From Polaromonas sp. UBA4122 (GTDB lineage: Bacteria; Pseudomonadota; Gammaproteobacteria; Burkholderiales; Burkholderiaceae_C): a stretch of DNA of 64,000 nucleotides. Position 1 is the first letter of the stretch. Every line of letters starts with the position of its first letter. Made by a program: the position numbers and the translations under genes. The DNA lies in assembly GCA_002381615.1 (NCBI GenBank), contig DFWY01000033.1, positions 63,119-127,118 on the forward strand, given 5' to 3'. The notes beneath the pieces are model-generated. The model was not told the origin of the DNA, did no database searches, and saw nothing but the letters and a program-made list of their open reading frames with translations. This document shows, piece by piece, positions 1-64,000 of the stretch.

Positions 1-290
1 AGTTTTGCCATTCCACTTCGTGTTCCGCTAGCACAGCAGAGAACAACCGGGGAGGACTTGGGTATCTCACCGAGTCTGCTTCCCAATTCCTGAAGGGGGA
101 TGTTAATTGTTCCAGGAGCATTCCCATTTGCGAACTCCCCAGCTGATCTAACGTCGACAAAGATTGCGCCGTTCTTCTTAAGTTCTGGCAGCATAGCAAT
201 GACTCTTTTTGAATTCCACCACTTGTACGCAAACCAAAGAACCAGAGCCATGAATGGCCAATACTTTTCAAAAAGACCCAGAAAATCCAT
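1..290 (-). CDS. Rhodanese-like domain protein, membrane-anchored (3' end cut by window edge)
   Basis: The ATG at 290-288 is preceded by AAGGAG with a 4-nt gap. The first 96 codons are visible and the gene runs off the left edge. The N-terminus has a hydrophobic aromatic stretch (about residues 10-25), likely a membrane anchor. A rhodanese fold follows: FVDVRSAGEF near residues 43-52, then the active-site loop CCASGTRSG with catalytic Cys and the CxxGxR pattern near residues 85-93. Rhodanese domains carry a persulfide on this cysteine and move sulfur or sense redox state. The physiological substrate cannot be read from the sequence. The gene has lower GC and different codon use from the core genes to the right and sits in an accessory-looking edge. 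Confidence 0.85.
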   Translation of the reverse strand, partial: MDFLGLFEKYWPFMALVLWFAYKWWNSKRVIAMLPELKKNGAIFVDVRSAGEFANGNAPGTINIPLQELGSRLGEIPKSSPVVLCCASGTRSGMAK

Positions 291-354
291 ATAACTCCTT
301 GGTAGACCGAATGGATGAAGTAGCGGAGGATAAGCTGTTGGCGCCGATCCACTT

Positions 355-466
355 TTGACCCATGTGCCGGGATTCGGCTGACCCATGCACCAGCCTTGCG
401 AACGTTGCCAGCATTGCGATTGCAGGGATTTCGCTTGGGTCAGTCCATCGTCGGCACGTGGGTCAA
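355..466. repeat. Inverted array of four TGACCCA half-sites (possible IS end or MITE remnant)
   Basis: The stretch 291-709 holds no gene I can support. Within it, two TGACCCA motifs on the plus strand (356-362 and 379-385) face two TGGGTCA motifs (436-442 and 459-465). The outer pair extends to a 13-bp inverted repeat with one mismatch: GACCCATGTGCCG at 357-369 against CGGCACGTGGGTC at 452-464. Multiple internal half-repeats at both ends are typical of some insertion-sequence termini. No transposase is visible, so this would be a relic or a non-autonomous element. It could instead be a regulatory dyad. Confidence 0.4.
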
Positions 467-709
467 TTCTCGACTGGCCGCAACACTTCGGCCAAGTAGA
501 TACGAATTTACCCACACATAGAGCGCCAGCATAGCCGACATCGTGGCGACGGTCTCCTGTCCTAGCCTGGACAGCCAAGGTCGGGAAATGATGGAACAGT
601 TTGAACGCACTGAACATTAAGCCGCCATGTGGCGGTGCGGGGTCGCTGGGCCAGATGCAGCGGGTGGTACAGACGGCTGACCTACATCAGGGATACAGCT
701 CAGTCACCA

Positions 710-1249
710 TCACTGAAGCCGATATACCGAATGACACGCGACGCACTGCTGAGTCACTCGGGACAGTGCAGCCAACGCCGCTTTTGAGTCACCTGTCTTT
801 GCTGCTTCTGACGCGGCTGTTGCAAAATCGCTGGCCGCGCTGTGCATTGAGTATCCAATGTTACGCATACCTTCAGGCATGAACTGAGCCATCATTTGTT
901 CCATGCTACCGGGCGTGGACATTTGTGGTTGACTTGTTCCCGCCGGTGCTTTGCATCCCTCAGCGGCAGGAGAATCAAGCCCCAACCTGTCTCCAGCTAT
1001 CTTTGCGGCTTTGCCGAATTGCGCTTTGGAGATGGCATCCACGACTTCAGAGATGACTTGCAGATGATCGCGCATGTTGGAAAGCATATGCGCCTTCATC
1101 GGGGGAGGGAAATCTAGGAGCTGACGGCTATCGTTTGCCATCGCAGCCATATGCATTTTGTGATCCATCGTAGGCTGCAGATCAGTCTGAGCATGGGCAT
1201 ACCCAATTAGAGCGAAGGTGAAGATCGAGGCGATGGCGAGGCTACGCAT
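710..1249 (-). CDS. Periplasmic monohaem cytochrome c'/c556-like protein
   Basis: I place the start at ATG 1249-1247 because it begins a clean signal peptide (MRSLAIASIFTFALIGYAHA, cleavage after AHA). The longer reading frame upstream adds only a non-signal-like stretch. The mature protein is about 160 aa, mostly helical and Met-rich. It has one haem-binding motif, CVACH, eight residues before the C-terminus and followed by SVYR. A C-terminal CxxCH followed by Y/F-R is the layout of cytochrome c'/c556 four-helix proteins. A role in periplasmic electron transfer or gas binding is inferred from the family. It is isolated, with no obvious partner oxidoreductase in the window. Confidence 0.75.
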   Translation of the reverse strand: MRSLAIASIFTFALIGYAHAQTDLQPTMDHKMHMAAMANDSRQLLDFPPPMKAHMLSNMRDHLQVISEVVDAISKAQFGKAAKIAGDRLGLDSPAAEGCKAPAGTSQPQMSTPGSMEQMMAQFMPEGMRNIGYSMHSAASDFATAASEAAKTGDSKAALAALSRVTQQCVACHSVYRLQ

Positions 1250-1437
1250 AGAGGTTTTCCAAACTTGACAATCGTGTGAACGCATGGCGATGTGAGTCCC
1301 AATGAATAGCCGACAAATCTGCGCCACTCTCCTATCATGGCCCGCACCCGCTGATGATTATTTCAGCGGCAATTTTGTCCTGGCTTAGCTGCCGAACTTT
1401 TATGAACGCTCGGAAGTGCTTGAGGCCATTAGCTTTT

Positions 1438-1554
1438 TTAAATCGTCCAGCCTTGAGGATAGTTTTCCGCCGCGATCCCCGCTTTGGTCAACGCGTTGAA
1501 CAGGGTGGATTTTCCGACGTTAGGCAAGCCTACGATGCCGCACTTCAAACTCAT
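1438..1554 (-). pseudogene. ychF: Truncated 5' end of ychF (redox-responsive ATPase/GTPase YchF)
   Basis: The reading frame begins [20 protein letters not shown], which is the YchF start including the P-loop GLPNVGKST. It stays YchF-like through AAENYP (residue 34), then changes to QGWTI and stops. Full YchF is about 363 aa, so over 90% of the protein is gone. The fragment lies 64 nt downstream of the MOSC gene on the same strand, consistent with an ancestral two-gene operon. The break near position 1450 marks a rearrangement or insertion junction. An intact copy may exist elsewhere in the genome. Confidence 0.85.
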
Positions 1555-1618
1555 GACAAACCTTCAAAAACAGGGGAAGAAGTGTATTCGATACTCAATG
1601 GGTGAGGAATTTCACCCT

Positions 1619-2545
1619 TTAGAAACGAAAGTTAGCACCGACCGCCTGACCGACCTTAAGCAGGTGGTCGGTGCCGTGCAACACAATGGCATTCATGCCA
1701 AAAGTCACCGCACCATGGACGCGGGCATCCTGGCGATAAGTCTGCAGCATGTCGACGACCTCCGGGCTGCTGGTGGCCGTTGCCGGGTCGATATTGGGAA
1801 TCGGGCAGCGTGGGCAGGGCTTGACGGGTTTGAGCTGCACCGCGCCTTGCGCTGTGGCGATCTGCAACAGATCGAGCCGGTCTTCGTCGTGCGCTGCCAG
1901 TTCGCTGCCGTCGCTCCCCTTAGCCTGATTACCCAGCACGATATTGGGCCGAAAACGCTCCATGCCCACCGCTGCGGCGCCTGCGGCTGTCAGCTTTTCA
2001 TTGAGGTGGTCAAGAGAGGCTTCGCTGATGACCAGCAGGGAATAACCGTCACTGAACTGGTTGAGCGCTTCAAACCCTGCAGTCCACTTCGGACTTGAGA
2101 TTCTTTTGTGTTCAGGGTCAAAGCGCACCAGGCGCGCCTTGGTGCCCAGAAAATCGGTGAACCATTGGGCGGCGATGGCACCCATGTCAAAGGCTGGCAC
2201 TTCATCGTCCCAGACGCGCACACGCATCGGCGCTTCAACTGCATCCAGCGCGATGTGCAGGGCCAGCATGCCGGGGGCGCGCAGCACCATTTCGTAGTGC
2301 TTGAGTTGCGGCTTGATCAGCGCCATGCGCGGCAGCTCGCGCTGCGTGAGGAATTCACCTTGCGCGTCCACCACCATCCAGGCGCGGTCAAATTCCAGCC
2401 CGGTCTCGGTCAGGAGGGCCTCTTGCACCTGAACTCCGGCGCAGGACTTGACCGGATACACATAAAGCCGCGAAATCACCGCGGACAGATCCGAAGGCGC
2501 ATCAGAGAAGGCGTCGATCAATGTGTCATTCAATGAAGCGCTCAT
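1619..2545 (-). CDS. MOSC domain-containing protein with N-terminal MOSC_N barrel
   Basis: The product is about 308 aa. The N-terminal half carries the MOSC_N signature (RLYVYPVKSCAGVQVQEA; then GLEFDRAWMVVD and FLTQRELPRMALI). The C-terminal half is a MOSC domain containing RFRPNIVLG and the cysteine-bearing segment KPCPRCPIPNID, the expected molybdenum-cofactor sulfur site. Relatives include YcbX and mARC-type enzymes that reduce N-hydroxylated compounds using Moco. I chose ATG 2545 (MSASLNDT), which has AAGGA upstream. The longer frame to 2626 would run into the divergent promoter of the neighbouring hydroxylase. The ychF fragment follows on the same strand. Confidence 0.85.
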   Translation of the reverse strand: MSASLNDTLIDAFSDAPSDLSAVISRLYVYPVKSCAGVQVQEALLTETGLEFDRAWMVVDAQGEFLTQRELPRMALIKPQLKHYEMVLRAPGMLALHIALDAVEAPMRVRVWDDEVPAFDMGAIAAQWFTDFLGTKARLVRFDPEHKRISSPKWTAGFEALNQFSDGYSLLVISEASLDHLNEKLTAAGAAAVGMERFRPNIVLGNQAKGSDGSELAAHDEDRLDLLQIATAQGAVQLKPVKPCPRCPIPNIDPATATSSPEVVDMLQTYRQDARVHGAVTFGMNAIVLHGTDHLLKVGQAVGANFRF

Positions 2546-2670
2546 TTTTTTATCAATTCCTTGTGAATGCAGGGGTGAATCAGGGATGAATGTGTGGGCC
2601 GATGCCTGGCCCGGGTGAACAGCCATACCCCCTCAAAACACCAATTTTGCACTGCCTTCTAAAATGGGGC

Positions 2671-3816
2671 ATGTCCAAGACCTTTGATGTTTGTATTCGT
2701 GGCGATGGCGTGGTGGGCCGCACACTGGCCTTGCTGCTGGCGCGCGAGCGCCTGCGCGTGGCTCTGGTCACCCGGCCCCACAACGCGCACGCCGTACCGG
2801 CCGCTGCCGATGTGCCTACCGACGTACGTGCCTATGCCCTGAACAGCGCTTCCCGGGCGGTGCTGGAGACCCTGCGGGCCTGGCCCGAAGCGCCTTTTGT
2901 CACTCCTGTGCTTGAGATGCAGGTCTGGGGCGACGAGGGCGGCAGGCTGGATTTCACGGCGCAAAGCGTGGCCCAGCCGGCACTGGCCTGGATTGTGGAT
3001 GTGCCCGCCCTGGAGAAGCAACTGATCCAGGCGGTTCGCTACCAGCCGCACATTGAGACCGTGGCGCTACCGGCCAAAGCCGCGCTCAGCGTGATTTGCG
3101 AAGGCCAGAAAAGCAGTAGCCGAGATGAATTCGGCCTCAATCGGTCGGTCAACTGGACCGTCAAACCCTATCCGCAAAAAGCCATTGCGGCCCGGCTGGA
3201 ATCCAGCAAACCGCATGGGGGCATCGCCCGCCAATGGTTTTCCAACGGCGACATCCTGGCTCTTTTGCCCTTGTCCGGCGCGGACGGGAACTCTGTGGCG
3301 CTGGTCTGGTCAGTCTCTGTGGAGCGTGCCAGTGCGCTGGAAGCACTGCCACCGGAAGAATTTTGTGCCGCCCTGCAAGCCGTTTATGGCGAGGAAGTTG
3401 GCCAGGAAGTCGGCGCTTTGCGGTTAACAAGCGAACGGACCAGCTGGCCGCTTGCGCTGTCCAACGCCGAGCATTGGGTCGGGCCGGGCTGGGCACTGGC
3501 CGGGGATGCCGCGCACACCGTGCATCCGCTGTCCGGGCAGGGCCTGAACCTGGGCCTGGCCGATGCGGTGTGCCTCGCCGAGGTGATTGCACAGCGTGAA
3601 TACTGGCGTGGGCTGGGCGATGAAAAGCTGCTGCGCCGCTTTGAGCGGGCGCGCAAAGCCGACGTGGCCGCCATGGGTGCGGTCACCGATGGGCTGCACA
3701 ACCTCTTTGCGCAGACCGGTGGCCCGTGGCAGGCTTTGCGCAACTGGGGCATGAAAGGGTTTGCCCGCAGCGACCTTCTCAAGCGCTGGGTGGCGCGCCA
3801 GGCTGCAGGGCTATGA
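2671..3816 (+). CDS. ubiH: UbiH/UbiF-type FAD-dependent hydroxylase
   Basis: The 381-aa flavoprotein monooxygenase starts at ATG 2671 (MSKTFDVCIRGDGVVGRTLA), with the Rossmann GxGxxG (GDGVVG) near residues 9-14. The second FAD motif, AGDAAHTVHPLSGQGLNLGL, lies near residues 277-296. Members of this family hydroxylate the ubiquinone ring at C5, C6 or C7. Which position this one acts on cannot be decided from sequence alone. It is divergent from the MOSC gene across about 125 bp that must hold both promoters, and dsbC follows 37 nt downstream. Confidence 0.85.
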   Translation: MSKTFDVCIRGDGVVGRTLALLLARERLRVALVTRPHNAHAVPAAADVPTDVRAYALNSASRAVLETLRAWPEAPFVTPVLEMQVWGDEGGRLDFTAQSVAQPALAWIVDVPALEKQLIQAVRYQPHIETVALPAKAALSVICEGQKSSSRDEFGLNRSVNWTVKPYPQKAIAARLESSKPHGGIARQWFSNGDILALLPLSGADGNSVALVWSVSVERASALEALPPEEFCAALQAVYGEEVGQEVGALRLTSERTSWPLALSNAEHWVGPGWALAGDAAHTVHPLSGQGLNLGLADAVCLAEVIAQREYWRGLGDEKLLRRFERARKADVAAMGAVTDGLHNLFAQTGGPWQALRNWGMKGFARSDLLKRWVARQAAGL

Positions 3817-3853
3817 GTTGTTGGAAAAGTTGTTGGAAAAACCAGGAATGAAA

Positions 3854-4573
3854 ATGAAACTACTGAAACCGATCGTCCTGCTCAGCCTGTTGGCCTGCAG
3901 CTTGGGCGCTGCGTTTGCGCAGGAAGCGGCCATACGCAAAAACCTGGCAGAAAGGTTGCCAGCCCTCTCGAAGATCGACGAAGTCAGCAAAACGCCGATG
4001 AATGGCCTGTATGAGATTCGCGTTAATGGCAGCGATATTTTTTATACCGATGCCGAAGGTAACTTTCTGATCCAGGGCCACCTGATTGACACCAGGGCTA
4101 AACGCAACCTGACCGAAGAGCGCGTTGAAAAACTCAGCGCGATCGACTTTGCCGCCCTGCCCTTCAAAGATGCGTTTACCGTGGTGCGCGGCAATGGCAA
4201 ACGCAAGCTGGCTGTATTTGAAGACCCCAACTGCACTTATTGCAAGCGCTTTGAAAGTGACTTACAGAAAGTTAACGACGTGACGATTCACACGTTTCTT
4301 ATTCCCATCCTGAGCCCGGACTCCGTCGACAAGGCCAGGAACATCTGGTGCGCCAAAGACAAGGGCAAGGCTTGGCTCGACTGGATGGTTCGCGAACAGC
4401 CGGCCGCCAAGGCCAGCTGCGACACGGCCGCGCTGGAGCGCAACCTGGACTTCAGCAGGAAACACAAGATCACCGGCACACCGACGGTGTTTTTTGCCGA
4501 CGGTTCACGTGTCCCCGGCGCCATCAGCGCCCAGCAGGTCGAGAAATTGCTGGCCAGCGCCAAAGCCCAGTAG
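3854..4573 (+). CDS. dsbC: Thiol:disulfide interchange protein DsbC (disulfide isomerase)
   Basis: Periplasmic V-shaped disulfide isomerase. The signal peptide MKLLKPIVLLSLLACSLGAA is followed by FAQ. AGGA at 3844-3847 sits 6 nt before ATG 3854; the in-frame ATG at 3848 is too close to it and is a less likely start. The N-terminal dimerisation domain covers about residues 22-85. The thioredoxin domain carries FEDPNCTYCKRF with the CxxC redox pair, and a cis-Pro region near ITGTPTVFF. A second cysteine pair (WCAKD, ASCDT) matches the structural disulfide of the family. DsbC is kept reduced by DsbD and repairs non-consecutive disulfides. Confidence 0.93.
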   Translation: MKLLKPIVLLSLLACSLGAAFAQEAAIRKNLAERLPALSKIDEVSKTPMNGLYEIRVNGSDIFYTDAEGNFLIQGHLIDTRAKRNLTEERVEKLSAIDFAALPFKDAFTVVRGNGKRKLAVFEDPNCTYCKRFESDLQKVNDVTIHTFLIPILSPDSVDKARNIWCAKDKGKAWLDWMVREQPAAKASCDTAALERNLDFSRKHKITGTPTVFFADGSRVPGAISAQQVEKLLASAKAQ

Positions 4574-4607
4574 CCAACGGCAACGCGGCATATTTTTATT
4601 AAATTAG

Positions 4608-4629
4608 CCGTCCAGACCATACAGGACGG
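4608..4629 (+). other. Hairpin downstream of dsbC
   Basis: CCGTCC (4608-4613) pairs with GGACGG (4624-4629) across a 10-nt loop, 35 nt after the dsbC stop. A T-run occurs only about 17 nt later, so it is at best a weak or Rho-assisted terminator. The rest of the gap to 4734 shows nothing I can assign. Confidence 0.35.
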
Positions 4630-4734
4630 TCGCTACAAGCTCCTTTTTTTATAGCAAAACCAGGGCACTGTTTCGACACCAGACGGCCAGCCTTGGCCGA
4701 TGCTGCGGCAGGCCTGGAGTATTCTTTGTCCAAG

Positions 4735-6546
4735 ATGCCAGGCCCTACCCGAAACACCCCCACCCCCCTTCACTACCGCATCGAGATCGGCGGGCTGCAC
4801 GCCCATCTGTTTCACGTCACCCTGACGATTGCGCAGCCTGCGGCGCTGCAGCGGGTCTCATTACCGGTATGGATACCGGGCAGCTACCTGGTCCGCGAAT
4901 TTTCCAAAAACCTGCAGGGCTTGCAGGCCCACCAGGGCGCCCGTACGCCGGTTCCTTTTGAGCAACTGGACAAATGCAGCTGGCAAATCCAGTGCTCTCC
5001 CGCCAAAGCACTGGTGCTGAGCTACGAGGTCCATGCCCATGACCACTCCGTGCGCACCGCCTGGCTGGATGCCCACCGCGGCTTTTTCAACGGCACCAGC
5101 CTGTGCCTCAAGGTGGAAGGCCAGGAAAAATCGCCACATACGCTGGAGCTGCCAGCCCCCAAAGCCATCACCGGACTCAGCGGATGGTCGGTGGCGACCG
5201 GTTTGGCTGCCGAGAAAATCAACAAGCAGGGTTTTGGCACCTATGCGGCGGCCGATTACGACGAGTTGGTTGACTGCCCCGTGGAAATGGGCCCGTTCTG
5301 GAGCGGCACCTTTAGCGCGCGGGGTGTCCCGCACCGCTTTGTGGTGGCCGGTGCCGCCGCCACCTTCGACGGTGCCCGGCTGCTGGCCGACACCCAGAAG
5401 ATTTGCGAGACGGAAATCCGCTTCTGGCATGGCCACAAAAAACCGCCCTATAAAAATTACCTGTTCATGCTCAATGCCGTGGACGACGGCTATGGCGGGC
5501 TGGAGCACCGCAACTCCACCGCGCTGATCTGCCACCGCAAAGACCTGCCGCGCATCGGTGAGTCCAAAACTGCCGAGGGCTACACCACGCTGCGCGGCCT
5601 CATCAGCCACGAGTATTTCCACACCTGGAACGTCAAGCGCCTGCGTCCTGCGGAGTTTGAAAGCTACCGCTACGAGCGCGAAAACTATACAGAACTGCTG
5701 TGGTTCTTTGAGGGCTTCACCAGTTATTACGACGACCTGTTGCTGCGCCGCGCCGGGCTGCTGGACAACGCGGGCTATTTGAAACTACTCAACAAAACCA
5801 TCAACCAGGTCATGCAGACGCCGGGGCGGCTGGTGCAGTCGGTGGCCCAGGCCAGCTTTGACGCCTGGGTGAAATACTACCGGCCCGATGAAAACACGCC
5901 CAACGCCACGGTGAGCTACTACACCAAGGGCGCGCTGGTGGCGCTGTGTTTTGACCTGACCTTGCGTAGCGAGGGGCGCGCTAGCCCTGGCGCAACGCTG
6001 GACGATGTGATGCGCGCCCTTTGGCTGCGCTGCAAGGCCGGCCCCCTGCGCGAGGCGGATGTGGCCGAGGCGCTCAAGGCAGCGGGACTCCGCTCATACG
6101 CGTCTGAGCTGGCGCGCTGGGTGCATGGCCGGGATCAGCTTCCGCTCAAGGAATTGCTGCAGCAGCACGGTGTGGCCGTGCTGGAAGAACCCGCACAGCT
6201 GGCGCATCGACTGGGCCTGCGCGTCAGCGAAAGCCAGGGCCTGCAGGTCAAAACCGTGTTGCGCGGCGGTATGGCCGAGCGTGCCGGTTTTGCGGCGGGC
6301 GATGAATGGCTGGGGCTGGAACCGGCCACCAAGGCCGAGGCCAGGCAGCTCGGCAGTGGCTGGCGCATGAGCCGACTCGACGACCTCCTGCTCTACGCCG
6401 GGATGGCCAAAAAAGTGATTGCCCTGGTGTCGCGCGACAAACGTCTGCTGCGGCTTGAGTTGACCCTGCCGCCCGCCCTCACGACCTGGCGTCTGGCGGT
6501 GCAGGATGCGGCGCTGGTGAACGAATGGCTGGCACCCAAAGACTGA
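4735..6546 (+). CDS. M61 family metallopeptidase with C-terminal PDZ domain
   Basis: About 603 aa from ATG 4735; a TTG at 4693 could add 14 residues. The N-terminal beta domain opens with [20 protein letters not shown], typical of bacterial glycyl-aminopeptidase-like M61 proteins. The zinc site is the HEYFH motif within [17 protein letters not shown] (about residue 292), with a downstream acidic residue in [16 protein letters not shown]-like domain sits near residues 490-560 ([19 protein letters not shown]). No signal peptide is seen, so it is probably cytoplasmic. The substrate is unknown. Confidence 0.88.
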
Positions 6547-6580
6547 GTTCATCGCTAAATTTATAGAAAAAGGACCTCCC

Positions 6581-7369
6581 GTGACCTACGAAATGATTGT
6601 GACCCGCACCGAAGGCCCGGATTCGCGCCAGGTGGCCATCGTGACGCTGAACCGGCCCAAGCAGCTCAATGCGCTCAATGACCAGCTCATGGATGAACTG
6701 GGCCGCGCGCTCAAGGCCTTTGCCGCCGATGACAGCGTCGGCTGCATCGTGCTGACCGGTAGCGAAAAGGCCTTTGCCGCCGGTGCCGATATTGGTGCCA
6801 TGGCGAACTACAGCTTTGCCGACGTCTACAACAACGACTTCATTACCCGCAACTGGGAGCAAATCCGAAGCATCCGCAAACCGGTGATTGCCGCAGTCAG
6901 CGGTTTTGCGCTGGGCGGCGGCTGCGAATTGGCCATGATGTGCGACTTCATCATTGCCGCCGACAACGCTAAGTTTGGCCAGCCGGAAATCAAACTGGGC
7001 ATTATTCCTGGCGCCGGCGGCACGCAGCGCCTGCCCCGCGCCGTCGGCAAAGCCAAGGCCATGGACATGGCCCTGACAGGCCGCATGATGGATGCCGCCG
7101 AGGCTGAACGCGTGGGCCTGGTGAGCCGCGTGGTGCCGCTGGACAAGCTGATGGACGAAGCGATGGGCGCAGCCTTGACCATTTGCAGCTACGGCCAGCC
7201 CAGCCTCATGGCAGCCAAGGAGGCCGTCAACCGGGCGTTTGAAGGGGGCTTAAGCGATGGCGTGATGTTCGAGCGGCGCCTGTTTCATGCGCTGTTTGCT
7301 ACCCAGGACCAGAAAGAAGGCATGGAGGCATTTGTGAATAAACGCAAGCCCGCGTTCAAGCATCGCTGA
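6581..7369 (+). CDS. Enoyl-CoA hydratase (crotonase family)
   Basis: The 262-aa protein uses a GTG start at 6581 behind AAGGAC. Crotonase features are clear: the oxyanion-hole segment [11 protein letters not shown], then [13 protein letters not shown] with the first catalytic Glu, and [20 protein letters not shown] with the second. Having both glutamates supports genuine syn-hydration of trans-2-enoyl-CoA in beta-oxidation rather than another crotonase chemistry. It lies 34 nt after the M61 peptidase gene and may be co-transcribed with it. Its stop codon overlaps the -35 element of the tRNA-Met promoter. Confidence 0.9.
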
Positions 7370-7394
7370 CGCAGTGCTTGCAAGTCGCTATAAT
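7366..7394 (+). promoter_or_regulatory. Sigma-70-type promoter for tRNA-Met
   Basis: CTGACG (7366-7371) and TATAAT (7389-7394) are separated by 17 bp. The predicted start near 7401 lies just before the tRNA at 7406. A GC-rich discriminator (CGCGC, 7401-7405) fits stringently controlled stable-RNA promoters. The -35 element overlaps the stop codon of the preceding hydratase gene. Confidence 0.7.
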
Positions 7395-7405
7395 ATTGGT
7401 CGCGC

Positions 7406-7482
7406 GGTGATATAGCTCAGTTGGTTAGAGCGCAGCATTCATAATGCTGATGTCGGTGGTTCAAGTCCACCTATCACCACCA
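7406..7482 (+). tRNA. tRNA-Met (CAT anticodon), CCA encoded
   Basis: A full cloverleaf can be drawn. The acceptor stem is GGTGATA/TATCACC, followed by discriminator A and encoded CCA. The D-arm is AGCTCAGTTGGTTAGAGC. The anticodon stem CAGCA/TGCTG encloses the loop TTCATAA (anticodon CAT). The T-arm is GGTGG TTCAAGT CCACC. It resembles elongator Met tRNA; a CAT-anticodon Ile tRNA read through lysidine is less likely but not excluded by eye. Confidence 0.93.
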
Positions 7483-7496
7483 CCGATATCTTAAGA

Positions 7497-7528
7497 GCCT
7501 CAGAGGTATTTACCTCTGAGGCTTTGTT
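7497..7528 (+). terminator. Rho-independent terminator after tRNA-Met
   Basis: A perfect 11-bp stem, GCCTCAGAGGT (7497-7507) with ACCTCTGAGGC (7512-7522), has a 4-nt loop and is followed by TTTGTT. It lies 14 nt beyond the tRNA CCA end. Confidence 0.85.
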
Positions 7529-7553
7529 AATTCACAGCCTCTGGACACATACC

Positions 7554-8009
7554 ATGAACCGCTGCGCACCCCGCCTGATGGCCGCCCTGATATTGCTGGC
7601 AGCATCGATCAGCTTTTTAAGCTCTCCTGCCGCTGCCCAAACCGGCGAGGTCACACCCAACGTCAGGCCATTCCCCAAAGCGGCCCTGCGCGGCGAAATG
7701 GTGGTGCTCGCACCGCCCGTAATTTCCATGGACGGCAAGCCCGATTGGCTCTCCGTGGGCTCGCGCATATACGACGCCAACAACCACCTGGTGCTGTCGG
7801 GCGCACTGGTCAACCAGAAACTGGTGGTGAACTACCTGCGCGAGAACAACGGCCAGGTGCATCAGGTCTGGATACTCAACAGCGAAGAGGCCCGTGAAAA
7901 GCGACGCGGTGCCACAGACACTGTTTTCAACTTCAACACCGGTTCCACGGCAACGCCCACCGATGACGGTAAAACTTCCTACGGACAGTCGCCGGCCTAC
8001 TTCCACTAG
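7554..8009 (+). CDS. Exported protein of unknown function
   Basis: 151 aa from ATG 7554. It has an N-terminal signal peptide (hydrophobic core LMAALILLAASISFLSS, cleavage likely after PAAAQ). The mature part of about 115 aa has no motif I recognise. It contains WLSVGSRIYDANNHLVLSG, suggesting a small beta-rich domain, and a disordered Thr/Ser-rich C-terminus. Between its stop and miaB lies one copy of the dispersed palindromic repeat. Confidence 0.75.
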   Translation: MNRCAPRLMAALILLAASISFLSSPAAAQTGEVTPNVRPFPKAALRGEMVVLAPPVISMDGKPDWLSVGSRIYDANNHLVLSGALVNQKLVVNYLRENNGQVHQVWILNSEEAREKRRGATDTVFNFNTGSTATPTDDGKTSYGQSPAYFH

Positions 8010-8023
8010 TATTTGCTTTTTTT

Positions 8024-8085
8024 AAGCATAAAACAGGCATTTAGCCCTTTATTGGCAGGCGTTAGAAGCTATCAATTACATAGCA
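8024..8085 (-). repeat. Dispersed intergenic palindromic repeat, copy 1
   Basis: Read on the minus strand it starts TGCTATGTAATTGATAGCT, a GCTAT/ATAGC stem, and continues with a degenerate GCC...GGGCTA half and a T-rich tail. It occupies the gap just before miaB. Compare the copies at 16711, 28605, 35104, 36739 and 47951. Confidence 0.65.
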
Positions 8086-8089
8086 AATA

Positions 8090-9433
8090 ATGAGTAAAAA
8101 AGTCTTCATAAAAACCTTCGGCTGCCAGATGAACGAGTACGACTCGGACAAGATGTCTGACGTGCTGAATGCCGCTGAGGGTTACGAGCCCACGCAGAAC
8201 ATGGACGAAGCCGACCTGATCCTGTTCAACACCTGCTCGGTGCGCGAGAAGGCGCAGGAGAAAGTGTTCAGCGACCTGGGCCGCGTCAAGCATTTGAAGG
8301 CAAAAGGCGTGCTGATCGGCGTGGGCGGCTGCGTCGCCAGCCAGGAAGGCGCCGCCATCATCCAGCGAGCGCCGTACGTTGACGTGGTGTTCGGCCCCCA
8401 GACGCTGCACCGCCTGCCGGAACTGCTCGCCAGACGCGCCCGGCTGGGCAAGCCGCAGGTCGACATCAGCTTTCCCGAAATTGAAAAATTTGACCACTTG
8501 CCGCCGGCCCGCGTGGAAGGTGCCAGCGCCTTCGTCAGCATCATGGAAGGCTGCTCCAAGTACTGCAGTTACTGCGTGGTGCCCTACACGCGGGGCGAAG
8601 AAGTCTCGCGGCCCTTTGAAGATGTGCTGGTCGAAGTCGCCGGCCTGGCCGATCAGGGCGTCAAGGAAGTCACGCTGCTGGGACAAAACGTCAATGCCTA
8701 CCGCGGCCCCATGGGCGGAACCGCAGAGATTGCCGACTTTGCCACGCTGCTGGAGTACGTGTCCGACATCCCGGGCATTGAACGCATCCGCTATGTGACC
8801 AGCCACCCCAACGAGTTCACGCAAAGCCTGATCGACGCCTATGGCAAGCTGCCCAAGCTGGTCAATCACCTGCACCTGCCGGTGCAGCATGGCTCGGACC
8901 GCATCCTCATGGCCATGAAGCGCGGCTACACCGCTATGGAATACAAAAGCACCATTCGCAAACTGCGCGCGATCCGCCCCGACCTGGCCATGAGCAGCGA
9001 TTTCATTGTGGGCTTTCCCGGCGAAACCGAAGACGATTTCAACAAGATGATGAAGCTGATCGACGAGATCGGATACGACACCTCTTTCAGCTTCATCTTC
9101 AGCCCGCGGCCCGGCACGCCCGCCGCCAATCTGGCGGACGGCACGCCGCACGAAGTCAAGCTCAAGCGCCTGCAACAACTGCAAGCCACGATTGACGACA
9201 GCGTGCGCGCCATCAGCGCCAGCCGTCTGGGCACGGTGCAGCGCATTCTGGTCGAAGGCGCGTCGCGCAAAGATCCGACCGAGCTGATGGGCCGCACGGA
9301 ATGCAACCGCGTAGTCAATTTCAAGGGCCAGTCGCGGCTGATCGGCCAGATGCTGGACATCACGATCACGCAAGCCACCCAGCGTTCGCTGCGGGGCGAA
9401 GTCCTGACCCGCGACACCGCCGTGCCAGCCTGA
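8090..9433 (+). CDS. miaB: tRNA-2-methylthio-N6-dimethylallyladenosine synthase MiaB
   Basis: 447-aa radical-SAM methylthiotransferase that converts i6A37 to ms2i6A37 in tRNAs. The N-terminal UPF0004 domain supplies three cluster cysteines ([24 protein letters not shown]). The radical-SAM motif CSKYCSYC (CxxxCxxC, about residues 155-162) binds the second 4Fe-4S cluster. A C-terminal TRAM domain covers roughly residues 375-440. The length matches the family. No clear Shine-Dalgarno is seen because the repeat element lies immediately upstream. It is followed closely by the sensor kinase glrK. Confidence 0.96.
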
Positions 9434-9464
9434 GGCCGCATCGTTGCTCAAGCGTCCCACCCGA

Positions 9465-10886
9465 ATGCTGCAGCGATTTTCGTTCCGGCAACTGCTGGTC
9501 ATCGCCTTCCTGCTGATTGCCGCTTTGCTGGGTGCCGCTTCGCTGCGCGCCCTATTCACGCTTGAAGACCTCACGCTGCAAAGCCGCGACAACGCGGCCC
9601 GCGCGCTCGAACTCAGCGGAGCGGCCCAGTCGCTGAGCGAGCGCAGCGTCTCGATGGAGCGCACCTCGCGGCAGTCGGTCGTGCTCGATGATCGCGTCCT
9701 TGGCAAGCGCTTTGGCGATGAGGCCCGCGAGGCCACGGACATCCTGGCCAGCCTGGCTGCGGAAGGCATACCCAGCGCCAAAGCGCGACAGTGGCGCGCT
9801 CACCTGCAAACCATTGGCAGCCTGCTTGCTGGCCCGCCCGATACCGCGCTCGACCGGGAACGCCAGCTGGCGCAGGCGTTTCGCGAACTGGAAGGGGTCA
9901 ATGCCGCCATTGCGGTGCAGGTGCAGCAAACCATCCAGCAGCGCAACAAATCGTTGGAAGGCAAGCTGGAAGCCAGCCGCAAACACCTGGCACAGCAGGT
10001 GACCTGGGCCATCGTGCTGGCCGTTGCCATGGCGCTGGCTTTCGGTGTCTGGTTCACCTTGCCCCTGAAGCGTCTGGAAAATGCCATTGTGGGCCTCGGC
10101 GAAAACCGGCTGGATCAGGTGATTGCGATTCAGGGTCCGGCCGATCTGGCACTGGTAGGCCAGCGACTGAACTGGCTGCGCCTGCGGCTGGTGGAACTCG
10201 ATGCCGACAAATCCCGGTTTCTACGCCACATTTCGCACGAACTCAAAACACCGCTGGCGTCGCTGCGTGAAGGGGTGTCGCTGCTGGAAGATGGCGTGGC
10301 CGGCACCCTGAGCAATGACCAGCGCGAAATTGCACAAATTCTCAGGCACAACACCGGCGTATTGCAGGGCCAGATTGAAGACCTGCTACGCTTCAATACG
10401 GCGGCGTTCGAGGCCCGCCAACTGCACCGGCAGAACGTTGATCTATTGCAACTCATAGAAGATCAGGTCGACGCGCAACGGCTGCAATGGCGCGCACGGG
10501 AACTGTCGGTCACGGTCATAGGCGAGCCGCTCAAAATGGAGGTGGACCCCGAGAAAATCGGTACCGCGCTGGCCAACCTGCTGTCCAACGCCATTCGCTA
10601 TTCACCGCTCAGAGGCCTGATTCGCCTGGAGTTGATCCGACTGCCAGGCCTTGCGCGCATTGACATTCACGACCAGGGAATAGGCGTGGCCCTGGCCGAC
10701 CGCGAACGGATTTTTGAACCCTTTTACCGTGGCGAGCGCCAGCCGGCCGACGTGGTTCGCGGCAGCGGCATCGGGCTGTCCATCGTGCACGAGTACATCG
10801 CCGCGCACGGCGGACGCATAGCGCTGCTGCCGGACCAACCTGGTGCACACTTCAGAATTGAGCTTCCTCATGTTTTTAAAAACTGA
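9465..10886 (+). CDS. glrK: Sensor histidine kinase GlrK/QseE-like
   Basis: 473 aa from ATG 9465; a TTG at 9444 is an alternative start. The first membrane segment is about residues 8-30 and the second about 173-192 (WAIVLAVAMALAFGVWF), with a helical periplasmic domain between them. A HAMP-like linker follows. The HisKA domain has the phosphoacceptor in RHISHELKTPLASL (His258). The ATPase domain carries N, G1 (DQGIGVA) and G2 (GSGIGLSI) boxes. Followed by qseG (17-nt overlap) and glrR, it reproduces the enterobacterial glrK-qseG-glrR operon, which responds to envelope stress. Confidence 0.88.
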   Translation: MLQRFSFRQLLVIAFLLIAALLGAASLRALFTLEDLTLQSRDNAARALELSGAAQSLSERSVSMERTSRQSVVLDDRVLGKRFGDEAREATDILASLAAEGIPSAKARQWRAHLQTIGSLLAGPPDTALDRERQLAQAFRELEGVNAAIAVQVQQTIQQRNKSLEGKLEASRKHLAQQVTWAIVLAVAMALAFGVWFTLPLKRLENAIVGLGENRLDQVIAIQGPADLALVGQRLNWLRLRLVELDADKSRFLRHISHELKTPLASLREGVSLLEDGVAGTLSNDQREIAQILRHNTGVLQGQIEDLLRFNTAAFEARQLHRQNVDLLQLIEDQVDAQRLQWRARELSVTVIGEPLKMEVDPEKIGTALANLLSNAIRYSPLRGLIRLELIRLPGLARIDIHDQGIGVALADRERIFEPFYRGERQPADVVRGSGIGLSIVHEYIAAHGGRIALLPDQPGAHFRIELPHVFKN

Positions 10887-11528
10887 ATTTATCTCGCCCC
10901 GCACCTACCGCTGCCTGCTGGCTTCGGTGGCTGTGGCCGTGCTGGCAGCCTGCAGCACCAGCCCGTCCAGCAAGAGCGCTGAAGTAGCAGCGGGCCGGAT
11001 GACGGCGCCCTCTTCTGTCGCCTACGACGGCACCGGCCGGCCCAGCGCTGGCCAGCCAACACCTCAGGCCAACACAGCTGCATCGCCAGCGACTGACGCC
11101 ACCCTGCGCATGCTGGCCTATGCGGACCGGGTACGTTTGATGCTCCCTGCAGAGCTAAGCCAGGAGATGACGCGGCTAGGTGAGGTGTCAGCCCCTGCCG
11201 AGCAGCTTCAGCTGTCACTGGTGCTGAGCCAGCTGCGTCAGTTGCCTGAACTGATACGTGCGCAAGAGCTGCTGGCCCGCGTGCTCGGCAATGACGACGC
11301 CCAGGCATTGCATCCGCTGGCCCGCTTGCTGGCCGCGCGTTATGGCGAGCAGCGCCGCCTCGAAGAACAACTTGAAAAGCAAACCCAGCAGGTGCGCGAC
11401 CTGCAGCGCAGGATGGACCAGACCAATGAAAGACTGGAGGCGCTCAAGGCCATTGAACGCAGCCTGACGAGCCGGCCCCCCGCTGCGTCGTCCTCGTCTC
11501 CGCTTAACCGTGCCCGCCCCCCAGCGCC

Positions 11529-11532
<4 letters not shown>
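10870..11532 (+). CDS. qseG: QseG-like outer-membrane lipoprotein
   Basis: About 220 aa. The N-terminus has a lipoprotein signal with lipobox LAAC (VAVAVLAACSTSPSS), so the mature protein is lipidated on Cys. The C-terminal part is a predicted coiled coil rich in Glu, Gln and Arg (roughly residues 150-205: EEQLEKQTQQVRDLQRRMDQ). Position between glrK and glrR identifies it as QseG; sequence alone would say only lipoprotein. In enterobacteria QseG contacts the periplasmic domain of the kinase and promotes its activity. It overlaps glrK by 17 nt and glrR by 4 nt. Confidence 0.75.
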
Positions 11533-12916
<1,384 letters not shown>

Positions 12917-12917
<1 letters not shown>

Positions 12918-12934
12918 GTCGCTCTCAGGCGACA
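12917..12934. promoter_or_regulatory. Candidate GlrR activator site 1 (one mismatch)
   Basis: AGTC-N10-GACA beginning on the last base of the glrR stop codon. It shares GTCGCT and GGCGACA with site 2, which argues that the pair is not random. Its centre is about 206 bp upstream of the predicted mdoG transcription start. Confidence 0.5.
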
Positions 12935-12983
12935 GGCTTAGACCCCTGATTTCAAAGGGATTTCTCATCCCAGACCAGAATGC

Positions 12984-13001
12984 TGTCGCTGCCTGGCGAC
13001 A
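12984..13001. promoter_or_regulatory. Candidate GlrR activator site 2 (exact TGTC-N10-GACA)
   Basis: TGTCGCTGCCTGGCGACA fits the TGTC-N10-GACA consensus recalled for GlrR/QseF in enterobacteria. It is centred about 140 bp upstream of the predicted sigma-54 start, a normal distance for an enhancer-binding protein. Confidence 0.6.
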
Positions 13002-13073
13002 AAAAAACCGGTTTATGCCAGTTTATTCGACCATTTCCCGATTTTCCTCCATAGAAAAATTCTGAATTGATTC

Positions 13074-13086
13074 CAAGCCATTGATT
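13074..13086 (-). promoter_or_regulatory. IHF binding site between enhancer and sigma-54 promoter
   Basis: The minus strand reads AATCAATGGCTTG, a full match to WATCAA-N4-TTR. It lies in an AT-rich stretch 20-32 bp upstream of the -24 element, the usual place for IHF to bend DNA at sigma-54 promoters. Confidence 0.55.
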
Positions 13087-13105
13087 TAAAAAGGATTTTT
13101 CAAGC

Positions 13106-13120
13106 TGGCACAGGGTTTGC
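13106..13120 (+). promoter_or_regulatory. Sigma-54 (-24/-12) promoter upstream of mdoG
   Basis: TGGCAC (13106-13111) and TTGC (13117-13120) have the invariant GG and GC 10 bp apart, matching TGGCAC-N5-TTGC exactly. The expected start, 11-12 nt after GC, falls at about 13131-13132, right at the mdoG ATG (13133). The transcript would therefore be leaderless or nearly so, unless translation starts elsewhere. Confidence 0.65.
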
Positions 13121-13132
13121 CCTAGTCATGCC

Positions 13133-14716
13133 ATGCAAGCCTTTTTTCGCCTTTCTGTCCCCTCCTGCCGACTTGCGTTACGGGCCCGCTTTGCAGCCCT
13201 GGTGTGCCTGGCTGCTCTGGTTGCGGGCCAGGCCCATGCCTGGAGCCTCGACGACGTCGCCGGACTGGCCCAGCAGAGCGCCCAAGCACCATTCCAGTCG
13301 GCGCGCCATGCCGTCCCGGCTGAACTTGCAAAGCTGGACTATGACGGCTACCGCGACATCCGCTTCAACCCGGACCGCGCCTTGTGGCGCGCCGACCAAC
13401 TGCCCTACGAAGCCAACTTTTTCCATGTAGGGCCGCATGGGGACTCTGTTCGCATCCACGAAATCACCCCGGAGGGTGTCAAGCTCTTGCCCTATGACCC
13501 GGCCAACTTCAACTTTGGAAAAAACAAGGTTACTCCCCAGCGCTGGGGAGACTTGGGCCACGGCGGGCTACGGGCCTTCAGCCATCTGAACTCGGCGGCC
13601 TACAAAGACGAATTGATCGTTTTTCTGGGTGCCAGCTACTTCAGGGCGCTGGGCGCCGGCCAGCGCTATGGCCTGTCGGCGCGCGGCCTTGCGGTGGACA
13701 CGGTAGGCGCTGCGCGGGAAGAGTTTCCGCGCTTTACCGACTTCTGGCTGGAAAAGCCCGCACCAGGCGCCGAGCGGCTCACCGTTTTCGCATTGATGGA
13801 CTCGCAGCACATGACGGGCGCCTACCGCTTCGATATCAAGCCGGGCAAGCAGACCGTCACGCAAGTGCATGCCCACATCTTCATGCGCGCGACCGAAAAA
13901 CCAGTAGTCACGCTGGGCCTGGCACCGCTGACCAGCATGTTTTTCTTTGGCGAGAACCAGCCCCGGCCCGGCGACTTTCGCCCCGAAGTGCACGACTCGG
14001 ACGGCCTGATGGTCGCGACCGGTGAAGGCGAATGGCTGTGGCGTCCGCTGCAAAATCCGACGTCACCGCTGGTCACCTCGTTCAGCATGAAGAGCCTGAA
14101 AGGCTTTGGCCTGATGCAGCGCGACCGGGCTTTCAACAGCTACGAAGACACCGAAGCACGCTATGAACTCCGGCCTAGCGCCTGGGTCACGCCCTTGAAC
14201 GACTTTGGCGACTGGGGCGCCGGAAAAGTGGAACTTCTGCAATTTGCGACGCCCGACGAAACCCACGACAACGTGGCGGCCTACTGGGTGCCGGGAAAAA
14301 TGCCGGCGCCCGGCCAGTCCCTCGACATCGCCTACCAGATTGCCTGGCAGGGCAAAAACCAGCAATTGCCGCCCAACGGCTGGGTCACGCAATCGCGCCG
14401 CGGCACGGGCTACTCCAAGCTCGGCGCGGATGCCCAGGGCCAGCAGATTCAGTTCGTCATCGATTTTGCCGGCCCCGCACTCGACGCCTTGCCCGAAGAC
14501 GCGAAGGTCGAGGCCATAGTGACGGCCAGCGCCAACGCACGCGTGTTGGAAAGCCTGGCTTACCGCAACCCCGCGACGGGCGCCTGGCGCATGACCTTGC
14601 GCGTGCAGCGACTGAACAACGCTAGCCAGCCGGCCCAGCCCATTGAGTTGCGCGCCTTCCTCCAACACAACAGCAACACCCTGACCGAAACATGGACCAA
14701 CCTGATCACAAACTGA
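13133..14716 (+). CDS. mdoG: Glucan biosynthesis protein G (MdoG/OpgG), periplasmic
   Basis: 527 aa with a signal peptide (about residues 1-36, cleavage after GQAHA). The mature OpgG domain opens YDGYRDIRFNPDRALWR. It contains the family segments GASYFRALGAGQRYGLSARG, EEFPRFTDFW and DSQHMTGAYRF. The length matches OpgG (about 510 aa). It acts in the periplasm on the beta-1,2-glucan backbone of osmoregulated periplasmic glucans. It overlaps mdoH by 25 nt, the standard opgGH arrangement. The upstream sequence has a sigma-54 promoter with IHF and activator sites, so glrR is the likely regulator. Confidence 0.93.
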   Translation: MQAFFRLSVPSCRLALRARFAALVCLAALVAGQAHAWSLDDVAGLAQQSAQAPFQSARHAVPAELAKLDYDGYRDIRFNPDRALWRADQLPYEANFFHVGPHGDSVRIHEITPEGVKLLPYDPANFNFGKNKVTPQRWGDLGHGGLRAFSHLNSAAYKDELIVFLGASYFRALGAGQRYGLSARGLAVDTVGAAREEFPRFTDFWLEKPAPGAERLTVFALMDSQHMTGAYRFDIKPGKQTVTQVHAHIFMRATEKPVVTLGLAPLTSMFFFGENQPRPGDFRPEVHDSDGLMVATGEGEWLWRPLQNPTSPLVTSFSMKSLKGFGLMQRDRAFNSYEDTEARYELRPSAWVTPLNDFGDWGAGKVELLQFATPDETHDNVAAYWVPGKMPAPGQSLDIAYQIAWQGKNQQLPPNGWVTQSRRGTGYSKLGADAQGQQIQFVIDFAGPALDALPEDAKVEAIVTASANARVLESLAYRNPATGAWRMTLRVQRLNNASQPAQPIELRAFLQHNSNTLTETWTNLITN

Positions 14717-16674
14717 ATCGGCGCAGCCTGCTGCGCGAAGAACGTCACCCCAATGCGGTCACTGCGCCGCCCGTTAATCGCGGCTCCATGGCACCGCGTC
14801 CCTGGCGTGGATTCTGGAACAGCATCGGCACCGCCACCTTGCGGCCCCTGCTTGGGAAGACCGATGCGGCGGCACCTCAAGCTTCTGCCTCCGGAGAGCT
14901 GGAGCCCTGGCAACATGCCGCCAAACGCCGCCGCGCCGTGTTTGTGTTGCTGACCGTGATCAGTACGGTGCTGGCCACCAGGCTTTTTGCCGACGTGCAG
15001 CCCGACTACGACAGCGCCTGGCTGCAATATGGCCAGCTCGCCCTGTTTGCACTGCTGTCTGCCTGGGTGGTCACGGGCTTCATGACGGCCATGATGGGTT
15101 TTTATGTGACGCTGCGCAGCGATGCCCACGCCCTGTCGGCTAAAAAGGTCCAGCACCACACGCTCGATGCGGCCACGCGGACCGCCATCATCATGCCGAT
15201 CTGCAACGAAGATGTGCGCACGGTATTTGCAGGTTTGCGCGCCACCTGTGAATCCGTCGCGGTGACCGGCCATGTCCAGGCCTTCGACGTGTTTGTCCTG
15301 TCTGACAGCAACCAGCCGGCGATCCAGAAAGCCGAGCGCGCCGCCTGGGAAGACTTGCGGGCCCAACTGGCCAGCCAGCCTGAGCAGCCACAAATCGAGG
15401 TGTATTACCGCCTGCGCAAACGCCGCACCGACCGCAAGGCCGGCAACGTAGCCGACTTCTGCCGCCGCTGGGGCAAGGACTACCGCTACATGGTGGTGCT
15501 CGATGCAGACAGCGTGATGAGTGGCGACTGCCTGGTCTCCATGGTCAAGCTGATGGAAGCCAACCCCACAGCTGGCATCATCCAGACCGCCACACAGGCC
15601 ATCGGCCATGTCACATTGCACGCCCGTGCGCAGCAGTTCGCCTCGCGCGTGACCGGCCGCCTCTTCACGCTGGGCATGCAGTTCTGGCAGATGGGCGAGT
15701 CGCACTACTGGGGCCACAACGCCATCATTCGCATAGCACCCTTCATGCAGCACTGCGCGCTGGCACGCATCAAGGGCACGGGCGGCATGGCGGGCAGCAT
15801 CATGTCGCATGATTTTGTTGAAGCCGCCCTGATGCGCCGCGCCGGTTACCACGTCTGGCTGGTGGCCGACCTGGTGGGCAGCTATGAGCAGCAGCCGCCC
15901 GACCTGCTGGCCGAGCTGCAGCGCGACCGCCGCTGGTGCCAGGGCAACCTGCAAAACTCGCGTCTGATTGCCGAGCCCGGGATTCACCCGGTGCACCGCT
16001 CCATGTTTGGCACCGGTGCCATGGCCTACCTGTCAGCACCCTTGTGGCTGTGCTTCCTCACACTGGGGACCGCGCTGTGGCTGTCGGGCTCGCCCATGGT
16101 GGCCGACTGGGCGCTGCTGCCCGGCGAACTCGTGTCGCTCTGGTCCTGGACGCTGTGCCTGCTGTTTTTGCCGCGCATTCTTGGCATCGCCGCCGTGCTG
16201 CTCAAGCGGGAGCAGCAGGCCTATGGCGGCACGGCCAACCTGCTGCGCAGCGCGCTGCTGGAAACACTGATCGCCCTACTGCAGGCGCCCATCCGCATGC
16301 TGGCACACTCGCTGTTTGTGGCGGTCGCGCTGACCGGGCTGAAGCTGGAATGGAAGTCGCCCCCGCGCGAAGCGGCGGCGGTGCCGTGGCGTCATGCGCT
16401 AGCGCAACTCGCACCGATGAGCGCGGTGATCGTGCTGCTGGCAGCCGGCATCGCCTTGATCGACGCGCGCGCGCTGGTCTGGTTGCTGCCGGTGGGCCTG
16501 CCCCTGCTGCTGGCGATTCCGATGACCGTGATGACCAGCAAGGTGGGGGTAGGCACGGCGATGCGCGCGCAGAACTACCTGCTGATTCCTGAAGAAACCC
16601 GGTCACCGGCGGTGCTGCGCCGCGCCTGGCTGCACGCCGGCCAGCTGGCCAAGCCGCGGCTGAGAGCCGCATGA
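14692..16674 (+). CDS. mdoH: Glucans biosynthesis glucosyltransferase H (MdoH/OpgH)
   Basis: 660-aa inner-membrane GT2 glucosyltransferase that polymerises UDP-glucose into the OPG backbone and exports it. A cytoplasmic N-terminal region (about 75 aa) precedes two membrane segments (about 80-135). The catalytic domain shows VLSDSN, VLDADS, the HDFVEAALMRRAG motif and RDRRWCQGNLQ (Q/RxxRW). Several C-terminal membrane spans follow from about residue 445. The N-terminal region is shorter than in enterobacterial OpgH (about 850 aa), which is usual for this group. It is translationally coupled to mdoG. Confidence 0.95.
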   Translation: MDQPDHKLNRRSLLREERHPNAVTAPPVNRGSMAPRPWRGFWNSIGTATLRPLLGKTDAAAPQASASGELEPWQHAAKRRRAVFVLLTVISTVLATRLFADVQPDYDSAWLQYGQLALFALLSAWVVTGFMTAMMGFYVTLRSDAHALSAKKVQHHTLDAATRTAIIMPICNEDVRTVFAGLRATCESVAVTGHVQAFDVFVLSDSNQPAIQKAERAAWEDLRAQLASQPEQPQIEVYYRLRKRRTDRKAGNVADFCRRWGKDYRYMVVLDADSVMSGDCLVSMVKLMEANPTAGIIQTATQAIGHVTLHARAQQFASRVTGRLFTLGMQFWQMGESHYWGHNAIIRIAPFMQHCALARIKGTGGMAGSIMSHDFVEAALMRRAGYHVWLVADLVGSYEQQPPDLLAELQRDRRWCQGNLQNSRLIAEPGIHPVHRSMFGTGAMAYLSAPLWLCFLTLGTALWLSGSPMVADWALLPGELVSLWSWTLCLLFLPRILGIAAVLLKREQQAYGGTANLLRSALLETLIALLQAPIRMLAHSLFVAVALTGLKLEWKSPPREAAAVPWRHALAQLAPMSAVIVLLAAGIALIDARALVWLLPVGLPLLLAIPMTVMTSKVGVGTAMRAQNYLLIPEETRSPAVLRRAWLHAGQLAKPRLRAA

Positions 16675-16710
16675 ACGTTTCGGGAAACAGAGCTTCCGAA
16701 GCGGAGAAAT

Positions 16711-16771
16711 ACTATCATTTTGATAGCTTGCTGCGCCCGGATTTATTGGGCTACAGCCTCTTTTTACTTAA
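16711..16771 (+). repeat. Dispersed intergenic palindromic repeat, copy 2
   Basis: ACTATCATTTTGATAGCTTG opens the element. A GCGCCCGG...TTGGGCTA half and a T-rich tail follow. It fills the space between the convergent mdoH and ffh genes. Confidence 0.7.
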
Positions 16772-16780
16772 GAAATAGGC

Positions 16781-18139
16781 TCAGAACTTGGGCATGCCTT
16801 TCATGCCCCCCATGCGCTTCATCATCTTCATCATGCCGCCGCCCTTCATCTTTTTCATCATGCCCTGCATTTGCTCAAACTCCTTGAGCAGGCGGTTGAC
16901 TTCCTGAACCTGCACGCCTGAGCCGACCGCAATGCGCCGCTTGCGCGTGGCCTTGATCAGTTCAGGCTTGCGGCGCTCCAGCGGCGTCATGCTCTGGATG
17001 ATGCCTTCCTTGCGCTTGATGTCTTTTTCGGCCTTCTCCATGTCGACCTGGCCGGCCTTGGCCGCCATTTGCGCCGGCAGCTTATCGAGCAGGCTGGACA
17101 GGCCACCCATGCTTTTCATTTGCTGCAGCTGGCTTAAAAAGTCACTCAGATCAAAGCCGCTGCCGGATTTGATTTTGGCGGCGAGCTTTTGCGCCGCGGC
17201 CATGTCCACCCCGGCAGCCACCTGCTCGACCAACGCAACAATGTCGCCCATACCCAGAATGCGGCCGGCGTGGCGCTCGGCATCAAACACTTCCAGGCCG
17301 TCGAGTTTTTCGCTGGTACCGGAAAACTTGATGGGTGCTCCGGTAATCTGCCGCACGCTGAGCGCGGCACCACCGCGCGAATCGCCGTCGGTCTTGGTCA
17401 GGATGATGCCGGTCAGCGGCAGCGCCTCCTTGAAGGCCTTGGCCGTGTTGACGGCATCCTGGCCCTGCATGGCATCGACCACGAACAGTGTTTCAACCGG
17501 ATTGAGAGCCGCGTGCAGCTCCTTGATCTCTTTCATCAAGGCTTCGTCAATGGCCAGTCGGCCGGCCGTGTCGACAAGCAACACGTCAAAGAAATGCTTG
17601 CGCGCATAGTCGATGGCGGCTTTGGCAATATCGACGGGCTTTTGATCCGGTGTGCTGGGAAACCATTCAGCACCGGCCTGCTTCGTGACGGTCTTGAGCT
17701 GCTCAATAGCGGCAGGCCGGTAAACGTCAGCAGACACTGTCAGCACTTTTTTCTTGCGCTTTTCAATCAGGTGCTTGGCCAGCTTGGCCGTGGTGGTGGT
17801 TTTACCTGCGCCTTGCAGGCCAGCCATCAAAATAACCGCCGGCGGTTGCGCCGCCAGGTTGATGTCGCTGACACCTTCGCCCATCGTCGCCGCCAGTTCG
17901 CGGTTGACAATCCCCACCAGCGCTTGCCCGGGGGACAGTGAGCCCATTACTTCCTGGCCCAGTGCCTTGTCCTTGACACGGGCGATGAAGTCGCGCACCA
18001 CCGGCAGGGCCACGTCGGCCTCTAGCAGCGCCATGCGCACCTCGCGCAGCATGTCCTGCACGTTGGATTCGGTGATGCGGGCCTGGCCTCGCATTTCCTT
18101 GACGAGGCGGGATAACTTGTCGGTAAGGGCTGAAGCCAT
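16781..18139 (-). CDS. ffh: Signal recognition particle protein Ffh
   Basis: 452-aa SRP GTPase that binds 4.5S RNA and signal sequences and docks with FtsY. It starts at ATG 18139 (MASALTDKLSRLVKEMRGQA). The N domain leads into the G domain with P-loop GLQGAGKTTT, DTAGRLAIDE (G3) and TKTDGDSRGGAAL (G4 plus closing loop). The Met-rich M domain ends in the hydrophobic Met/Gly/Lys tail. Length is typical. It is divergent from the ccsA-like gene across about 85 bp, as in many proteobacteria. Confidence 0.97.
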   Translation of the reverse strand: MASALTDKLSRLVKEMRGQARITESNVQDMLREVRMALLEADVALPVVRDFIARVKDKALGQEVMGSLSPGQALVGIVNRELAATMGEGVSDINLAAQPPAVILMAGLQGAGKTTTTAKLAKHLIEKRKKKVLTVSADVYRPAAIEQLKTVTKQAGAEWFPSTPDQKPVDIAKAAIDYARKHFFDVLLVDTAGRLAIDEALMKEIKELHAALNPVETLFVVDAMQGQDAVNTAKAFKEALPLTGIILTKTDGDSRGGAALSVRQITGAPIKFSGTSEKLDGLEVFDAERHAGRILGMGDIVALVEQVAAGVDMAAAQKLAAKIKSGSGFDLSDFLSQLQQMKSMGGLSSLLDKLPAQMAAKAGQVDMEKAEKDIKRKEGIIQSMTPLERRKPELIKATRKRRIAVGSGVQVQEVNRLLKEFEQMQGMMKKMKGGGMMKMMKRMGGMKGMPKF

Positions 18140-18225
18140 CAATGGGGTCCGGGAAGTGGGAAGTGAGGCTCCGAGAGGAGCGCAAAAAGGTCATGGAAGA
18201 CCTGGCGAGGCGCTAAACTGTAGCC

Positions 18226-19026
18226 ATGATTTTAGCTTTAAGCACTTTGTGGGGTCTTGCAGCGGCGGCAGGTGCCGTCACAGCCTATGCAGTACTTGCG
18301 TTGGCCGCCCCACGTCTGGGTTCCGGCACCATCCGCGGCCTGTTGCTGGCGGCTTGGTTGCTGCACGCACTGGCATTGGCCGAAGGCCTGCTGGGCGAGC
18401 CACCGCGCTTTGGTTTTGCACCCGCGATTTCCATGACTGTCTGGCTGATGCTGACCGTGTATGCGATTGAAAGCCGCCTGCTCCCGCAGCTTCAGGCCCA
18501 TTGGGCGCTGGCGGGGCTGGGCAGCGCAGCGGTCATCCTGTCGCTCATTTTTCCGGGCGCCAGTTACCCCGCGATTGCTTCGCCCTGGCTACCGCTGCAC
18601 TGGGCTTTGGGTATTGCCTCTTACGGGCTGTTTGCTGCCGCGGTGGTGCATGGCTGGCTGATGACCCGGTCCGAACGCGCCATCCGGCTGGCTGGGCAAA
18701 CCTATGTCGGCGTGCCGCTGCTCACACTGGAACGCCTCACCTTTCGCTTTGTGGAAGCAGGTTTTGCTCTGCTTTCAGCAACCTTGCTGGTGGGCTGGCT
18801 GTTCGCCGAAACACTTTACGGGCCCGGTCTGGCCTGGAAGTGGAACCACAAAACAGTGTTTTCAGTGCTGGCCTGGCTGACCTTCGCAGGTTTGCTGGTC
18901 GGGCGCGCCCGTCTGGGCTGGCGTGGCCGCAAAGCCATTCGTGTGCTGTACCTGGGCGCTGGCCTGCTGCTGCTGGGCTATGCCGGTTCGAGTTTTGTGC
19001 TTGAAGTCATCCTGAGGCGGGCATGA
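18226..19026 (+). CDS. CcsA/YpjD-family cytochrome c assembly membrane protein
   Basis: 266 aa with about eight predicted membrane helices. It carries the conserved C-terminal AWKWNHKTVFSVLAWLTFA with its invariant His and the loop LPLHWALGIASYG, matching the CcsA/CcmC/YpjD superfamily. True CcsA proteins are longer and sit with CcsB. The position beside ffh is that of the ypjD gene, whose precise role is unsettled, so I do not claim haem export. It overlaps the next gene by 4 nt (ATGA). Confidence 0.82.
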   Translation: MILALSTLWGLAAAAGAVTAYAVLALAAPRLGSGTIRGLLLAAWLLHALALAEGLLGEPPRFGFAPAISMTVWLMLTVYAIESRLLPQLQAHWALAGLGSAAVILSLIFPGASYPAIASPWLPLHWALGIASYGLFAAAVVHGWLMTRSERAIRLAGQTYVGVPLLTLERLTFRFVEAGFALLSATLLVGWLFAETLYGPGLAWKWNHKTVFSVLAWLTFAGLLVGRARLGWRGRKAIRVLYLGAGLLLLGYAGSSFVLEVILRRA

Positions 19027-19271
19027 AGTACTTGCTGGTCACAGCCCTCGTACTGGTCGTCTTTTGGCTCTGGCGCCACAATCGGGAGGCGGAAAGAAAC
19101 GAAGCGGCAAGCTCTCGAAGTGCCCGCCCTGGTAGTCCCTCAAAGGGAACCGAGGTCACGGAAGTGGTGGCCTGCGACGTCTGCCACGTGCATCTGCCGC
19201 GGTCCGAGGCCCTGATCGGCCACAAGGGCATCTACTGCAGCGATGCGCACCGCCGCCAAGCCGGAGGCTAG
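19023..19271 (+). CDS. PP0621-type small membrane-anchored zinc-ribbon-like protein
   Basis: 82 aa. One N-terminal membrane helix (LLVTALVLVVFWLW) precedes a polar linker and a C-terminal domain with CDVCHVHLPRSEA and YCSDAHRRQ. The Cys/His set suggests a metal-binding ribbon. It matches the small conserved protein encoded next to pilSR in pseudomonads and burkholderiales. It overlaps the ccsA-like gene by 4 nt and abuts pilS, pointing to one transcript. Function unknown. Confidence 0.75.
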   Translation: MKYLLVTALVLVVFWLWRHNREAERNEAASSRSARPGSPSKGTEVTEVVACDVCHVHLPRSEALIGHKGIYCSDAHRRQAGG

Positions 19272-20990
19272 ATGACTCCCCAAGTCCACGCTTGGCTCGA
19301 ATCTGCAGAAAAAATTTCCGCGCCTTGGGAGGCTAAACCCGAGTCAGGCTCTTTCGGCCGCCTCTGGCGTGTTTTCATGACGGCCCGCGTCGCGATTGCC
19401 AGCGTGCTGGTGATTCTGCAGGCGTTCATCTATGCCCTGGGCAACATCACCAATCGCTGGTCCATCGCGGTGTGCATAGCCTACCTGTGCGCCACGCTGG
19501 TCGCACGGCTCTGGGCCCGGCCCCGGCCGCACGGCAACACGTTTGATGCGCAATGGGTGTCCACCATTGGCGTGGACGTTGTCACGTTCTCTGTGTTGAA
19601 TTTTTTGTCATCGGGAGGGATCAACTACACCCCGCTGTTTGCACTGCCGGTACTGTTGTCCTCGGTGCTCGGACCGATTTTGTTGGCTTTCGGTACGGCA
19701 GCCAGCGTGACGCTGCTGCTGCTTGCCGACGCCTGGCGGAATTCGCTGCAATCGCCTGGAGATTTCAACGCACACTTCCTGCAGGCCGGCCTGAGCGGCT
19801 CGGGGTTTTTTCTGGTGGCGCTGCTAGCCAACCAGCTGGTCCTGCGGCTGGCACGGGAGGAGAAGCTGGCGAAAAGCAGCCAGTCCACCGCGCGCATGCT
19901 AACCCAGGTCAACGAGCTGGTGATTGAAACGCTGGCCGACGGCGTTCTGGTGGTTGATGTCAATGGCATGGTGCGTTCGGCCAATCCGGCCTCCAGGCGC
20001 TTGCTGGCTACACAGGATGCGATCCGAAGTGCCCCCTTCATGCTCGCCACGGAAGCCGCCTGGCAACCGTTGGTCGAACTGATGCTTCGCACCTTTACGA
20101 CGCAGTCTCCGCAAGAAGTGGACATCAGCCTCGAATGCCCGGCCCGAAACGCCAGACGGCTTCATGTGCGCACGCGTCTGGCCGCCTCGCAAAATAACAC
20201 ACACGACAGCCTGTGCGTGATGTTTCTCAAAGACCTGCGGGAAATGGAAGCGCGTGTGCGTACTGAAAAGATGGCGGCCATGGGACGCATGTCTGCTGCG
20301 GTGGCCCACGAAATCAGGAACCCGCTGGCCGCCATTTCGCAGGCCAATGCCCTGCTCGAAGAAGACCTGCACGATACCGGTCACCGTCAGCTCACGGCCA
20401 TGGTCAGGCAAAACGCGCAGCGCCTGGCCAAAATTGTCGACGAAGTGCTGAACATTTCGCGGGCCCAGGAACAGATACCCGCACCCCAGACCAGCACGCT
20501 CATGCTGGACGACATGGTCCTTCGCATCGCCACAGACTGGGCCAGGCAAACCGCGGCAACGCAGCGGATGGGCGTGACGGCAGGCTCCGCCAATGCAGCG
20601 GTGTGGTTTGACCCCGAGCATTTGCGGCGCCTGATGATCAACCTGTTGGACAATGCCTTGCGCTATGCCAGCACCTCCGCCCAAGCCATTGAAGTGACCA
20701 CCCAGTTGGTGGCGCCCGGGCAGGCCCGGCTGGCGGTATGGAGCGACGGCCAAGCACTGGAGAAAACGGTCCAGACGCATCTGTTCGAACCTTTTTTCTC
20801 CTCCGAGAGCCGCTCCAGCGGGCTGGGCCTCTATATCAGCAGGGAGCTGTGCGAACGCTACGGTGCCCTGATCGGCTACCAGCGCGTGCTGAGTGGCGGC
20901 ATCGAGGGCAATGAATTTTTTGTCATGTTCAGGCCGGCTTCACAGCCTTTGAGCGCCGATTCTCTTTCTTTCGACGCCATACTTGTCTGA
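19272..20990 (+). CDS. pilS: Type IV pilus sensor histidine kinase PilS
   Basis: 572 aa. The N-terminus (about residues 35-205) has six predicted membrane helices. A PAS domain follows near 225-320 (ETLADGVLVVDVNGMVRSAN). HisKA has the phosphoacceptor in AAVAHEIRNPLAAISQANAL. The ATPase domain has the N box LLDNALRYA and G box SSGLGLYISRELCERYG. PilS senses pilin in the membrane and controls PilR, the sigma-54 activator of pilA. It starts one base after the previous stop and ends 4 nt before the pilR ATG. Confidence 0.93.
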   Translation: MTPQVHAWLESAEKISAPWEAKPESGSFGRLWRVFMTARVAIASVLVILQAFIYALGNITNRWSIAVCIAYLCATLVARLWARPRPHGNTFDAQWVSTIGVDVVTFSVLNFLSSGGINYTPLFALPVLLSSVLGPILLAFGTAASVTLLLLADAWRNSLQSPGDFNAHFLQAGLSGSGFFLVALLANQLVLRLAREEKLAKSSQSTARMLTQVNELVIETLADGVLVVDVNGMVRSANPASRRLLATQDAIRSAPFMLATEAAWQPLVELMLRTFTTQSPQEVDISLECPARNARRLHVRTRLAASQNNTHDSLCVMFLKDLREMEARVRTEKMAAMGRMSAAVAHEIRNPLAAISQANALLEEDLHDTGHRQLTAMVRQNAQRLAKIVDEVLNISRAQEQIPAPQTSTLMLDDMVLRIATDWARQTAATQRMGVTAGSANAAVWFDPEHLRRLMINLLDNALRYASTSAQAIEVTTQLVAPGQARLAVWSDGQALEKTVQTHLFEPFFSSESRSSGLGLYISRELCERYGALIGYQRVLSGGIEGNEFFVMFRPASQPLSADSLSFDAILV

Positions 20991-20994
20991 GACC

Positions 20995-22449
20995 ATGAGC
21001 CTTCAAGCACCCGCCACCCATCAGCCCCACATTCTTGTCATTGATGACGAACCGGATCTGCGCACCCTGTACGAACTGACGCTGCTCAGGGAAGGTTATC
21101 GGGTGGAAGCGGCCGGCGATCTGTTGCAGGCTCGCGAACAGCTCAAGGAACATCGCTTCGATGCGGTCATCACCGACATGCGCCTGCCCGACGGCCTGGG
21201 GCTTGAACTGCTGCGCGACATGGCGAAGCAGCAGCGTGCGGAGCGCTGCGTGGTCATCACGGCGCACGGCTCTGCTGAAAATGCGGTGGAAGCCCTCAAG
21301 GCGGGGGCATTTGACTATCTCACCAAGCCCGTCGACCTCAAGCAATTCCGCAGCGTCGTGGCGTCGGCCATACAAGGAGCAAAAAATGGGGGGCTGCCAG
21401 CCAAGGACGCGCGAAGCGCACCGGCGCCTAGCGCAGGGCTTGCTACTCCGGTACCGTCCAGACCGTGCGATGCGGGTGATGCTTCAGTCCTATTGCAAAA
21501 GCTGGTAGGCGAATCGCCAGTGATGCGAGCGGTCAAGTCCCGCATTGTCAAAGTGGCCGGCAGCATGGCGCCTATCCTGATTCAGGGAGAATCGGGCACG
21601 GGTAAAGAACTGGTCGCGCGCGCAGTACACGATTGCAGCCACCGCGCGGCTGGCCCGTTTGTGGCCGTCAATTGCAGTGCAATTCCGGAAAATTTGCTTG
21701 AAGCAGAATTTTTTGGCGCGCGCAAAGGCGCTTACACCGGCTCGGCACAAGACCGGCAAGGCTACTTCCAGGCCGCCAAGGGCGGGACCCTGTTTCTCGA
21801 TGAGATCGGCGACTTGCCGCTGGCCATGCAATCCAAGCTGCTCCGGGCCATTCAGGAACGCACCGTGCGGCCGCTGGGCTCGCCGCAGGAAGACATGGTA
21901 GACGTGCGCATCGTCAGCGCAACGCACAAGAACCTTGCCGCGGAAGTCCAGGCGGAAAACTTTCGCCAGGATTTGTATTACCGGCTCAATGTGATCGAAA
22001 TTGTCGTGCCGCCACTGCGCGAACGACGCGAAGACTTGCCGGCACTTTGCAATGCCCTACTTTCAAGAATCTGCCAGGAGTCCGGGTTCAACATGCCCGA
22101 GCTGACCGGCCCTGTGATGGAGCAGTTGCGTTCGCGCCCCTTCAACGGCAATGTCAGGGAGCTGGAAAATATCCTGCACCGCGCGGTGGCACTCGGTGAA
22201 GGCGGCGACCTGCATTTCGATGCGCCGCCTGAAGACTATGTAGCCGTTCCGGATAATCTGCAGGAGTTCCTGGACCAGCAGGAGCGAAGCATCCTGTCAA
22301 AGGTATTGCAGGAGACCGGCTTTAACCGGACGGCCGCTGCTTCCAAACTGGGACTGAGCCTGCGCCAGATCCGCTACCGCATTGCCCGCCTGAACATCGT
22401 GACCGCGGGCGGCGATGATGCACCCGACGCGCCCGATGACGAGGCCTGA
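20995..22449 (+). CDS. pilR: Type IV pilus response regulator PilR (sigma-54 activator)
   Basis: 484 aa from ATG 20995 (MSLQAPATHQPHILVIDDEP). The receiver domain has phosphoacceptor Asp in AVITDMRLPDG and Lys in YLTKPVDL. The AAA+ domain has Walker A GESGTGKE and Walker B LFLDEIGD. Its sigma-54 loop reads GAYTGS, a conservative variant of GAFTGA. The C-terminal Fis-type helix-turn-helix is NRTAAASKLGLSLRQIRYRI. It activates pilA from a sigma-54 promoter; pilA itself is not in this window. The 3' end overlaps ampD by 14 nt. Confidence 0.94.
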   Translation: MSLQAPATHQPHILVIDDEPDLRTLYELTLLREGYRVEAAGDLLQAREQLKEHRFDAVITDMRLPDGLGLELLRDMAKQQRAERCVVITAHGSAENAVEALKAGAFDYLTKPVDLKQFRSVVASAIQGAKNGGLPAKDARSAPAPSAGLATPVPSRPCDAGDASVLLQKLVGESPVMRAVKSRIVKVAGSMAPILIQGESGTGKELVARAVHDCSHRAAGPFVAVNCSAIPENLLEAEFFGARKGAYTGSAQDRQGYFQAAKGGTLFLDEIGDLPLAMQSKLLRAIQERTVRPLGSPQEDMVDVRIVSATHKNLAAEVQAENFRQDLYYRLNVIEIVVPPLRERREDLPALCNALLSRICQESGFNMPELTGPVMEQLRSRPFNGNVRELENILHRAVALGEGGDLHFDAPPEDYVAVPDNLQEFLDQQERSILSKVLQETGFNRTAAASKLGLSLRQIRYRIARLNIVTAGGDDAPDAPDDEA

Positions 22450-23038
22450 GCGCGACGGCGTCCCTGCCAGCCCGGCCTTATGGCAGGATGGCTGGTACCG
22501 GTATGCACGCGCACTGGCTTCGCCCAACTTCGGTCCGCGCCCCGCCAGCGCGCAAATTGACCTGATCGTCATTCACTCCATCAGCCTGCCGCCCGGGGAG
22601 TTTGACAATGGCAACGTACAGCGCCTCTTCACCAATCAACTTGACTGGGAAGCGCACGCTTACTTTCAGGGCATTCGAGGTTTGCAGGTTTCATCGCACT
22701 TTTTCATCACCCGTTCCGGCGCCCTGTGGCAATTTGTGGGATGTAACGACCGGGCATGGCATGCCGGCGAATCAAACTACCGGGGGCGGAGCAACTGCAA
22801 TGACGATTCCATCGGCATTGAGCTGGAAGGACTTGAGGGTGGCACATTTGAAGCACTCCAGTACGAAACCCTGGCCGGACTGTGCGCGGCACTGCTCCAG
22901 GCCTATCCCATCGCACATATTGCCGGGCACGAGCACATTGCAGCAGGGCGCAAGCAGGACCCCGGTCCCGGTTTTGACTGGCCCTTGTTGCAGCGTTCAC
23001 TGGCTTCACCGTCTAAGTGTTTTCCCGCAATCACCTGA
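22436..23038 (+). CDS. ampD: 1,6-anhydro-N-acetylmuramyl-L-alanine amidase AmpD
   Basis: About 200 aa; I use ATG 22436, and an in-frame ATG at 22415 would add 7 residues. This cytoplasmic zinc amidase removes the peptide from anhydro-muropeptides during cell-wall recycling. The zinc ligands are His in IVIHSIS, His in AGHEHIAAGRK and Asp in KQDPGPGFDW, the standard amidase_2 arrangement. The substrate-binding region SSHFFITRSGALWQFV is also present. It is last in the pilS-pilR-ampD run, and two hairpins follow downstream. Confidence 0.93.
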   Translation: MTRPERDGVPASPALWQDGWYRYARALASPNFGPRPASAQIDLIVIHSISLPPGEFDNGNVQRLFTNQLDWEAHAYFQGIRGLQVSSHFFITRSGALWQFVGCNDRAWHAGESNYRGRSNCNDDSIGIELEGLEGGTFEALQYETLAGLCAALLQAYPIAHIAGHEHIAAGRKQDPGPGFDWPLLQRSLASPSKCFPAIT

Positions 23039-23053
23039 TCAGGTTCAGATCCC

Positions 23054-23085
23054 CAACCACACCATTGCGGTGCATCTTGTGGTTG
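23054..23085. other. Inverted repeat downstream of ampD
   Basis: CAACCACA (23054-23061) pairs with TGTGGTTG (23078-23085) across a 16-nt loop. No T-run follows. It may be an mRNA 3'-end structure or a protein site. Confidence 0.35.
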
Positions 23086-23180
23086 AAAAATTCCCAGTAT
23101 TTTCACCATTCAAGCACTGACCGGCGTTGGCGACAGGAAGTCTGCGGGAAGTCGCACCAGTGCTCTGTTTGTCTAGCTGA

Positions 23181-23224
23181 AGCCTGACCGAATCAGGCTT
23201 TTCCGCCGGTTCGCCCAACCGGCG
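23181..23224 (+). terminator. Two consecutive hairpins, probable terminator of the pilSR-ampD transcript
   Basis: AGCCTGA/TCAGGCT (23181-23199) is followed directly by TTTT. A second stem, CGCCGGTT/AACCGGCG (23204-23224), comes straight after. The first has the form of a short Rho-independent terminator. Confidence 0.5.
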
Positions 23225-23297
23225 ACCCGGCCAACCCAAGCGTCCAAAACAGGGCTAAAAAAAGTCCTTGAATGTAACAATGAATTCAGCCGGCGAT

Positions 23298-23313
23298 ACA
23301 CTACCGGTAGTGG
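23298..23313. promoter_or_regulatory. NrdR box 1
   Basis: ACACTACCGGTAGTGG resembles the 16-bp palindromic NrdR box (ACACTATATATAGTGT), conserving both outer half-sites. It is paired with box 2 at a 32-bp start-to-start distance. Confidence 0.65.
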
Positions 23314-23329
23314 CTTGTCTTAGTCTTGT

Positions 23330-23345
23330 ACTCTAGGTATAGTGT
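23330..23345. promoter_or_regulatory. NrdR box 2
   Basis: ACTCTAGGTATAGTGT matches the NrdR consensus at 12 of 16 positions. Two boxes separated by 16 bp, three helical turns apart, is the usual NrdR operator layout and predicts ATP/dATP-dependent repression of nrdAB. Confidence 0.7.
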
Positions 23346-23494
23346 CTAAGCTCCAATTCAGTTTGATGTAATTCGGGCCAATTCTGGCGAGAAAACGAAG
23401 GCATTGGTTGCTAGATCGGATGCCCCTCAGCAGATCCAAAATTGCCCTGAAACGCACAGCAGACCCGTCATAAAGCAAAGCAAAAGAGGAAATC

Positions 23495-26419
23495 ATGCAA
23501 ACTGCACAACACATGGTGCCCGTTCCGTCCAGGTTTCTGGCAAGCAGCGATGCCAACGCGCCAGCCAATCCGCTCGCCCATTACCAGATCATTCGCCGCA
23601 ATGGCGGCGTGGTCCCGTTCGAGCCCAACAAAATCGCCGTGGCCATGATGAAGGCTTTTCTGGCCGTGCATGGCACGCAGGGTGCAGCGTCGGCAAGCGT
23701 CCGCGAAACGGTGGACGGCCTGACCCAGACCGTTATTCGCGCCCTGGTACGCTCGCGCCCCAGCGGCGGAACCTTTCATATTGAAGATGTGCAGGACCAG
23801 GTTGAGCTGGGCCTGATGCGCGGTGGCCACCATGAGATTGCCCGTGCCTATGTGCTGTACCGTGAAAAACGCACCCAGGAACGCGCACGCCAGCCGCAAA
23901 CCCAGACGTCCGATGCGCCCTTGCTGCATGTGATGGATGGCGGCAAAAAGATTGCACTCGATGTCCGCAACCTGCAGGCGCTGATTGAAGCGGCCTGTGC
24001 CAATCTGGGTGCCGAGGTCAAACCCGACCCGATTGTTGCGGAAACCATGCGCAACCTGTATGACGGCGTGCCCATCGACGAGGTTTACAAGGCCTCCATC
24101 CTGGCGGCCCGTACCCTGATTGAAAAAGATCCTGATTACACCTACGCCACGGCACGACTGCTGATGCACACCATCCGCAAGGAAGTCCTGGGCGAGGAAG
24201 TCAGCCAGGAGGAAATGGTTACCCGCTATGCCGAGTACTTTCCGAAGTTCATTGCCAAAGGCGTCCAGAACGAACTGCTCGACGAAAAACTGCAGCAGTT
24301 TGACCTGGCCCGACTGGGTGCGGCGCTCAAGCCGGAGCGCGACCTGAAGTTTGACTACCTCGGACTGCAGACCCTGTTTGACCGCTACTTCCTGCACGTG
24401 CGCAAGCAGCGCATTGAACTGCCACAGGCTTTTTTCATGCGCGTGGCCATGGGACTCTCGCTCAATGAGATCAACCGCGAAGAGCGGGCCATCGAGTTCT
24501 ACGAAATCCTCTCGTCGTTTGACTTCATGTCGAGCACGCCGACACTGTTCAATGCGGGCACCCTCCGTTCGCAGCTGTCGTCCTGCTACCTCACCACGGT
24601 GGCCGATGACCTGGGCGGAATTTACGATGCCATAAAGGAAAACGCCCTGCTGTCCAAATTTGCCGGCGGCCTCGGCAACGACTGGACGCCCGTGCGCGCT
24701 CTTGGCGCCCACATCAAGGGAACCAACGGCGAATCCCAAGGCGTGGTGCCTTTCCTGAAAGTGGTCAACGACACCGCCGTGGCGGTCAACCAGGGCGGCA
24801 AACGCAAGGGAGCCGTCTGCGCCTATCTGGAAACCTGGCACCTCGATATCGAGGAATTCCTGGAACTGCGCAAGAACACCGGCGATGACCGTCGCCGCAC
24901 GCATGACATGAATACCGCCAACTGGGTTCCCGACCTCTTTATGCGTCGCGTGATGGAGAAGGGCAGCTGGACGCTGTTCTCACCATCTGACACACCCGAC
25001 CTGCACGACAAGTTTGGCAAGGATTTCGAAAAGATTTATACGGCTTATGAAGCCCAAGCCGAGCGCGGCGAGATCAAACCGGCCCGCAAACTGCAAGCCA
25101 CTGACATGTGGCGCAAGATGCTGTCGATGCTGTTCGAGACCGGCCACCCATGGATCACCTTCAAGGATGTATGCAATATTCGCTCCCCGCAGCAGCACGT
25201 CGGCGTCGTGCACTCCTCCAATCTGTGCACCGAGATCACGCTCAACACCAGCGAGACCGAAACGGCCGTATGCAACCTCGGCTCAGTCAATCTGGTGCAA
25301 CACCTGAAGGACGGCCCCGACGGATCCAGGGTTCTTGATCACGAGAAACTGAAGAAAACCATCACGACGGCCATGCGCATGCTGGACAACGTGATCGACA
25401 TCAACTACTACGCCGTCAAGAAGGCACGCGACGCCAATATGCGCCACCGCCCTGTCGGTCTGGGCGTCATGGGCTTCCAGGACTGCCTGTATGAACTGCG
25501 TGTGCCCTACGCTTCCCAAGCGGCGGTCGAATTTGCAGACCAATCCATGGAAGCGGTCTGCTACCACGCTTACTGGGCCTCCACCGAACTGGCCAAAGAG
25601 CGCGGCAAGTACGCCAGCTACAAAGGCTCTCTCTGGGACAAAGGCATCCTGCCGCTGGATACGCTGGACATGCTGGCCGAAGAGCGCGGCGGTTATGTTG
25701 AAGTTGACCGTTCTGCCACCCTGGACTGGGAGGCCCTGCGCAAGAAAATTGCCCAGGATGGCATGCGCAACTCCAACTGCGTCGCCATTGCCCCGACTGC
25801 CACCATCTCCAACATTATTGGGGTTGACGCCTGCATCGAGCCCTGCTTCGGCAACCTCTCGGTGAAATCCAACCTTTCCGGCGAATTCACGGTGATCAAC
25901 GGCTACCTGGTCAATGACCTGAAACGTCTCGGCCTGTGGGACGATGTGATGGTGGTGGACCTCAAGCACTTTGACGGATCGCTCCGCCCAATCGACCGCG
26001 TGCCGCAGGACATCAAGACGCTTTACGCGACCGCGTTTGAAGTGGAAACGTCCTGGATCGTGGAAGCTGCCGCCCGCCGCCAAAAATGGATTGACCAGGC
26101 GCAGTCACTCAACATTTACATGGCGGGCGCCTCGGGCAAGAAGCTCGACGATACCTACAAGCTGGCCTGGTTGCGCGGACTGAAAACCACGTACTACCTG
26201 CGCACCATGGGCGCCACGCACGCCGAAAAATCCACCGTGAAAGCCGGCAAGCTGAACGCCGTTTCATCGTCGGTTTCATCAGGCCCTGAAGCTGCAAGCG
26301 GCAGCATGAGTGCGCTGGCGGCCGCGGCCGCTGCGGCACCAGCGCAGGTGAATGCATCCCCAGCGACCGACATCAAGTTCTGCGCGATCGACGACCCAGG
26401 TTGCGAGGCCTGCCAATAA
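23495..26419 (+). CDS. nrdA: Ribonucleoside-diphosphate reductase alpha subunit (class Ia)
   Basis: 974 aa behind a good AGAGGAA site. An ATP-cone (about residues 28-120, RRNGGVVPFEPNKIAVAMMK) provides allosteric control. The catalytic barrel has the redox cysteines in QLSSCYLTT and AVCNLGSVNL. The thiyl cysteine and the glutamate lie in SNLCTEITLN. The radical-transfer tyrosines are in the C-terminal KTTYYLRT. The tail ends DPGCEACQ, a CxxC that relays electrons from thioredoxin or glutaredoxin, after an Ala/Ser-rich linker. It is longer than E. coli NrdA (761 aa) and matches the pseudomonad-type enzyme. NrdR boxes lie about 150-200 bp upstream. Confidence 0.96.
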   Translation: MQTAQHMVPVPSRFLASSDANAPANPLAHYQIIRRNGGVVPFEPNKIAVAMMKAFLAVHGTQGAASASVRETVDGLTQTVIRALVRSRPSGGTFHIEDVQDQVELGLMRGGHHEIARAYVLYREKRTQERARQPQTQTSDAPLLHVMDGGKKIALDVRNLQALIEAACANLGAEVKPDPIVAETMRNLYDGVPIDEVYKASILAARTLIEKDPDYTYATARLLMHTIRKEVLGEEVSQEEMVTRYAEYFPKFIAKGVQNELLDEKLQQFDLARLGAALKPERDLKFDYLGLQTLFDRYFLHVRKQRIELPQAFFMRVAMGLSLNEINREERAIEFYEILSSFDFMSSTPTLFNAGTLRSQLSSCYLTTVADDLGGIYDAIKENALLSKFAGGLGNDWTPVRALGAHIKGTNGESQGVVPFLKVVNDTAVAVNQGGKRKGAVCAYLETWHLDIEEFLELRKNTGDDRRRTHDMNTANWVPDLFMRRVMEKGSWTLFSPSDTPDLHDKFGKDFEKIYTAYEAQAERGEIKPARKLQATDMWRKMLSMLFETGHPWITFKDVCNIRSPQQHVGVVHSSNLCTEITLNTSETETAVCNLGSVNLVQHLKDGPDGSRVLDHEKLKKTITTAMRMLDNVIDINYYAVKKARDANMRHRPVGLGVMGFQDCLYELRVPYASQAAVEFADQSMEAVCYHAYWASTELAKERGKYASYKGSLWDKGILPLDTLDMLAEERGGYVEVDRSATLDWEALRKKIAQDGMRNSNCVAIAPTATISNIIGVDACIEPCFGNLSVKSNLSGEFTVINGYLVNDLKRLGLWDDVMVVDLKHFDGSLRPIDRVPQDIKTLYATAFEVETSWIVEAAARRQKWIDQAQSLNIYMAGASGKKLDDTYKLAWLRGLKTTYYLRTMGATHAEKSTVKAGKLNAVSSSVSSGPEAASGSMSALAAAAAAAPAQVNASPATDIKFCAIDDPGCEACQ

Positions 26420-26431
26420 AAAAATGGACGC

Positions 26432-26458
26432 ATCGCGCGCTGAAATTCTTCGCGCGAT
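26432..26458. other. Hairpin in the nrdA-nrdB gap
   Basis: ATCGCGCG (26432-26439) pairs perfectly with CGCGCGAT (26451-26458) across an 11-nt loop, 12 nt after the nrdA stop. No T-run follows, so it is more likely an mRNA-processing or stability element setting the nrdA:nrdB ratio than a terminator. That role is inference. Confidence 0.45.
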
Positions 26459-26554
26459 TCGATGCAATTGAGCAACACTAATTTACAGCGATGTGAATGA
26501 ACACTTTTCATTTTGTATCGCTGCTTTCATAATCACAAAATATTGGAAACCTCT

Positions 26555-27796
26555 ATGTTGACCTGGGACGAAGAAGTCACACCATCGTTGCAAAAATCTC
26601 TTACCAGCGGCTTGCCCGACAGCCGCTCGATGGAACTTCCACCTCTTTCTTTCACACCATCCCAGCGTCCCCAAGCGCAAGTGCGTATGTTGCACGATGG
26701 CGCATTTTCAGCCGCTGAGGCTGCTGCTGAACCCGCAGCTACTGCCATCACAAACGCTGCGGCAGCACCCGGTAAGTCCCACCGCATCAAGGCTTCCGAT
26801 AAACGCATCATCAACGGCCAGACTGACGTTAACCAGCTGGTGCCATTCAAATACAAATGGGCTTGGGAAAAATACCTCGCCACCTGCGCCAACCACTGGA
26901 TGCCGCAGGAAGTCAACATGACGCGCGACATCGCGCTGTGGAAAGACCCGAACGGCTTGACCGAAGACGAGCGGCGCCTGGTCAAGCGCAACCTGGGTTT
27001 CTTTGTGACCGCTGATTCGCTCGCAGCCAACAACATCGTGCTCGGAACCTACCGCCACATCACGGCCCCCGAGTGCCGCCAGTTCCTGCTGCGCCAGGCC
27101 TTCGAAGAAGCCATCCATACCCACGCCTACCAGTACATTACCGAGTCGCTGGGCCTGGACGAGAGCGAAATCTTCAACGCCTACAACGAAGTGCAGTCCA
27201 TCAGAGACAAGGACCAGTTCTTGATTCCTTTCATTGAAGTGATCTCCGATCCCCACTTCAAGACCGGCACCGCCGAAGCTGACCAGACCCTGCTCAAGTC
27301 ACTGATCGTGTTCGCCTGCCTGATGGAAGGTCTGTTCTTCTATGTGGGCTTCACGCAGATTCTTGCCCTGGGCCGCCAGAACAAGATGACAGGAGCGGCC
27401 GAGCAGTATCAGTACATCCTGCGCGACGAATCCATGCATTGCAACTTCGGCATCGATTTGATCAACCAGCTCAAGCTGGAAAACCCACATCTCTGGACCG
27501 CGGAGTTCAAGGCCGAGATCAAGGCTTTGTTCATGAAAGCCGTTGAACTGGAGTACCGCTACGCAGAAGACACCATGCCTAGAGGCGTGCTGGGCCTTAA
27601 TGCCTCCATGTTCAAAGGCTACCTCCGCTACATTGCCAATCGTCGTGCCACGCAAATTGGACTTGAAACTCTCTTCCCTAACGAGGAGAATCCGTTTCCG
27701 TGGATGAGCGAAATGATCGACCTTAAAAAAGAACGCAACTTCTTTGAAACCCGTGTGATTGAGTACCAGTCCGGTGGCGCTCTTTCCTGGGATTGA
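26555..27796 (+). CDS. nrdB: Ribonucleoside-diphosphate reductase beta subunit (class Ia)
   Basis: 413 aa from ATG 26555. It carries the diferric-tyrosyl radical cofactor needed by NrdA. The metal and radical motif reads [12 protein letters not shown], with Glu, His and the radical Tyr in the E-x2-H-x3-Y spacing. Later ligands are in [11 protein letters not shown] and [10 protein letters not shown]. The sequence around the site resembles the Chlamydia-type R2, but here the tyrosine is kept, so class Ic chemistry is not indicated. The N-terminus has an Ala-rich, probably disordered extension (about residues 45-75). The C-terminal tail for binding NrdA is present. Confidence 0.96.
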
Positions 27797-27886
27797 CTGA
27801 CGCAAAAAGACTGACAAAAAAAGCGCAAGGTAAGCACAACAATGATTTCTAGAATTGCAATGACCAATGACAGCACCGGAGAGTGC

Positions 27887-27961
27887 GCGTTGGGCTTTGC
27901 TCCTGTGTTCGCGGCGCTGGGCCCGGTTAGCCGACAGCCCAACGCCGTGAATCGCTTCACG
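27887..27961 (+). promoter_or_regulatory. Structured leader upstream of the histone H1-like gene
   Basis: A 10-bp stem, GCGTTGGGCT (27887-27896) with AGCCCAACGC (27936-27945), encloses 39 nt. It is followed at once by a perfect hairpin CGTGAA-TCGC-TTCACG (27946-27961). The start codon lies 47 nt downstream. The arrangement suggests a folded 5' UTR; no known riboswitch class is recognised. Confidence 0.45.
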
Positions 27962-28008
27962 TACTCCAACCGTGAAGTGCTCTTTGCAACGTGATCAAGG
28001 AGAAAACT

Positions 28009-28476
28009 ATGGCAACTGCGAAAAAAACTGCGGCTAAAAAAGCTGCTCCCATGAAAGCACCGGCGAAAAAAGTAGCGGCGAAAAAAGCACCGGCTAAAAA
28101 AGTAGTCGCGAAAAAAGCGCCGGCCAAAAAGGTAACAGCGAAAAAAGCGCCAGCTAAAAAGGTAGCGGCTAAAAAGGCGCCAGCGAAAAAGGTAGTCGCG
28201 AAAAAAGCGCCGGCGAAAAAAGCACCAGCGAAAAAAGTAGCTGCTAAAACAGCAGCCGCTAAAAAGCCTGCTGCAAAAAAGGTAGCGAAAAAAGCCGCTG
28301 CGAAGAAACCCGCTGCGAAAAAAGCCGCTGCAAAGAAAGCCGCGAAAAAACCCGCTGCGAAGAAAGCCGCGAAAAAACCCGCTGCGAAGTCACCCGCTGT
28401 AGCGGCTGCCCCTGCGGCTCAGACGACTCTGAACCCGCAAGCGGCCTGGCCATTTCCAACAGCCAGCAAGCCGTAA
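28009..28476 (+). CDS. Histone H1-like / AlgP-type DNA-binding protein
   Basis: 155 aa; AAGGAG sits 6 nt before ATG 28009. Almost the whole protein is Lys/Ala/Pro repeats. About ten KAPAKKV-type heptads cover residues 10-80 and then change to KKPAAKKA units. A short hydrophobic tail ending WPFPTASKP follows. This matches histone H1-like proteins of Bordetella and Burkholderia and AlgP of Pseudomonas, which bind DNA non-specifically and affect nucleoid structure or transcription. Repeat number is expected to vary between strains through slippage. It has its own terminator. Confidence 0.88.
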
Positions 28477-28498
28477 GCAGGCAGGTCTTTCTGCTTAG

Positions 28499-28530
28499 AG
28501 CCCGATGTCGCAAGATGTCGGGCTTTTTTA
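28499..28530 (+). terminator. Rho-independent terminator of the H1-like gene
   Basis: AGCCCGA (28499-28505) pairs with TCGGGCT (28518-28524), followed by TTTTTTA. It lies 23 nt after the stop codon. Confidence 0.85.
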
Positions 28531-28604
28531 ATTCCGAATCTGCATTCTTGCCTCTACCTGTAAGCGGCAGCCTCATCCATCCTGACCAGTCGGCCACTCA
28601 TAGT

Positions 28605-28660
28605 CGCTATTAATTCAATAGCTGACAGCGCCCGTCACACCTGGGCTATTCATTGATTTA
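28605..28660 (+). repeat. Dispersed intergenic palindromic repeat, copy 3
   Basis: CGCTATTAATTCAATAGCTG is followed by GCGCCCG...CTGGGCTA and ends at the stop codon of the convergent pfkB-family gene. The GCTATT/AATAGC stem is perfect. Confidence 0.7.
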
Positions 28661-29548
28661 AGCAGAAGTCAGCGTGTAATTCTGCCCCCCACGGCTGGCG
28701 ATCTTCTGCGCGCCCACCCGGTTCCCCAGTGCGGCGCAGCGGGTCAGCGACCAGCCCTGCTCCAGCCCGTAAAGCAGCGCCCCGCGGAACGCATCACCAC
28801 AGCCCGTCGGATCGACCACCGCCTCGGCCTTCACCGGTGGCACCGCTGTTTTCTCACCGTCGATCCAGACCTCGCAACCCTCGGCCCCTAGCGTCACCAC
28901 CAGGCCCTGCACCCGCCGGGACATCTCGGCGCACGACCGGCCGGTGCGGTCACTGAGCATTTTGGCTTCGTAATCATTGACGGTCACCCAGCTTGCCAAC
29001 TCGACGAAATGAGCGAGCTCCTGGCCGTCAAACATGGGCAGGCCCTGGCCCGGGTCAAATACAAACGGGATGCCGGCCGCCTTGAACTGTTCGGCATGCT
29101 GCAGCATGGCATCGCGCCCGTCCGGCGAAATAATACCCAACTTGATATCGCTGCGCGCCTCGATCCGGGTGATGTGGGCCTGCATCATCGCGCCCGGGTG
29201 AAAAGCCGTGATCTGGTTGTTGTCACGGTCGGTCATGATCATGGCCTGCGCGGTATAGGTATCACCGACTTGACGAACAAATTCGGTGCTGATGCCCAGT
29301 GTTTTCATGCGCCCCACATAGTCAGCGCCGTCGCTACCGACTGTGGCCATCGGCAAAGGTGTGCCGCCGAGCTGTTGCAAGCCGTAGGCTACGTTGCCGG
29401 CACAACCTCCGAATTCGCGGCGCAGGGATGGCACCAGAAAGGACACATTGAGAATGTGCAACTGGTCGGGCAGTATCTGCTCGGAAAAGCGGCCCTCAAA
29501 AGTCATGATGGTGTCAAACGCCAGCGATCCACAAATTACAGCAGCCAT
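28658..29548 (-). CDS. PfkB-family carbohydrate/nucleoside kinase (adenosine kinase-like)
   Basis: 296 aa. It starts MAAVICGSLAFDTIMTFEGR and shows the PfkB N-terminal glycine motif (FGGCAGNVAYGLQQLGG). The C-terminal signature VVDPTGCGDAFRGALLYGL carries the anion hole and the catalytic Asp. Ribokinase-fold enzymes phosphorylate sugars or nucleosides. The close spacing and overall form recall adenosine kinase-like members, but the substrate is not determinable here. It lies 16 nt downstream of the DUF3426 gene at the end of the accB operon. Confidence 0.85.
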   Translation of the reverse strand: MAAVICGSLAFDTIMTFEGRFSEQILPDQLHILNVSFLVPSLRREFGGCAGNVAYGLQQLGGTPLPMATVGSDGADYVGRMKTLGISTEFVRQVGDTYTAQAMIMTDRDNNQITAFHPGAMMQAHITRIEARSDIKLGIISPDGRDAMLQHAEQFKAAGIPFVFDPGQGLPMFDGQELAHFVELASWVTVNDYEAKMLSDRTGRSCAEMSRRVQGLVVTLGAEGCEVWIDGEKTAVPPVKAEAVVDPTGCGDAFRGALLYGLEQGWSLTRCAALGNRVGAQKIASRGGQNYTLTSA

Positions 29549-29564
29549 TAAGTTCTCGATTCAA

Positions 29565-30632
29565 TCAGGGGTAAAAAGCAAGGATGCGGTAGCCAGCCAC
29601 CCGCAAAGACGAAGGTAGCGCAGGTGGTTCGGACGATGGCAGCGATGGCAAGGCCCCACGGCCGCCGTCGCCCGATACTTTCATGGTCACGACGCCGGCC
29701 AGTTCCGAATGAGCAGCCAGCATGGCGGTGCTTGCGCCAAACTGCGCTGGGGCCAGAACGCGACGCACCAGCGCCTGGTCCTGGGTGTCGGTCAGGGTCA
29801 CTTCCAGAGAGGGCACTTCCAGAGGTGTGGAACCCGTATTCTTGAGCGCGAAACTGAGGCGATAAGCCTCAGGGCCGATTCTGTTGAAGGTGGAACTGTC
29901 AATCACCAGCGAATCGATATGGCGCGGGGGCCGGATTTCACAGCGCAGGGGGCCGCAAAGCGCCTGAAGCAGCGGGGCGAGCCGCGGCTCCAGCGCAGCC
30001 AGGCTGTCTTTTTGCTGCATCACCCACTGCAAAGCCAGCGCAGCCAGCAACAGAAGTGACAGCACACCCAGCGTCCACCGTGCCAGCGGCTTTGTCCAGA
30101 AGGCCTTGCGCCGTGCATCGCGCACAAAAGAAACCTCGTGCGCTGCATCGGAACCCACCCCTTCTGCATCCGCCGCTTTGGAATCTGCCAAAGCCGAAGG
30201 CTCGGAGCCGGATTCATCCATGGTCGCCGTATGCACCAGCTCCGGTCGGATCAGCGGCGTGTCAAGATCCACGGACTCATGCTGCGGGTATTCCTGCCGC
30301 GCCTGCTTCCAACTTGCCGGGTCAAAGTCGGCAGCACTGTCATGCGCATCATCGGGTCCGGACAGTGCAGGCCTCAGGAGCATGCTGTCTGCAAACGACA
30401 CAGAGGGAGGCCATGCTGGCTCCGCGGGGGCTCTCAGCGGCTCGATCAGTGCCTCATCAGGTGTCAAGGCCGAAGGCACAAGTCCCTCAGCTTCACCCGG
30501 CAGCAAATGCGTTGACGCGTCAAACACTTCAGCGCACGCCCCGCATCGCACCCAGCCTTGCGCGACTTTGAGTTGATCGGTCACGACTTTGAACATCGTG
30601 CCGCATGCGGGGCAACGCGTAATCAGGCTCAT
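29565..30632 (-). CDS. Zinc-ribbon and DUF3426 domain protein with one membrane helix
   Basis: 355 aa. The N-terminal zinc ribbon (TRCPACGTMFKVVTDQL, then WVRCGACAEVFDA) gives two CxxC pairs. An acidic, low-complexity linker covers about residues 50-180. A single membrane helix follows near 190-208 (TLGVLSLLLLAALALQWVMQ). The C-terminal DUF3426 beta domain would be periplasmic. The same gene follows prmA in many betaproteobacteria. Its function is unknown; the ribbon and membrane topology suggest a scaffold or sensor. Confidence 0.85.
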   Translation of the reverse strand: MSLITRCPACGTMFKVVTDQLKVAQGWVRCGACAEVFDASTHLLPGEAEGLVPSALTPDEALIEPLRAPAEPAWPPSVSFADSMLLRPALSGPDDAHDSAADFDPASWKQARQEYPQHESVDLDTPLIRPELVHTATMDESGSEPSALADSKAADAEGVGSDAAHEVSFVRDARRKAFWTKPLARWTLGVLSLLLLAALALQWVMQQKDSLAALEPRLAPLLQALCGPLRCEIRPPRHIDSLVIDSSTFNRIGPEAYRLSFALKNTGSTPLEVPSLEVTLTDTQDQALVRRVLAPAQFGASTAMLAAHSELAGVVTMKVSGDGGRGALPSLPSSEPPALPSSLRVAGYRILAFYP

Positions 30633-30710
30633 CTAGCGCTGCATTGTAGGGGGTTGTTGCGGCCGGTAAACGCCGATGCGCGCGTGTTTAAGACTCGCTC
30701 AGCCGGGCGC

Positions 30711-31607
30711 TCAAAGCCGCGCGGTCATCAAAATCCAGCCGTCTTCCTGGTCGTGCACCTGAAGCTGGCAATAGGGTAGATAGGCCGCTTTGAGCTCATC
30801 GGCCTGGCGTTCCAGAATGCCTGCGAGCACCAGATTCCCGCCCTTTTCAACATGCGAGCACAACAGAGGTGCCAACACCTTCAGCGGCGTGGCCAGAATG
30901 TTGGCAAGCACGGTCTGGTAGGCGCCGACCGCCTTGTCGGGCAAGCCCGCATGCAGCTTCACGTGATTGGCCTCGGCATTGGCACGTGTGGACTCGACAG
31001 CGGCTTCGTCAATATCGACAGCATCAATCTCCACCGCCCCAAACTTGGCAGCGCCTATGGCCAGAATGCCCGAGCCGCAGCCATAGTCGAGCACACGGCC
31101 CAGCGGTTGGCCCGCACCGCCCTGCCCAGCGATCCAGCGCAGGCACATGCCTGTGGTCGGATGGGTGCCCGTTCCAAAAGCCAGGCCCGGGTCCAGCCGT
31201 ATCACTTGCCTGGCTTGCGCGGGGGGTTCATGCCAGGTCGGCACAATCCAGAATTCTGGAGTGATCTCTACGGGCGTGAACTGCGATTGTGTCAGCCGCA
31301 CCCAGTCCTGCACGGGTACGGGACTGATGGCCACCAGTTGGCAGCCCGCAAAAAAATCCTGGGCGGCGAGTACCGAGGCGGCGTCCCGCGCCAGAGCCTC
31401 GGTGGCAAACAGCGACACCATGCGCGAATGCTCCCAGCCCGCTTTGGGCGGCGGCATGCCGGGCTCGCCAAACAGCGCCTGCTCGGCCGGTGTCTGCGCA
31501 TCGGCATCTTCCACCGAAACGCTGAGCGCATCCAGTGCCTCCAGCGCCTCACTAAGCGTCTCCACTTCGTGAACGGGCGCCAGCAGAATCAGTTCAAACA
31601 GGCTCAT
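30711..31607 (-). CDS. prmA: Ribosomal protein L11 methyltransferase PrmA
   Basis: 298 aa. It trimethylates L11 using S-adenosylmethionine. The N-terminal substrate-recognition domain covers about residues 1-110 and includes the W-rich segment VPTWHEPP. The SAM domain follows: LDPGLAFGTGTHPTTGMCLR, motif I VLDYGCGSGILAIGAAKFG, the acidic VDIDEAAVEST and NILATPLKVLAP. Length and order match the family. It lies 18 nt after accC and is co-transcribed with it. Confidence 0.96.
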   Translation of the reverse strand: MSLFELILLAPVHEVETLSEALEALDALSVSVEDADAQTPAEQALFGEPGMPPPKAGWEHSRMVSLFATEALARDAASVLAAQDFFAGCQLVAISPVPVQDWVRLTQSQFTPVEITPEFWIVPTWHEPPAQARQVIRLDPGLAFGTGTHPTTGMCLRWIAGQGGAGQPLGRVLDYGCGSGILAIGAAKFGAVEIDAVDIDEAAVESTRANAEANHVKLHAGLPDKAVGAYQTVLANILATPLKVLAPLLCSHVEKGGNLVLAGILERQADELKAAYLPYCQLQVHDQEDGWILMTARL

Positions 31608-31625
31608 AGCACCTGCCTGCGGCGC

Positions 31626-32975
31626 TTAGCGTTCACGCTTTGACAGCCACTCTTCAAGGTAGTGGATGTTGGTGCCGCCATCCATGAACTTGGCGTCCAC
31701 CATGAGTTCGCGGTGCAGCGCAATATTGGTGTTGATGCCTTCAACCACGGTTTCGGCCAGCGCCGTGTTCATGCGCGCCAGCGCCTGCTCGCGCGTATCG
31801 CCGTGAACAATGATCTTGCCAACCATTGAGTCGTAGTTGGGCGGCACGAAGTAGTTGGTATAAATGTGCGAATCCACCCGCACTCCCGGCCCGCCTGGCA
31901 TGTGCCAGGTCGTGATGCGTCCGGGCGAAGGGATGAACTTGTAGGGATCTTCCGCGTTGATGCGGCACTCAATCGCATGGCCCTTGAGCTGGATATCGCG
32001 CTGGGTAAAGGGCAGCCTTTCACCGGCGGCCACCATGATCTGGGTTCTCACGATGTCAACGCCCGTGATCCACTCCGTGACCGGGTGCTCCACCTGCACG
32101 CGGGTGTTCATTTCGATGAAATAGAACTCGCCGTTTTCGTAGAGAAACTCGAAGGTGCCGGCGCCGCGGTAGCCAATTTTCTTGACGGCCGCCACGCAGC
32201 GTTCACCAATTCTTTCAATGTGCTTGCGCGGAATGCCCGGCGCTGGCGCTTCTTCAATGATTTTTTGATGGCGGCGCTGCATGGAGCAGTCACGCTCACC
32301 GAGCCAGACCGCGTTTTTATACTGGTCAGCCAGGATCTGGATTTCAATGTGCCGCGGATCCTGCAGGAATTTCTCCATGTAGACCTCGGGATTGCCGAAC
32401 GCGGCACCAGCTTCGGCTTTGGTGGTCTGCACCGCATGAAGCAGGGCCGCTTCGGTGTGCACCACGCGCATGCCGCGCCCACCACCGCCGCCAGCGGCCT
32501 TGATGATGACGGGGTAACCAATCTGCTTGGCAGTGCGCTTGATAATGGCCGCGTCGTCAGGCAGCGTGCCTTCGGAACCAGGCACGCACGGCACGCCTGC
32601 CTTGATCATGGCCTGCTTGGCCGACACCTTGTCGCCCATGAGGCGGATCGACTCCGGCGACGGGCCAATGAACTTGAAACCGCTCTTTTCGACCCGCTCG
32701 GCAAAGTCGGCGTTCTCGCTCAGGAAACCATAGCCCGGGTGGATGGCTTCGGCGTCAGTAACCTCCGCCGCTGAAATAATGGCGGGCATATTGAGGTAGC
32801 TCCGGGCCGAAGGCGCGGGCCCGATGCACACCGACTCGTCAGCCAGCTTGATGTATTTTGCCTCGCGGTCCGCCTCGGAATACACCATCACGGCCTTGAC
32901 GCCAAGCTCGCGGCAGGCACGCTGGATCCTCAATGCGATCTCGCCACGGTTGGCAATCAGTATTTTTTTGAACAT
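31626..32975 (-). CDS. accC: Biotin carboxylase subunit of acetyl-CoA carboxylase
   Basis: 449 aa. It uses ATP and bicarbonate to carboxylate biotin on AccB, the first step of fatty-acid synthesis. It opens [20 protein letters not shown]. The ATP-grasp domain has the glycine loop [14 protein letters not shown] and the catalytic [18 protein letters not shown]. The C-terminal biotin-carboxylase domain follows. Length equals the family standard. It is second in accB-accC with a 50-nt gap. Confidence 0.97.
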
Positions 32976-33025
32976 GCGTCGATAGGGCTGGTCTGTAATC
33001 TAGGATAAGGGGACAACGAGCCCGC

Positions 33026-33466
33026 TTACTCAATGATGAAGAGCGGCTGCCCGTATTCCACGGCCTGGCCATTTTCCGAAAGAATCTTGGTGATGGTGCC
33101 GGCCTTGTCAGCTTCGATCTCGTTGAGGATCTTCATGGCCTCAATGATGCAGATCGTCTCGCCTTCCTTGACCACACTGCCGACCTCGATAAAGGCCTTG
33201 GCTCCGGGGCTGGCTGAGCGGTAAAAAGTGCCGACCATGGGCGACTTGACAGTGTGACCGGCGGGCACAACTGGTGCGGCGTCGGCTACTGCAGGTGCGG
33301 CGGCGGTCGGGGCCGCTACCATGGCCATAGCATGCTGCGGCATCATGACGGGAGCGCCGCTGGATTTGACAATGCGTACCTTGCCTTCGGCTTCGGTAAT
33401 CTCAAGTTCAGACACATTGGACTCTGAAACCAGGTCGATCAGTGTCTTGAGTTTTCTTAAATCCAT
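33026..33466 (-). CDS. accB: Biotin carboxyl carrier protein of acetyl-CoA carboxylase
   Basis: 146 aa. It opens [21 protein letters not shown] Pro/Ala-rich flexible linker (about residues 45-72) joins to the biotinyl domain. The biotinylation motif is EAMKI, with the lysine near residue 111. The conserved thumb [15 protein letters not shown] is also present. It is the first gene of accB-accC-prmA-DUF3426-pfkB. An aroQ gene often precedes accB in related genomes but is absent here. Confidence 0.96.
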
Positions 33467-33832
33467 AGATTCTCTCCAACGACGGTAGATGCTGGCGCGA
33501 GGATTTCAGCACGCAGCTTTGAATTCATCTGAAAGGCGGCGTGAACACCGAAGTGAGCACCGAACTTCCTTCTTTTTTCACTTACTCTCTGCTTTTACGC
33601 TTTAAAACGCTTATCAGCTAATTGTTGCGCGTGGCAGCCGAGCGGCTGACCAGGGAGGAAAGCGCAGAGTGTACCTCAAGCCAAGGCTGGGACAATCCGG
33701 ACGCCAGCAGGGCTTGGCCCGAAAGACAAGCGTACTCCCAATGCAAGAGAAAATGTAATTAGAAGCAAATTCAGCTATTTCAAAACATTTTCCCCGCTGA
33801 TCAAAGAAAAAAGCCCGGGTAGCCCTTCAAGG
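33467..33832. other. 366-bp gap between accB and the TlpA gene
   Basis: No open frame or RNA gene is supported. It must carry the accB promoter on the minus strand and the 3' end of the TlpA transcript. The one notable element is a dyad CAGCCG-AG-CGGCTG at 33635-33648, a possible operator. On the minus strand a GGGCT-T6 run near 33810 may mark transcript ending, but no convincing stem was found. Confidence 0.5.
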
Positions 33833-34387
33833 CTATTTGAACTGCGCCCAGAGTGCAAGGTCTTCGGGCAGGACTTTGCCAACCTTGCGGTGAAGCAACT
33901 GGCCGGAAGCGCCAAACACCACCGAAAAGGGCAGACTGCCCGCCAGGTTGCCGAGCGATTTGCTCAACTCGGTGCCCGCCAAGCCCGCCATGCCGACCGG
34001 AAAATTCAGCAAATTGGTTTGCAGCCAGGTCCGCACCGCGCTGGGCTGATCGACCGCCAGGCCGACCACTTGCCAGTTTTTATCCTTGTTTTCCTGATAA
34101 AAATAATCCAATAAAGGAAGTTCCTCCAAGCACGGGGGGCACCAGGTGGCCCAGAAGTTCACCAGCAACATCTGACCGCGAAAACTGCTCATGGCCAGCG
34201 TCTTGCCGTCCGGCGTGTCAAAACTCAGGCTCCAGAATGAGCCGACCGAAGTTGAGTTGTCCGCAGTGCCAGCCACGCCCGCCACCCCATCCACAGAGTG
34301 CTGCTGGAATTTCCACCACGCCGCGCCAGCACCCGCCACGCCGGCCACAGCGGCGACGCTGGCATAAAGCATATTTCTGCGATTCAC
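33833..34387 (-). CDS. TlpA/ResA-family thiol:disulfide oxidoreductase
   Basis: 184 aa. The N-terminus has a signal or anchor region (MNRRNMLYASVAAVAGVAGA). The thioredoxin-like domain has NFWATWCPPCLEELPLLDYF, with active-site WCPPC near residues 80-84, and a cis-Pro region GSLPFSVVF. TlpA/ResA proteins reduce periplasmic disulfides, often for cytochrome c or copper-centre maturation. No such system is adjacent, so the client is unknown. Only 3 nt separate it from the upstream hypothetical gene, indicating one transcript. Confidence 0.9.
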   Translation of the reverse strand: MNRRNMLYASVAAVAGVAGAGAAWWKFQQHSVDGVAGVAGTADNSTSVGSFWSLSFDTPDGKTLAMSSFRGQMLLVNFWATWCPPCLEELPLLDYFYQENKDKNWQVVGLAVDQPSAVRTWLQTNLLNFPVGMAGLAGTELSKSLGNLAGSLPFSVVFGASGQLLHRKVGKVLPEDLALWAQFK

Positions 34388-34390
34388 TGT

Positions 34391-34993
34391 TCAGACTCCA
34401 AAAGGGGTGGCCAGCAATTTTTGCACGGCGGCCAGGTCGCCGCGCGGCGTACGGCCTTTGGCGTCTGGCCGCAAGGCGCCGCGCAGGTCGTCGTGGTCAT
34501 AGACCATCAGGTGCACGCCGACCGTTTCATTCAAGGGTTTGCAGACACTTCGCAGGCTGAGCGCCTCCACCCTTTCGCCGGTAAAGCCCGTTACCGTGCG
34601 CGGCTCGTAGGCTACGTTGTGCTCAATCAAGGCAATTTCGGCCGACTTCGGGTCGTCACAAAACAGCTGGATGTAGATGTCTGACAGCCGCGTGGCCGTG
34701 CCGTACCAGACGGCACCGCCCAAATAAGGCCGGAATTGTGGCAAACGCTCCATCCAGACCAGCGCCAACTCGCGCAGGGCGGCCAGCTCAGCGGGCTGGG
34801 TGTCGGCGCAAAACAGCGCAATGTACTCATGCACAGCATCTTCCAGCTCATCATTGCCAGGCAATTCAGTGCGCGCGGGCAGCGCCATCTGCTTGATCGC
34901 GCGGCGTTTGGCCGGGCCGTATTCCAGCCCTTCCTCCACCACCAGCGCAGCGGCGGTGGCAGCAATTTCGGATTTGAGGGTGTGCAAGTTCAA
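34391..34993 (-). CDS. Conserved-looking protein of unknown function
   Basis: About 200 aa. The frame extends to 35062, but there is no ATG in the first 55 residues. I favour a TTG at 34993, just before LNLHTLKSEIAATAAALVVE; no convincing Shine-Dalgarno supports any start. The N-terminal half is helical with EYGPAKRRAIKQM. The centre has YGTATRLSDIYIQLFCDDPK, vaguely like a nucleotidyltransferase loop, though I would not assign that function. It is translated just ahead of the TlpA-like gene and divergent from mpl. Confidence 0.7.
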   Translation of the reverse strand: MNLHTLKSEIAATAAALVVEEGLEYGPAKRRAIKQMALPARTELPGNDELEDAVHEYIALFCADTQPAELAALRELALVWMERLPQFRPYLGGAVWYGTATRLSDIYIQLFCDDPKSAEIALIEHNVAYEPRTVTGFTGERVEALSLRSVCKPLNETVGVHLMVYDHDDLRGALRPDAKGRTPRGDLAAVQKLLATPFGV

Positions 34994-35103
34994 GGTCGGC
35001 TGGCTCAGTGGCCAGGAGCGGATGGTTAGAGGGCTGGTTAGCCTGCAAACGATTGTGCCCAAATTAGGCTCGTGTCAGCGGCTAAAGTTCACGGCAACTT
35101 AAG

Positions 35104-35171
35104 TTGCTATTAAATACATAGCTTGGTGTGCCTGTCCTTATTGGGCTAAAGGCCTTTTTCTCTTAAAAACA
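35104..35171 (+). repeat. Dispersed intergenic palindromic repeat, copy 4
   Basis: TTGCTATTAAATACATAGCT gives a GCTAT/ATAGC stem. TTGGGCTAAAGGCC and a T-rich/AAAA tail follow. It lies upstream of mpl and ends about 36 nt before its start codon. Confidence 0.7.
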
Positions 35172-35206
35172 GAGCCGGGCAGCAGAGGCTCCATAGAATA
35201 ACGGCC

Positions 35207-36706
35207 ATGCACATACATATTCTGGGAATTTGCGGCACCTTCATGGGCGGCGTGGCTGCTTTGGCGCGCGAGGCGGGGCACAAGGTCACGGGCTGCGACA
35301 CCGGCGTCTATCCGCCCATGAGCGACCAATTGCGCGCCTTGGGCATTGAGCTGATTGAAGGCTACAGCGCCGGCCAGCTGGCCCAACCCGGTTTTCAGCC
35401 CGATATGTTTGTGGTGGGCAACGTGGTGTCGCGGGCGCGCCTGGCCGACGGCAGCCCCAAATACCCGCTAATGGAAGCCATTTTGGACCGTGGCCTGCCC
35501 TACACCAGTGGCCCGCAATGGCTGGCCGAACATGTGCTGCAAGGCCGCCACGTTCTGGCCGTGGCCGGCACCCACGGCAAAACCACCACCACCGCGATGC
35601 TGGCATGGATTCTGGAGCGCGCCGGGCTGCAGCCCGGCTTTCTGGTCGGCGGCGTGCCGCTCAATTTCGGCGTTTCCGCGCGGCTGGGTCCGGGTAACAA
35701 CGGCGAGCGCAGCGCCGGGCCGCCCCAAACAAGCTCAGCCCCCACGGGGGGCAGCGCAGCACACGCAGTGGCAAGCGTGGGGGCCACATTCGTGATCGAG
35801 GCCGACGAATACGACACCGCGTTTTTCGACAAGCGCAGCAAATTCGTGCACTACCGCCCGCGCACGGTCATTCTGAACAACCTGGAGTTTGACCACGCCG
35901 ACATTTTTGACGATCTGGCCGCCATTGAACGGCAGTTTCACCACCTGGTGCGCACGGTCCCCTCGCAAGGCCGCGTGGTCGTGAATGCTGCCGAGGACAG
36001 CCTGCAGCGCGTGCTGGCCCAGGGTTGCTGGAGTGAGCAAGTACTCTTTGGCAATAACTCGCGCAATCAAGGCGGTTTCACAGCCCAGGGCGAGCCGAAC
36101 GACTTCAAAGTGCTCAAAGCGGGCCAAATCGTGGCCCATGTGCAGTGGGAGATCAGCGGCGTCCACAACCAGCTCAATGCCCTGGCCGCCATCGCCGCGG
36201 CCGAGCATGTGGGCGTGGCGCCCGAGGTGGCTGCCCGGGCGCTGGCCGAGTTCCAGAACGTTAAACGCCGCATGGAGGTGCGCGGCGTGGTCTACCGCAG
36301 CGGCGGCGACATCACGGTGTACGACGATTTTGCCCACCACCCGACCGCCATCCGCACCACCGTGGACGGCCTGCGCCGCCAACTCAACAGCGCGGGGAAG
36401 ACCGACGCCCGCATCCTGGCCATCTTCGAGCCGCGCAGCAACACCATGAAGCTGGGCACCATGACGGCGCAATTGCCCTGGAGCCTGGAGCAGGCCGACC
36501 TGGCCTTTTGCCACGCAGGCGGGCTGGATTGGGACGCACGCGCCGCGCTGGCCCCAATGGGCGCGCGCGCTCAGGTGGCCGACACCCTGGCCCAGTTGCT
36601 GGCGCAGGTCAAAGCAGCGGCCCGGCCGGGCGACCATTTGCTGTGCATGAGTAACGGCGGGTTTGGCGGTATCCACGCCAAACTGCTGGAAGCGCTAAAG
36701 GCCTGA
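35207..36706 (+). CDS. mpl: UDP-MurNAc:L-Ala-gamma-D-Glu-mDAP ligase Mpl, with an in-frame repeat insertion
   Basis: 499 aa. Mpl reattaches recycled murein tripeptide to UDP-MurNAc. The N-terminal MHIHILGICGTFMGGVAALA, the ATP loop [32 protein letters not shown] and DDFAHHPTAI are diagnostic. Between SARLGPG (about residue 163) and TFVIEADEYD (about 195) lies an extra Gly/Pro/Ser/Ala-rich stretch of about 28 residues. It is encoded by a GC-rich repeat element (35713-35785) that recurs near ftsZ. The frame stays open through it, so the enzyme is probably functional. AmpD, earlier in the window, supplies the same recycling route. Confidence 0.93.
   Translation: MHIHILGICGTFMGGVAALAREAGHKVTGCDTGVYPPMSDQLRALGIELIEGYSAGQLAQPGFQPDMFVVGNVVSRARLADGSPKYPLMEAILDRGLPYTSGPQWLAEHVLQGRHVLAVAGTHGKTTTTAMLAWILERAGLQPGFLVGGVPLNFGVSARLGPGNNGERSAGPPQTSSAPTGGSAAHAVASVGATFVIEADEYDTAFFDKRSKFVHYRPRTVILNNLEFDHADIFDDLAAIERQFHHLVRTVPSQGRVVVNAAEDSLQRVLAQGCWSEQVLFGNNSRNQGGFTAQGEPNDFKVLKAGQIVAHVQWEISGVHNQLNALAAIAAAEHVGVAPEVAARALAEFQNVKRRMEVRGVVYRSGGDITVYDDFAHHPTAIRTTVDGLRRQLNSAGKTDARILAIFEPRSNTMKLGTMTAQLPWSLEQADLAFCHAGGLDWDARAALAPMGARAQVADTLAQLLAQVKAAARPGDHLLCMSNGGFGGIHAKLLEALKA
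35713..35785 (+). repeat. GC-rich dispersed repeat, copy A (inside mpl)
   Basis: It begins GCCGGGCCGCCCCAA, continues CAAGCTCAGCCCCCAC and GGGGGGCAGCGCAGCA, and ends GGCAAGCGTGGGGGCC. It aligns along its length with 50962-51037. The central C5/G6 blocks can form a stem-loop. Confidence 0.75.
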
Positions 36707-36738
36707 GAAGTTCTCCTGAAGGGTTCAGCGGTGCGAAA

Positions 36739-36805
36739 TTGCTATTTATTCAATAGCTGCTCACGACCGTCCTGTCTGGGCTAGAGGAAGAAAAGCCTTA
36801 AAAAA
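36739..36805 (+). repeat. Dispersed intergenic palindromic repeat, copy 5
   Basis: TTGCTATTTATTCAATAGCT is followed by GACCGTCCTG, TCTGGGCTAGAGG and AAAAGCCTTAAAAAA. It lies 33 nt after the mpl stop, between mpl and the convergent small gene. Confidence 0.7.
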
Positions 36806-36864
36806 TTGGCCGGGTTAGCCGGCCGGGCGCAACCCGACGACCTAGCCGACTCATTCACTGCTAT

Positions 36865-37176
36865 TCAGTAGCTGATGCTCAGCGAATCCGCATCAATATG
36901 CACCAGCGGCTTGGCCAGCGCCGCGCTGGTTGCGCGGGCAAACTCCCGCGCCCACTTGACGTCGGCAAACCCGGCCGGGCCGGCGGCCTGGGCCACCACC
37001 ACCACTCTGTCGGCCATCAGCAGCTTGCCAGTTGGCCGCAAGGGCTCGCAACCCATTTGGGTGAACTGGTCATCAAGCCACTTGCGCGCAACATCGTTCG
37101 GCATGGGCGGCTCTTCACGGAGGTCGATCCGCACGGGCGGGCCGTCTTTAAACGTCACACTGACTTCGCTGCGCAT
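36865..37176 (-). CDS. Small protein of unknown function
   Basis: 103 aa from ATG 37176, which has AGGAG at good spacing; the longer frame to 37239 lacks this support. The sequence begins MRSEVSVTFKDGPPVRIDLR, contains WLDDQFTQMGCEP and ends IDADSLSISY. It has no signal peptide or membrane helix. I recognise no family. It stands alone between mpl (convergent) and aroG (same strand, 171 nt upstream). Confidence 0.7.
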   Translation of the reverse strand: MRSEVSVTFKDGPPVRIDLREEPPMPNDVARKWLDDQFTQMGCEPLRPTGKLLMADRVVVVAQAAGPAGFADVKWAREFARATSAALAKPLVHIDADSLSISY

Positions 37177-37347
37177 GGCCTGCTCCTGATGGGCTGATGA
37201 GGAAAAACGGGTGTGCTGCCGCAGGCTTGATGGTACCAATAAAAATGATGGCTTTCTGGTCAGAACGAGACGTACACCACAGCGATACCCGCAAGCACCG
37301 GTAATGTGTCTGCGGGTGCTGAACCTGATGAAAATTACTTCTGAAAC

Positions 37348-38469
37348 CTATTTCGCCCGGCGTGCCAGTACCGCGGCCGACAGAGACTCCAGCACCGTCA
37401 GCGAATCGTCCCAGCCCAAGCACGCGTCGGTGATGCTCTTGCCGTATTCCAGCGCCTTGGGGTCGTCCTTGCCGGCCGTGAACTTTTGCGCACCGGGGAA
37501 CAAGTGGCTTTCCACCATCAGGCCGAACACATTGCGCGAGCCGCCAGCCACTTGGGCCGCAATGTCGCGCGCCACGTCAATCTGCTTTTCGTGCTGCTTG
37601 GAGCTGTTGGCATGGCTGCAATCGACCATCAGCGTTGCGGGAAGCTTGGCGGCTTCGAGTTCCTTGCAGGCCGCAGCCACGCTGGCAGCGTCGAAATTGG
37701 GCGCTTTGCCGCCGCGCAGTATCACATGGCAGTCCTTGTTGCCCTTGGTCTGCACCACCGCGACCTGGCCATTTTTGTGAACCGACAAAAAGTGATGGCC
37801 GCGTGCCGCCGCCTGGATCGCGTCCGTGGCAATGCGGATGTTGCCGTCGGTGCCGTTTTTAAAACCAATCGGTGCCGACAGGCCGGAAGCCAGCTCGCGG
37901 TGCACCTGGCTTTCGGTGGTGCGCGCGCCAATCGCGCCCCAGGAAATCAGGTCGCCGATGTACTGCGGTGAAATGACATCCAGAAACTCGCTGCCGGCGG
38001 GCAGGCCCAGCCGATTGATTTCAATCAGCAACTGGCGCGCAATGCGCAGGCCTTCGTCGATGCGGTAGGTTTCATCGAGGTAAGGGTCGTTGATCAGCCC
38101 TTTCCAGCCGACGGTGGTGCGCGGCTTTTCAAAGTAAACCCGCATCACGATTTCCAGCGTACCAGCGTATTTTTTGCGCTGCTCGGCCAGGCGGCGCGCG
38201 TACTCCACGGCCGCTGCGGGGTTGTGGATGGAGCATGGGCCGATCACCACCAACAGGCGGTCATCCTTGCCCGCGATGATGTTGTGAATGCTTAGTCGGG
38301 TCTGCGTGATCAGCGCTTCAACGGCGGTGCCGCGAATCGGGAAGAAGCGGATTAAATGCTCGGGAGGGGGTAGCACGGTGATGTCCTTGATGCGTTCGTC
38401 GTCGGTCTGGCTGGTTTTCTCGACGCTCGCATACCAGGTGTCGCTGGCAGAGGTGGCTTTGGCATTCAT
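37348..38469 (-). CDS. aroG: 3-deoxy-7-phosphoheptulonate synthase (DAHP synthase, class I)
   Basis: 373 aa. It condenses phosphoenolpyruvate and erythrose-4-phosphate, the entry step to aromatic amino acids. Class I alpha/beta-barrel motifs are clear: LLVVIGPCSIHNPAAAVEYA with the metal-binding Cys, MRVYFEKPRTTVGWKGLIND, GARTTESQVHRELASGLS, GFKNGTDGN and MVDCSHANSSK. The N-terminal extension is of the AroFGH type that binds a feedback-inhibiting aromatic amino acid; which one cannot be read by eye. The 210-nt leader encodes an aromatic-rich peptide and a terminator hairpin, so expression is probably also controlled by attenuation. Confidence 0.96.
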   Translation of the reverse strand: MNAKATSASDTWYASVEKTSQTDDERIKDITVLPPPEHLIRFFPIRGTAVEALITQTRLSIHNIIAGKDDRLLVVIGPCSIHNPAAAVEYARRLAEQRKKYAGTLEIVMRVYFEKPRTTVGWKGLINDPYLDETYRIDEGLRIARQLLIEINRLGLPAGSEFLDVISPQYIGDLISWGAIGARTTESQVHRELASGLSAPIGFKNGTDGNIRIATDAIQAAARGHHFLSVHKNGQVAVVQTKGNKDCHVILRGGKAPNFDAASVAAACKELEAAKLPATLMVDCSHANSSKQHEKQIDVARDIAAQVAGGSRNVFGLMVESHLFPGAQKFTAGKDDPKALEYGKSITDACLGWDDSLTVLESLSAAVLARRAK

Positions 38470-38550
38470 CGCAGGCTTCCTTTTAAAAAATTTCAGACAA
38501 TTTCAGCGAATTTCAGGGAATCAGTACAAACCATCAAAATAAAAACAGGC

Positions 38551-38582
38551 AAAAAAAAACCGCCGGGAGTCCGGCGGTTTTT
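38551..38582 (-). terminator. Attenuator terminator in the aroG leader
   Basis: On the minus strand, ACCGCCGG (38578-38571), loop ACT (38570-38568) and CCCGGCGG (38567-38560) are followed by nine T. It sits 81 nt before the aroG start and 25 nt after the leader-peptide stop. Its 5' arm is also complementary over 8 bp to 38633-38626 within the leader reading frame, giving a competing antiterminator. Confidence 0.85.
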
Positions 38583-38607
38583 GGAGATTTGTTGCGTTAC
38601 TTGAGGG

Positions 38608-38682
38608 TTACGCGAGAGTCTCTCTACCGCCGGAGGCGCTTGAGAACCAAAAGTAACCGAAATAAAATTTCGCGAAAGTCAT
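38608..38682 (-). CDS. aroG leader peptide (24 aa, aromatic-rich)
   Basis: ATG 38682-38680 opens a 24-codon frame ending TAA at 38610-38608. Residues 3-13 contain five Phe, two Tyr and one Trp, with the core F-Y-F-G-Y-F-W-F at residues 6-13. The following codons (residues 16-19) contain CCGGCGGT, the antiterminator strand. A CGCC-TCC-GGCG mini-hairpin can protect it when ribosomes run through. No Shine-Dalgarno is visible. An extended -10 (TGC TACATT, 38698-38690) would place the transcription start at or next to the ATG, so a leaderless start is possible. No known family is needed; the argument is composition plus position. Confidence 0.8.
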   Translation of the reverse strand: MTFAKFYFGYFWFSSASGGRETLA

Positions 38683-38705
38683 ATGCTTGAATGTAGCACA
38701 GGGCA

Positions 38706-38736
38706 AAAAAACGCCTGAATCACAACGGTTTAGGCG
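38706..38736 (-). terminator. Terminator of tldD
   Basis: On the minus strand CGCCT (38736-38732) overlaps the tldD stop and pairs with AGGCG (38716-38712) across 15 nt, then T7. The stem is short (5 bp) but the T-run is strong. It separates tldD transcription from the aroG leader. Confidence 0.6.
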
Positions 38737-40265
38737 GTCCCGCCCACCGTCAACCCATCGATGCGCAAGGTCGGCTGGCCCACGCCCACCGGCACACTCT
38801 GGCCTTCCTTGCCGCAGGTGCCTACGCCGCTGTCGAGCTGCATGTCATTGCCTATCATGGTGACGCGGGTCAGCGCGTCCGGGCCGTTGCCCACAATCGT
38901 GGCACCTTTGACAGGATAGAGGATCTTGCCGTTTTCAACCCAGAAGGCTTCGCTGGCCGAGAACACGAACTTGCCCGAGGTGATATCGACCTGACCGCCC
39001 GCAAAGTTGGTGGCGTAAAGGCCTTTTTTGATGCTGGCCACAATTTCCTCGGGCGCCTTGTCGCCGCCCAGCATGTAGGTATTGGTCATGCGCGGGATGG
39101 GCACATGGGCATAGCTTTCACGGCGGCCATTGCCTGTGGGTTTGACCTTCATCAGCCGCGCATTGAGCGAATCCTGGATGTAGCCCTTCAAAATGCCGTC
39201 TTCAATCAGCACGTTGCGCTGGCTGGCGTTGCCTTCGTCATCAACATTCAGCGAGCCGCGGCGATCAGCCATGGTGCCGTCATCCAGTACCGTCACACCC
39301 TTGGCTGCCACGCGCTGGCCGACGCGGCCTGAAAACGCGCTGGAACCCTTGCGATTGAAGTCGCCCTCCAGCCCGTGGCCAATCGCCTCGTGCAACAAAA
39401 TGCCGGGCCAGCCGGGGCCAAGCACCACGGTCATTTCACCAGCAGGCGCGGGTCGTGCGTCCAGATTGGTCAGCGCCGCTTTTACCGCGTCATCCACATA
39501 CTGCGTAATCTGTGCCTCGTCAAAATAAGCCAGGCCAAAGCGGCCGCCACCGCCGCCCGAACCCACCTCGCGCCGGCCTTTTTGCTCGGCAATCACCGTC
39601 ACGCTCAAACGCACCAGTGGGCGCACATCGGCGGCCAGCGTGCCGTCGGCGCGCGCCACCATCACAACGTCGTACTCGCTGGCCAGCCCGGCCATGACCT
39701 GCACAATGCGCGGGTCTTTGGCCTTGGCCAGTTTTTCCACTTTTTCAAGCAGCTTGACCTTGGCAGTGCTGCCCAGCGTGGCGATCGGGTCCAGCTCCCG
39801 GTACAGCGAGCGACTTCTGGCGATTTTTCGGGCAGGCGTTTTCACGCGGCCGGCTTTGCTGGCGGCAGAAATGCTGCGCACGGTGCGCGCTGCATCGAGC
39901 AGCGACGCTTCGGAAATGTCGTCGGAATAGGCAAACGCTGTTTTTTCGCCGCTGACTGCGCGCACGCCAACGCCCTGGTCGATGCTGAACGAGCCGGTCT
40001 TCACAATGCCCTCTTCCAGGCTCCAGCCTTCGCTGCGGGTGTACTGGAAGTACAAATCAGCGTCGTCCACCCCATAAGACGTGATTTCACCGAGGGCGCG
40101 GTTCAGGGCTGCATCATTCAGCCCGAACGGCTCCAACAGGAGCTTTTGCGCAATGACCAGACGCTCGGAGGTGGACTCGTGCGTGGGTAACGCAGGACGC
40201 GCCAGCGGCCGCATTCCCCCCTTGGTTTGACGAGCGGACGCGGTGGCAGATTTGAGTGAGATCAT
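38730..40265 (-). CDS. tldD: Metalloprotease TldD
   Basis: 511 aa. TldD works with TldE/PmbA to degrade unfolded peptides and mature modified peptides. The zinc motif is in LLHEAIGHGLEGDFNRKGSS (HExxxH). Other conserved blocks are GSFSIDQGVGVRAVSGEKTAFAYSDD in two parts, SYAHVPIPRMTNTYMLGGD and a C-terminal GTCGKEGQSVPVGVGQPTLR. The N-terminus is about 25-30 residues longer than in E. coli, and an internal ATG at 40214 could be the true start. No pmbA gene is in the window. Confidence 0.94.
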   Translation of the reverse strand: MISLKSATASARQTKGGMRPLARPALPTHESTSERLVIAQKLLLEPFGLNDAALNRALGEITSYGVDDADLYFQYTRSEGWSLEEGIVKTGSFSIDQGVGVRAVSGEKTAFAYSDDISEASLLDAARTVRSISAASKAGRVKTPARKIARSRSLYRELDPIATLGSTAKVKLLEKVEKLAKAKDPRIVQVMAGLASEYDVVMVARADGTLAADVRPLVRLSVTVIAEQKGRREVGSGGGGGRFGLAYFDEAQITQYVDDAVKAALTNLDARPAPAGEMTVVLGPGWPGILLHEAIGHGLEGDFNRKGSSAFSGRVGQRVAAKGVTVLDDGTMADRRGSLNVDDEGNASQRNVLIEDGILKGYIQDSLNARLMKVKPTGNGRRESYAHVPIPRMTNTYMLGGDKAPEEIVASIKKGLYATNFAGGQVDITSGKFVFSASEAFWVENGKILYPVKGATIVGNGPDALTRVTMIGNDMQLDSGVGTCGKEGQSVPVGVGQPTLRIDGLTVGGTA

Positions 40266-40422
40266 GCGGGCATTGTAGGCAGTCTGCCTTGGGCCTGTGG
40301 GGCCAAGGCCACCTGCGGCATCAGGGTACGGCGCCGACGCAAAAAGGTGAAGAGCTTTCCAGCCACAAGCCGGTTAAATCCACCCACCACTCACCCACTG
40401 GAAAAGCAGGTTAAGCAGCGGG

Positions 40423-40757
40423 TCAGGTCGTCAGGTCGCTGACGGCGGCGCCCGGCCCATTGGTTTTGCACGAATCGATGTCGTTGTCGCGCTCTTTTTC
40501 GCCAAGGAACATGTGGCTTTGGCCAATCACCTGGCCATTGCTGGCCTTGAGGGTGAAATACGTAGAGCCGTCTTTGCCGGTGAGGCGGCTGTAACGGGCA
40601 TCGTCGGCTGCATTTTTCTTGACCGATTCAATGCCGTTGACCGCACTGGCTTTGGCTTCATACATCTCACTGGTCAAAATGATTTGTCCAGTGTCTTCCA
40701 GCAGGGTAAAAAAAACTTGTTGTTTTTGGATAGCTTGAGCTCAAATTTACCGGCCAT
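40423..40757 (-). pseudogene. DUF1508 (YegP-like) protein gene split by a -1 frameshift in an A8/T8 run
   Basis: ATG 40757 with a strong AAGGAG starts MAGKFELKLSKNNKFF, then meets a run of eight T on the coding strand (40715-40708) and stops soon after. Adding one T restores the frame: FTLLEDTGQIILTSEMYEAK, then the rest to 40423. The repaired protein of about 111 aa has two DUF1508 repeats, each of the form F-L-x-NGQVI...K..NGIESVKKN, the normal YegP layout. A real mutation, a sequencing error, or transcriptional slippage on the homopolymer could explain it. Function unknown. Confidence 0.8.
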
Positions 40758-40918
40758 GACGATGCTCCTTCAAGGTGTTAAGTTGAACTGAACATGTTAG
40801 CCATTTACCTCATAAAACCTGCCCTGCATCAAAGCAAGAATATTGCACGCTTTGAGATGAATCAAGCTGCAACAAATCACCATCGGCACACCAATGCACC
40901 CGCGGGCAAGGTCGGCGC

Positions 40919-42073
40919 TCAGGTCTGCACCAGCCGCTTGGCTTTGGCAATCGACATCAACATGCCAATGGCCACCCCGAGCGTCGCCATGGCCGTGCCG
41001 CCGTAACTGATGAAGGGCAGCGGAACACCCACTACAGGCAGGATGCCACTGACCATGCCCATATTGACAAAGGCGTAGGTGAAAAAAATCATGGTCAGCG
41101 CACCGGCCAGCAGCCGCGCAAACAGCGTGGAGGCTTCCAGCGCAATGGCCAGCCCGCGCAAAACAAGAAAGATAAAGCCAGCAATGAGCAACAGATTGCC
41201 CACCAAGCCGAACTCCTCGGAGTAAGCCGCAAAAATAAAGTCCGTCGTGCGCTCGGGTATGAACTCCAGGTGCGTCTGCGTGCCGGCCATAAACCCTTTG
41301 CCGAACACCCCGCCGGAGCCAATCGCAATCATGCTCTGAATGATGTGAAAACCCTTGCCCAGCGGGTCACGGGAGGGGTCCAGTAAGGTGCAAATGCGCT
41401 GCTGTTGGTAATCATGCAGGATGGGCCAGTGCATCCCGTCAGCGCAGAGTTGCGGCTCAAACCACACCACCAGAAAAACGCCGATCAAGCCCAGCAGCAT
41501 GGGCGGCACAATCAGCTTCCAGCTCAGGCCAGCAAAGAAAATCACCGCCATGCCCACGGCCAGCACCAGCAAGGCGGTGCCCAGATCGGGTTGCTTCATG
41601 ATCAGCCCGATGGGCATGGCCAGCAGCACAATGGCCACCAGGAAGTCCAGTGGGCGCAGCTGGCCTTCGCGCTTCTGGAACCACCAGGCCAGCATCAGCG
41701 GCATCGCTATTTTCAGGATTTCACTGGGCTGAATCACCACCCCGACGTTCAGCCAACGCCGCGCGCCTTTTTTGGTCACCCCGAAAATGGCGACGGCCAC
41801 CAGCAGGGTCACGCCGACTAAATACAGCGGGACGGCGAAGGCCATCAGGCGATGCGGCGGGATCTGCGCGACCACAAACATGATGGCCCCGGCAATCAGC
41901 ATGTTGCGGCCATGGTCAACAAAGCGACTGCCGTGGTCGTAGCCCGACGAATACATGATCAGCAGGCCGGCACAGGCCAGCAGAAAAACCGCAAAGGCCA
42001 AAAGCCCGTCAAAGCCCTGAAGCAGGGGGACGGTTCGCTGGTAAAGGGAAGGTTTGTCGAAAACGGCGGACAT
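40919..42073 (-). CDS. rodA: Peptidoglycan glycosyltransferase RodA (SEDS family)
   Basis: 384 aa with about ten membrane helices. It polymerises glycan strands for cell elongation with PBP2. SEDS landmarks are present: ARRWLNVGVVIQPSEILKIA, the catalytic Asp region MKQPDLGTALLVLAVGMAV, DPSRDPLGKGFHIIQSMIAI, ERTTDFIFAAYSEEFGLVG and the C-terminal GVPLPFISYGGTAMATLGVA. It differs from ftsW, also in this window, and lacks an FtsW-style N-terminal extension. Unusually the mre/mrdA genes are not adjacent here; a decayed gene lies on the other side. Confidence 0.95.
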   Translation of the reverse strand: MSAVFDKPSLYQRTVPLLQGFDGLLAFAVFLLACAGLLIMYSSGYDHGSRFVDHGRNMLIAGAIMFVVAQIPPHRLMAFAVPLYLVGVTLLVAVAIFGVTKKGARRWLNVGVVIQPSEILKIAMPLMLAWWFQKREGQLRPLDFLVAIVLLAMPIGLIMKQPDLGTALLVLAVGMAVIFFAGLSWKLIVPPMLLGLIGVFLVVWFEPQLCADGMHWPILHDYQQQRICTLLDPSRDPLGKGFHIIQSMIAIGSGGVFGKGFMAGTQTHLEFIPERTTDFIFAAYSEEFGLVGNLLLIAGFIFLVLRGLAIALEASTLFARLLAGALTMIFFTYAFVNMGMVSGILPVVGVPLPFISYGGTAMATLGVAIGMLMSIAKAKRLVQT

Positions 42074-42120
42074 GCGCCATTATCCCGTGCCCTGCGTCCA
42101 TCCGGCGGGGTCCGCAGTCA

Positions 42121-42413
42121 TTGAGTGCGCTTGACCCCACCGGCGTCAGCCCAACTGGTGCGCAGACCGCGCTTCCTGTGGACTGGGTGCAGAATATTGC
42201 GGCCCATCAAATCGGTGGCGTACAGGCGGTCATCAACACGGCCTCTGGCACTTTCAGCCCGACTAAGAAGGTTCCACCTCAGTCGTTTGGAATAATGTGG
42301 CTACGCCCGCGGATGCTGTGCCAGCATTTACCTCTAGCTCGAATCTCACCCTGCTGTTCGGCTACAGAATGATCGACTCCAGCAACAAGATCGCGGTCTA
42401 CACCTACAACTGA
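42121..42413 (+). pseudogene. Decayed gene of unknown family (two frames joined by a frameshift)
   Basis: Coding-like sequence runs in one frame (DWVQNIAAHQIGGVQAVINT, then ASGTFSPTKK). Near 42267 it appears to pass to another frame reading STSVVWNNVATPADAVPAFT, then SSSNLTLLFGYRMIDSSNKI and AVYTYN before TGA 42411-42413. A strong terminator begins 18 nt later on the same strand, as expected for a real transcript end. No family is recognised; the Ser/Thr/Asn-rich end recalls surface or phage-tail proteins, which is a guess. Confidence 0.4.
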
Positions 42414-42431
42414 CACCGGGCCCCCATCACC

Positions 42432-42467
42432 GCCCCGCATGGCCCCAGGCTTGCGGGGCTTTTTTTC
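42432..42467 (+). terminator. Rho-independent terminator upstream of the esterase gene
   Basis: GCCCCGCA (42432-42439) pairs with TGCGGGGC (42452-42459) across 12 nt, followed by eight T. It ends the transcript of the decayed gene. Confidence 0.88.
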
Positions 42468-42492
42468 GCCCGTTCGTTCGTATGATGGCAGC

Positions 42493-43077
42493 ATGCCCAT
42501 CACCCACCTGCTTTACCTCCACGGTTTCCGCTCCTCGCCGCAGTCGATGAAGGCCCGCAAAATGGCGGAACTGGTCGCGGCATGCCATCCGGCTGTGACC
42601 TGGTGGTGCCCGCAGTTGCCGCCGTCACCACGCGAGGCCATGGCGCTGCTGGTCGAAGGCACCGCAGCCTGGCCCCATGCGTCCATGGCCGTGATCGGGT
42701 CCTCGCTGGGCGGTTTTTACGCCACCGCCGTGGCCGAGCGCTATGGCTGCAAGGCTGTGCTACTGAACCCGGCGATCGATCCTGCGCGCGATCTGGCGAA
42801 GTACATTGGCGAGCAGACCGCCTGGCACAATCCTGACGAGCGCTTCCTTTTTGAACCCCGCTTTGTCGACGAATTGCGCGCCCTGCATGCCGGACCGCTG
42901 AAAGTCCCGGAAAACTACCTGGCCGTCATAGCCAAAGGTGACGAAGTGCTGGACTGGCGCGAAATGACGACCCGTTACGCCGGCGCGCAGATACGCCTGC
43001 TGGAAGGTGGCGACCATGCACTGAGCGATTTTGATCTGCATGCGCCGGTTATCCTGGATTTTTTGGCACTGGCCTGA
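42493..43077 (+). CDS. YqiA/UPF0227-type alpha/beta-hydrolase (esterase)
   Basis: 194 aa from ATG 42493 (MPITHLLYLHGFRSSPQSMK). It shows an alpha/beta-hydrolase oxyanion turn (LYLHGFRSSP), the nucleophile elbow GSSLGGFYA (Ser about residue 76), a late Asp (GDEVLDWREM) and the catalytic His in GGDHALSDF. YqiA of E. coli hydrolyses short acyl esters; the natural substrate is unknown. It lies 94 nt ahead of the RNase II-like gene. Confidence 0.88.
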   Translation: MPITHLLYLHGFRSSPQSMKARKMAELVAACHPAVTWWCPQLPPSPREAMALLVEGTAAWPHASMAVIGSSLGGFYATAVAERYGCKAVLLNPAIDPARDLAKYIGEQTAWHNPDERFLFEPRFVDELRALHAGPLKVPENYLAVIAKGDEVLDWREMTTRYAGAQIRLLEGGDHALSDFDLHAPVILDFLALA

Positions 43078-43171
43078 AATACCGGCGTAAAGGTGACAGT
43101 CGTAAAGGCGGCCTGATTACACTAGCGCCAAGCTATTCAAGGCAAGTTATCAAAGGCTAAAGGATCCCGTT

Positions 43172-45250
43172 TTGTTTGTATTGTTTGAAGAAACCGGCAA
43201 GTTTCTGGCCGGCCGGATTTTATCGGAGAGCGACGCGTCGCTGCAGGTCGAGCTCGACTCGGGCAAGCGCGTCAAGGTCAAGGCCGCCAATGCGCTGCTG
43301 AAGTTTGAAAAGCCCGCCCCTGCCGAGTTGGTGGCCGCCGGGCAAAAGTTGAGCGAAGAGATCGAGCTGGACCTGGCCTGGGAATTCGCCAGCGACGAAG
43401 AGTTCGGCTTTGCCGACCTGGCCCGCGACTATTTCAGCTCCGATGCTTCCAAACCCGCATCGCTTGAGCAGCAAGCTGCGGCGCTATTCCGCCTGTATGA
43501 GGCGCCGCACTATTTCCGGCGCGCGGGCAAAGGCCGCTTCAAGAAAGCACCTCTTGAGATTCTGCAGCAGGCGCTGGCCGCCATCGAAAAGAAAAAACAG
43601 GTCGCGGCACAAATCACTGCTTGGGCCCGGGAGCTGGGTCAGGGCCAATGTCCCGCTCCGGTGCGCGAGCAGCTTTACAAAATTCTTTTCAAGCCCGACA
43701 AAAACAGCCCCGAATACAGAGCCGTGGTCGAAGCCTCGCGTGCGACCCAAACCGCGCCTTTGGCCCTGCTGCAAAAAGCCGGTGCCATTGCATCGGCCCA
43801 CCAGTTTCACTGGAAGCGCTTTCTATTTGAAAACTTCCCGAAAGGTACGGGCTTTCCGGCCTTGCAGGCGCCCCAGGTCAAGGACGAGTTGCCGCTGACG
43901 AATGTGAAAGCGTTCTCCATTGATGACTCCAGCACCACCGAGATTGACGATGCCTTGTCGGTGCAAGGACTGGGCAGCGGAACCGTCAAGCTGGGCATCC
44001 ACATTGCTGCACCCGGCCTGGCCGTGTTGCCGGGCAGCCCCATTGATGCCGTCGGCCGCGCACGCCTGTCCACCGTGTACATGCCGGGCTACAAGCTGAC
44101 CATGCTGCCCGACGAGATCGTTCAAAGTTACACCTTGCTGGAAGGCCGCAACTGCCCTGCCCTGTCGCTCTACCTCACGCTGGATGAAGTGACGCTGGAA
44201 ATCAAGGACAGCGTCACCCGGCTGGAGCAGGTCCCCATCGTCAGCAACCTGCGTCACGACGAACTGGACAGTACGTTCACCGAAGCGTTTTTTGAAACTG
44301 CCCTGACAAACCCTCCAGTTGATGTCCAGTGGGGCGTTGAGCTGACATTCCTGCATCGCCTGGCCAAACACCTCAAGGGCCAGCGCGAAATCGTGCGCGG
44401 CAAGCCCGAAAACTTCAACCGGCCCGACTACAACTTCAAGCTCGACAACCCGTCCGGCCAGGAGCCGCAGGGTGAAGAGACGGTGAGCATCAGCATTCGC
44501 CAGCGCGGCGCACCGCTGGATCTGATCGTGGCCGAAGCCATGATTCTGGCCAACAGCACCTGGGGCCAGTGGCTGGCAGAGCATGGTGTGCCCGGAATTT
44601 ACCGCAGCCAGGCGAGCCTGGCGCCCGGCGTGAAGGTGCGCATGGGCACCAAGGCGCTGCCGCATGCGGGCATCGGGGTCAAAAGCTACGCCTGGAGCAC
44701 ATCGCCGCTACGCCGCTATACGGACATGGTCAACCAGTGGCAGATCATTGCGTGCGTGCGGCATGGCCGCACCGCCGCGTTGGCCGCACCTTTCAAGCCC
44801 AAGGACGCGGAACTCTTTTCGATCATTTCGTGCTTCGATGCCGCCTACAGTGCCTACAACGGTTTTCAGGCCGGCATCGAGCGCTACTGGACGCTTAAAT
44901 ACCTGCAGCAAAACAGCATCACCGAATTGACCGCCACCGCCTTCAAGGACAACCTGGTTCGCGCAGACGACCTGCCGCTGGTGCTGCCGGCGCTGGGAGC
45001 CCAGGGCTTGCCGCGCGGTGCCAAGGTGCGCATCAAGCTGGGGGCGATTGACGAGATCACGCTGGATATCTCGGGCACCGTGATGGAGCGGCTAGACGCC
45101 GTGGCTGATGACGATGCTGTAGCGCAGATTGAAGAGGCTAACGACGAGGAAGACGGCGAGTCTGAAATGGCCGCTGGCCCGATCTCGATTGCCGTCGATG
45201 TCAGCGAGCCCCCAGAGGAAGCGGCCAACGCGCCTGCAGCCGCTGGTTAA
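43172..45250 (+). CDS. RNase II/RNR-family exoribonuclease (RNB domain)
   Basis: 692 aa. I accept the TTG start at 43172 because AAGGA lies 8 nt upstream and MFVLFEETGKFLAGRILSES is a sensible N-terminus. The RNB catalytic domain spans about residues 240-570. It has the acidic metal-binding set IDDSSTTEIDDALSV, the ARLSTVYMPGYKLTMLPDEI segment and the late STSPLRRYTDMVNQWQI. A C-terminal S1-like part and an acidic tail follow. It degrades RNA 3' to 5'. It is shorter than RNase R and lacks the usual Lys-rich end, so I call it RNase II-like. It leads the tonB-aroE-mtgA group. Confidence 0.9.
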   Translation: MFVLFEETGKFLAGRILSESDASLQVELDSGKRVKVKAANALLKFEKPAPAELVAAGQKLSEEIELDLAWEFASDEEFGFADLARDYFSSDASKPASLEQQAAALFRLYEAPHYFRRAGKGRFKKAPLEILQQALAAIEKKKQVAAQITAWARELGQGQCPAPVREQLYKILFKPDKNSPEYRAVVEASRATQTAPLALLQKAGAIASAHQFHWKRFLFENFPKGTGFPALQAPQVKDELPLTNVKAFSIDDSSTTEIDDALSVQGLGSGTVKLGIHIAAPGLAVLPGSPIDAVGRARLSTVYMPGYKLTMLPDEIVQSYTLLEGRNCPALSLYLTLDEVTLEIKDSVTRLEQVPIVSNLRHDELDSTFTEAFFETALTNPPVDVQWGVELTFLHRLAKHLKGQREIVRGKPENFNRPDYNFKLDNPSGQEPQGEETVSISIRQRGAPLDLIVAEAMILANSTWGQWLAEHGVPGIYRSQASLAPGVKVRMGTKALPHAGIGVKSYAWSTSPLRRYTDMVNQWQIIACVRHGRTAALAAPFKPKDAELFSIISCFDAAYSAYNGFQAGIERYWTLKYLQQNSITELTATAFKDNLVRADDLPLVLPALGAQGLPRGAKVRIKLGAIDEITLDISGTVMERLDAVADDDAVAQIEEANDEEDGESEMAAGPISIAVDVSEPPEEAANAPAAAG

Positions 45251-45322
45251 CGGTGCGGATCAGGCCCAGAGAAGCTGCCGATAAGGCGGAATCAGCGAAT
45301 AAAGACCCGATAATCCCCTCCT

Positions 45323-46171
45323 GTGAAATCATTTAGCACACTGCAAATTGCCTTGGGCGCCTCCATCGCCGTCCATGCGGTGCTGCTGACGGTACGTTTT
45401 GTCGACCCGGAGCGCTTTAACCGCGTGTTTCAGGACACGCCGCTGGAAGTGATTCTGGTCAATGCCAAATCCAGTGAAAAGCCGGACTTTGCCAAAGCCA
45501 TCGCGCAAGCATCGCTCGCCGGGGGTGGCGAGCTTGAAAAGGGCCGCGCCACCTCGCCCCTGCCGCCCTCGGCCCTGATGGAGCTGGGCGACGCGACCGA
45601 GGATGCGCAGCGCAAGGTCGAGTCGCTGCAGGAGCAGCAAACGCAGTTGCTGGCACACATCAAAAAACAGCTGGCCTCCCTGCCGCCGCCGGACATGACG
45701 CTGCCCGCCAACAACCCCGCACAGGCCCAACGCGAAGAAAAGCGCAAGCAGCTCATCAAACTACTGGCCGAGATTGAAAAGCGCATCAATGAAGAAAATG
45801 CGCGGCCCAAAAAACGCTACATCAGCCCGGCCACACGCGAAGAGGTTTATGCGGTGTACTACGACGAACTGCGCCACAAAATTGAGGACAAGGGCACCAC
45901 GAATTTCCCCGAGCTGGCCGGCAAGAAACTGTATGGCGAACTCATCATGAAAGTGACGATCAATTTTGATGGCAGCGTTCTGGATACCGAAGTGGTTCAA
46001 ACCTCGGGCAACCTGACGCTGGACCGGCGAGCACAACGCATTGTCCGCGGCACCGCTCCGTTCGGCAGATTCAGCCATGCCATGCGCCGCAAGGCCGACC
46101 AGATTGCGGTGGTGTCCCGCTTCAAGTTCACGCGGGAAGATGCCCTTGAAACAAAGCTCACGAGCCGCTGA
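45323..46171 (+). CDS. TonB-family energy-transduction protein
   Basis: 282 aa with GTG start 45323. One N-terminal membrane helix (ALGASIAVHAVLLTVRFV) keeps the His found in TonB anchors. A long charged, coiled-coil periplasmic region covers about 90-165. The TonB C-terminal fold starts near residue 190 (YYDELRHKIEDKGTTNFPEL) and includes GELIMKVTINFDGSVLDTEV and the final strand VVSRFKFTRED. No exbBD or TonB-dependent receptor is close by. It sits directly upstream of aroE, as in other burkholderiales. Confidence 0.85.
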   Translation: MKSFSTLQIALGASIAVHAVLLTVRFVDPERFNRVFQDTPLEVILVNAKSSEKPDFAKAIAQASLAGGGELEKGRATSPLPPSALMELGDATEDAQRKVESLQEQQTQLLAHIKKQLASLPPPDMTLPANNPAQAQREEKRKQLIKLLAEIEKRINEENARPKKRYISPATREEVYAVYYDELRHKIEDKGTTNFPELAGKKLYGELIMKVTINFDGSVLDTEVVQTSGNLTLDRRAQRIVRGTAPFGRFSHAMRRKADQIAVVSRFKFTREDALETKLTSR

Positions 46172-46220
46172 GTTTTCGACTGCAACACGCCGACATTTCC
46201 GCACGGACAATGACTTCAAT

Positions 46221-46277
46221 CATGGCTAACGACTACCGTCATGGATAAGTACTACAACCATGGATAAGTACTACGTA
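46221..46277 (+). repeat. Three tandem 19-bp units spanning the aroE start
   Basis: Units at 46221-46239, 46240-46258 and 46259-46277 each begin CATGG. Units 2 and 3 are identical for 16 bp (CATGGATAAGTACTAC); unit 1 is diverged (CATGGCTAACGACTACC). Each ATG opens a frame. The first two give 8-codon minicistrons (M-A-N-D-Y-R-H-G and M-D-K-Y-Y-N-H-G), whose TAA stop overlaps the next unit. The third is the aroE start. Confidence 0.75.
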
Positions 46278-47099
46278 CTGGGCAACCCCATAGCCCACAG
46301 CAAATCGCCGCTGATTCATGCGCGCTTTGCCGAGCTGACAGGCCAAATCCTGCAGTACGAGCGCTTGCTCACACCGCTCGATGGTTTTGCTGCCACGCTG
46401 GCGCAACTGGTGCAAAGCGGCGCGCGCGGTTGCAATGTCACGGTTCCGTTCAAATTCGAGGCCTTTCGGGCGTCCAGCACGCAGACCGACAGGGCGCAAC
46501 TGGCCCAGGCCGCCAACACGCTCAAGCTGGAGGGCAGCAACATCCACGCCGACAACACCGACGGCGTGGGCTTGGTGAATGACATCCAGAACAATGCGGG
46601 CGTTGCACTTGCCGGGCGAGATGTGCTGCTGATAGGCGCTGGCGGCGCCGGCGCGGGCGTGCTGGGCCCTCTGCTGGCAGCCCGGCCGCGTCGGCTGGTG
46701 CTGGTCAACCGCACCCGAGCCAAGGCCGATGCGCTGGTGGAGCGCCACACCGCGCACGCTTCACTGCAAAGCGTACTACAAAAAACAGAGCTACTTGCGC
46801 ACGATCTGCAAGGGCTGGAAGGCTCTTTTGATGTGATCATCAACGCCAGCGCGAGCAGCCTGGCCGGTGCCGGGGTGCCGGTTGACAGCCGCGTACTCAA
46901 ACCCGGCGCGCTGGCTTACGACATGATGTACGGCCCCGCGGCGGCGGGTTTCATGACATGGGCCAGCGAAAACGGTGCAAGGCCGCGCGATGGCCTGGGC
47001 ATGCTGGTAGAGCAGGCCGCCGAATCGTTTGAGCTGTGGCGCAACGTGCGCCCACCTTCTGCGCAGGTACTGCAGGAAATGCGGGCGCTGCTGACATGA
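46260..47099 (+). CDS. aroE: Shikimate dehydrogenase (NADP+)
   Basis: 279 aa. It reduces 3-dehydroshikimate to shikimate, downstream of aroG in the same pathway. It starts MDKYYVLGNPIAHSKSPLIH, with the shikimate-binding SKS motif. Other blocks are GCNVTVPFKFEAF with catalytic Lys, ADNTDGVGLV with catalytic Asp, the NADP loop LLIGAGGAGAGVLGPL with NRTRAKA, and DGLGMLVEQAAESFELW. No Shine-Dalgarno is visible; instead the start lies in a triplicated 19-bp unit. The stop overlaps the mtgA start (ATGA). Confidence 0.96.
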   Translation: MDKYYVLGNPIAHSKSPLIHARFAELTGQILQYERLLTPLDGFAATLAQLVQSGARGCNVTVPFKFEAFRASSTQTDRAQLAQAANTLKLEGSNIHADNTDGVGLVNDIQNNAGVALAGRDVLLIGAGGAGAGVLGPLLAARPRRLVLVNRTRAKADALVERHTAHASLQSVLQKTELLAHDLQGLEGSFDVIINASASSLAGAGVPVDSRVLKPGALAYDMMYGPAAAGFMTWASENGARPRDGLGMLVEQAAESFELWRNVRPPSAQVLQEMRALLT

Positions 47100-47845
47100 A
47101 AGCGCTATTGAGGCTGCTGGGCCTGGCGCTACTGGCCGGGCTGGCCCTGCAACTTTATTTTGTGGCGCGCATCGCCGTGATGGCCGTGCTAAACCCAGAG
47201 TCCACCGCCTTTCAGCGGTCAGAGGCTTACCTGCTTGCCAGGAACACCGGCGCACTGAAATGGCGTCAGCAGTGGGTGCCTTATGAGGCTATGTCGGACA
47301 ACCTGAAACGGGCGGTCATCGCTTCCGAAGACGCCAGTTTCATCGAGCACGACGGCGTGGACGTGGCGGCGCTTGAAAAGGCCTGGGAAAAAAATGCCAA
47401 GGCCGAGCAGCGCGCCGCGCAATCAGCCAGCCGACCGGCCACCACAAAGCCTGCCGGGCCCAACGTGAAGCCACCCAAAATTGTCGGCGGCTCCACCATC
47501 ACGCAGCAACTGGCCAAAAACCTTTTCTTGTCGGGCGAACGCACACTGCTGCGCAAAGGCCAGGAGCTGGTGCTCACGATGCTGCTCGAAGCCCTGCTGA
47601 GCAAGCAACGCATTCTTGAAATCTACCTCAACAGCGTGGAGTGGGGCGAAGGCATTTTTGGCGCGGAAGCCGCCGCCCAGCATTACTACCGAAAGCCTGC
47701 ATCAAAATTGTGCACCTACGAAGCAGCCCGCCTAGCCGTGATGCTGCCACGGCCCAAGTATTTTGAAACCCGTACCAATTCGGGTTACCTCGCCTCGCAC
47801 GCCAGCACGATCGCGGCGCGCATGGGCGGCGTGGAACTTCCTTAA
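47096..47845 (+). CDS. mtgA: Monofunctional peptidoglycan glycosyltransferase MtgA
   Basis: 249 aa from ATG 47096. One N-terminal membrane anchor (LLGLALLAGLALQLYFVARI) precedes a GT51 domain. The catalytic Glu is in VIASEDASFIEHDGVD. GGSTITQQLAKNLFLSGERT and ILEIYLNSVEWGEGIFGAEA complete the family motifs. A loop of about 20 Ala/Pro/Lys-rich residues (about 100-125) sits between the first two motifs and looks like a lineage-specific insertion. It polymerises lipid II without crosslinking. Confidence 0.95.
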   Translation: MKALLRLLGLALLAGLALQLYFVARIAVMAVLNPESTAFQRSEAYLLARNTGALKWRQQWVPYEAMSDNLKRAVIASEDASFIEHDGVDVAALEKAWEKNAKAEQRAAQSASRPATTKPAGPNVKPPKIVGGSTITQQLAKNLFLSGERTLLRKGQELVLTMLLEALLSKQRILEIYLNSVEWGEGIFGAEAAAQHYYRKPASKLCTYEAARLAVMLPRPKYFETRTNSGYLASHASTIAARMGGVELP

Positions 47846-47950
47846 TTACTTGGGCATCGGTGATAAATTTTCAGAAATGGGGCCGATTCCAATTTCTATG
47901 GGCTGTGTTTTGCCGCGCCCATTTTTTCCTTCAGTTAAGTGCGATTTTGT

Positions 47951-47999
47951 CCTATAGCTCAATACCAACGGGCGTTAGCAGCTACTAAAATTATAGCAT
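47951..47999 (-). repeat. Dispersed intergenic palindromic repeat, copy 6
   Basis: Read on the minus strand: ATGCTATAATTTTAGTAGCT, then GCTAACGCCCGTTGGTATTG and AGCTATAGG. It ends directly at the ruvC ATG (48000), so this copy supplies the entire immediate upstream region of ruvC. The rest of the 47846-47950 gap shows nothing assignable. Confidence 0.65.
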
Positions 48000-48548
48000 A
48001 TGCGTATCCTTGGAATTGATCCTGGCTTGCAAATCGCCGGTTTTGGCGTGGTCGATGTGGACGGCCCGCAGCTGCAGTACGTGGCCAGTGGCACCATCAA
48101 AACCACGCATCTGGAACGTAGCGATCTGCCAGCCCGCCTGAAGGTGCTGTTTGACGGTGTGCGCGAGGTGGTGCAACGTTACCAGCCCGATGTCGCATCG
48201 GTGGAGATTGTGTTTGTCAATGTCAACCCTCAGGCCACGCTGCTGCTGGGTCAGGCGCGTGGCGCGTGCATCACAGCGCTGGTGTCCAGCGATCTGGCCG
48301 TGGCCGAATATACGGCCCTGCAAATGAAGAAAGCCGTTGCGGGCTATGGCAAGGCCGGTAAAGCAGAGGTGCAGCAGATGGTCATGCGCCTCCTGAAGCT
48401 GCCGGCACTGCCGGGAAAGGATGCCGCAGATGCCTTGGGATTGGCTATTACCCACGCCCACGTAGGTGCAGCCATGGCTCGGCTGGCCCAGGCAAGCGGC
48501 CTGGACGGCAAGATGGGTGGGAACTACAAGGCGGGGCGCAGTCGGTAA
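48000..48548 (+). CDS. ruvC: Crossover junction endodeoxyribonuclease RuvC
   Basis: 182 aa. It resolves Holliday junctions with RuvAB. The acidic catalytic residues are Asp in [18 protein letters not shown], Glu in [20 protein letters not shown] and Asp residues in [18 protein letters not shown]. Length is standard. The usual ruvAB partners are not adjacent. No Shine-Dalgarno is seen because the repeat copy abuts the ATG. An accessory patch follows. Confidence 0.96.
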
Positions 48549-48624
48549 AGGCGCGGAGAAGGTACAGGTCGCAGTAGCGGGGCCTGTCCTTTGGCTTGAG
48601 AGGTTAACGCGCATAGGATCGTTG

Positions 48625-49128
48625 CTACTTCAGCTTTCGGTCTTCACGCTTTGCATCCGCCATTGCCTCTGGCTCCAGTTCTTCGGCATAACGGTTGAAA
48701 CGAATGAAAAGGCCCCACGCAGCGAGCAATATTCCTACTGCCACCAAGATGCTCGCCGCGTACGGCAATTGCGCTGGGTCCTCGTGAATTGCCTTGAACG
48801 TCGCAACGAGTCCCTCGATAGCGAGCGCAACGACGAGGACCACAAAGAATCTTGACAGGAATCGACGTACACGAGTGGGTGCGCTGATGTCCGCGTCGCG
48901 GATGACCTCTTCCTCAACAATGGTCTCAGCGATTTGAAGCGCGACAACGGCCGCAGCCAAGAGCCCTATCGCTTCGATGATCTCCTGGGCTGCACTTCGA
49001 TCCAGCCCACCGATGAAGGCCAACCAACCCATGCGGGTAGCGATTGTAATGAGCATGATCGCTGAGCAGGCGAAGAGTGCCGCCATCAGACCATGGACGA
49101 TTCGAAATATGCGTATAAGAGCTTTCAT
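48625..49128 (-). CDS. Hypothetical four-helix membrane protein
   Basis: 167 aa from ATG 49128, with AGGA 7 nt upstream; a GTG at 49134 would add two residues. Four predicted membrane helices are near residues 12-35, 50-68, 90-112 and 126-143. They are linked by acidic loops (AETIVEEEVIRDADISAPTR) and followed by a charged tail. I recognise no functional family. It lies between ruvC and an integron-integrase relic, with lower GC than its neighbours, so it may be acquired. Confidence 0.7.
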   Translation of the reverse strand: MKALIRIFRIVHGLMAALFACSAIMLITIATRMGWLAFIGGLDRSAAQEIIEAIGLLAAAVVALQIAETIVEEEVIRDADISAPTRVRRFLSRFFVVLVVALAIEGLVATFKAIHEDPAQLPYAASILVAVGILLAAWGLFIRFNRYAEELEPEAMADAKREDRKLK

Positions 49129-49368
49129 TGGCACATCCTGTCACAAAACCACTCGCGTCGCGACGCCTTCGATTTAACCTCGATATTAAATTTCCCTGCA
49201 AATGGCTTGTCCGTTGGATTTTCGAAGACCACACTGTTTTTTACATACAGTCGTAAATCATGCCTTGAAACCCCGCCCCCCTTGCAATCGCCACGCCTGT
49301 TGGACCCAGTTCGTGAGCGGGTTCGATAATTGCACTATAGCCTGAGTACTGAAAATGTTGACGTATAG

Positions 49369-49664
49369 TGGGTGCGTTTTTTCATCCGCTGGCAAGAGTC
49401 GCTGTATCCGCGCGAGATGGGCGCATCCGAGTTGGAAGCGTTTCTGACCATGGCGGCAACCCAGCGCAAAGTTTCGCCTTTACGCACAACCCGTCCTTGA
49501 GTGCGCTGCTGTTTCTTTAGCGCAAAGTGCTGGAGGTGGAGTTACCGTGAATAGAAGGCATCAGACGGCCGACCTATACCAAGCGCATTCCGTCTATTCT
49601 GACCAAGAACGAAATGGCCGGGATCTGCATCACCGAATACGAGGAGCCGGGTGTCGCGTCTTAA
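49369..49664 (+). pseudogene. Remnant of an integron integrase (IntI-type tyrosine recombinase)
   Basis: A SAM-like N-terminal integrase segment is readable: WVRFFIRWQESLYPREMGAS, then ELEAFLTMAATQRKVS. After a 1-nt frameshift near 49477 it continues FTHNPSLSALLFL, stop, RKVLEVELP, stop, IEGIRRPTYTKRIPSILTKN. This follows IntI1 from roughly residues 35 to 130, including the ERKVS..TH...LSALLF..KVL pattern. Two in-frame stops, the frameshift and loss of the catalytic R-H-R-Y domain make it non-functional. The homology ends near 49620, just before the 3' end of the opposing small gene. No attC site was recognised. Confidence 0.8.
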
Positions 49665-49837
49665 GCGATGCGCTCCAGAATCAGCACCGCAAAAAAACCA
49701 AAAGCGGCTATCAGTGTCCACTTGAGGATGGTCAGTCCGAAGCGCCTGAATCGGGCTTGCCCCGTCCCGGCGTAAAACATGAACGACACGACGGCAGCCA
49801 GCAGCAACAGCAGAACGATCCAGCGGAAGAGCAGCAT
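49661..49837 (-). CDS. Small two-helix membrane protein downstream of lpxC
   Basis: 58 aa. It begins MLLFRWIVLLLLLAAVVSFM, has a short polar turn (GTGQARFRRFG) and a second helix ILKWTLIAAFGFFAVLILER, ending I-A. The ATG at 49837 lies 21 nt after the lpxC stop, so it is probably translated from the end of the ftsZ-lpxC transcript. The two-helix hairpin with a basic loop is consistent with an inner-membrane miniprotein. Function unknown. Its last codons overlap the end of the integrase relic on the other strand. Confidence 0.75.
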   Translation of the reverse strand: MLLFRWIVLLLLLAAVVSFMFYAGTGQARFRRFGLTILKWTLIAAFGFFAVLILERIA

Positions 49838-49858
49838 GGCCTGAAATCCTGCAGTGCG

Positions 49859-50794
49859 CTACCAGGCGCGGGCCAGGGTCGAAAAACCCTGCGGGGCGCG
49901 CTTCTCGTCATCAAACGTGACCATTTCGTAGGCCTCTGGGTGCGCCAGCAGTTCCCGCAGCAGCTTGTTGTTCATCGCATGGCCAGAGCGGAATGCGCTG
50001 TAGGCCGCGAGTAGCGGTTTACCCAGCAGGTAAAGATCACCCATGGCGTCGAGGATTTTGTGCTTCACAAACTCATCGTTGTAGCGCAGGCCATCGCTGT
50101 TGAGGACCTTGTAGTCGTCCATGACGATGGCATTGTCCAGCCCGCCGCCAAGTGCCAGCCCGTTGGTGCGCATCATCTCCACATCTTTGGTAAAGCCGAA
50201 GGTGCGGGCCCTGGCGATGTCACGGGAGTAGGAGCCCGAGCCCAGATCGAACTCCACGCGCTGGCCTGTGGAATCCACGGCCGGGTGGTCAAAGTCAATT
50301 TCAAAACTCAGCTTGTAGCCCTCGTAGGGGTCGAGGCGTGCCCACTTGACTGTTGCGCCTTCGCCTTCACCGCTACCTTCCCGCACTTCGACCGGTTTGA
50401 TCACCCGGATGAAGCGCTTGGGCGCAGCCTGCAGTTCAATGCCGGCGGACTGCAGCAAAAACACAAACGAAGAGGCTGAGCCGTCAAGAATGGGCACCTC
50501 GTCAGCGGTGATGTCGATGTACAGGTTGTCCAGCCCCAAGCCCGCGCAGGCCGACATCAGGTGCTCGACGGTGTGCACCTTGGCGCTGCCGCTTGAGATG
50601 GTGGATGCCAGTCGGGTGTCGGTCACAGCCTGCGCCGAGACGACGATATCCACCGGTTGCGGCAAATCGACCCGCCTGAACACAATGCCCGTATCAGGCG
50701 CCGCCGGCCGCAAGGTCAACTCCACCCGCTGGCCACTGTGCAGGCCGACGCCGACGGCCTTGGTCAGGGATTTAAGTGTTCGTTGGGCCAGCAT
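49859..50794 (-). CDS. lpxC: UDP-3-O-acyl-N-acetylglucosamine deacetylase LpxC
   Basis: 311 aa. It catalyses the committed, zinc-dependent step of lipid A synthesis. The start [20 protein letters not shown] is typical. Zinc ligands are His in [12 protein letters not shown] and His/Asp in [17 protein letters not shown], with a late His in [18 protein letters not shown]. The N-terminal catalytic region [11 protein letters not shown] and [12 protein letters not shown] are also conserved. It follows ftsZ after about 247 nt that contain a GC-rich repeat copy, the standard dcw-lpxC order. Confidence 0.97.
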
Positions 50795-50961
50795 GGTGCT
50801 ATTTTAATTGGTGTACGCCCAACGCGCCGAATAGGGATTAATGGGAGGGAAAGCGCAGCGAGTAGTCCGAGCTTGAGCTGATGAGCACAGTTGCACAGGC
50901 GTATAGCGCACACCAAAAGCTCAAGATCAGCCCGCACGGCAGCATTGCCACCGTGCGCCGC

Positions 50962-51037
50962 GCCGGGCCGGGCCGCCCCAGGCAAGCACCGCCCCCGAGG
51001 GGGGCGGTGCAGTATACGAAGCGACAAGCGTGGGGGC
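50962..51037 (+). repeat. GC-rich dispersed repeat, copy B (between ftsZ and lpxC)
   Basis: Aligns with 35713-35785: GCCGGGCCGCCCCAGGCAAG, then GCACCGCCCCCGAGGGGGGC and GACAAGCGTGGGGGC at the end. GCACCGCCCCC and GGGGGCGGTGC form a perfect 11-bp stem (50986-50996 with 51000-51010). It ends 5 nt beyond the ftsZ stop and could act as a 3'-end structure for ftsZ mRNA. Confidence 0.75.
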
Positions 51038-51041
51038 AATA

Positions 51042-52271
51042 TCAGTCAGCTTGCTTGCGCAGAAAAGCGGGGATCTCGAAGTCATCCATGCCGCCTGATG
51101 CCAGTGCATCCACCTTGGCCGCCGCCTGGGTGCGGTTGGTGCGCCACACGCTGGGCACGGTCATGTTGCCGTAGTCGGGCTGCGCAGACCCCATGGCCAT
51201 CTGCGGCGCGCCTGCAGCGCCCGACACCGCATTGAGGGTGGGTATATTGAACGGTACGTTGTCGGTGCCCGTGCGCAATACCTGCAGCGGCGGGGCATGG
51301 CGACGCACGCCCTGGCGGCTCAGACCCGTGGCAACCACTGTGACACGGATGTCATCACCCAGTTCATCGTCGTAAGCCGTACCATAGATTACGTGCGCAT
51401 CGGGTGAAGCATAGGCGCGGATGGTGTTCATCGCCAGCTTGGATTCGCTCAATTTGAGCGAGCCTTTGGCTGCGGAGATCAGCACCAGCACACCCTTGGC
51501 ACCCGACAGGTCAATGCCTTCCAGCAAGGGGCAAGCCACCGCCTGTTCAGCGGCGATGCGCGCGCGGTCCGGGCCATTGGCCTTGGCGGTGCCCATCATG
51601 GCTTTGCCGGGCTCGCCCATCACGGTGCGCACGTCTTCAAAGTCGACATTGACATGGCCGGGCACATTGATGATCTCGGCAATGCCGCCCACGGCGTTTT
51701 TCAGCACGTCGTTGGCATGCGCAAAAGCTTCATCCTGAGTCACATCATCGCCAAGCACTTCCAGTAGCTTTTCGTTAAGCACGACGATCAGCGAGTCCAC
51801 ATTGGCCTCCAGTTCGCCCAGGCCGAGATCGGCATTGGTCATGCGGCGGCCACCTTCGAATTCGAACGGCTTGGTCACCACGCCGACCGTCAGAATGCCC
51901 ATCTCCCTGGCCACGCGTGCAATCACCGGTGCTGCACCGGTACCGGTACCGCCGCCCATGCCCGCGGTGATGAACAGCATGTGCGCGCCGGCAATGGCGC
52001 TGCGAATGTCATCAACCGCCAGTTCGGCCGCATCACGGCCCTTGTCGGGCTTGCTGCCTGCACCCAGGCCGCTGCTGCCCAGTTGGATGGTCTTGTGCGC
52101 GCTGCCGCGGCTGAGCGCCTGCGCGTCGGTGTTGGCGCAGATGAACTCGACGCCTTGCACGCCGCAATCAATCATGTGCCCTACCGCGTTGCCACCTCCA
52201 CCACCGACACCGATCACCTTGATCTGTGTGCCCTGGTTGAATTCTTCGATTTCAATCATTTCGATGCTCAT
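51042..52271 (-). CDS. ftsZ: Cell division protein FtsZ
   Basis: 409-aa tubulin-like GTPase that forms the Z ring. The start MSIEMIEIEEFNQGTQIKVI follows a strong AGGAGG. The GTP-binding tubulin signature is AGMGGGTGTGAAPVIARVAR. Further blocks are GGGGGNAVGHMI and a T7 synergy loop. The C-terminal conserved peptide DDFEIPAFLRKQ binds FtsA and ZipA. The 143-nt gap to ftsA contains a small inverted repeat TGACA-TGCC-TGTCA at 52330-52343, a possible regulatory dyad or local promoter element. Confidence 0.98.
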   Translation of the reverse strand: MSIEMIEIEEFNQGTQIKVIGVGGGGGNAVGHMIDCGVQGVEFICANTDAQALSRGSAHKTIQLGSSGLGAGSKPDKGRDAAELAVDDIRSAIAGAHMLFITAGMGGGTGTGAAPVIARVAREMGILTVGVVTKPFEFEGGRRMTNADLGLGELEANVDSLIVVLNEKLLEVLGDDVTQDEAFAHANDVLKNAVGGIAEIINVPGHVNVDFEDVRTVMGEPGKAMMGTAKANGPDRARIAAEQAVACPLLEGIDLSGAKGVLVLISAAKGSLKLSESKLAMNTIRAYASPDAHVIYGTAYDDELGDDIRVTVVATGLSRQGVRRHAPPLQVLRTGTDNVPFNIPTLNAVSGAAGAPQMAMGSAQPDYGNMTVPSVWRTNRTQAAAKVDALASGGMDDFEIPAFLRKQAD

Positions 52272-52414
52272 TGGGAGCCTCCTATCAATAAACCGCAGTT
52301 GCCAAAAAATTTCTGAAAGTTTTTATGCTTGACATGCCTGTCATGCAGGGGGATCCGCGCCTCCGGAATGGATACACCGCGAAGAACGCCCCATGAAGTT
52401 GGAAGATTTATTCA

Positions 52415-53644
52415 TCAAAAATTCCCCACAAACCAGTCTTTGACACGGCCGAATGCGTTGTGCACGCTGCCAGCCTTCTGCGCCACCTTGTAGCCCCGCA
52501 TGCGTCCCAGCCGGGCTTCTTCAAGCAATCCCATCACCGTGGCGGCCCTGGCTTGGGCCACCATGTCGGAGAGCGCGCTGGAGTAGCGCGGTATGCCGCG
52601 CCGCACGGGTTTCAGGAAGATGTCCTCACCGAGTTCGACCATGCCGGGCATCACCGCGCTGCCGCCGGTGATGACAATGCCCGAAGACAGCACTTCTTCG
52701 TAGCCCGACTCGCGGATCACCTGCTGGACCAGCGAAAAAATTTCTTCAACACGCGGCTCAATAACACCGGCCAACGCCTGTTTGCTCAACATGCGGGGGC
52801 CGCGGTCACCCAAGCCGGGCACTTCCACCTGCGTGCCGGGGTCAGCCAGCAACTGCTTGGCATAGCCGCTTTCGACCTTGATGTCCTCGGCGTCCTTGGT
52901 GGGGGTACGCAAAGCCATGGCGATGTCGCTGGTAATCAAGTCACCGGCAATCGGAATCACGGCTGTGTGCCGGATCGCGCCACCGGTGAAGATCGCGACA
53001 TCGGTGGTGCCGGCGCCAATGTCCAGAAGCGCTACGCCGAGTTCCTGCTCGTCCCGCGTCAGCACCGACAGGCTTGAGGCCAGCGGGTTGAGCATCAGTT
53101 GGTCCACTTCAAGTCCACAGCGTCGCACGCATTTGATAATGTTCTCGGCAGCACTTTGCGCGCCGGTCACGATATGCACTTTGGCCTCCAGGCGGATGCC
53201 GCTCATGCCGATCGGTTCGCGAACATCCTGACCGTCGATCACAAACTCCTGGGGTTCGACCAGTAGCAGGCGTTGGTCAGTCGAGATGTTGATGGCCTTG
53301 GCCGTCTCAATCACACGGGCCACATCGGCCTGCGTGACTTCCTTGTCTTTCACCGCAACCATGCCGCTGGAATTGATGCCGCGAATATGGCTGCCTGTGA
53401 TGCCGGTATAGACACGGGCGATCTTGCAGTCAGCCATCAGCTCGGCTTCCTTGAGGGCTTGCTGAATGCTTTGCACGGTGGCGTCAATATTGACCACGAC
53501 GCCGCGCTTGAGGCCGTTGCTGGACGCGATGCCCAGGCCCGCGAGCTTGAGTTCACCACCCGGCATGACCTCGGCAACCACGGCCATCACCTTGCTGGTT
53601 CCAATGTCTAGCCCAACCACCAGATCTTTGTATTCTTTGGCCAT
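52415..53644 (-). CDS. ftsA: Cell division protein FtsA
   Basis: 409 aa from ATG 53644 (MAKEYKDLVVGLDIGTSKVM). AAAGG, inside the end of ftsQ, serves as its ribosome site. It is an actin-like ATPase that tethers FtsZ to the membrane. Phosphate-1 GLDIGTSK, phosphate-2 ALLDIGAGTTDVAIF and adenosine VITGGSAVMPGMVELGEDI motifs are present. The C-terminal amphipathic helix (AFGRVKDWFVGNF) is the membrane-targeting sequence. It lies 4 nt downstream of ftsQ. Confidence 0.97.
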   Translation of the reverse strand: MAKEYKDLVVGLDIGTSKVMAVVAEVMPGGELKLAGLGIASSNGLKRGVVVNIDATVQSIQQALKEAELMADCKIARVYTGITGSHIRGINSSGMVAVKDKEVTQADVARVIETAKAINISTDQRLLLVEPQEFVIDGQDVREPIGMSGIRLEAKVHIVTGAQSAAENIIKCVRRCGLEVDQLMLNPLASSLSVLTRDEQELGVALLDIGAGTTDVAIFTGGAIRHTAVIPIAGDLITSDIAMALRTPTKDAEDIKVESGYAKQLLADPGTQVEVPGLGDRGPRMLSKQALAGVIEPRVEEIFSLVQQVIRESGYEEVLSSGIVITGGSAVMPGMVELGEDIFLKPVRRGIPRYSSALSDMVAQARAATVMGLLEEARLGRMRGYKVAQKAGSVHNAFGRVKDWFVGNF

Positions 53645-53648
53645 ATGT

Positions 53649-54464
53649 TTACCTTTTCTTTTTTCTGTCTGCGTTGTCACCGGGGCTTCCCGTGGTGACG
53701 CCTCTCAGCTTGATCGCGTAGCCGTTTCCGTAGCGCAGATCGGCGGACTCCAGGTCCCTTCCATACCTTGAGGAAACCTGTGTCAACGTTGCAATGAACC
53801 GGCGGGTGCGCGCCTGTATCTCATCGAGCGAGCCGTGCCCCAGTTCAATCACGGCGCCGCCGTCCAGTTGGGCACGCCAGCTGCCCTGCCCCGTCAACTG
53901 CAGTTGTTCCAGCACAGCGTCGATCTCTTCAAACATCGGGGACAACATCTGGTACCCCTGGAGCACCAGCGGGGCCTGTTCCTGCGGCCCATTGAGCAGC
54001 GGCAGGTCTTCGGTTTCCACGTCGCCCTGGTTGGCATCAAACACTTCACCAAAGCTATTGACCAGGCGGGAATCGCCCTCTGAACCCCAGTAGGCGATAG
54101 CCTTGTGTTCCTGCAGCACCACCTTCAGCCGACTTGGAAATTCACGCTGAACCACCGCCCGGCGTACCCAGGGCACCGCCTCGAAAGCCGCGCGCGTGGA
54201 CGCCAAGTCCACCGTAAAGAAATTACCGGCCAGTTTCGGTGCCACATTGGCGCGCAGGGTGACGGCATTGTTGTGCGTCAAATCGCCCTGTACATGAAGG
54301 GCACTCAGGTTGAACAGCGACTGACGCATCAGCCACGCCATGGTCAGCGCCAGTACCATGGCAGCAAACACCAGGCCAAGCGCCACCGACAAAGTGTTCA
54401 TGAGCTTGACGTCCAGCGGCAAGGGCTGGGACAATCGGTGCGGCGGTGGGATGGTGCGACTCAA
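53649..54464 (-). CDS. ftsQ: Cell division protein FtsQ
   Basis: About 271 aa. I select the TTG at 54464, which overlaps the ddlB stop (TTGA) and keeps the conserved cytoplasmic [20 protein letters not shown]. The ATG at 54401 would cut this off. One membrane helix (about residues 22-46) precedes the POTRA domain ([20 protein letters not shown]) and the beta domain ([20 protein letters not shown], then EHKAIAYWG). It bridges FtsB/FtsL in the divisome. The end Lys/Arg codons double as the ftsA ribosome site. Confidence 0.93.
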
Positions 54465-55438
54465 GGGGCGGCTCCGCTCTGCTTTTGATGATCGAGCGCG
54501 GCGGTCTTCAGCACCTCGATGCAAAGGTCTTCATAGGAAATGCCGGCCGCCCGCGCGGACATGGGCACCAGGGAGTGCCCCGTCATGCCAGGCGAAGTAT
54601 TGATTTCAAGCAGGTAGGGCTTGCGTGTGGCCTTGTCAATCATCACGTCGGCGCGTGCCCAGCCGCGGCAGTTGAGTGTGCGGTAAGCCTGCAGCACCAG
54701 TTGCTGGATGACTGCCTCTTCCCCATCAGGCAGTCCGGAAGGCACCAGGTATTGCGTGGTGTCCGTGAAGTATTTGTTCTGGTAGTCGTAGTTGCCCTCG
54801 GGCGCCACGATGCGGATGACAGGCAGGGCATGCGCATCGGCGCCGCTTCCGAGCACAGGACAGGTCACTTCGTCGCCACTGATGAACTGCTCGCACAAGA
54901 TGTCGGCATCCAGCTTTGCAGCCTGCACGACGGCCTCCAGCATGCCGGCCCGTTCGGTCACCTTGGTCAAGCCAATGGATGAGCCCTCCCGCGCGGGTTT
55001 GACAATCAGCGGAAAACCCAGCTGATCCGGCACCGCGCTGATGTCGGCGCTGCCATAGGAACCCCGGCGAAGCAGGACATACCGGGGGGTGGGAAGGCCC
55101 TCCGAAAGCAGTACGCGTTTGGTCATGACTTTGTCAATGGCCATGCTTGAGGCCATGACTCCGGAACCTGTGTAGGGAATACCTTGCAGCTCCAGCGCGC
55201 CTTGCACGGTGCCGTCTTCACCGAAGCGGCCATGCAGCGCGATAAAGCAGCGCGCAAACCCGCCTTTTTTCACCTCGCTGATGTCGCGTTCGGCGGGATC
55301 AAACGCGTAGGCGTCCACGCCGCGCGATCGCAGTGCCTGCAAGACGCCGTTACCCGACATCAGCGAAATTTCACGCTCGGCGGACAGGCCGCCCATGAGA
55401 ACTGCTACTTTTCCAAAATTTGAGGTGTTCTGGGCCAT
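54461..55438 (-). CDS. ddlB: D-alanine--D-alanine ligase DdlB
   Basis: 325 aa from ATG 55438, 2 nt after the murC stop; a TTG at 55444 is a less likely start. An ATP-grasp enzyme making D-Ala-D-Ala for peptidoglycan. The N-terminal [20 protein letters not shown] binds substrate, with [20 protein letters not shown]. The grasp domain has [19 protein letters not shown]. The C-terminal block [20 protein letters not shown] binds Mg and ATP. Confidence 0.97.
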
Positions 55439-55440
55439 GG

Positions 55441-56868
55441 TCAATGTCCTGCCGGCGCGTTGGACTCTGTTGTTTCCAGCATGTCAACGATTTTTCCGGG
55501 CACAAGCCCGATGGATCCGGCGCCCATGCACATGACGACATCGCCGCCCTGCACGTTGTCCAGGATCGCTTGTGGCAGGGCCTCCACCTCGTCCACGAAT
55601 ACCGGCTCCACCTTGCCGGCCACGCGCAAGGCACGCGCCAGGGAGCGACTGTCCGCCGCCACGATGGGCGCTTCACCGGCGGCATAGACTTCGGTCAGCA
55701 ATACGGCATCAGCCTGGCCTATGACTTTGACGAAATCCTCAAAGCAGTCGCGTGTCCGTGTGTAGCGGTGCGGCTGGAACGCCAACACCAGCCGCCTGCC
55801 GGGGAAAGCGCCACGCGCAGCGGCCAGTGTGGCGGCCATTTCGACGGGGTGGTGGCCGTAGTCTTCGATCACGGTGAAGTGCCCCCCGTCTTTTGCAGGC
55901 AGGTCCCCATAACTCTGGAAGCGCCGACCCACGCCCTTGAATTCAGCCAGCGCTTTCTGCACGGCTGCGTCTGGCACATTGAGTTCCACCGCCACCGCAA
56001 TGGCCGACAAGGCATTGAGCACGTTGTGCTCGCCCGCGAGGTTGAGCACAACGTCCAGGTCCGGCAGCGTGACGCCGTTGCGCCGCTGCGCGGTGAAATG
56101 CATTTGGGCACCCACAGCCCGCACATTGACCGCGCGCACCTGTGCCTCTTCGCCAAAACCGTAACTCGTGATGGGGCAGGAGACTTGCGGCACGATGTCC
56201 CGCACGGCCGGGTCATCGGTGCACAGGATCGCCGTGCCATAGAAAGGCATGCGGTGCAGAAAATCGACAAAAGCCTTTTTCAGATTGCCAAAGTCATGCC
56301 CATAGGTCTCCATGTGGTCGGCATCGATATTGGTGACCACCGCCATCACGGGCGACAGGTTCAGGAACGAAGCGTCCGATTCGTCGGCTTCCACGACGAT
56401 GTAATCCCCCGAACCGAGCTTGGCGTTGGCACCGGCGCTGTTGAGCCGGCCGCCGATTACAAACGTAGGGTCCAGACCACCTTCGGCCAGCACACTGGCG
56501 ACCAGGCTGGTGGTGGTGGTTTTGCCATGGGTACCGGCAATGGCGATACCTTGTTTCAGGCGCATCAGCTCGGCCAGCATCAGGGCACGCGGCACCACGG
56601 GAATGCGCTTTTCGCGCGCCGCAAGCACTTCAGGGTTGTCCGCCTGCACGGCTGTTGACGTCACCACTGCATCGACCAAAATCAGGTTGCTGGCTGCGTG
56701 CCCGACAAAGGTCTTGATGCCGAGCCTGGCCAGGCGCTGCAGCGTCGAGCTGTCCGACAGGTCGGACCCCGAAATGACGTAACCGAGGTTGTGCAAGACT
56801 TCGGCAATGCCTGACATGCCAGCACCGCCCAGCCCAATGAAGTGAATGTGTTTAATGGCGTGCTTCAT
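55441..56868 (-). CDS. murC: UDP-N-acetylmuramate--L-alanine ligase MurC
   Basis: 475 aa from ATG 56868 ([20 protein letters not shown]), overlapping the murG stop (ATGA). It adds L-Ala to UDP-MurNAc. The Rossmann glycine loop [20 protein letters not shown]-loop [50 protein letters not shown] and [14 protein letters not shown] are all present. It is related to mpl in this window but lacks the Mpl N-terminal and specificity features. Confidence 0.97.
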
Positions 56869-57947
56869 GTCGCAAGCTCCTCGCAAGCAGCCACCACACG
56901 GGCTGTGGCGTCCGTTTTTTGCATGTTTTTAGCGTGCAGTGCGCATTGGACAAGCGCAGTACGCTCTGTTTTTTGTAGCATCACTGCAAGCTTTTCAGCC
57001 GTCAAGTCGCGCTGCTGCACCAGCCAGCCGCCGCCCTGGTCCACCAGAAACTTCGCATTGGTGGTCTGGTGGTCGTCCACTGCAGAGGGAAAGGGCACAA
57101 ACAGCGCCGCAGCTCCCAGGGCTGCAATCTCGGTCACCGTGCTGGCACCTGCTCGGCAAATGATCAGGTCGGCATCGGCAAAGGCCTGGGCGGTGTCTTC
57201 AATGAACGGCGTGAGTTCCGCCTGCACGCCTGCTGCCTCGTAGTGGGCGCGCAGCGCTTCAATCTGGCGGGCGCCGCTTTGATGCGTGACCTGCGGGCGC
57301 TTAGCCATAGGGATCAGCGCGAGGGCTTTGGGCACCAACTCGTTCAATGCCTTGGCGCCCAGGCTGCCCCCCACCACCAGCAGCTTTAGCGGCCCGCTGC
57401 GGCCTGCAAAACGTGCAACAGGATCAGGCTGTCGGGTAAAAGCGGGACGCAAGGGGTTGCCAATCCACTCGGCTTTCTTGAACACGCCGGGGAAGGCCGT
57501 AAAAACGCGGTCGGCCACGCCGGCCAGCATTTTGTTGACCAGACCTGCCACGGAGTTTTGTTCGTGCAGCACCAGCGGCTTGCCGAGCAGCACACTCATC
57601 ATGCCGGCCGGAAAACTGATGTAGCCGCCCAGACCGACCACCACATCGGGCTTGACGCGCTTGAGAACCTGGATGCTTTGCCAAAAGGCCTTGAGCAGAC
57701 GCAGCGGCAGAAACACCAGTGTGGCCAGGCCTTTGCCGCGCACACCGGAAAAGTCAATCGACTCGAAAGCAAAGCCGCGCGGCGGCACCAGCTGGCTTTC
57801 CATGCTGGGATGGCATGCGCTACCACGGCCGCCCAGCCAGTGCACGCGCCAGCCGCGCTCGCGCAATGCGTCAGCCACGGCCAGCCCCGGAAAAATATGT
57901 CCGCCGGTACCGCCGGCCATGACGAGAACGCAATGCTGCCGGTTCAT
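56865..57947 (-). CDS. murG: Undecaprenyl-PP-MurNAc-pentapeptide-UDP-GlcNAc transferase MurG
   Basis: 360 aa from ATG 57947, with GGAGG 6 nt upstream. A membrane-associated GT28 enzyme that makes lipid II. The first G loop is [19 protein letters not shown]. The acceptor region is [20 protein letters not shown], then [12 protein letters not shown]. The UDP-GlcNAc region is [19 protein letters not shown] and [20 protein letters not shown]. The frame continues upstream to 58061 without homology. A 27-aa minicistron lies between ftsW and murG; its stop overlaps this ATG. Confidence 0.97.
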
Positions 57948-58027
57948 ATGCGGCCTCCGCGCATGAGCGGCGCTTGCGCTTCGCAGCGCTGCGCGCTGAC
58001 ACAGTTTTGACGAAACCGCGTTCTCAT
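57944..58027 (-). CDS. 27-aa minicistron bridging ftsW and murG
   Basis: ATG 58027-58025 overlaps the ftsW stop (ATGA) and is preceded by GGAGG. The frame of 27 codons ends TGA 57946-57944, which overlaps the murG ATG (ATGA). The peptide ends L-M-R-G-G-R-I, mirroring the ftsW C-terminus L-M-R-G-G-R-V, because a 24-bp segment is duplicated 80 bp apart. It is Arg/Cys/Ala-rich with no recognised domain. It more probably serves to carry ribosomes from ftsW to murG than to make a functional peptide; that is inference. Confidence 0.45.
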
Positions 58028-58047
58028 ACGCGGCCTCCGCGCATGAG
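57944..58047. repeat. Direct repeat: 24-bp duplication at the ftsW-murG junction
   Basis: 57944-57967 and 58024-58047 are identical except for one base (TCATATGCGGCCTCCGCGC versus TCATACGCGGCCTCCGCGC, both continuing ATGAG). Each copy holds a GGAGG ribosome site, an ATG and a stop codon on the minus strand. Confidence 0.85.
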
Positions 58048-59280
58048 AACGCGGTTTTCATAGTCGATTCTCAGGACGACAGCCAACGAAATCAGATTCA
58101 TCAAAATCGCCGAGCCGCCGTAGCTCATCAAGGGCAGGGTCAAGCCCTTGGTGGGCAAGGCGCCCAGGTTCACGCCTATGTTGATAAAGGTCTGAAAACC
58201 CATCCAGATCCCGACACCCTGTGCCACCAGCCCGGCAAACAACCTGTCCAGCGCAATCGACTGGCGGCCTATGTGCATGATGCGGCGGGTCATCCACATG
58301 AACAGGCCGATCACAACCAGCACGCCCAGCAGCCCGAACTCCTCACCGATCACAGCCATCAGGAAGTCGGTATGCGCTTCAGGCAACCAGTGAAGTTTTT
58401 CAATGCTGCCGCCCAGGCCAACGCCAAAGATTTCCCCGCGCCCGAATGCAATCAGTGAGTGCGTCAACTGGTAGCCCTTGCCCATGGAATATTTGTCGCT
58501 CCAGGGGTCTAAATAGGCAAAAATCCGCTCGCGCCGCCACTCACTGAGCATCACCATCAGGCCAAAAGCGACCACCACCACGGCCGCGATCACAAAGAAC
58601 ATGCGGGCGTTAACGCCGCCCAGAAAGAGAATCCCCATGGCGATAACCGAGATCACCATGAAGGCGCCCATGTCGGGTTCAGCGAGCAACAACACGCCGA
58701 CGACCGCAATCGCAATCGCCATGGGCATCACGGCGCGAAAGAAACGTTCTTTCACTTCCATTTTGCGAACCATGTAGTCGGCCGCATACAGAAGCACCGC
58801 GAATTTCGCCAGTTCCGAGGGCTGGAAGTTCATGATTCCCAGGGAGATCCAGCGACGGGCTCCATTGACGCCCTTGCCAATGAAGGGCACCAGCACCAGT
58901 ATCAGCAGCAGCAGGGACACGACAAACAGCCAGGGCGCCAGCTTTTCCCAGGTCGCCATGGGAACCTGAAACACCAGCACCGCCGCAATGAAAGCCATGA
59001 CCAGCGACAGGATGTGGCGCATCAGGAAGTGGGTGTGCGCATAGCGTGCAAATTTTGGGTTGTCAGGCATCGCAATCGATGCCGAATACACCATGATCAG
59101 ACCCCACATCAGCAGCGCCACCGTGACCCAGACCAGCGCCTGGTCAAAACCTGCCATACGCACAGGAGGCGCAGCCAGCGTTCGCGACAGGCTCTGACCA
59201 CCCAGCCGGACCGGCAGCACATCCGAGGCGACTTTGCCGACGCCGGAGAACCAGCCGAAAAGACGTGTGGCCACCGTCAC
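58024..59280 (-). CDS. ftsW: Peptidoglycan glycosyltransferase FtsW (SEDS family)
   Basis: 418 aa with a GTG start that overlaps the murD stop (GTGA). A polytopic divisome polymerase partnered by FtsI. A cytoplasmic N-terminal tail of about 45 aa precedes about ten helices. SEDS motifs: [20 protein letters not shown], catalytic Asp in [53 protein letters not shown] and [15 protein letters not shown]. The 3' end carries a duplicated ribosome-site segment. Confidence 0.96.
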
Positions 59281-60800
59281 AGCACCGTCCCCCGTTCCTG
59301 GGCAAGCGCCTGCACCGCTTCACAGAAGACCCGCGCACGGTGTTCGTAGTTGTCAAACATGTCAAAACTGGCACAGGCTGGCGACATCAGTACGGCGTCG
59401 CCGCCTCGGGCCTGCTGTGCGGCAACGGTCACCGCTTCCTGCATGGATGCGGCGCCCAGCAGCGGAACATGACTGGCCTGCAGCGCAGACCTGATAAGAG
59501 GGGCATCGCGTCCTATCAGCACCACGGCTCTGACATAGCGAGACACTGGCTCGGCCAGCGGCGAGAAGTCCTGCCCCTTGCCTTCGCCGCCCAAAATCAC
59601 CACCAGCTTGCGTTCCGTTCCCAGGCCCGCAAGTGCCGCTGCTGTCGCACCCACGTTGGTGCCCTTGCTGTCATCGAAGTATTCGATGTCGTTGACCACG
59701 GCTACCGATTCCACACGATGCGGCTCACCCCGGTATTCGCGCAGGCCATGCAGCATCGGGGCGAGGCTGCAACCCGCCGCCACCGCGAGCCCGAGCGCGG
59801 CCAGGGCATTGGTGGCGTTGTGGCGGCCGCGGATACGCAGGGCGTCCAGCGGCATCAGGCGCTGAATATGCAGCACCACCTCTTCGTCTTTGCGACGCTT
59901 GATGGTCTCATCAGCTTCGGCAGCGCGCACCAGCCACGCCATGCCGTTGACCGTTTCAATCCCATAGTCCCCCGGGCGCTGCGGCTCATCGCTGCCGAAC
60001 GTCAGGTAGTCGCGCACCTGCTTGCCTTTTACCCGGGGCACCTGCGCCATTTGCTGAGGTATTGCAGCCATCACCAAAGGATCGTCGCGATTGAGCAGCA
60101 TGAGGCCGCCGCTGCCGTACACACGCGCCTTGGCGACGATGTAGTTGGGCAAGGTCTCGTGCCAGTCCAGATGGTCTTGCGTCACATTGAGGACTGTGGC
60201 CACGGTGGGCTCAAAGTTATCGATGCGATCCAGCTGGAAGCTCGACAGCTCCAGCACCCACACATCTGGCAAGGCGTGGCCCTTGAGCTTTTCATCAAGC
60301 TTTTCCGCCAGGGTGTCGAGCAACGTAGGGCCAATATTGCCCGCCACGGCCACTGATTTACCCGCACGTTGCACAAGCTGACCGGTGAGTGAGGTCACGG
60401 TTGTTTTGCCATTGGTACCGGTGATGCCAATCACCTGCGGCACATAGGCCTGATCCTCCTTCAAATCGGCCAGCGCCTGCGCAAACAGGCTGAGTTCGTT
60501 GCCGCAGGCGATTCCCCGGGCAACAGCTGCCGTGATCACACCCGCCACCGACGCGGGCGACAAACCCGGGCTTTTCAGCACCAGATCAAATGCAGCGCTC
60601 GCCAGCAGGGCTTCTGTCATCTCGGCGTTGATAAACGTCGCCGCGGGCACGCTGGCGCGCAACGCCTGAAGCTGCGGTGGTGTGGCCCGTGTGTCTGCCA
60701 CCGTGACCTTTGCGCCGCAGCGGGCGCACCAACGCGCCAGCGCCAGGCCCGAAGCGCCCAGTCCCAGGACAAGAATGTTTTTTTGGGCCAGGTGTTTCAT
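59277..60800 (-). CDS. murD: UDP-N-acetylmuramoyl-L-alanine--D-glutamate ligase MurD
   Basis: 507 aa from ATG 60800 ([20 protein letters not shown]), overlapping the mraY stop (ATGA). The frame extends further upstream inside mraY without homology. It adds D-Glu in peptidoglycan precursor synthesis. The P-loop is [20 protein letters not shown]. Also present are [60 protein letters not shown] and the C-terminal [20 protein letters not shown]. It is longer than E. coli MurD (438 aa), partly through loops near residues 185-215 and 300-340. Confidence 0.96.
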
Positions 60801-61975
60801 CTCAGTTTGAGCGTTGAAAGACCCACCAGGCACAGCAGCATGGTGATGATCCAGAATCGGACCACCACCTGCGTTTCCGTCCAGCCACTCTTCTCGAAGT
60901 GATGGTGCAGCGGTGCCATCTTGAGGATGCGCCGCCCTTGACCGTAGCGTTTTTTGGTGTACTTGAAATAAGTCACCTGCAGCATTACGGAAAGGGCCTC
61001 CACAACAAAAATACCGCCCATGATGGCCAGCACAATTTCTTGTCGCACGATGACCGCGATGGTGCCCAGCGCGGCGCCCAATGCCAGAGCACCGACATCG
61101 CCCATGAATACCTGTGCTGGATGCGTGTTGAACCACAGGAATGCCAGCCCTGCCCCCGCCATGGAGGAGCAAAATATAAGCAGCTCACCGGAACCAGGGA
61201 TGTGCGGGAAGAAAAGGTATTTGGAATAGACCGCGCTGCCGGTCACATAAGCAAACACACCCAGCGCAGAACCCACCATGACCACCGGCATGATGGCCAA
61301 CCCATCCAGTCCATCCGTCAGGTTGACGGCATTACTCGATCCCACAATCACCAGGTAAGTCAGGATCACAAAACCAAACACGCCCAGTGGATAACTCACT
61401 TCTTTTATAAAAGGCACCAGCAATCCGGCCTTGGGCGGCAAATTCACATCAAAACCTGACTGCACCCAGCTGAAGAACAGTTCAAGCACACGCATATTGG
61501 AGCTCTCCGAGATGCTGAACACCAGGTACAGCGCTGCCACCAGACCAATCAGGGATTGCCAAAGGTATTTTTCGCGCGATCGCATGCCTTCCGGATCCTT
61601 GAGCACTACTTTGCGCCAATCGTCAGCCCAGCCGATGGCGCCGAATCCCAATGTGACGACCAGCACAATCCAGACAAAGCGGTTGGACAAATCGACCCAT
61701 AGAAGGGTCGAGATCGCAATGGACAACAGGATCAGCACGCCCCCCATGGTGGGCGTACCGCTTTTGCTTAAGTGCGTCTGCATCGCGTATTCGCGGATGG
61801 GCTGGCCAATCTTGAGCGCTATGAGCCGGCGAATCACAAATGGCCCGGCTAGCAGGCCTATCAGCAGTGCCGTGACTGCCGCCATGACTGCGCGAAATGT
61901 CAGGTACTGAAATACCCTGAAATGACCAAACTCAGGGGATATCGTCTGGAGCCATTGGGCCAGGCTAAGCAGCAT
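60797..61975 (-). CDS. mraY: Phospho-N-acetylmuramoyl-pentapeptide transferase MraY
   Basis: 392 aa with about ten membrane helices. It transfers phospho-MurNAc-pentapeptide to undecaprenyl phosphate (lipid I). Conserved elements are [20 protein letters not shown], the Asp pair in [47 protein letters not shown] and the histidine motif [20 protein letters not shown]. It overlaps murF by 11 nt and murD by 4 nt. Confidence 0.98.
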
Positions 61976-63374
61976 GAGGCTCTTCCTTGCGTTGTTGGGT
62001 GTGATCGTGTGCGTGATCGGTCATGGCGTGAACCACCCGCTCCATCTTCATGAAGCGGGAGCCCTTCACCAGCACGCTGGCTGTAGCAGGCAGTTCGGCC
62101 AAAACGGCAGCGACCAGCTCAGACATGTCATTGAAGTGGTGACCCTGGCCAAAGGCGATGGCCGCCCTTTGGGACTGGGCGCCCAGCGTGAAAAGCTTTT
62201 CGATACCCAGCGCACGGGCATGCTGGCCGGCTTCGTCGTGGAACTGGACCCCTTGATCGCCGACCTCCCCCATATCACCCATCACCAGCAAGCGCGGCCC
62301 GGGCAGCTCAGCCAACACTTCGATGGCGGCACGCATGGAATCGGGATTGGCGTTGTAGGTGTCATCAATCAACGTCAGCACGCGATCCTGCAGGCCTGGA
62401 AGACGTATGGATACGGCGCGCGACCGTCCCTTGACCGGCGCAAACGCTGACAAGCCTGCCGAGATGAATGCCAAGGGCACGCCCGCAGCGAGCGCGCAGG
62501 CGGCTGCGGCCAACGCGTTCTTGACGTTGTGCCGGCCGGCGATATGCAAGGAAAACTCAAGCGGACCTGACGGCGTGCGAGCCGCTACCCTCCAGCGGTC
62601 GCCGTTCCAACACGCCTCGGCAGTGACGTCTGCCGGGGTAGAGAGCGCAAAGGTCAACACCCGGCGCGAACCCGCCAGGCTGCGCCAGACCGATGTGTAG
62701 TCATCATCCGCAGGAAAAACCGCCACACCATCTGCATCCAGCGACTGCAACACGGAACCGTTTTCCCGGGCCACCGCTTCAACCGTGGCCATGAATTCAA
62801 GGTGCTCCCGCTGCGCGTTATTGACCAGCGCAATGGTGGGCTTGGCCAATGCGGCCAGGTAGGCTATTTCCCCAGGATGGTTCATGCCCAGTTCGACCAC
62901 CCCGACCTGATGCGAAGCCCGTAGGCGCAGCAGCGTCAGAGGCACGCCAATGTCGTTGTTGAGGTTGCCTTCAGTCGCAAAAGCCTCAGCCGATTTCCAG
63001 GCACGCAAAACCTCCGCAATCATCTGCGTGACCGTCGTTTTTCCGTTGCTGCCAGTCACCGCAATGAGGGGCAAGCTAAATTGCGAACGCCAGCCGGCAG
63101 CCAGTTGGCCCAGCGCCAGCCGGGGGTCGCCAACTTCCAGACCGCCCAGGCCAGCGTCAGCCAGACCCTGCTGCGCGATCGCCGCAACAGCGCCCTGCGC
63201 CTTGGCTAGCGGCAAAAATTCGTGGGCGTCAAAACGATCCCCCTTGAGCGCCACGAACAGGTCGCCAGCCTGCAGGCTGCGCGTGTCGGTATGCACGCGC
63301 AGGAACTTCACACGGCCATCGCCCACCAGCCGGGCCGATGGCAACCAGCCAAGGGCTTGTTGCAAGGTCATCAT
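61965..63374 (-). CDS. murF: UDP-N-acetylmuramoyl-tripeptide--D-alanyl-D-alanine ligase MurF
   Basis: 469 aa. The start is ATG 63374, overlapping the murE stop, or the second ATG at 63371. It adds D-Ala-D-Ala made by DdlB. The N-terminal uridine-binding domain has [20 protein letters not shown]. The P-loop is [20 protein letters not shown]. Further motifs are [44 protein letters not shown]-type [12 protein letters not shown] and [21 protein letters not shown] His-rich tail ends the protein. Confidence 0.97.
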
Positions 63375-64000
63375 GCGGCGCCTCCCCCCGCCCTGCGCCC
63401 AGCTAGCGTTGCGTTCAAGGCGGCTTGCGCATGCGCCCTGTCAGAGAACGGGCGCTTGACGCCACCCGCCTCCTGAATGCTTTCATGGCCCTTGCCCGCC
63501 AGCAGCACCACGTCCTGAGGCTGCGCCAGGCTCAGCGCATACGCAATCGCAACAGCCCGGTCGGCCTGCACATGCACGGCGTCCCGGTGACTCAATCCCA
63601 GCAATATCTGCCCAATAATGGCCAAGGGCTTTTCACTGCGCGGGTTGTCGCTGGTCACGACAATCTGGTCGGCATTTTTTTCGACCACCGCAGCCATCAG
63701 CGGGCGTTTGTTGGCATCACGGTCGCCGCCACAGCCGAAGACACACCAGAGCTGGCCACCGCGACTCATCGCAACCGGTTTGAGCGCCGTGAGTACCTTC
63801 TCAAGCGCATCAGGCGTGTGCGCGTAGTCGATCACGACCAGCGGCAGGCCCTCCACCGCGAGGGGCTCCATGCGTCCCGGCACCGGCAGCAGACCGGTAC
63901 AAGCGCCAACGGCGTCGGCCAGCGGCAGCTTCATCGCGCGCAGGGCAGCCATGACACCCAGCAGGTTGGACACGTTGTACTGCCCGACCAGTTCGGTCGA
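63371..64000 (-). CDS. murE: UDP-MurNAc-tripeptide synthetase MurE (N-terminal part beyond window)
   Basis: About the last 209 codons are present; the frame is still open at the right edge. The sequence enters at TELVGQYNVSNLLGVMAALR. It continues through RMEPLAVEGLPLVVIDYAHT and PDALEKVLTAL, then WCVFGCGGDRDANKRPLMAA and VVTSDNPRSEKPLAIIGQIL. The DNPR motif selects meso-diaminopimelate, so this enzyme should build a Gram-negative DAP peptidoglycan. VVLLAGKGHESIQ is also conserved. The stop overlaps the murF start (ATGA). Confidence 0.96.
   Translation of the reverse strand, partial: STELVGQYNVSNLLGVMAALRAMKLPLADAVGACTGLLPVPGRMEPLAVEGLPLVVIDYAHTPDALEKVLTALKPVAMSRGGQLWCVFGCGGDRDANKRPLMAAVVEKNADQIVVTSDNPRSEKPLAIIGQILLGLSHRDAVHVQADRAVAIAYALSLAQPQDVVLLAGKGHESIQEAGGVKRPFSDRAHAQAALNATLAGRRAGGGAA

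Follow-up and report, generated by a model that had tools for sequence, protein, structure and literature searches.

A conserved aromatic leader peptide and terminator upstream of aroG point to ribosome-mediated attenuation of a DAHP synthase gene in Polaromonas and relatives

Architecture of the aroG leader region

The window, i.e. the whole 64,000-nucleotide stretch of Polaromonas DNA that was analysed, carries an aroG-like gene for 3-deoxy-7-phosphoheptulonate (DAHP) synthase on its minus strand (37348..38469). The assignment follows from an NCBIfam match: the product scores 527 bits against TIGR00034 (aroFGH, cut-off 173). With the AroG-specific model NF006723, which would fix the isoenzyme or feedback type, it reaches 538 bits, below the cut-off of 568. 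Between this gene (38469-37348) and an upstream ORF on the same strand (40265-38730), which we take to be a tldD-like gene, lies a compact element with the parts of a leader-peptide attenuator. It starts with an extended -10 promoter element, TGCTACATT (38698-38690, minus), which ends 7 nt upstream of the ATG of a short reading frame; a Shine-Dalgarno sequence was not seen ahead of this ATG. The frame runs from the ATG at 38682 to a stop codon ending at 38608 (minus) and comprises 24 codons for the peptide MTFAKFYFGYFWFSSASGGRETLA. Five Phe, two Tyr and one Trp fall within residues 3-13, and the corresponding codons (F3, F6, Y7, F8, Y10, F11, W12 and F13; 38676-38644, minus) are the candidate control codons.

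Downstream of the frame follows an intrinsic terminator (38582-38551, minus), which consists of a perfect G+C stem of 12 pairs (38582-38555) with the loop ACTC and a run of nine T (38559-38551). Its 5' arm is strand 3, AAAAACCGCCGG (38582-38571), and its 3' arm together with the T run is strand 4 (38566-38551). Within the leader frame we located strand 2, CCGGCGGT (38633-38626, minus), whose 8 nt are the complement of ACCGCCGG (38578-38571). Since strand 2 is identical to a part of the terminator 3' arm, it is able to pair with the 5' arm instead, and strand 3 is thus common to the terminator and a putative antiterminator. A possible 1:2 (protector) hairpin, TCTC...GAGA, around strand 2 (38645-38620, minus) comes from the predicted fold and is uncertain. 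The aromatic frame, the stem-loop with its T run, the 8-bp complementarity and the -10 element without a Shine-Dalgarno sequence had all been named in the original prediction, and each is confirmed on the sequence.

The predicted fold of the leader RNA (38690-38548) is stabler than all of 200 dinucleotide shuffles (z -3.39). Within the 64-kb window, the leader is the one ORF of 10-45 codons that has at least seven Phe, Tyr or Trp per 11 codons near its start, and the same search returned zero in each of 12 first-order Markov sequences of the window's length. The peptide itself had no match among the NCBIfam models at E<=1. Opposite the leader, on the plus strand, there is a sigma-70-like site (10 of 12 positions; 38640-38668), which is probably a by-product of the A+T-rich Phe and Tyr codons.

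Occurrence of the element upstream of AroG genes

In the following, L, G and f label the loci, genomes and families of this analysis. From a scan of genome contigs for AroG the best 80 loci were taken, and in 68 of them an aromatic leader, a terminator and strand 2 were parsed upstream. The parser required a GGCGG/CCGCC core, set the register by the longest helix and preferred ORFs rich in aromatic codons. No leader was parsed at the other 12 of the best 80, namely L025 (at a contig edge), L033, L034 and L036 of Polynucleobacter, L037 and L042 of Cupriavidus, and L051, L054, L055, L056, L060 and L077. In the three Polynucleobacter loci aroG lies close behind the upstream gene; here the absence of the leader is perhaps a loss. 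At L088 and L187 a leader is visible by eye that the parser missed, and both stand outside the counts.

Removal of near-duplicates from 96 sequences left 67 relatives, which were aligned with the window by MAFFT (alignment A1), and a covariance model (R1) was built from these 68 sequences. R1 matched 290 of the 299 genomes and 137 of the 141 genera in the window's family at E<=0.01, the best E-value being 5e-10 or lower in all but one of the 290. Three of the nine genomes that had no match (G055, G161 and G205) had no AroG match either. Among 150 R1 matches listed, 100 fall in genomes that also have a listed AroG match; each of these 100 sits on the AroG strand, upstream of the gene by less than 200 nt. 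Beyond the family, R1 was found in 100 of 399 genomes of the order (E<=1e-7), in 25 of 99 genomes of f14 (E<=1e-6) and in 27 of 249 genomes of a phylum sample (E<=1e-5), 13 of which belong to other classes. Matches in the class (61 of 369 genomes, E<=0.01) mostly cover, among those listed, the 3' part of the model only, and some span the model with 23-36 bits. Full-length matches above 45 bits were obtained in four genomes of the class outside the order (three f14, one f19), all of them before AroG. Because the filters were strict and the model was trained on a few groups, these scans may miss members.

We examined 98 of the scan loci, from 60 of 88 order genomes outside f1, 20 of 25 f14 genomes and 10 of 13 genomes of other classes, the remainder being six f1 loci, one f19 locus and L231. 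An AroG homologue was present in 97, and in 96 of the 98 a parsed leader lies at most 420 nt upstream of it. As a control, none of 23 fetched weak class-scan matches (L128-L150) had an AroG homologue. The element is thus not confined to Comamonadaceae; AroG homologues of further families, and of further classes in the phylum, are preceded by it as well. It is important to note that the observed element is not a chance arrangement: a chance ORF next to an ordinary terminator is rejected by the family scan, the examined loci and the Markov control. L231 (G1293, family f232) has a 42-bit R1 match, but the stretch fetched there contains no AroG homologue; it was dropped and is possibly an attenuator of another gene.

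In the window's own genome R1 gave one full-length match (110 bits), which is the leader site. The next best match (26 bits) covers the terminator only, read at this site from the opposite strand, and away from the leader site there were only 3'-half matches of about 22 bits or less. The genome encodes a second DAHP synthase (L002, G000:C58:4089-5144), which is 55% identical to the first; upstream of it the parser found no leader.

Terminator and antiterminator pairing

In A1, 93.2% of the cells of the 3:4 helix and 85.7% of those of the 2:3 helix are paired. For the 2:3 helix, 15 cells are changed on both sides versus 4.1 in shuffled alignments, and none of 500 shuffles was as high; the number of pairs changed on both sides was reached by 36 of 500 shuffles. 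When the 2:3 partner is slid, the covariation score drops from 0.102 to at most 0.043. Since the parser required the inner GGCGG/CCGCC core, this core is no evidence for pairing. At the position after the core, in the full set of 191 leaders, strands 2 and 3 are paired in 153 versus a shuffled mean of 116 (maximum 127), and strands 3 and 4 in 184 versus 133; the shuffles, here as in A1, take all leaders alike, without correction for relatedness. Neighbouring positions of the 2:3 helix carry no signal at offset 0 (54 paired versus 50 shuffled) and offset 7 (140 versus 136), and a weak one at offset 8 (77 versus 59, maximum 73). In 38 of the 191 leaders, many of them of the Oxalobacteraceae type, the 2:3 helix is unpaired at the key position.

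The letters found at this variable position in strands 2, 3 and 4 follow the groups. They are C/G/C in 62 of 77 Comamonad-type leaders and mostly C/G/C in f184 and f191. T/A/T occurs in 11 of 12 Burkholderia-type leaders, 15 of 19 f14 leaders and all leaders of f192 (5/5), f194 (4/4), f253 (5/5) and f256 (4/4). In the Oxalobacteraceae type strand 2 is often unpaired there (A/A/T in 5 of 10), and T/A/T was seen in 0 of 7 f189 leaders. At the foot of the terminator core there is a compensated A-T to G-C change in most f14 and f185 leaders and in all f253 and f256 leaders. Taken as a sequence comparison, terminator and putative antiterminator change together, mainly at one position. An alignment of aroG upstream regions, as had been proposed with the prediction, thus reveals both conserved aromatic codons and a covarying hairpin pair. 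The longest run of 2:3 pairs is 5 in 23 leaders, 6 in 41, 7, 8 and 9 in 42 each, and 12 in a single one; the 8-pair match of the window is real and belongs to the long end of this range.

For the OFF state, a 1:2 hairpin is predicted in the window, but the leader comparison yielded no covariation for it, and the stability of the stretch around strand 2 exceeds that of its shuffles only slightly (mean z -0.55, n=191). From the 'full architecture' of attenuation that had been claimed, the ORF, the terminator and the 2:3 pairing stand, and the 1:2 hairpin has the status of a predicted fold. The stop codon begins at a median distance of 18 nt past the GGCGG core, which is also its distance in the window, and at 17 nt or more in 116 of 191 leaders. 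A ribosome waiting at the stop codon would therefore mostly scarcely cover strand 2, and the OFF state would need the 1:2 hairpin or a moving ribosome.

Aromatic codons and ribosome position

All 191 distinct leaders contain Phe codons, 184 contain Tyr, 139 Trp, and 138 have all three. Trp is present in 73 of 77 Comamonad-type leaders, 18 of 19 from f14 and 10 of 10 from f253, f256 and f260, and is scarce in Oxalobacteraceae-type (2/17), f200 (0/6), f224 (0/6) and f185 (1/6) leaders. Tyr was found in every group save the single leader L032. This divergent leader, MKNFLQFGFFKNFLTAPGAAQRV, also lies upstream of aroG; it has Phe as its sole aromatic residue and is followed by a different terminator sequence. 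The order of Phe, Tyr and Trp differs among the groups, and the peptide residues outside the aromatic run vary.

The share of aromatic codons depends on the distance to the 2:3 helix (191 leaders): it is 0.68-0.95 from ten down to four codons ahead of the helix, 0.43 at three, and 0.04, 0.02 and 0.01 at two, one and zero codons. The aromatic codons thus stop sharply about three codons, or 9 nt, before the helix. A ribosome with an aromatic codon in its A site would cover roughly the next dozen bases. With a footprint of this size, the boundary of the aromatic codons is where strand 2 would start being covered, and the control codons are so placed that a stalled ribosome would leave strand 2 free. 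TTT makes up 0.68 of the Phe codons in the leaders versus 0.14 of those in the AroG matches from the same loci, the leader share being higher at 183 of 190 loci and lower at 6. This preference may favour slow decoding or weak structure.

Start of the leader transcript

The spacing of the -10 element in the window recurs in many relatives. Across the 191 leaders, a TANNNT hexamer ends 6 nt ahead of the leader start in 22, 7 nt ahead in 45 and 8 nt ahead in 29, versus 0-6 leaders at every other distance from 1 to 44 nt. For counts by clade, wider hexamers and a nearby in-frame upstream ATG were allowed; the wider patterns were partly written after viewing the sequences, a flaw of which the TANNNT distance table is free. 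On this basis 134 of 191 leaders have a -10-like hexamer that ends 6-9 nt ahead of the start codon, including 76 of 77 of the Comamonad type, 18 of 19 from f14, 5 of 5 from f253 and 3 of 4 from f256. The spacing was seen in 1 of 10 Oxalobacteraceae-type leaders and in none from the Burkholderia type (0/12), f189 (0/7), f212 (0/5), f200 (0/6) or f184 (0/3). As the letters between hexamer and ATG vary while the spacing stays, a start at the ATG is indicated. In the lineages with the close hexamer the leader mRNA is therefore probably leaderless, as had been suspected for the window.

Discussion

The same arrangement before AroG in many relatives makes a ribosome-stalling switch on aroG very probable. 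We put the probability that aroG is controlled by ribosome-mediated transcription attenuation, in response to the charging of aromatic tRNAs, at roughly 0.86; the comparison of relatives, with its link to AroG, covariation and codon geometry, backs this reading of the locus as first proposed. To judge from the promoter, transcription would begin with the A of the leader ATG or a nucleotide beside it, and a ribosome would initiate on the leaderless mRNA and trail the RNA polymerase. A shortage of charged Phe-, Tyr- or Trp-tRNA would make the ribosome stall within codons 3-13 with its front edge just before strand 2 (38633-38626), leaving strand 2 to pair with strand 3. The terminator could then not form, and aroG would be transcribed. 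When the aromatic tRNAs are charged, the ribosome would proceed over strand 2 to the stop codon; with strand 2 withheld, strand 3 would pair with strand 4, and transcription would end before aroG. The least certain step is how strand 2 is withheld, which could be due to the passing ribosome or to the 1:2 hairpin after release.

Which amino acids are sensed is a separate matter. That the leader could report on all three aromatic amino acids, as the original prediction put it, is deduced from codons, and Trp is nearly absent from whole groups. From the codon content, leaders that keep Trp could be three-way sensors, and the others would sense Phe plus Tyr; Phe and Tyr are expected to weigh most, Trp being an addition in many lineages. 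It is a strong contender, at slightly less than even odds, that the same attenuator reports on Phe alone, or on Phe and Tyr, the Trp codons and some Tyr codons being fillers of similar chemistry. The universal presence of Phe, the strong shift of its codons to TTT and the groups poor in Trp fit such a sensor. So does the aroR leader of Corynebacterium glutamicum, whose Phe-Tyr-Phe sequence is said in a review (PMC11802643) to answer Phe and not Tyr; hence codon content alone does not settle what is sensed. Against Phe alone speak the near-constant Trp of the Comamonad-type, f14 and f253/f256/f260 leaders, at positions suited to stalling, and the Tyr codons of every group but L032.

The terminated transcript of about 130 nt, if leaderless, would resemble rnTrpL of Sinorhizobium meliloti as outlined in PMC7298713 and PMC10117765, so that the RNA or the peptide might act mainly in trans, in the manner of rnTrpL/peTrpL, with control of aroG being secondary. 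We regard this as improbable in view of the position of the element at AroG in all 100 cross-checked listed matches and in 96 of the 98 examined loci, and of the variable peptide residues outside the aromatic run. More improbable still is a ligand-dependent arrest peptide or riboswitch that works the terminator in place of codon-dependent stalling. Several leaders do have common short motifs past the aromatic run (PLAEEG, GGRE); since these encode strand 2 (GGCGG), they are explained by the RNA, and both the changing order of Phe, Tyr and Trp among the groups and the lack of any Rfam family at gathering in the scanned leaders speak against it. Finally, the hairpin might merely terminate the upstream tldD-like gene, whose ORF ends at 38730, about 150 nt before it, with the leader frame arising by chance. 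This can hardly be upheld, as the comparisons contradict it: many families have the leader ORF with its aromatic codons and strand 2 ahead of AroG, the leader persists where the upstream ORFs differ, and strand 2 changes together with the terminator.

Attenuation of aroG by its leader would be of interest because it is at DAHP synthase that carbon becomes committed to all aromatic amino acids. The aroG gene of E. coli is under TyrR control. The E. coli genes aroF and aroH are under TyrR and TrpR (PMC5343134). In bacteria like that of the window, a conserved leader-peptide switch would control the same step otherwise than by TyrR or TrpR. It would also provide a natural setting for testing how three tRNAs are weighed by a single leader and how leaderless initiation is coupled to attenuation, and the sharp boundary in the positional profile of the 191 leaders can be compared with ribosome footprints. 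More tentatively, and with a somewhat less than even chance of being right in all its parts, one homologous and mostly leaderless attenuator might act on the aromatic entry enzyme across much of Pseudomonadota. It would pool the charge of all three aromatic tRNAs in one run of codons and serve as an RNA-based alternative to TyrR/TrpR control, Trp sensing being gained in some lineages and lost in others.

The mechanism as such is classical. An attenuator at aroR-aroF of C. glutamicum was reportedly described by Neshat et al. in 2014. Attenuation of a DAHP synthase gene is known in this species (PMC11802643, PMC4046766): a short leader with aromatic codons precedes a DAHP synthase operon, and, according to the review PMC11802643, Phe limitation acts and Tyr availability does not. 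That system shares ribosome-mediated attenuation with the one proposed here, but belongs to another phylum and has a Phe-Tyr-Phe leader only; the two are likened by description, not by homology. For two Vibrio species, attenuators have been predicted upstream of aroA(I-alpha,Y)-tyrA operons, in a web list by Merino cited in PMC1173090. These proteobacterial operons are likewise led by a DAHP synthase gene (as we read aroA here), but they are of the Tyr type with tyrA. As regards the start, the trpL/rnTrpL attenuator of S. meliloti, another member of Pseudomonadota, produces an RNA that begins at the leader ATG (PMC7298713, PMC10117765); it is, however, a Trp leader before trpE, with a start site that is known, whereas that of the aroG leader is inferred. 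Leaderless leader peptides in attenuators also occur in Streptomyces lividans (PMC8079986), of another phylum; the eight leaders named there are for Leu, Trp, Ala, Ile, Met and Thr, and neither Phe nor Tyr is among them. Among the matches listed by a full-text literature search, in which some subscription papers were outside reach, there was no aroG leader peptide in Proteobacteria; the original prediction, too, knew of no described mixed aromatic leader on a DAHP synthase in this group. A conserved, often leaderless, mixed aromatic aroG leader of Pseudomonadota was thus not found in print.

Scans against Rfam gave no T-box or riboswitch at gathering in the window leader, in 17 loci or in 13 loci, and no match in 14 loci at E<=0.05. 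The Burkholderia sRNA BcKCsr7 (RF02884) scored 29.3 bits in a 291-base scan of the window versus a gathering score of 59; its identity with the leader was rejected, as 13 Burkholderia-type loci gave no match to it at gathering and the L080 leader gave none at E<=5. Phe_leader (RF01859), the leader of enteric pheA, is likewise a Phe leader with alternative hairpins and has a weak full-length resemblance to the window (28.2 bits in the 291-base scan; 18.6 in L080), but belongs to another gene and stays far under its gathering score of 55. A tRNA gene on the plus strand (7406-7479) is the sole Rfam match at gathering in the window.
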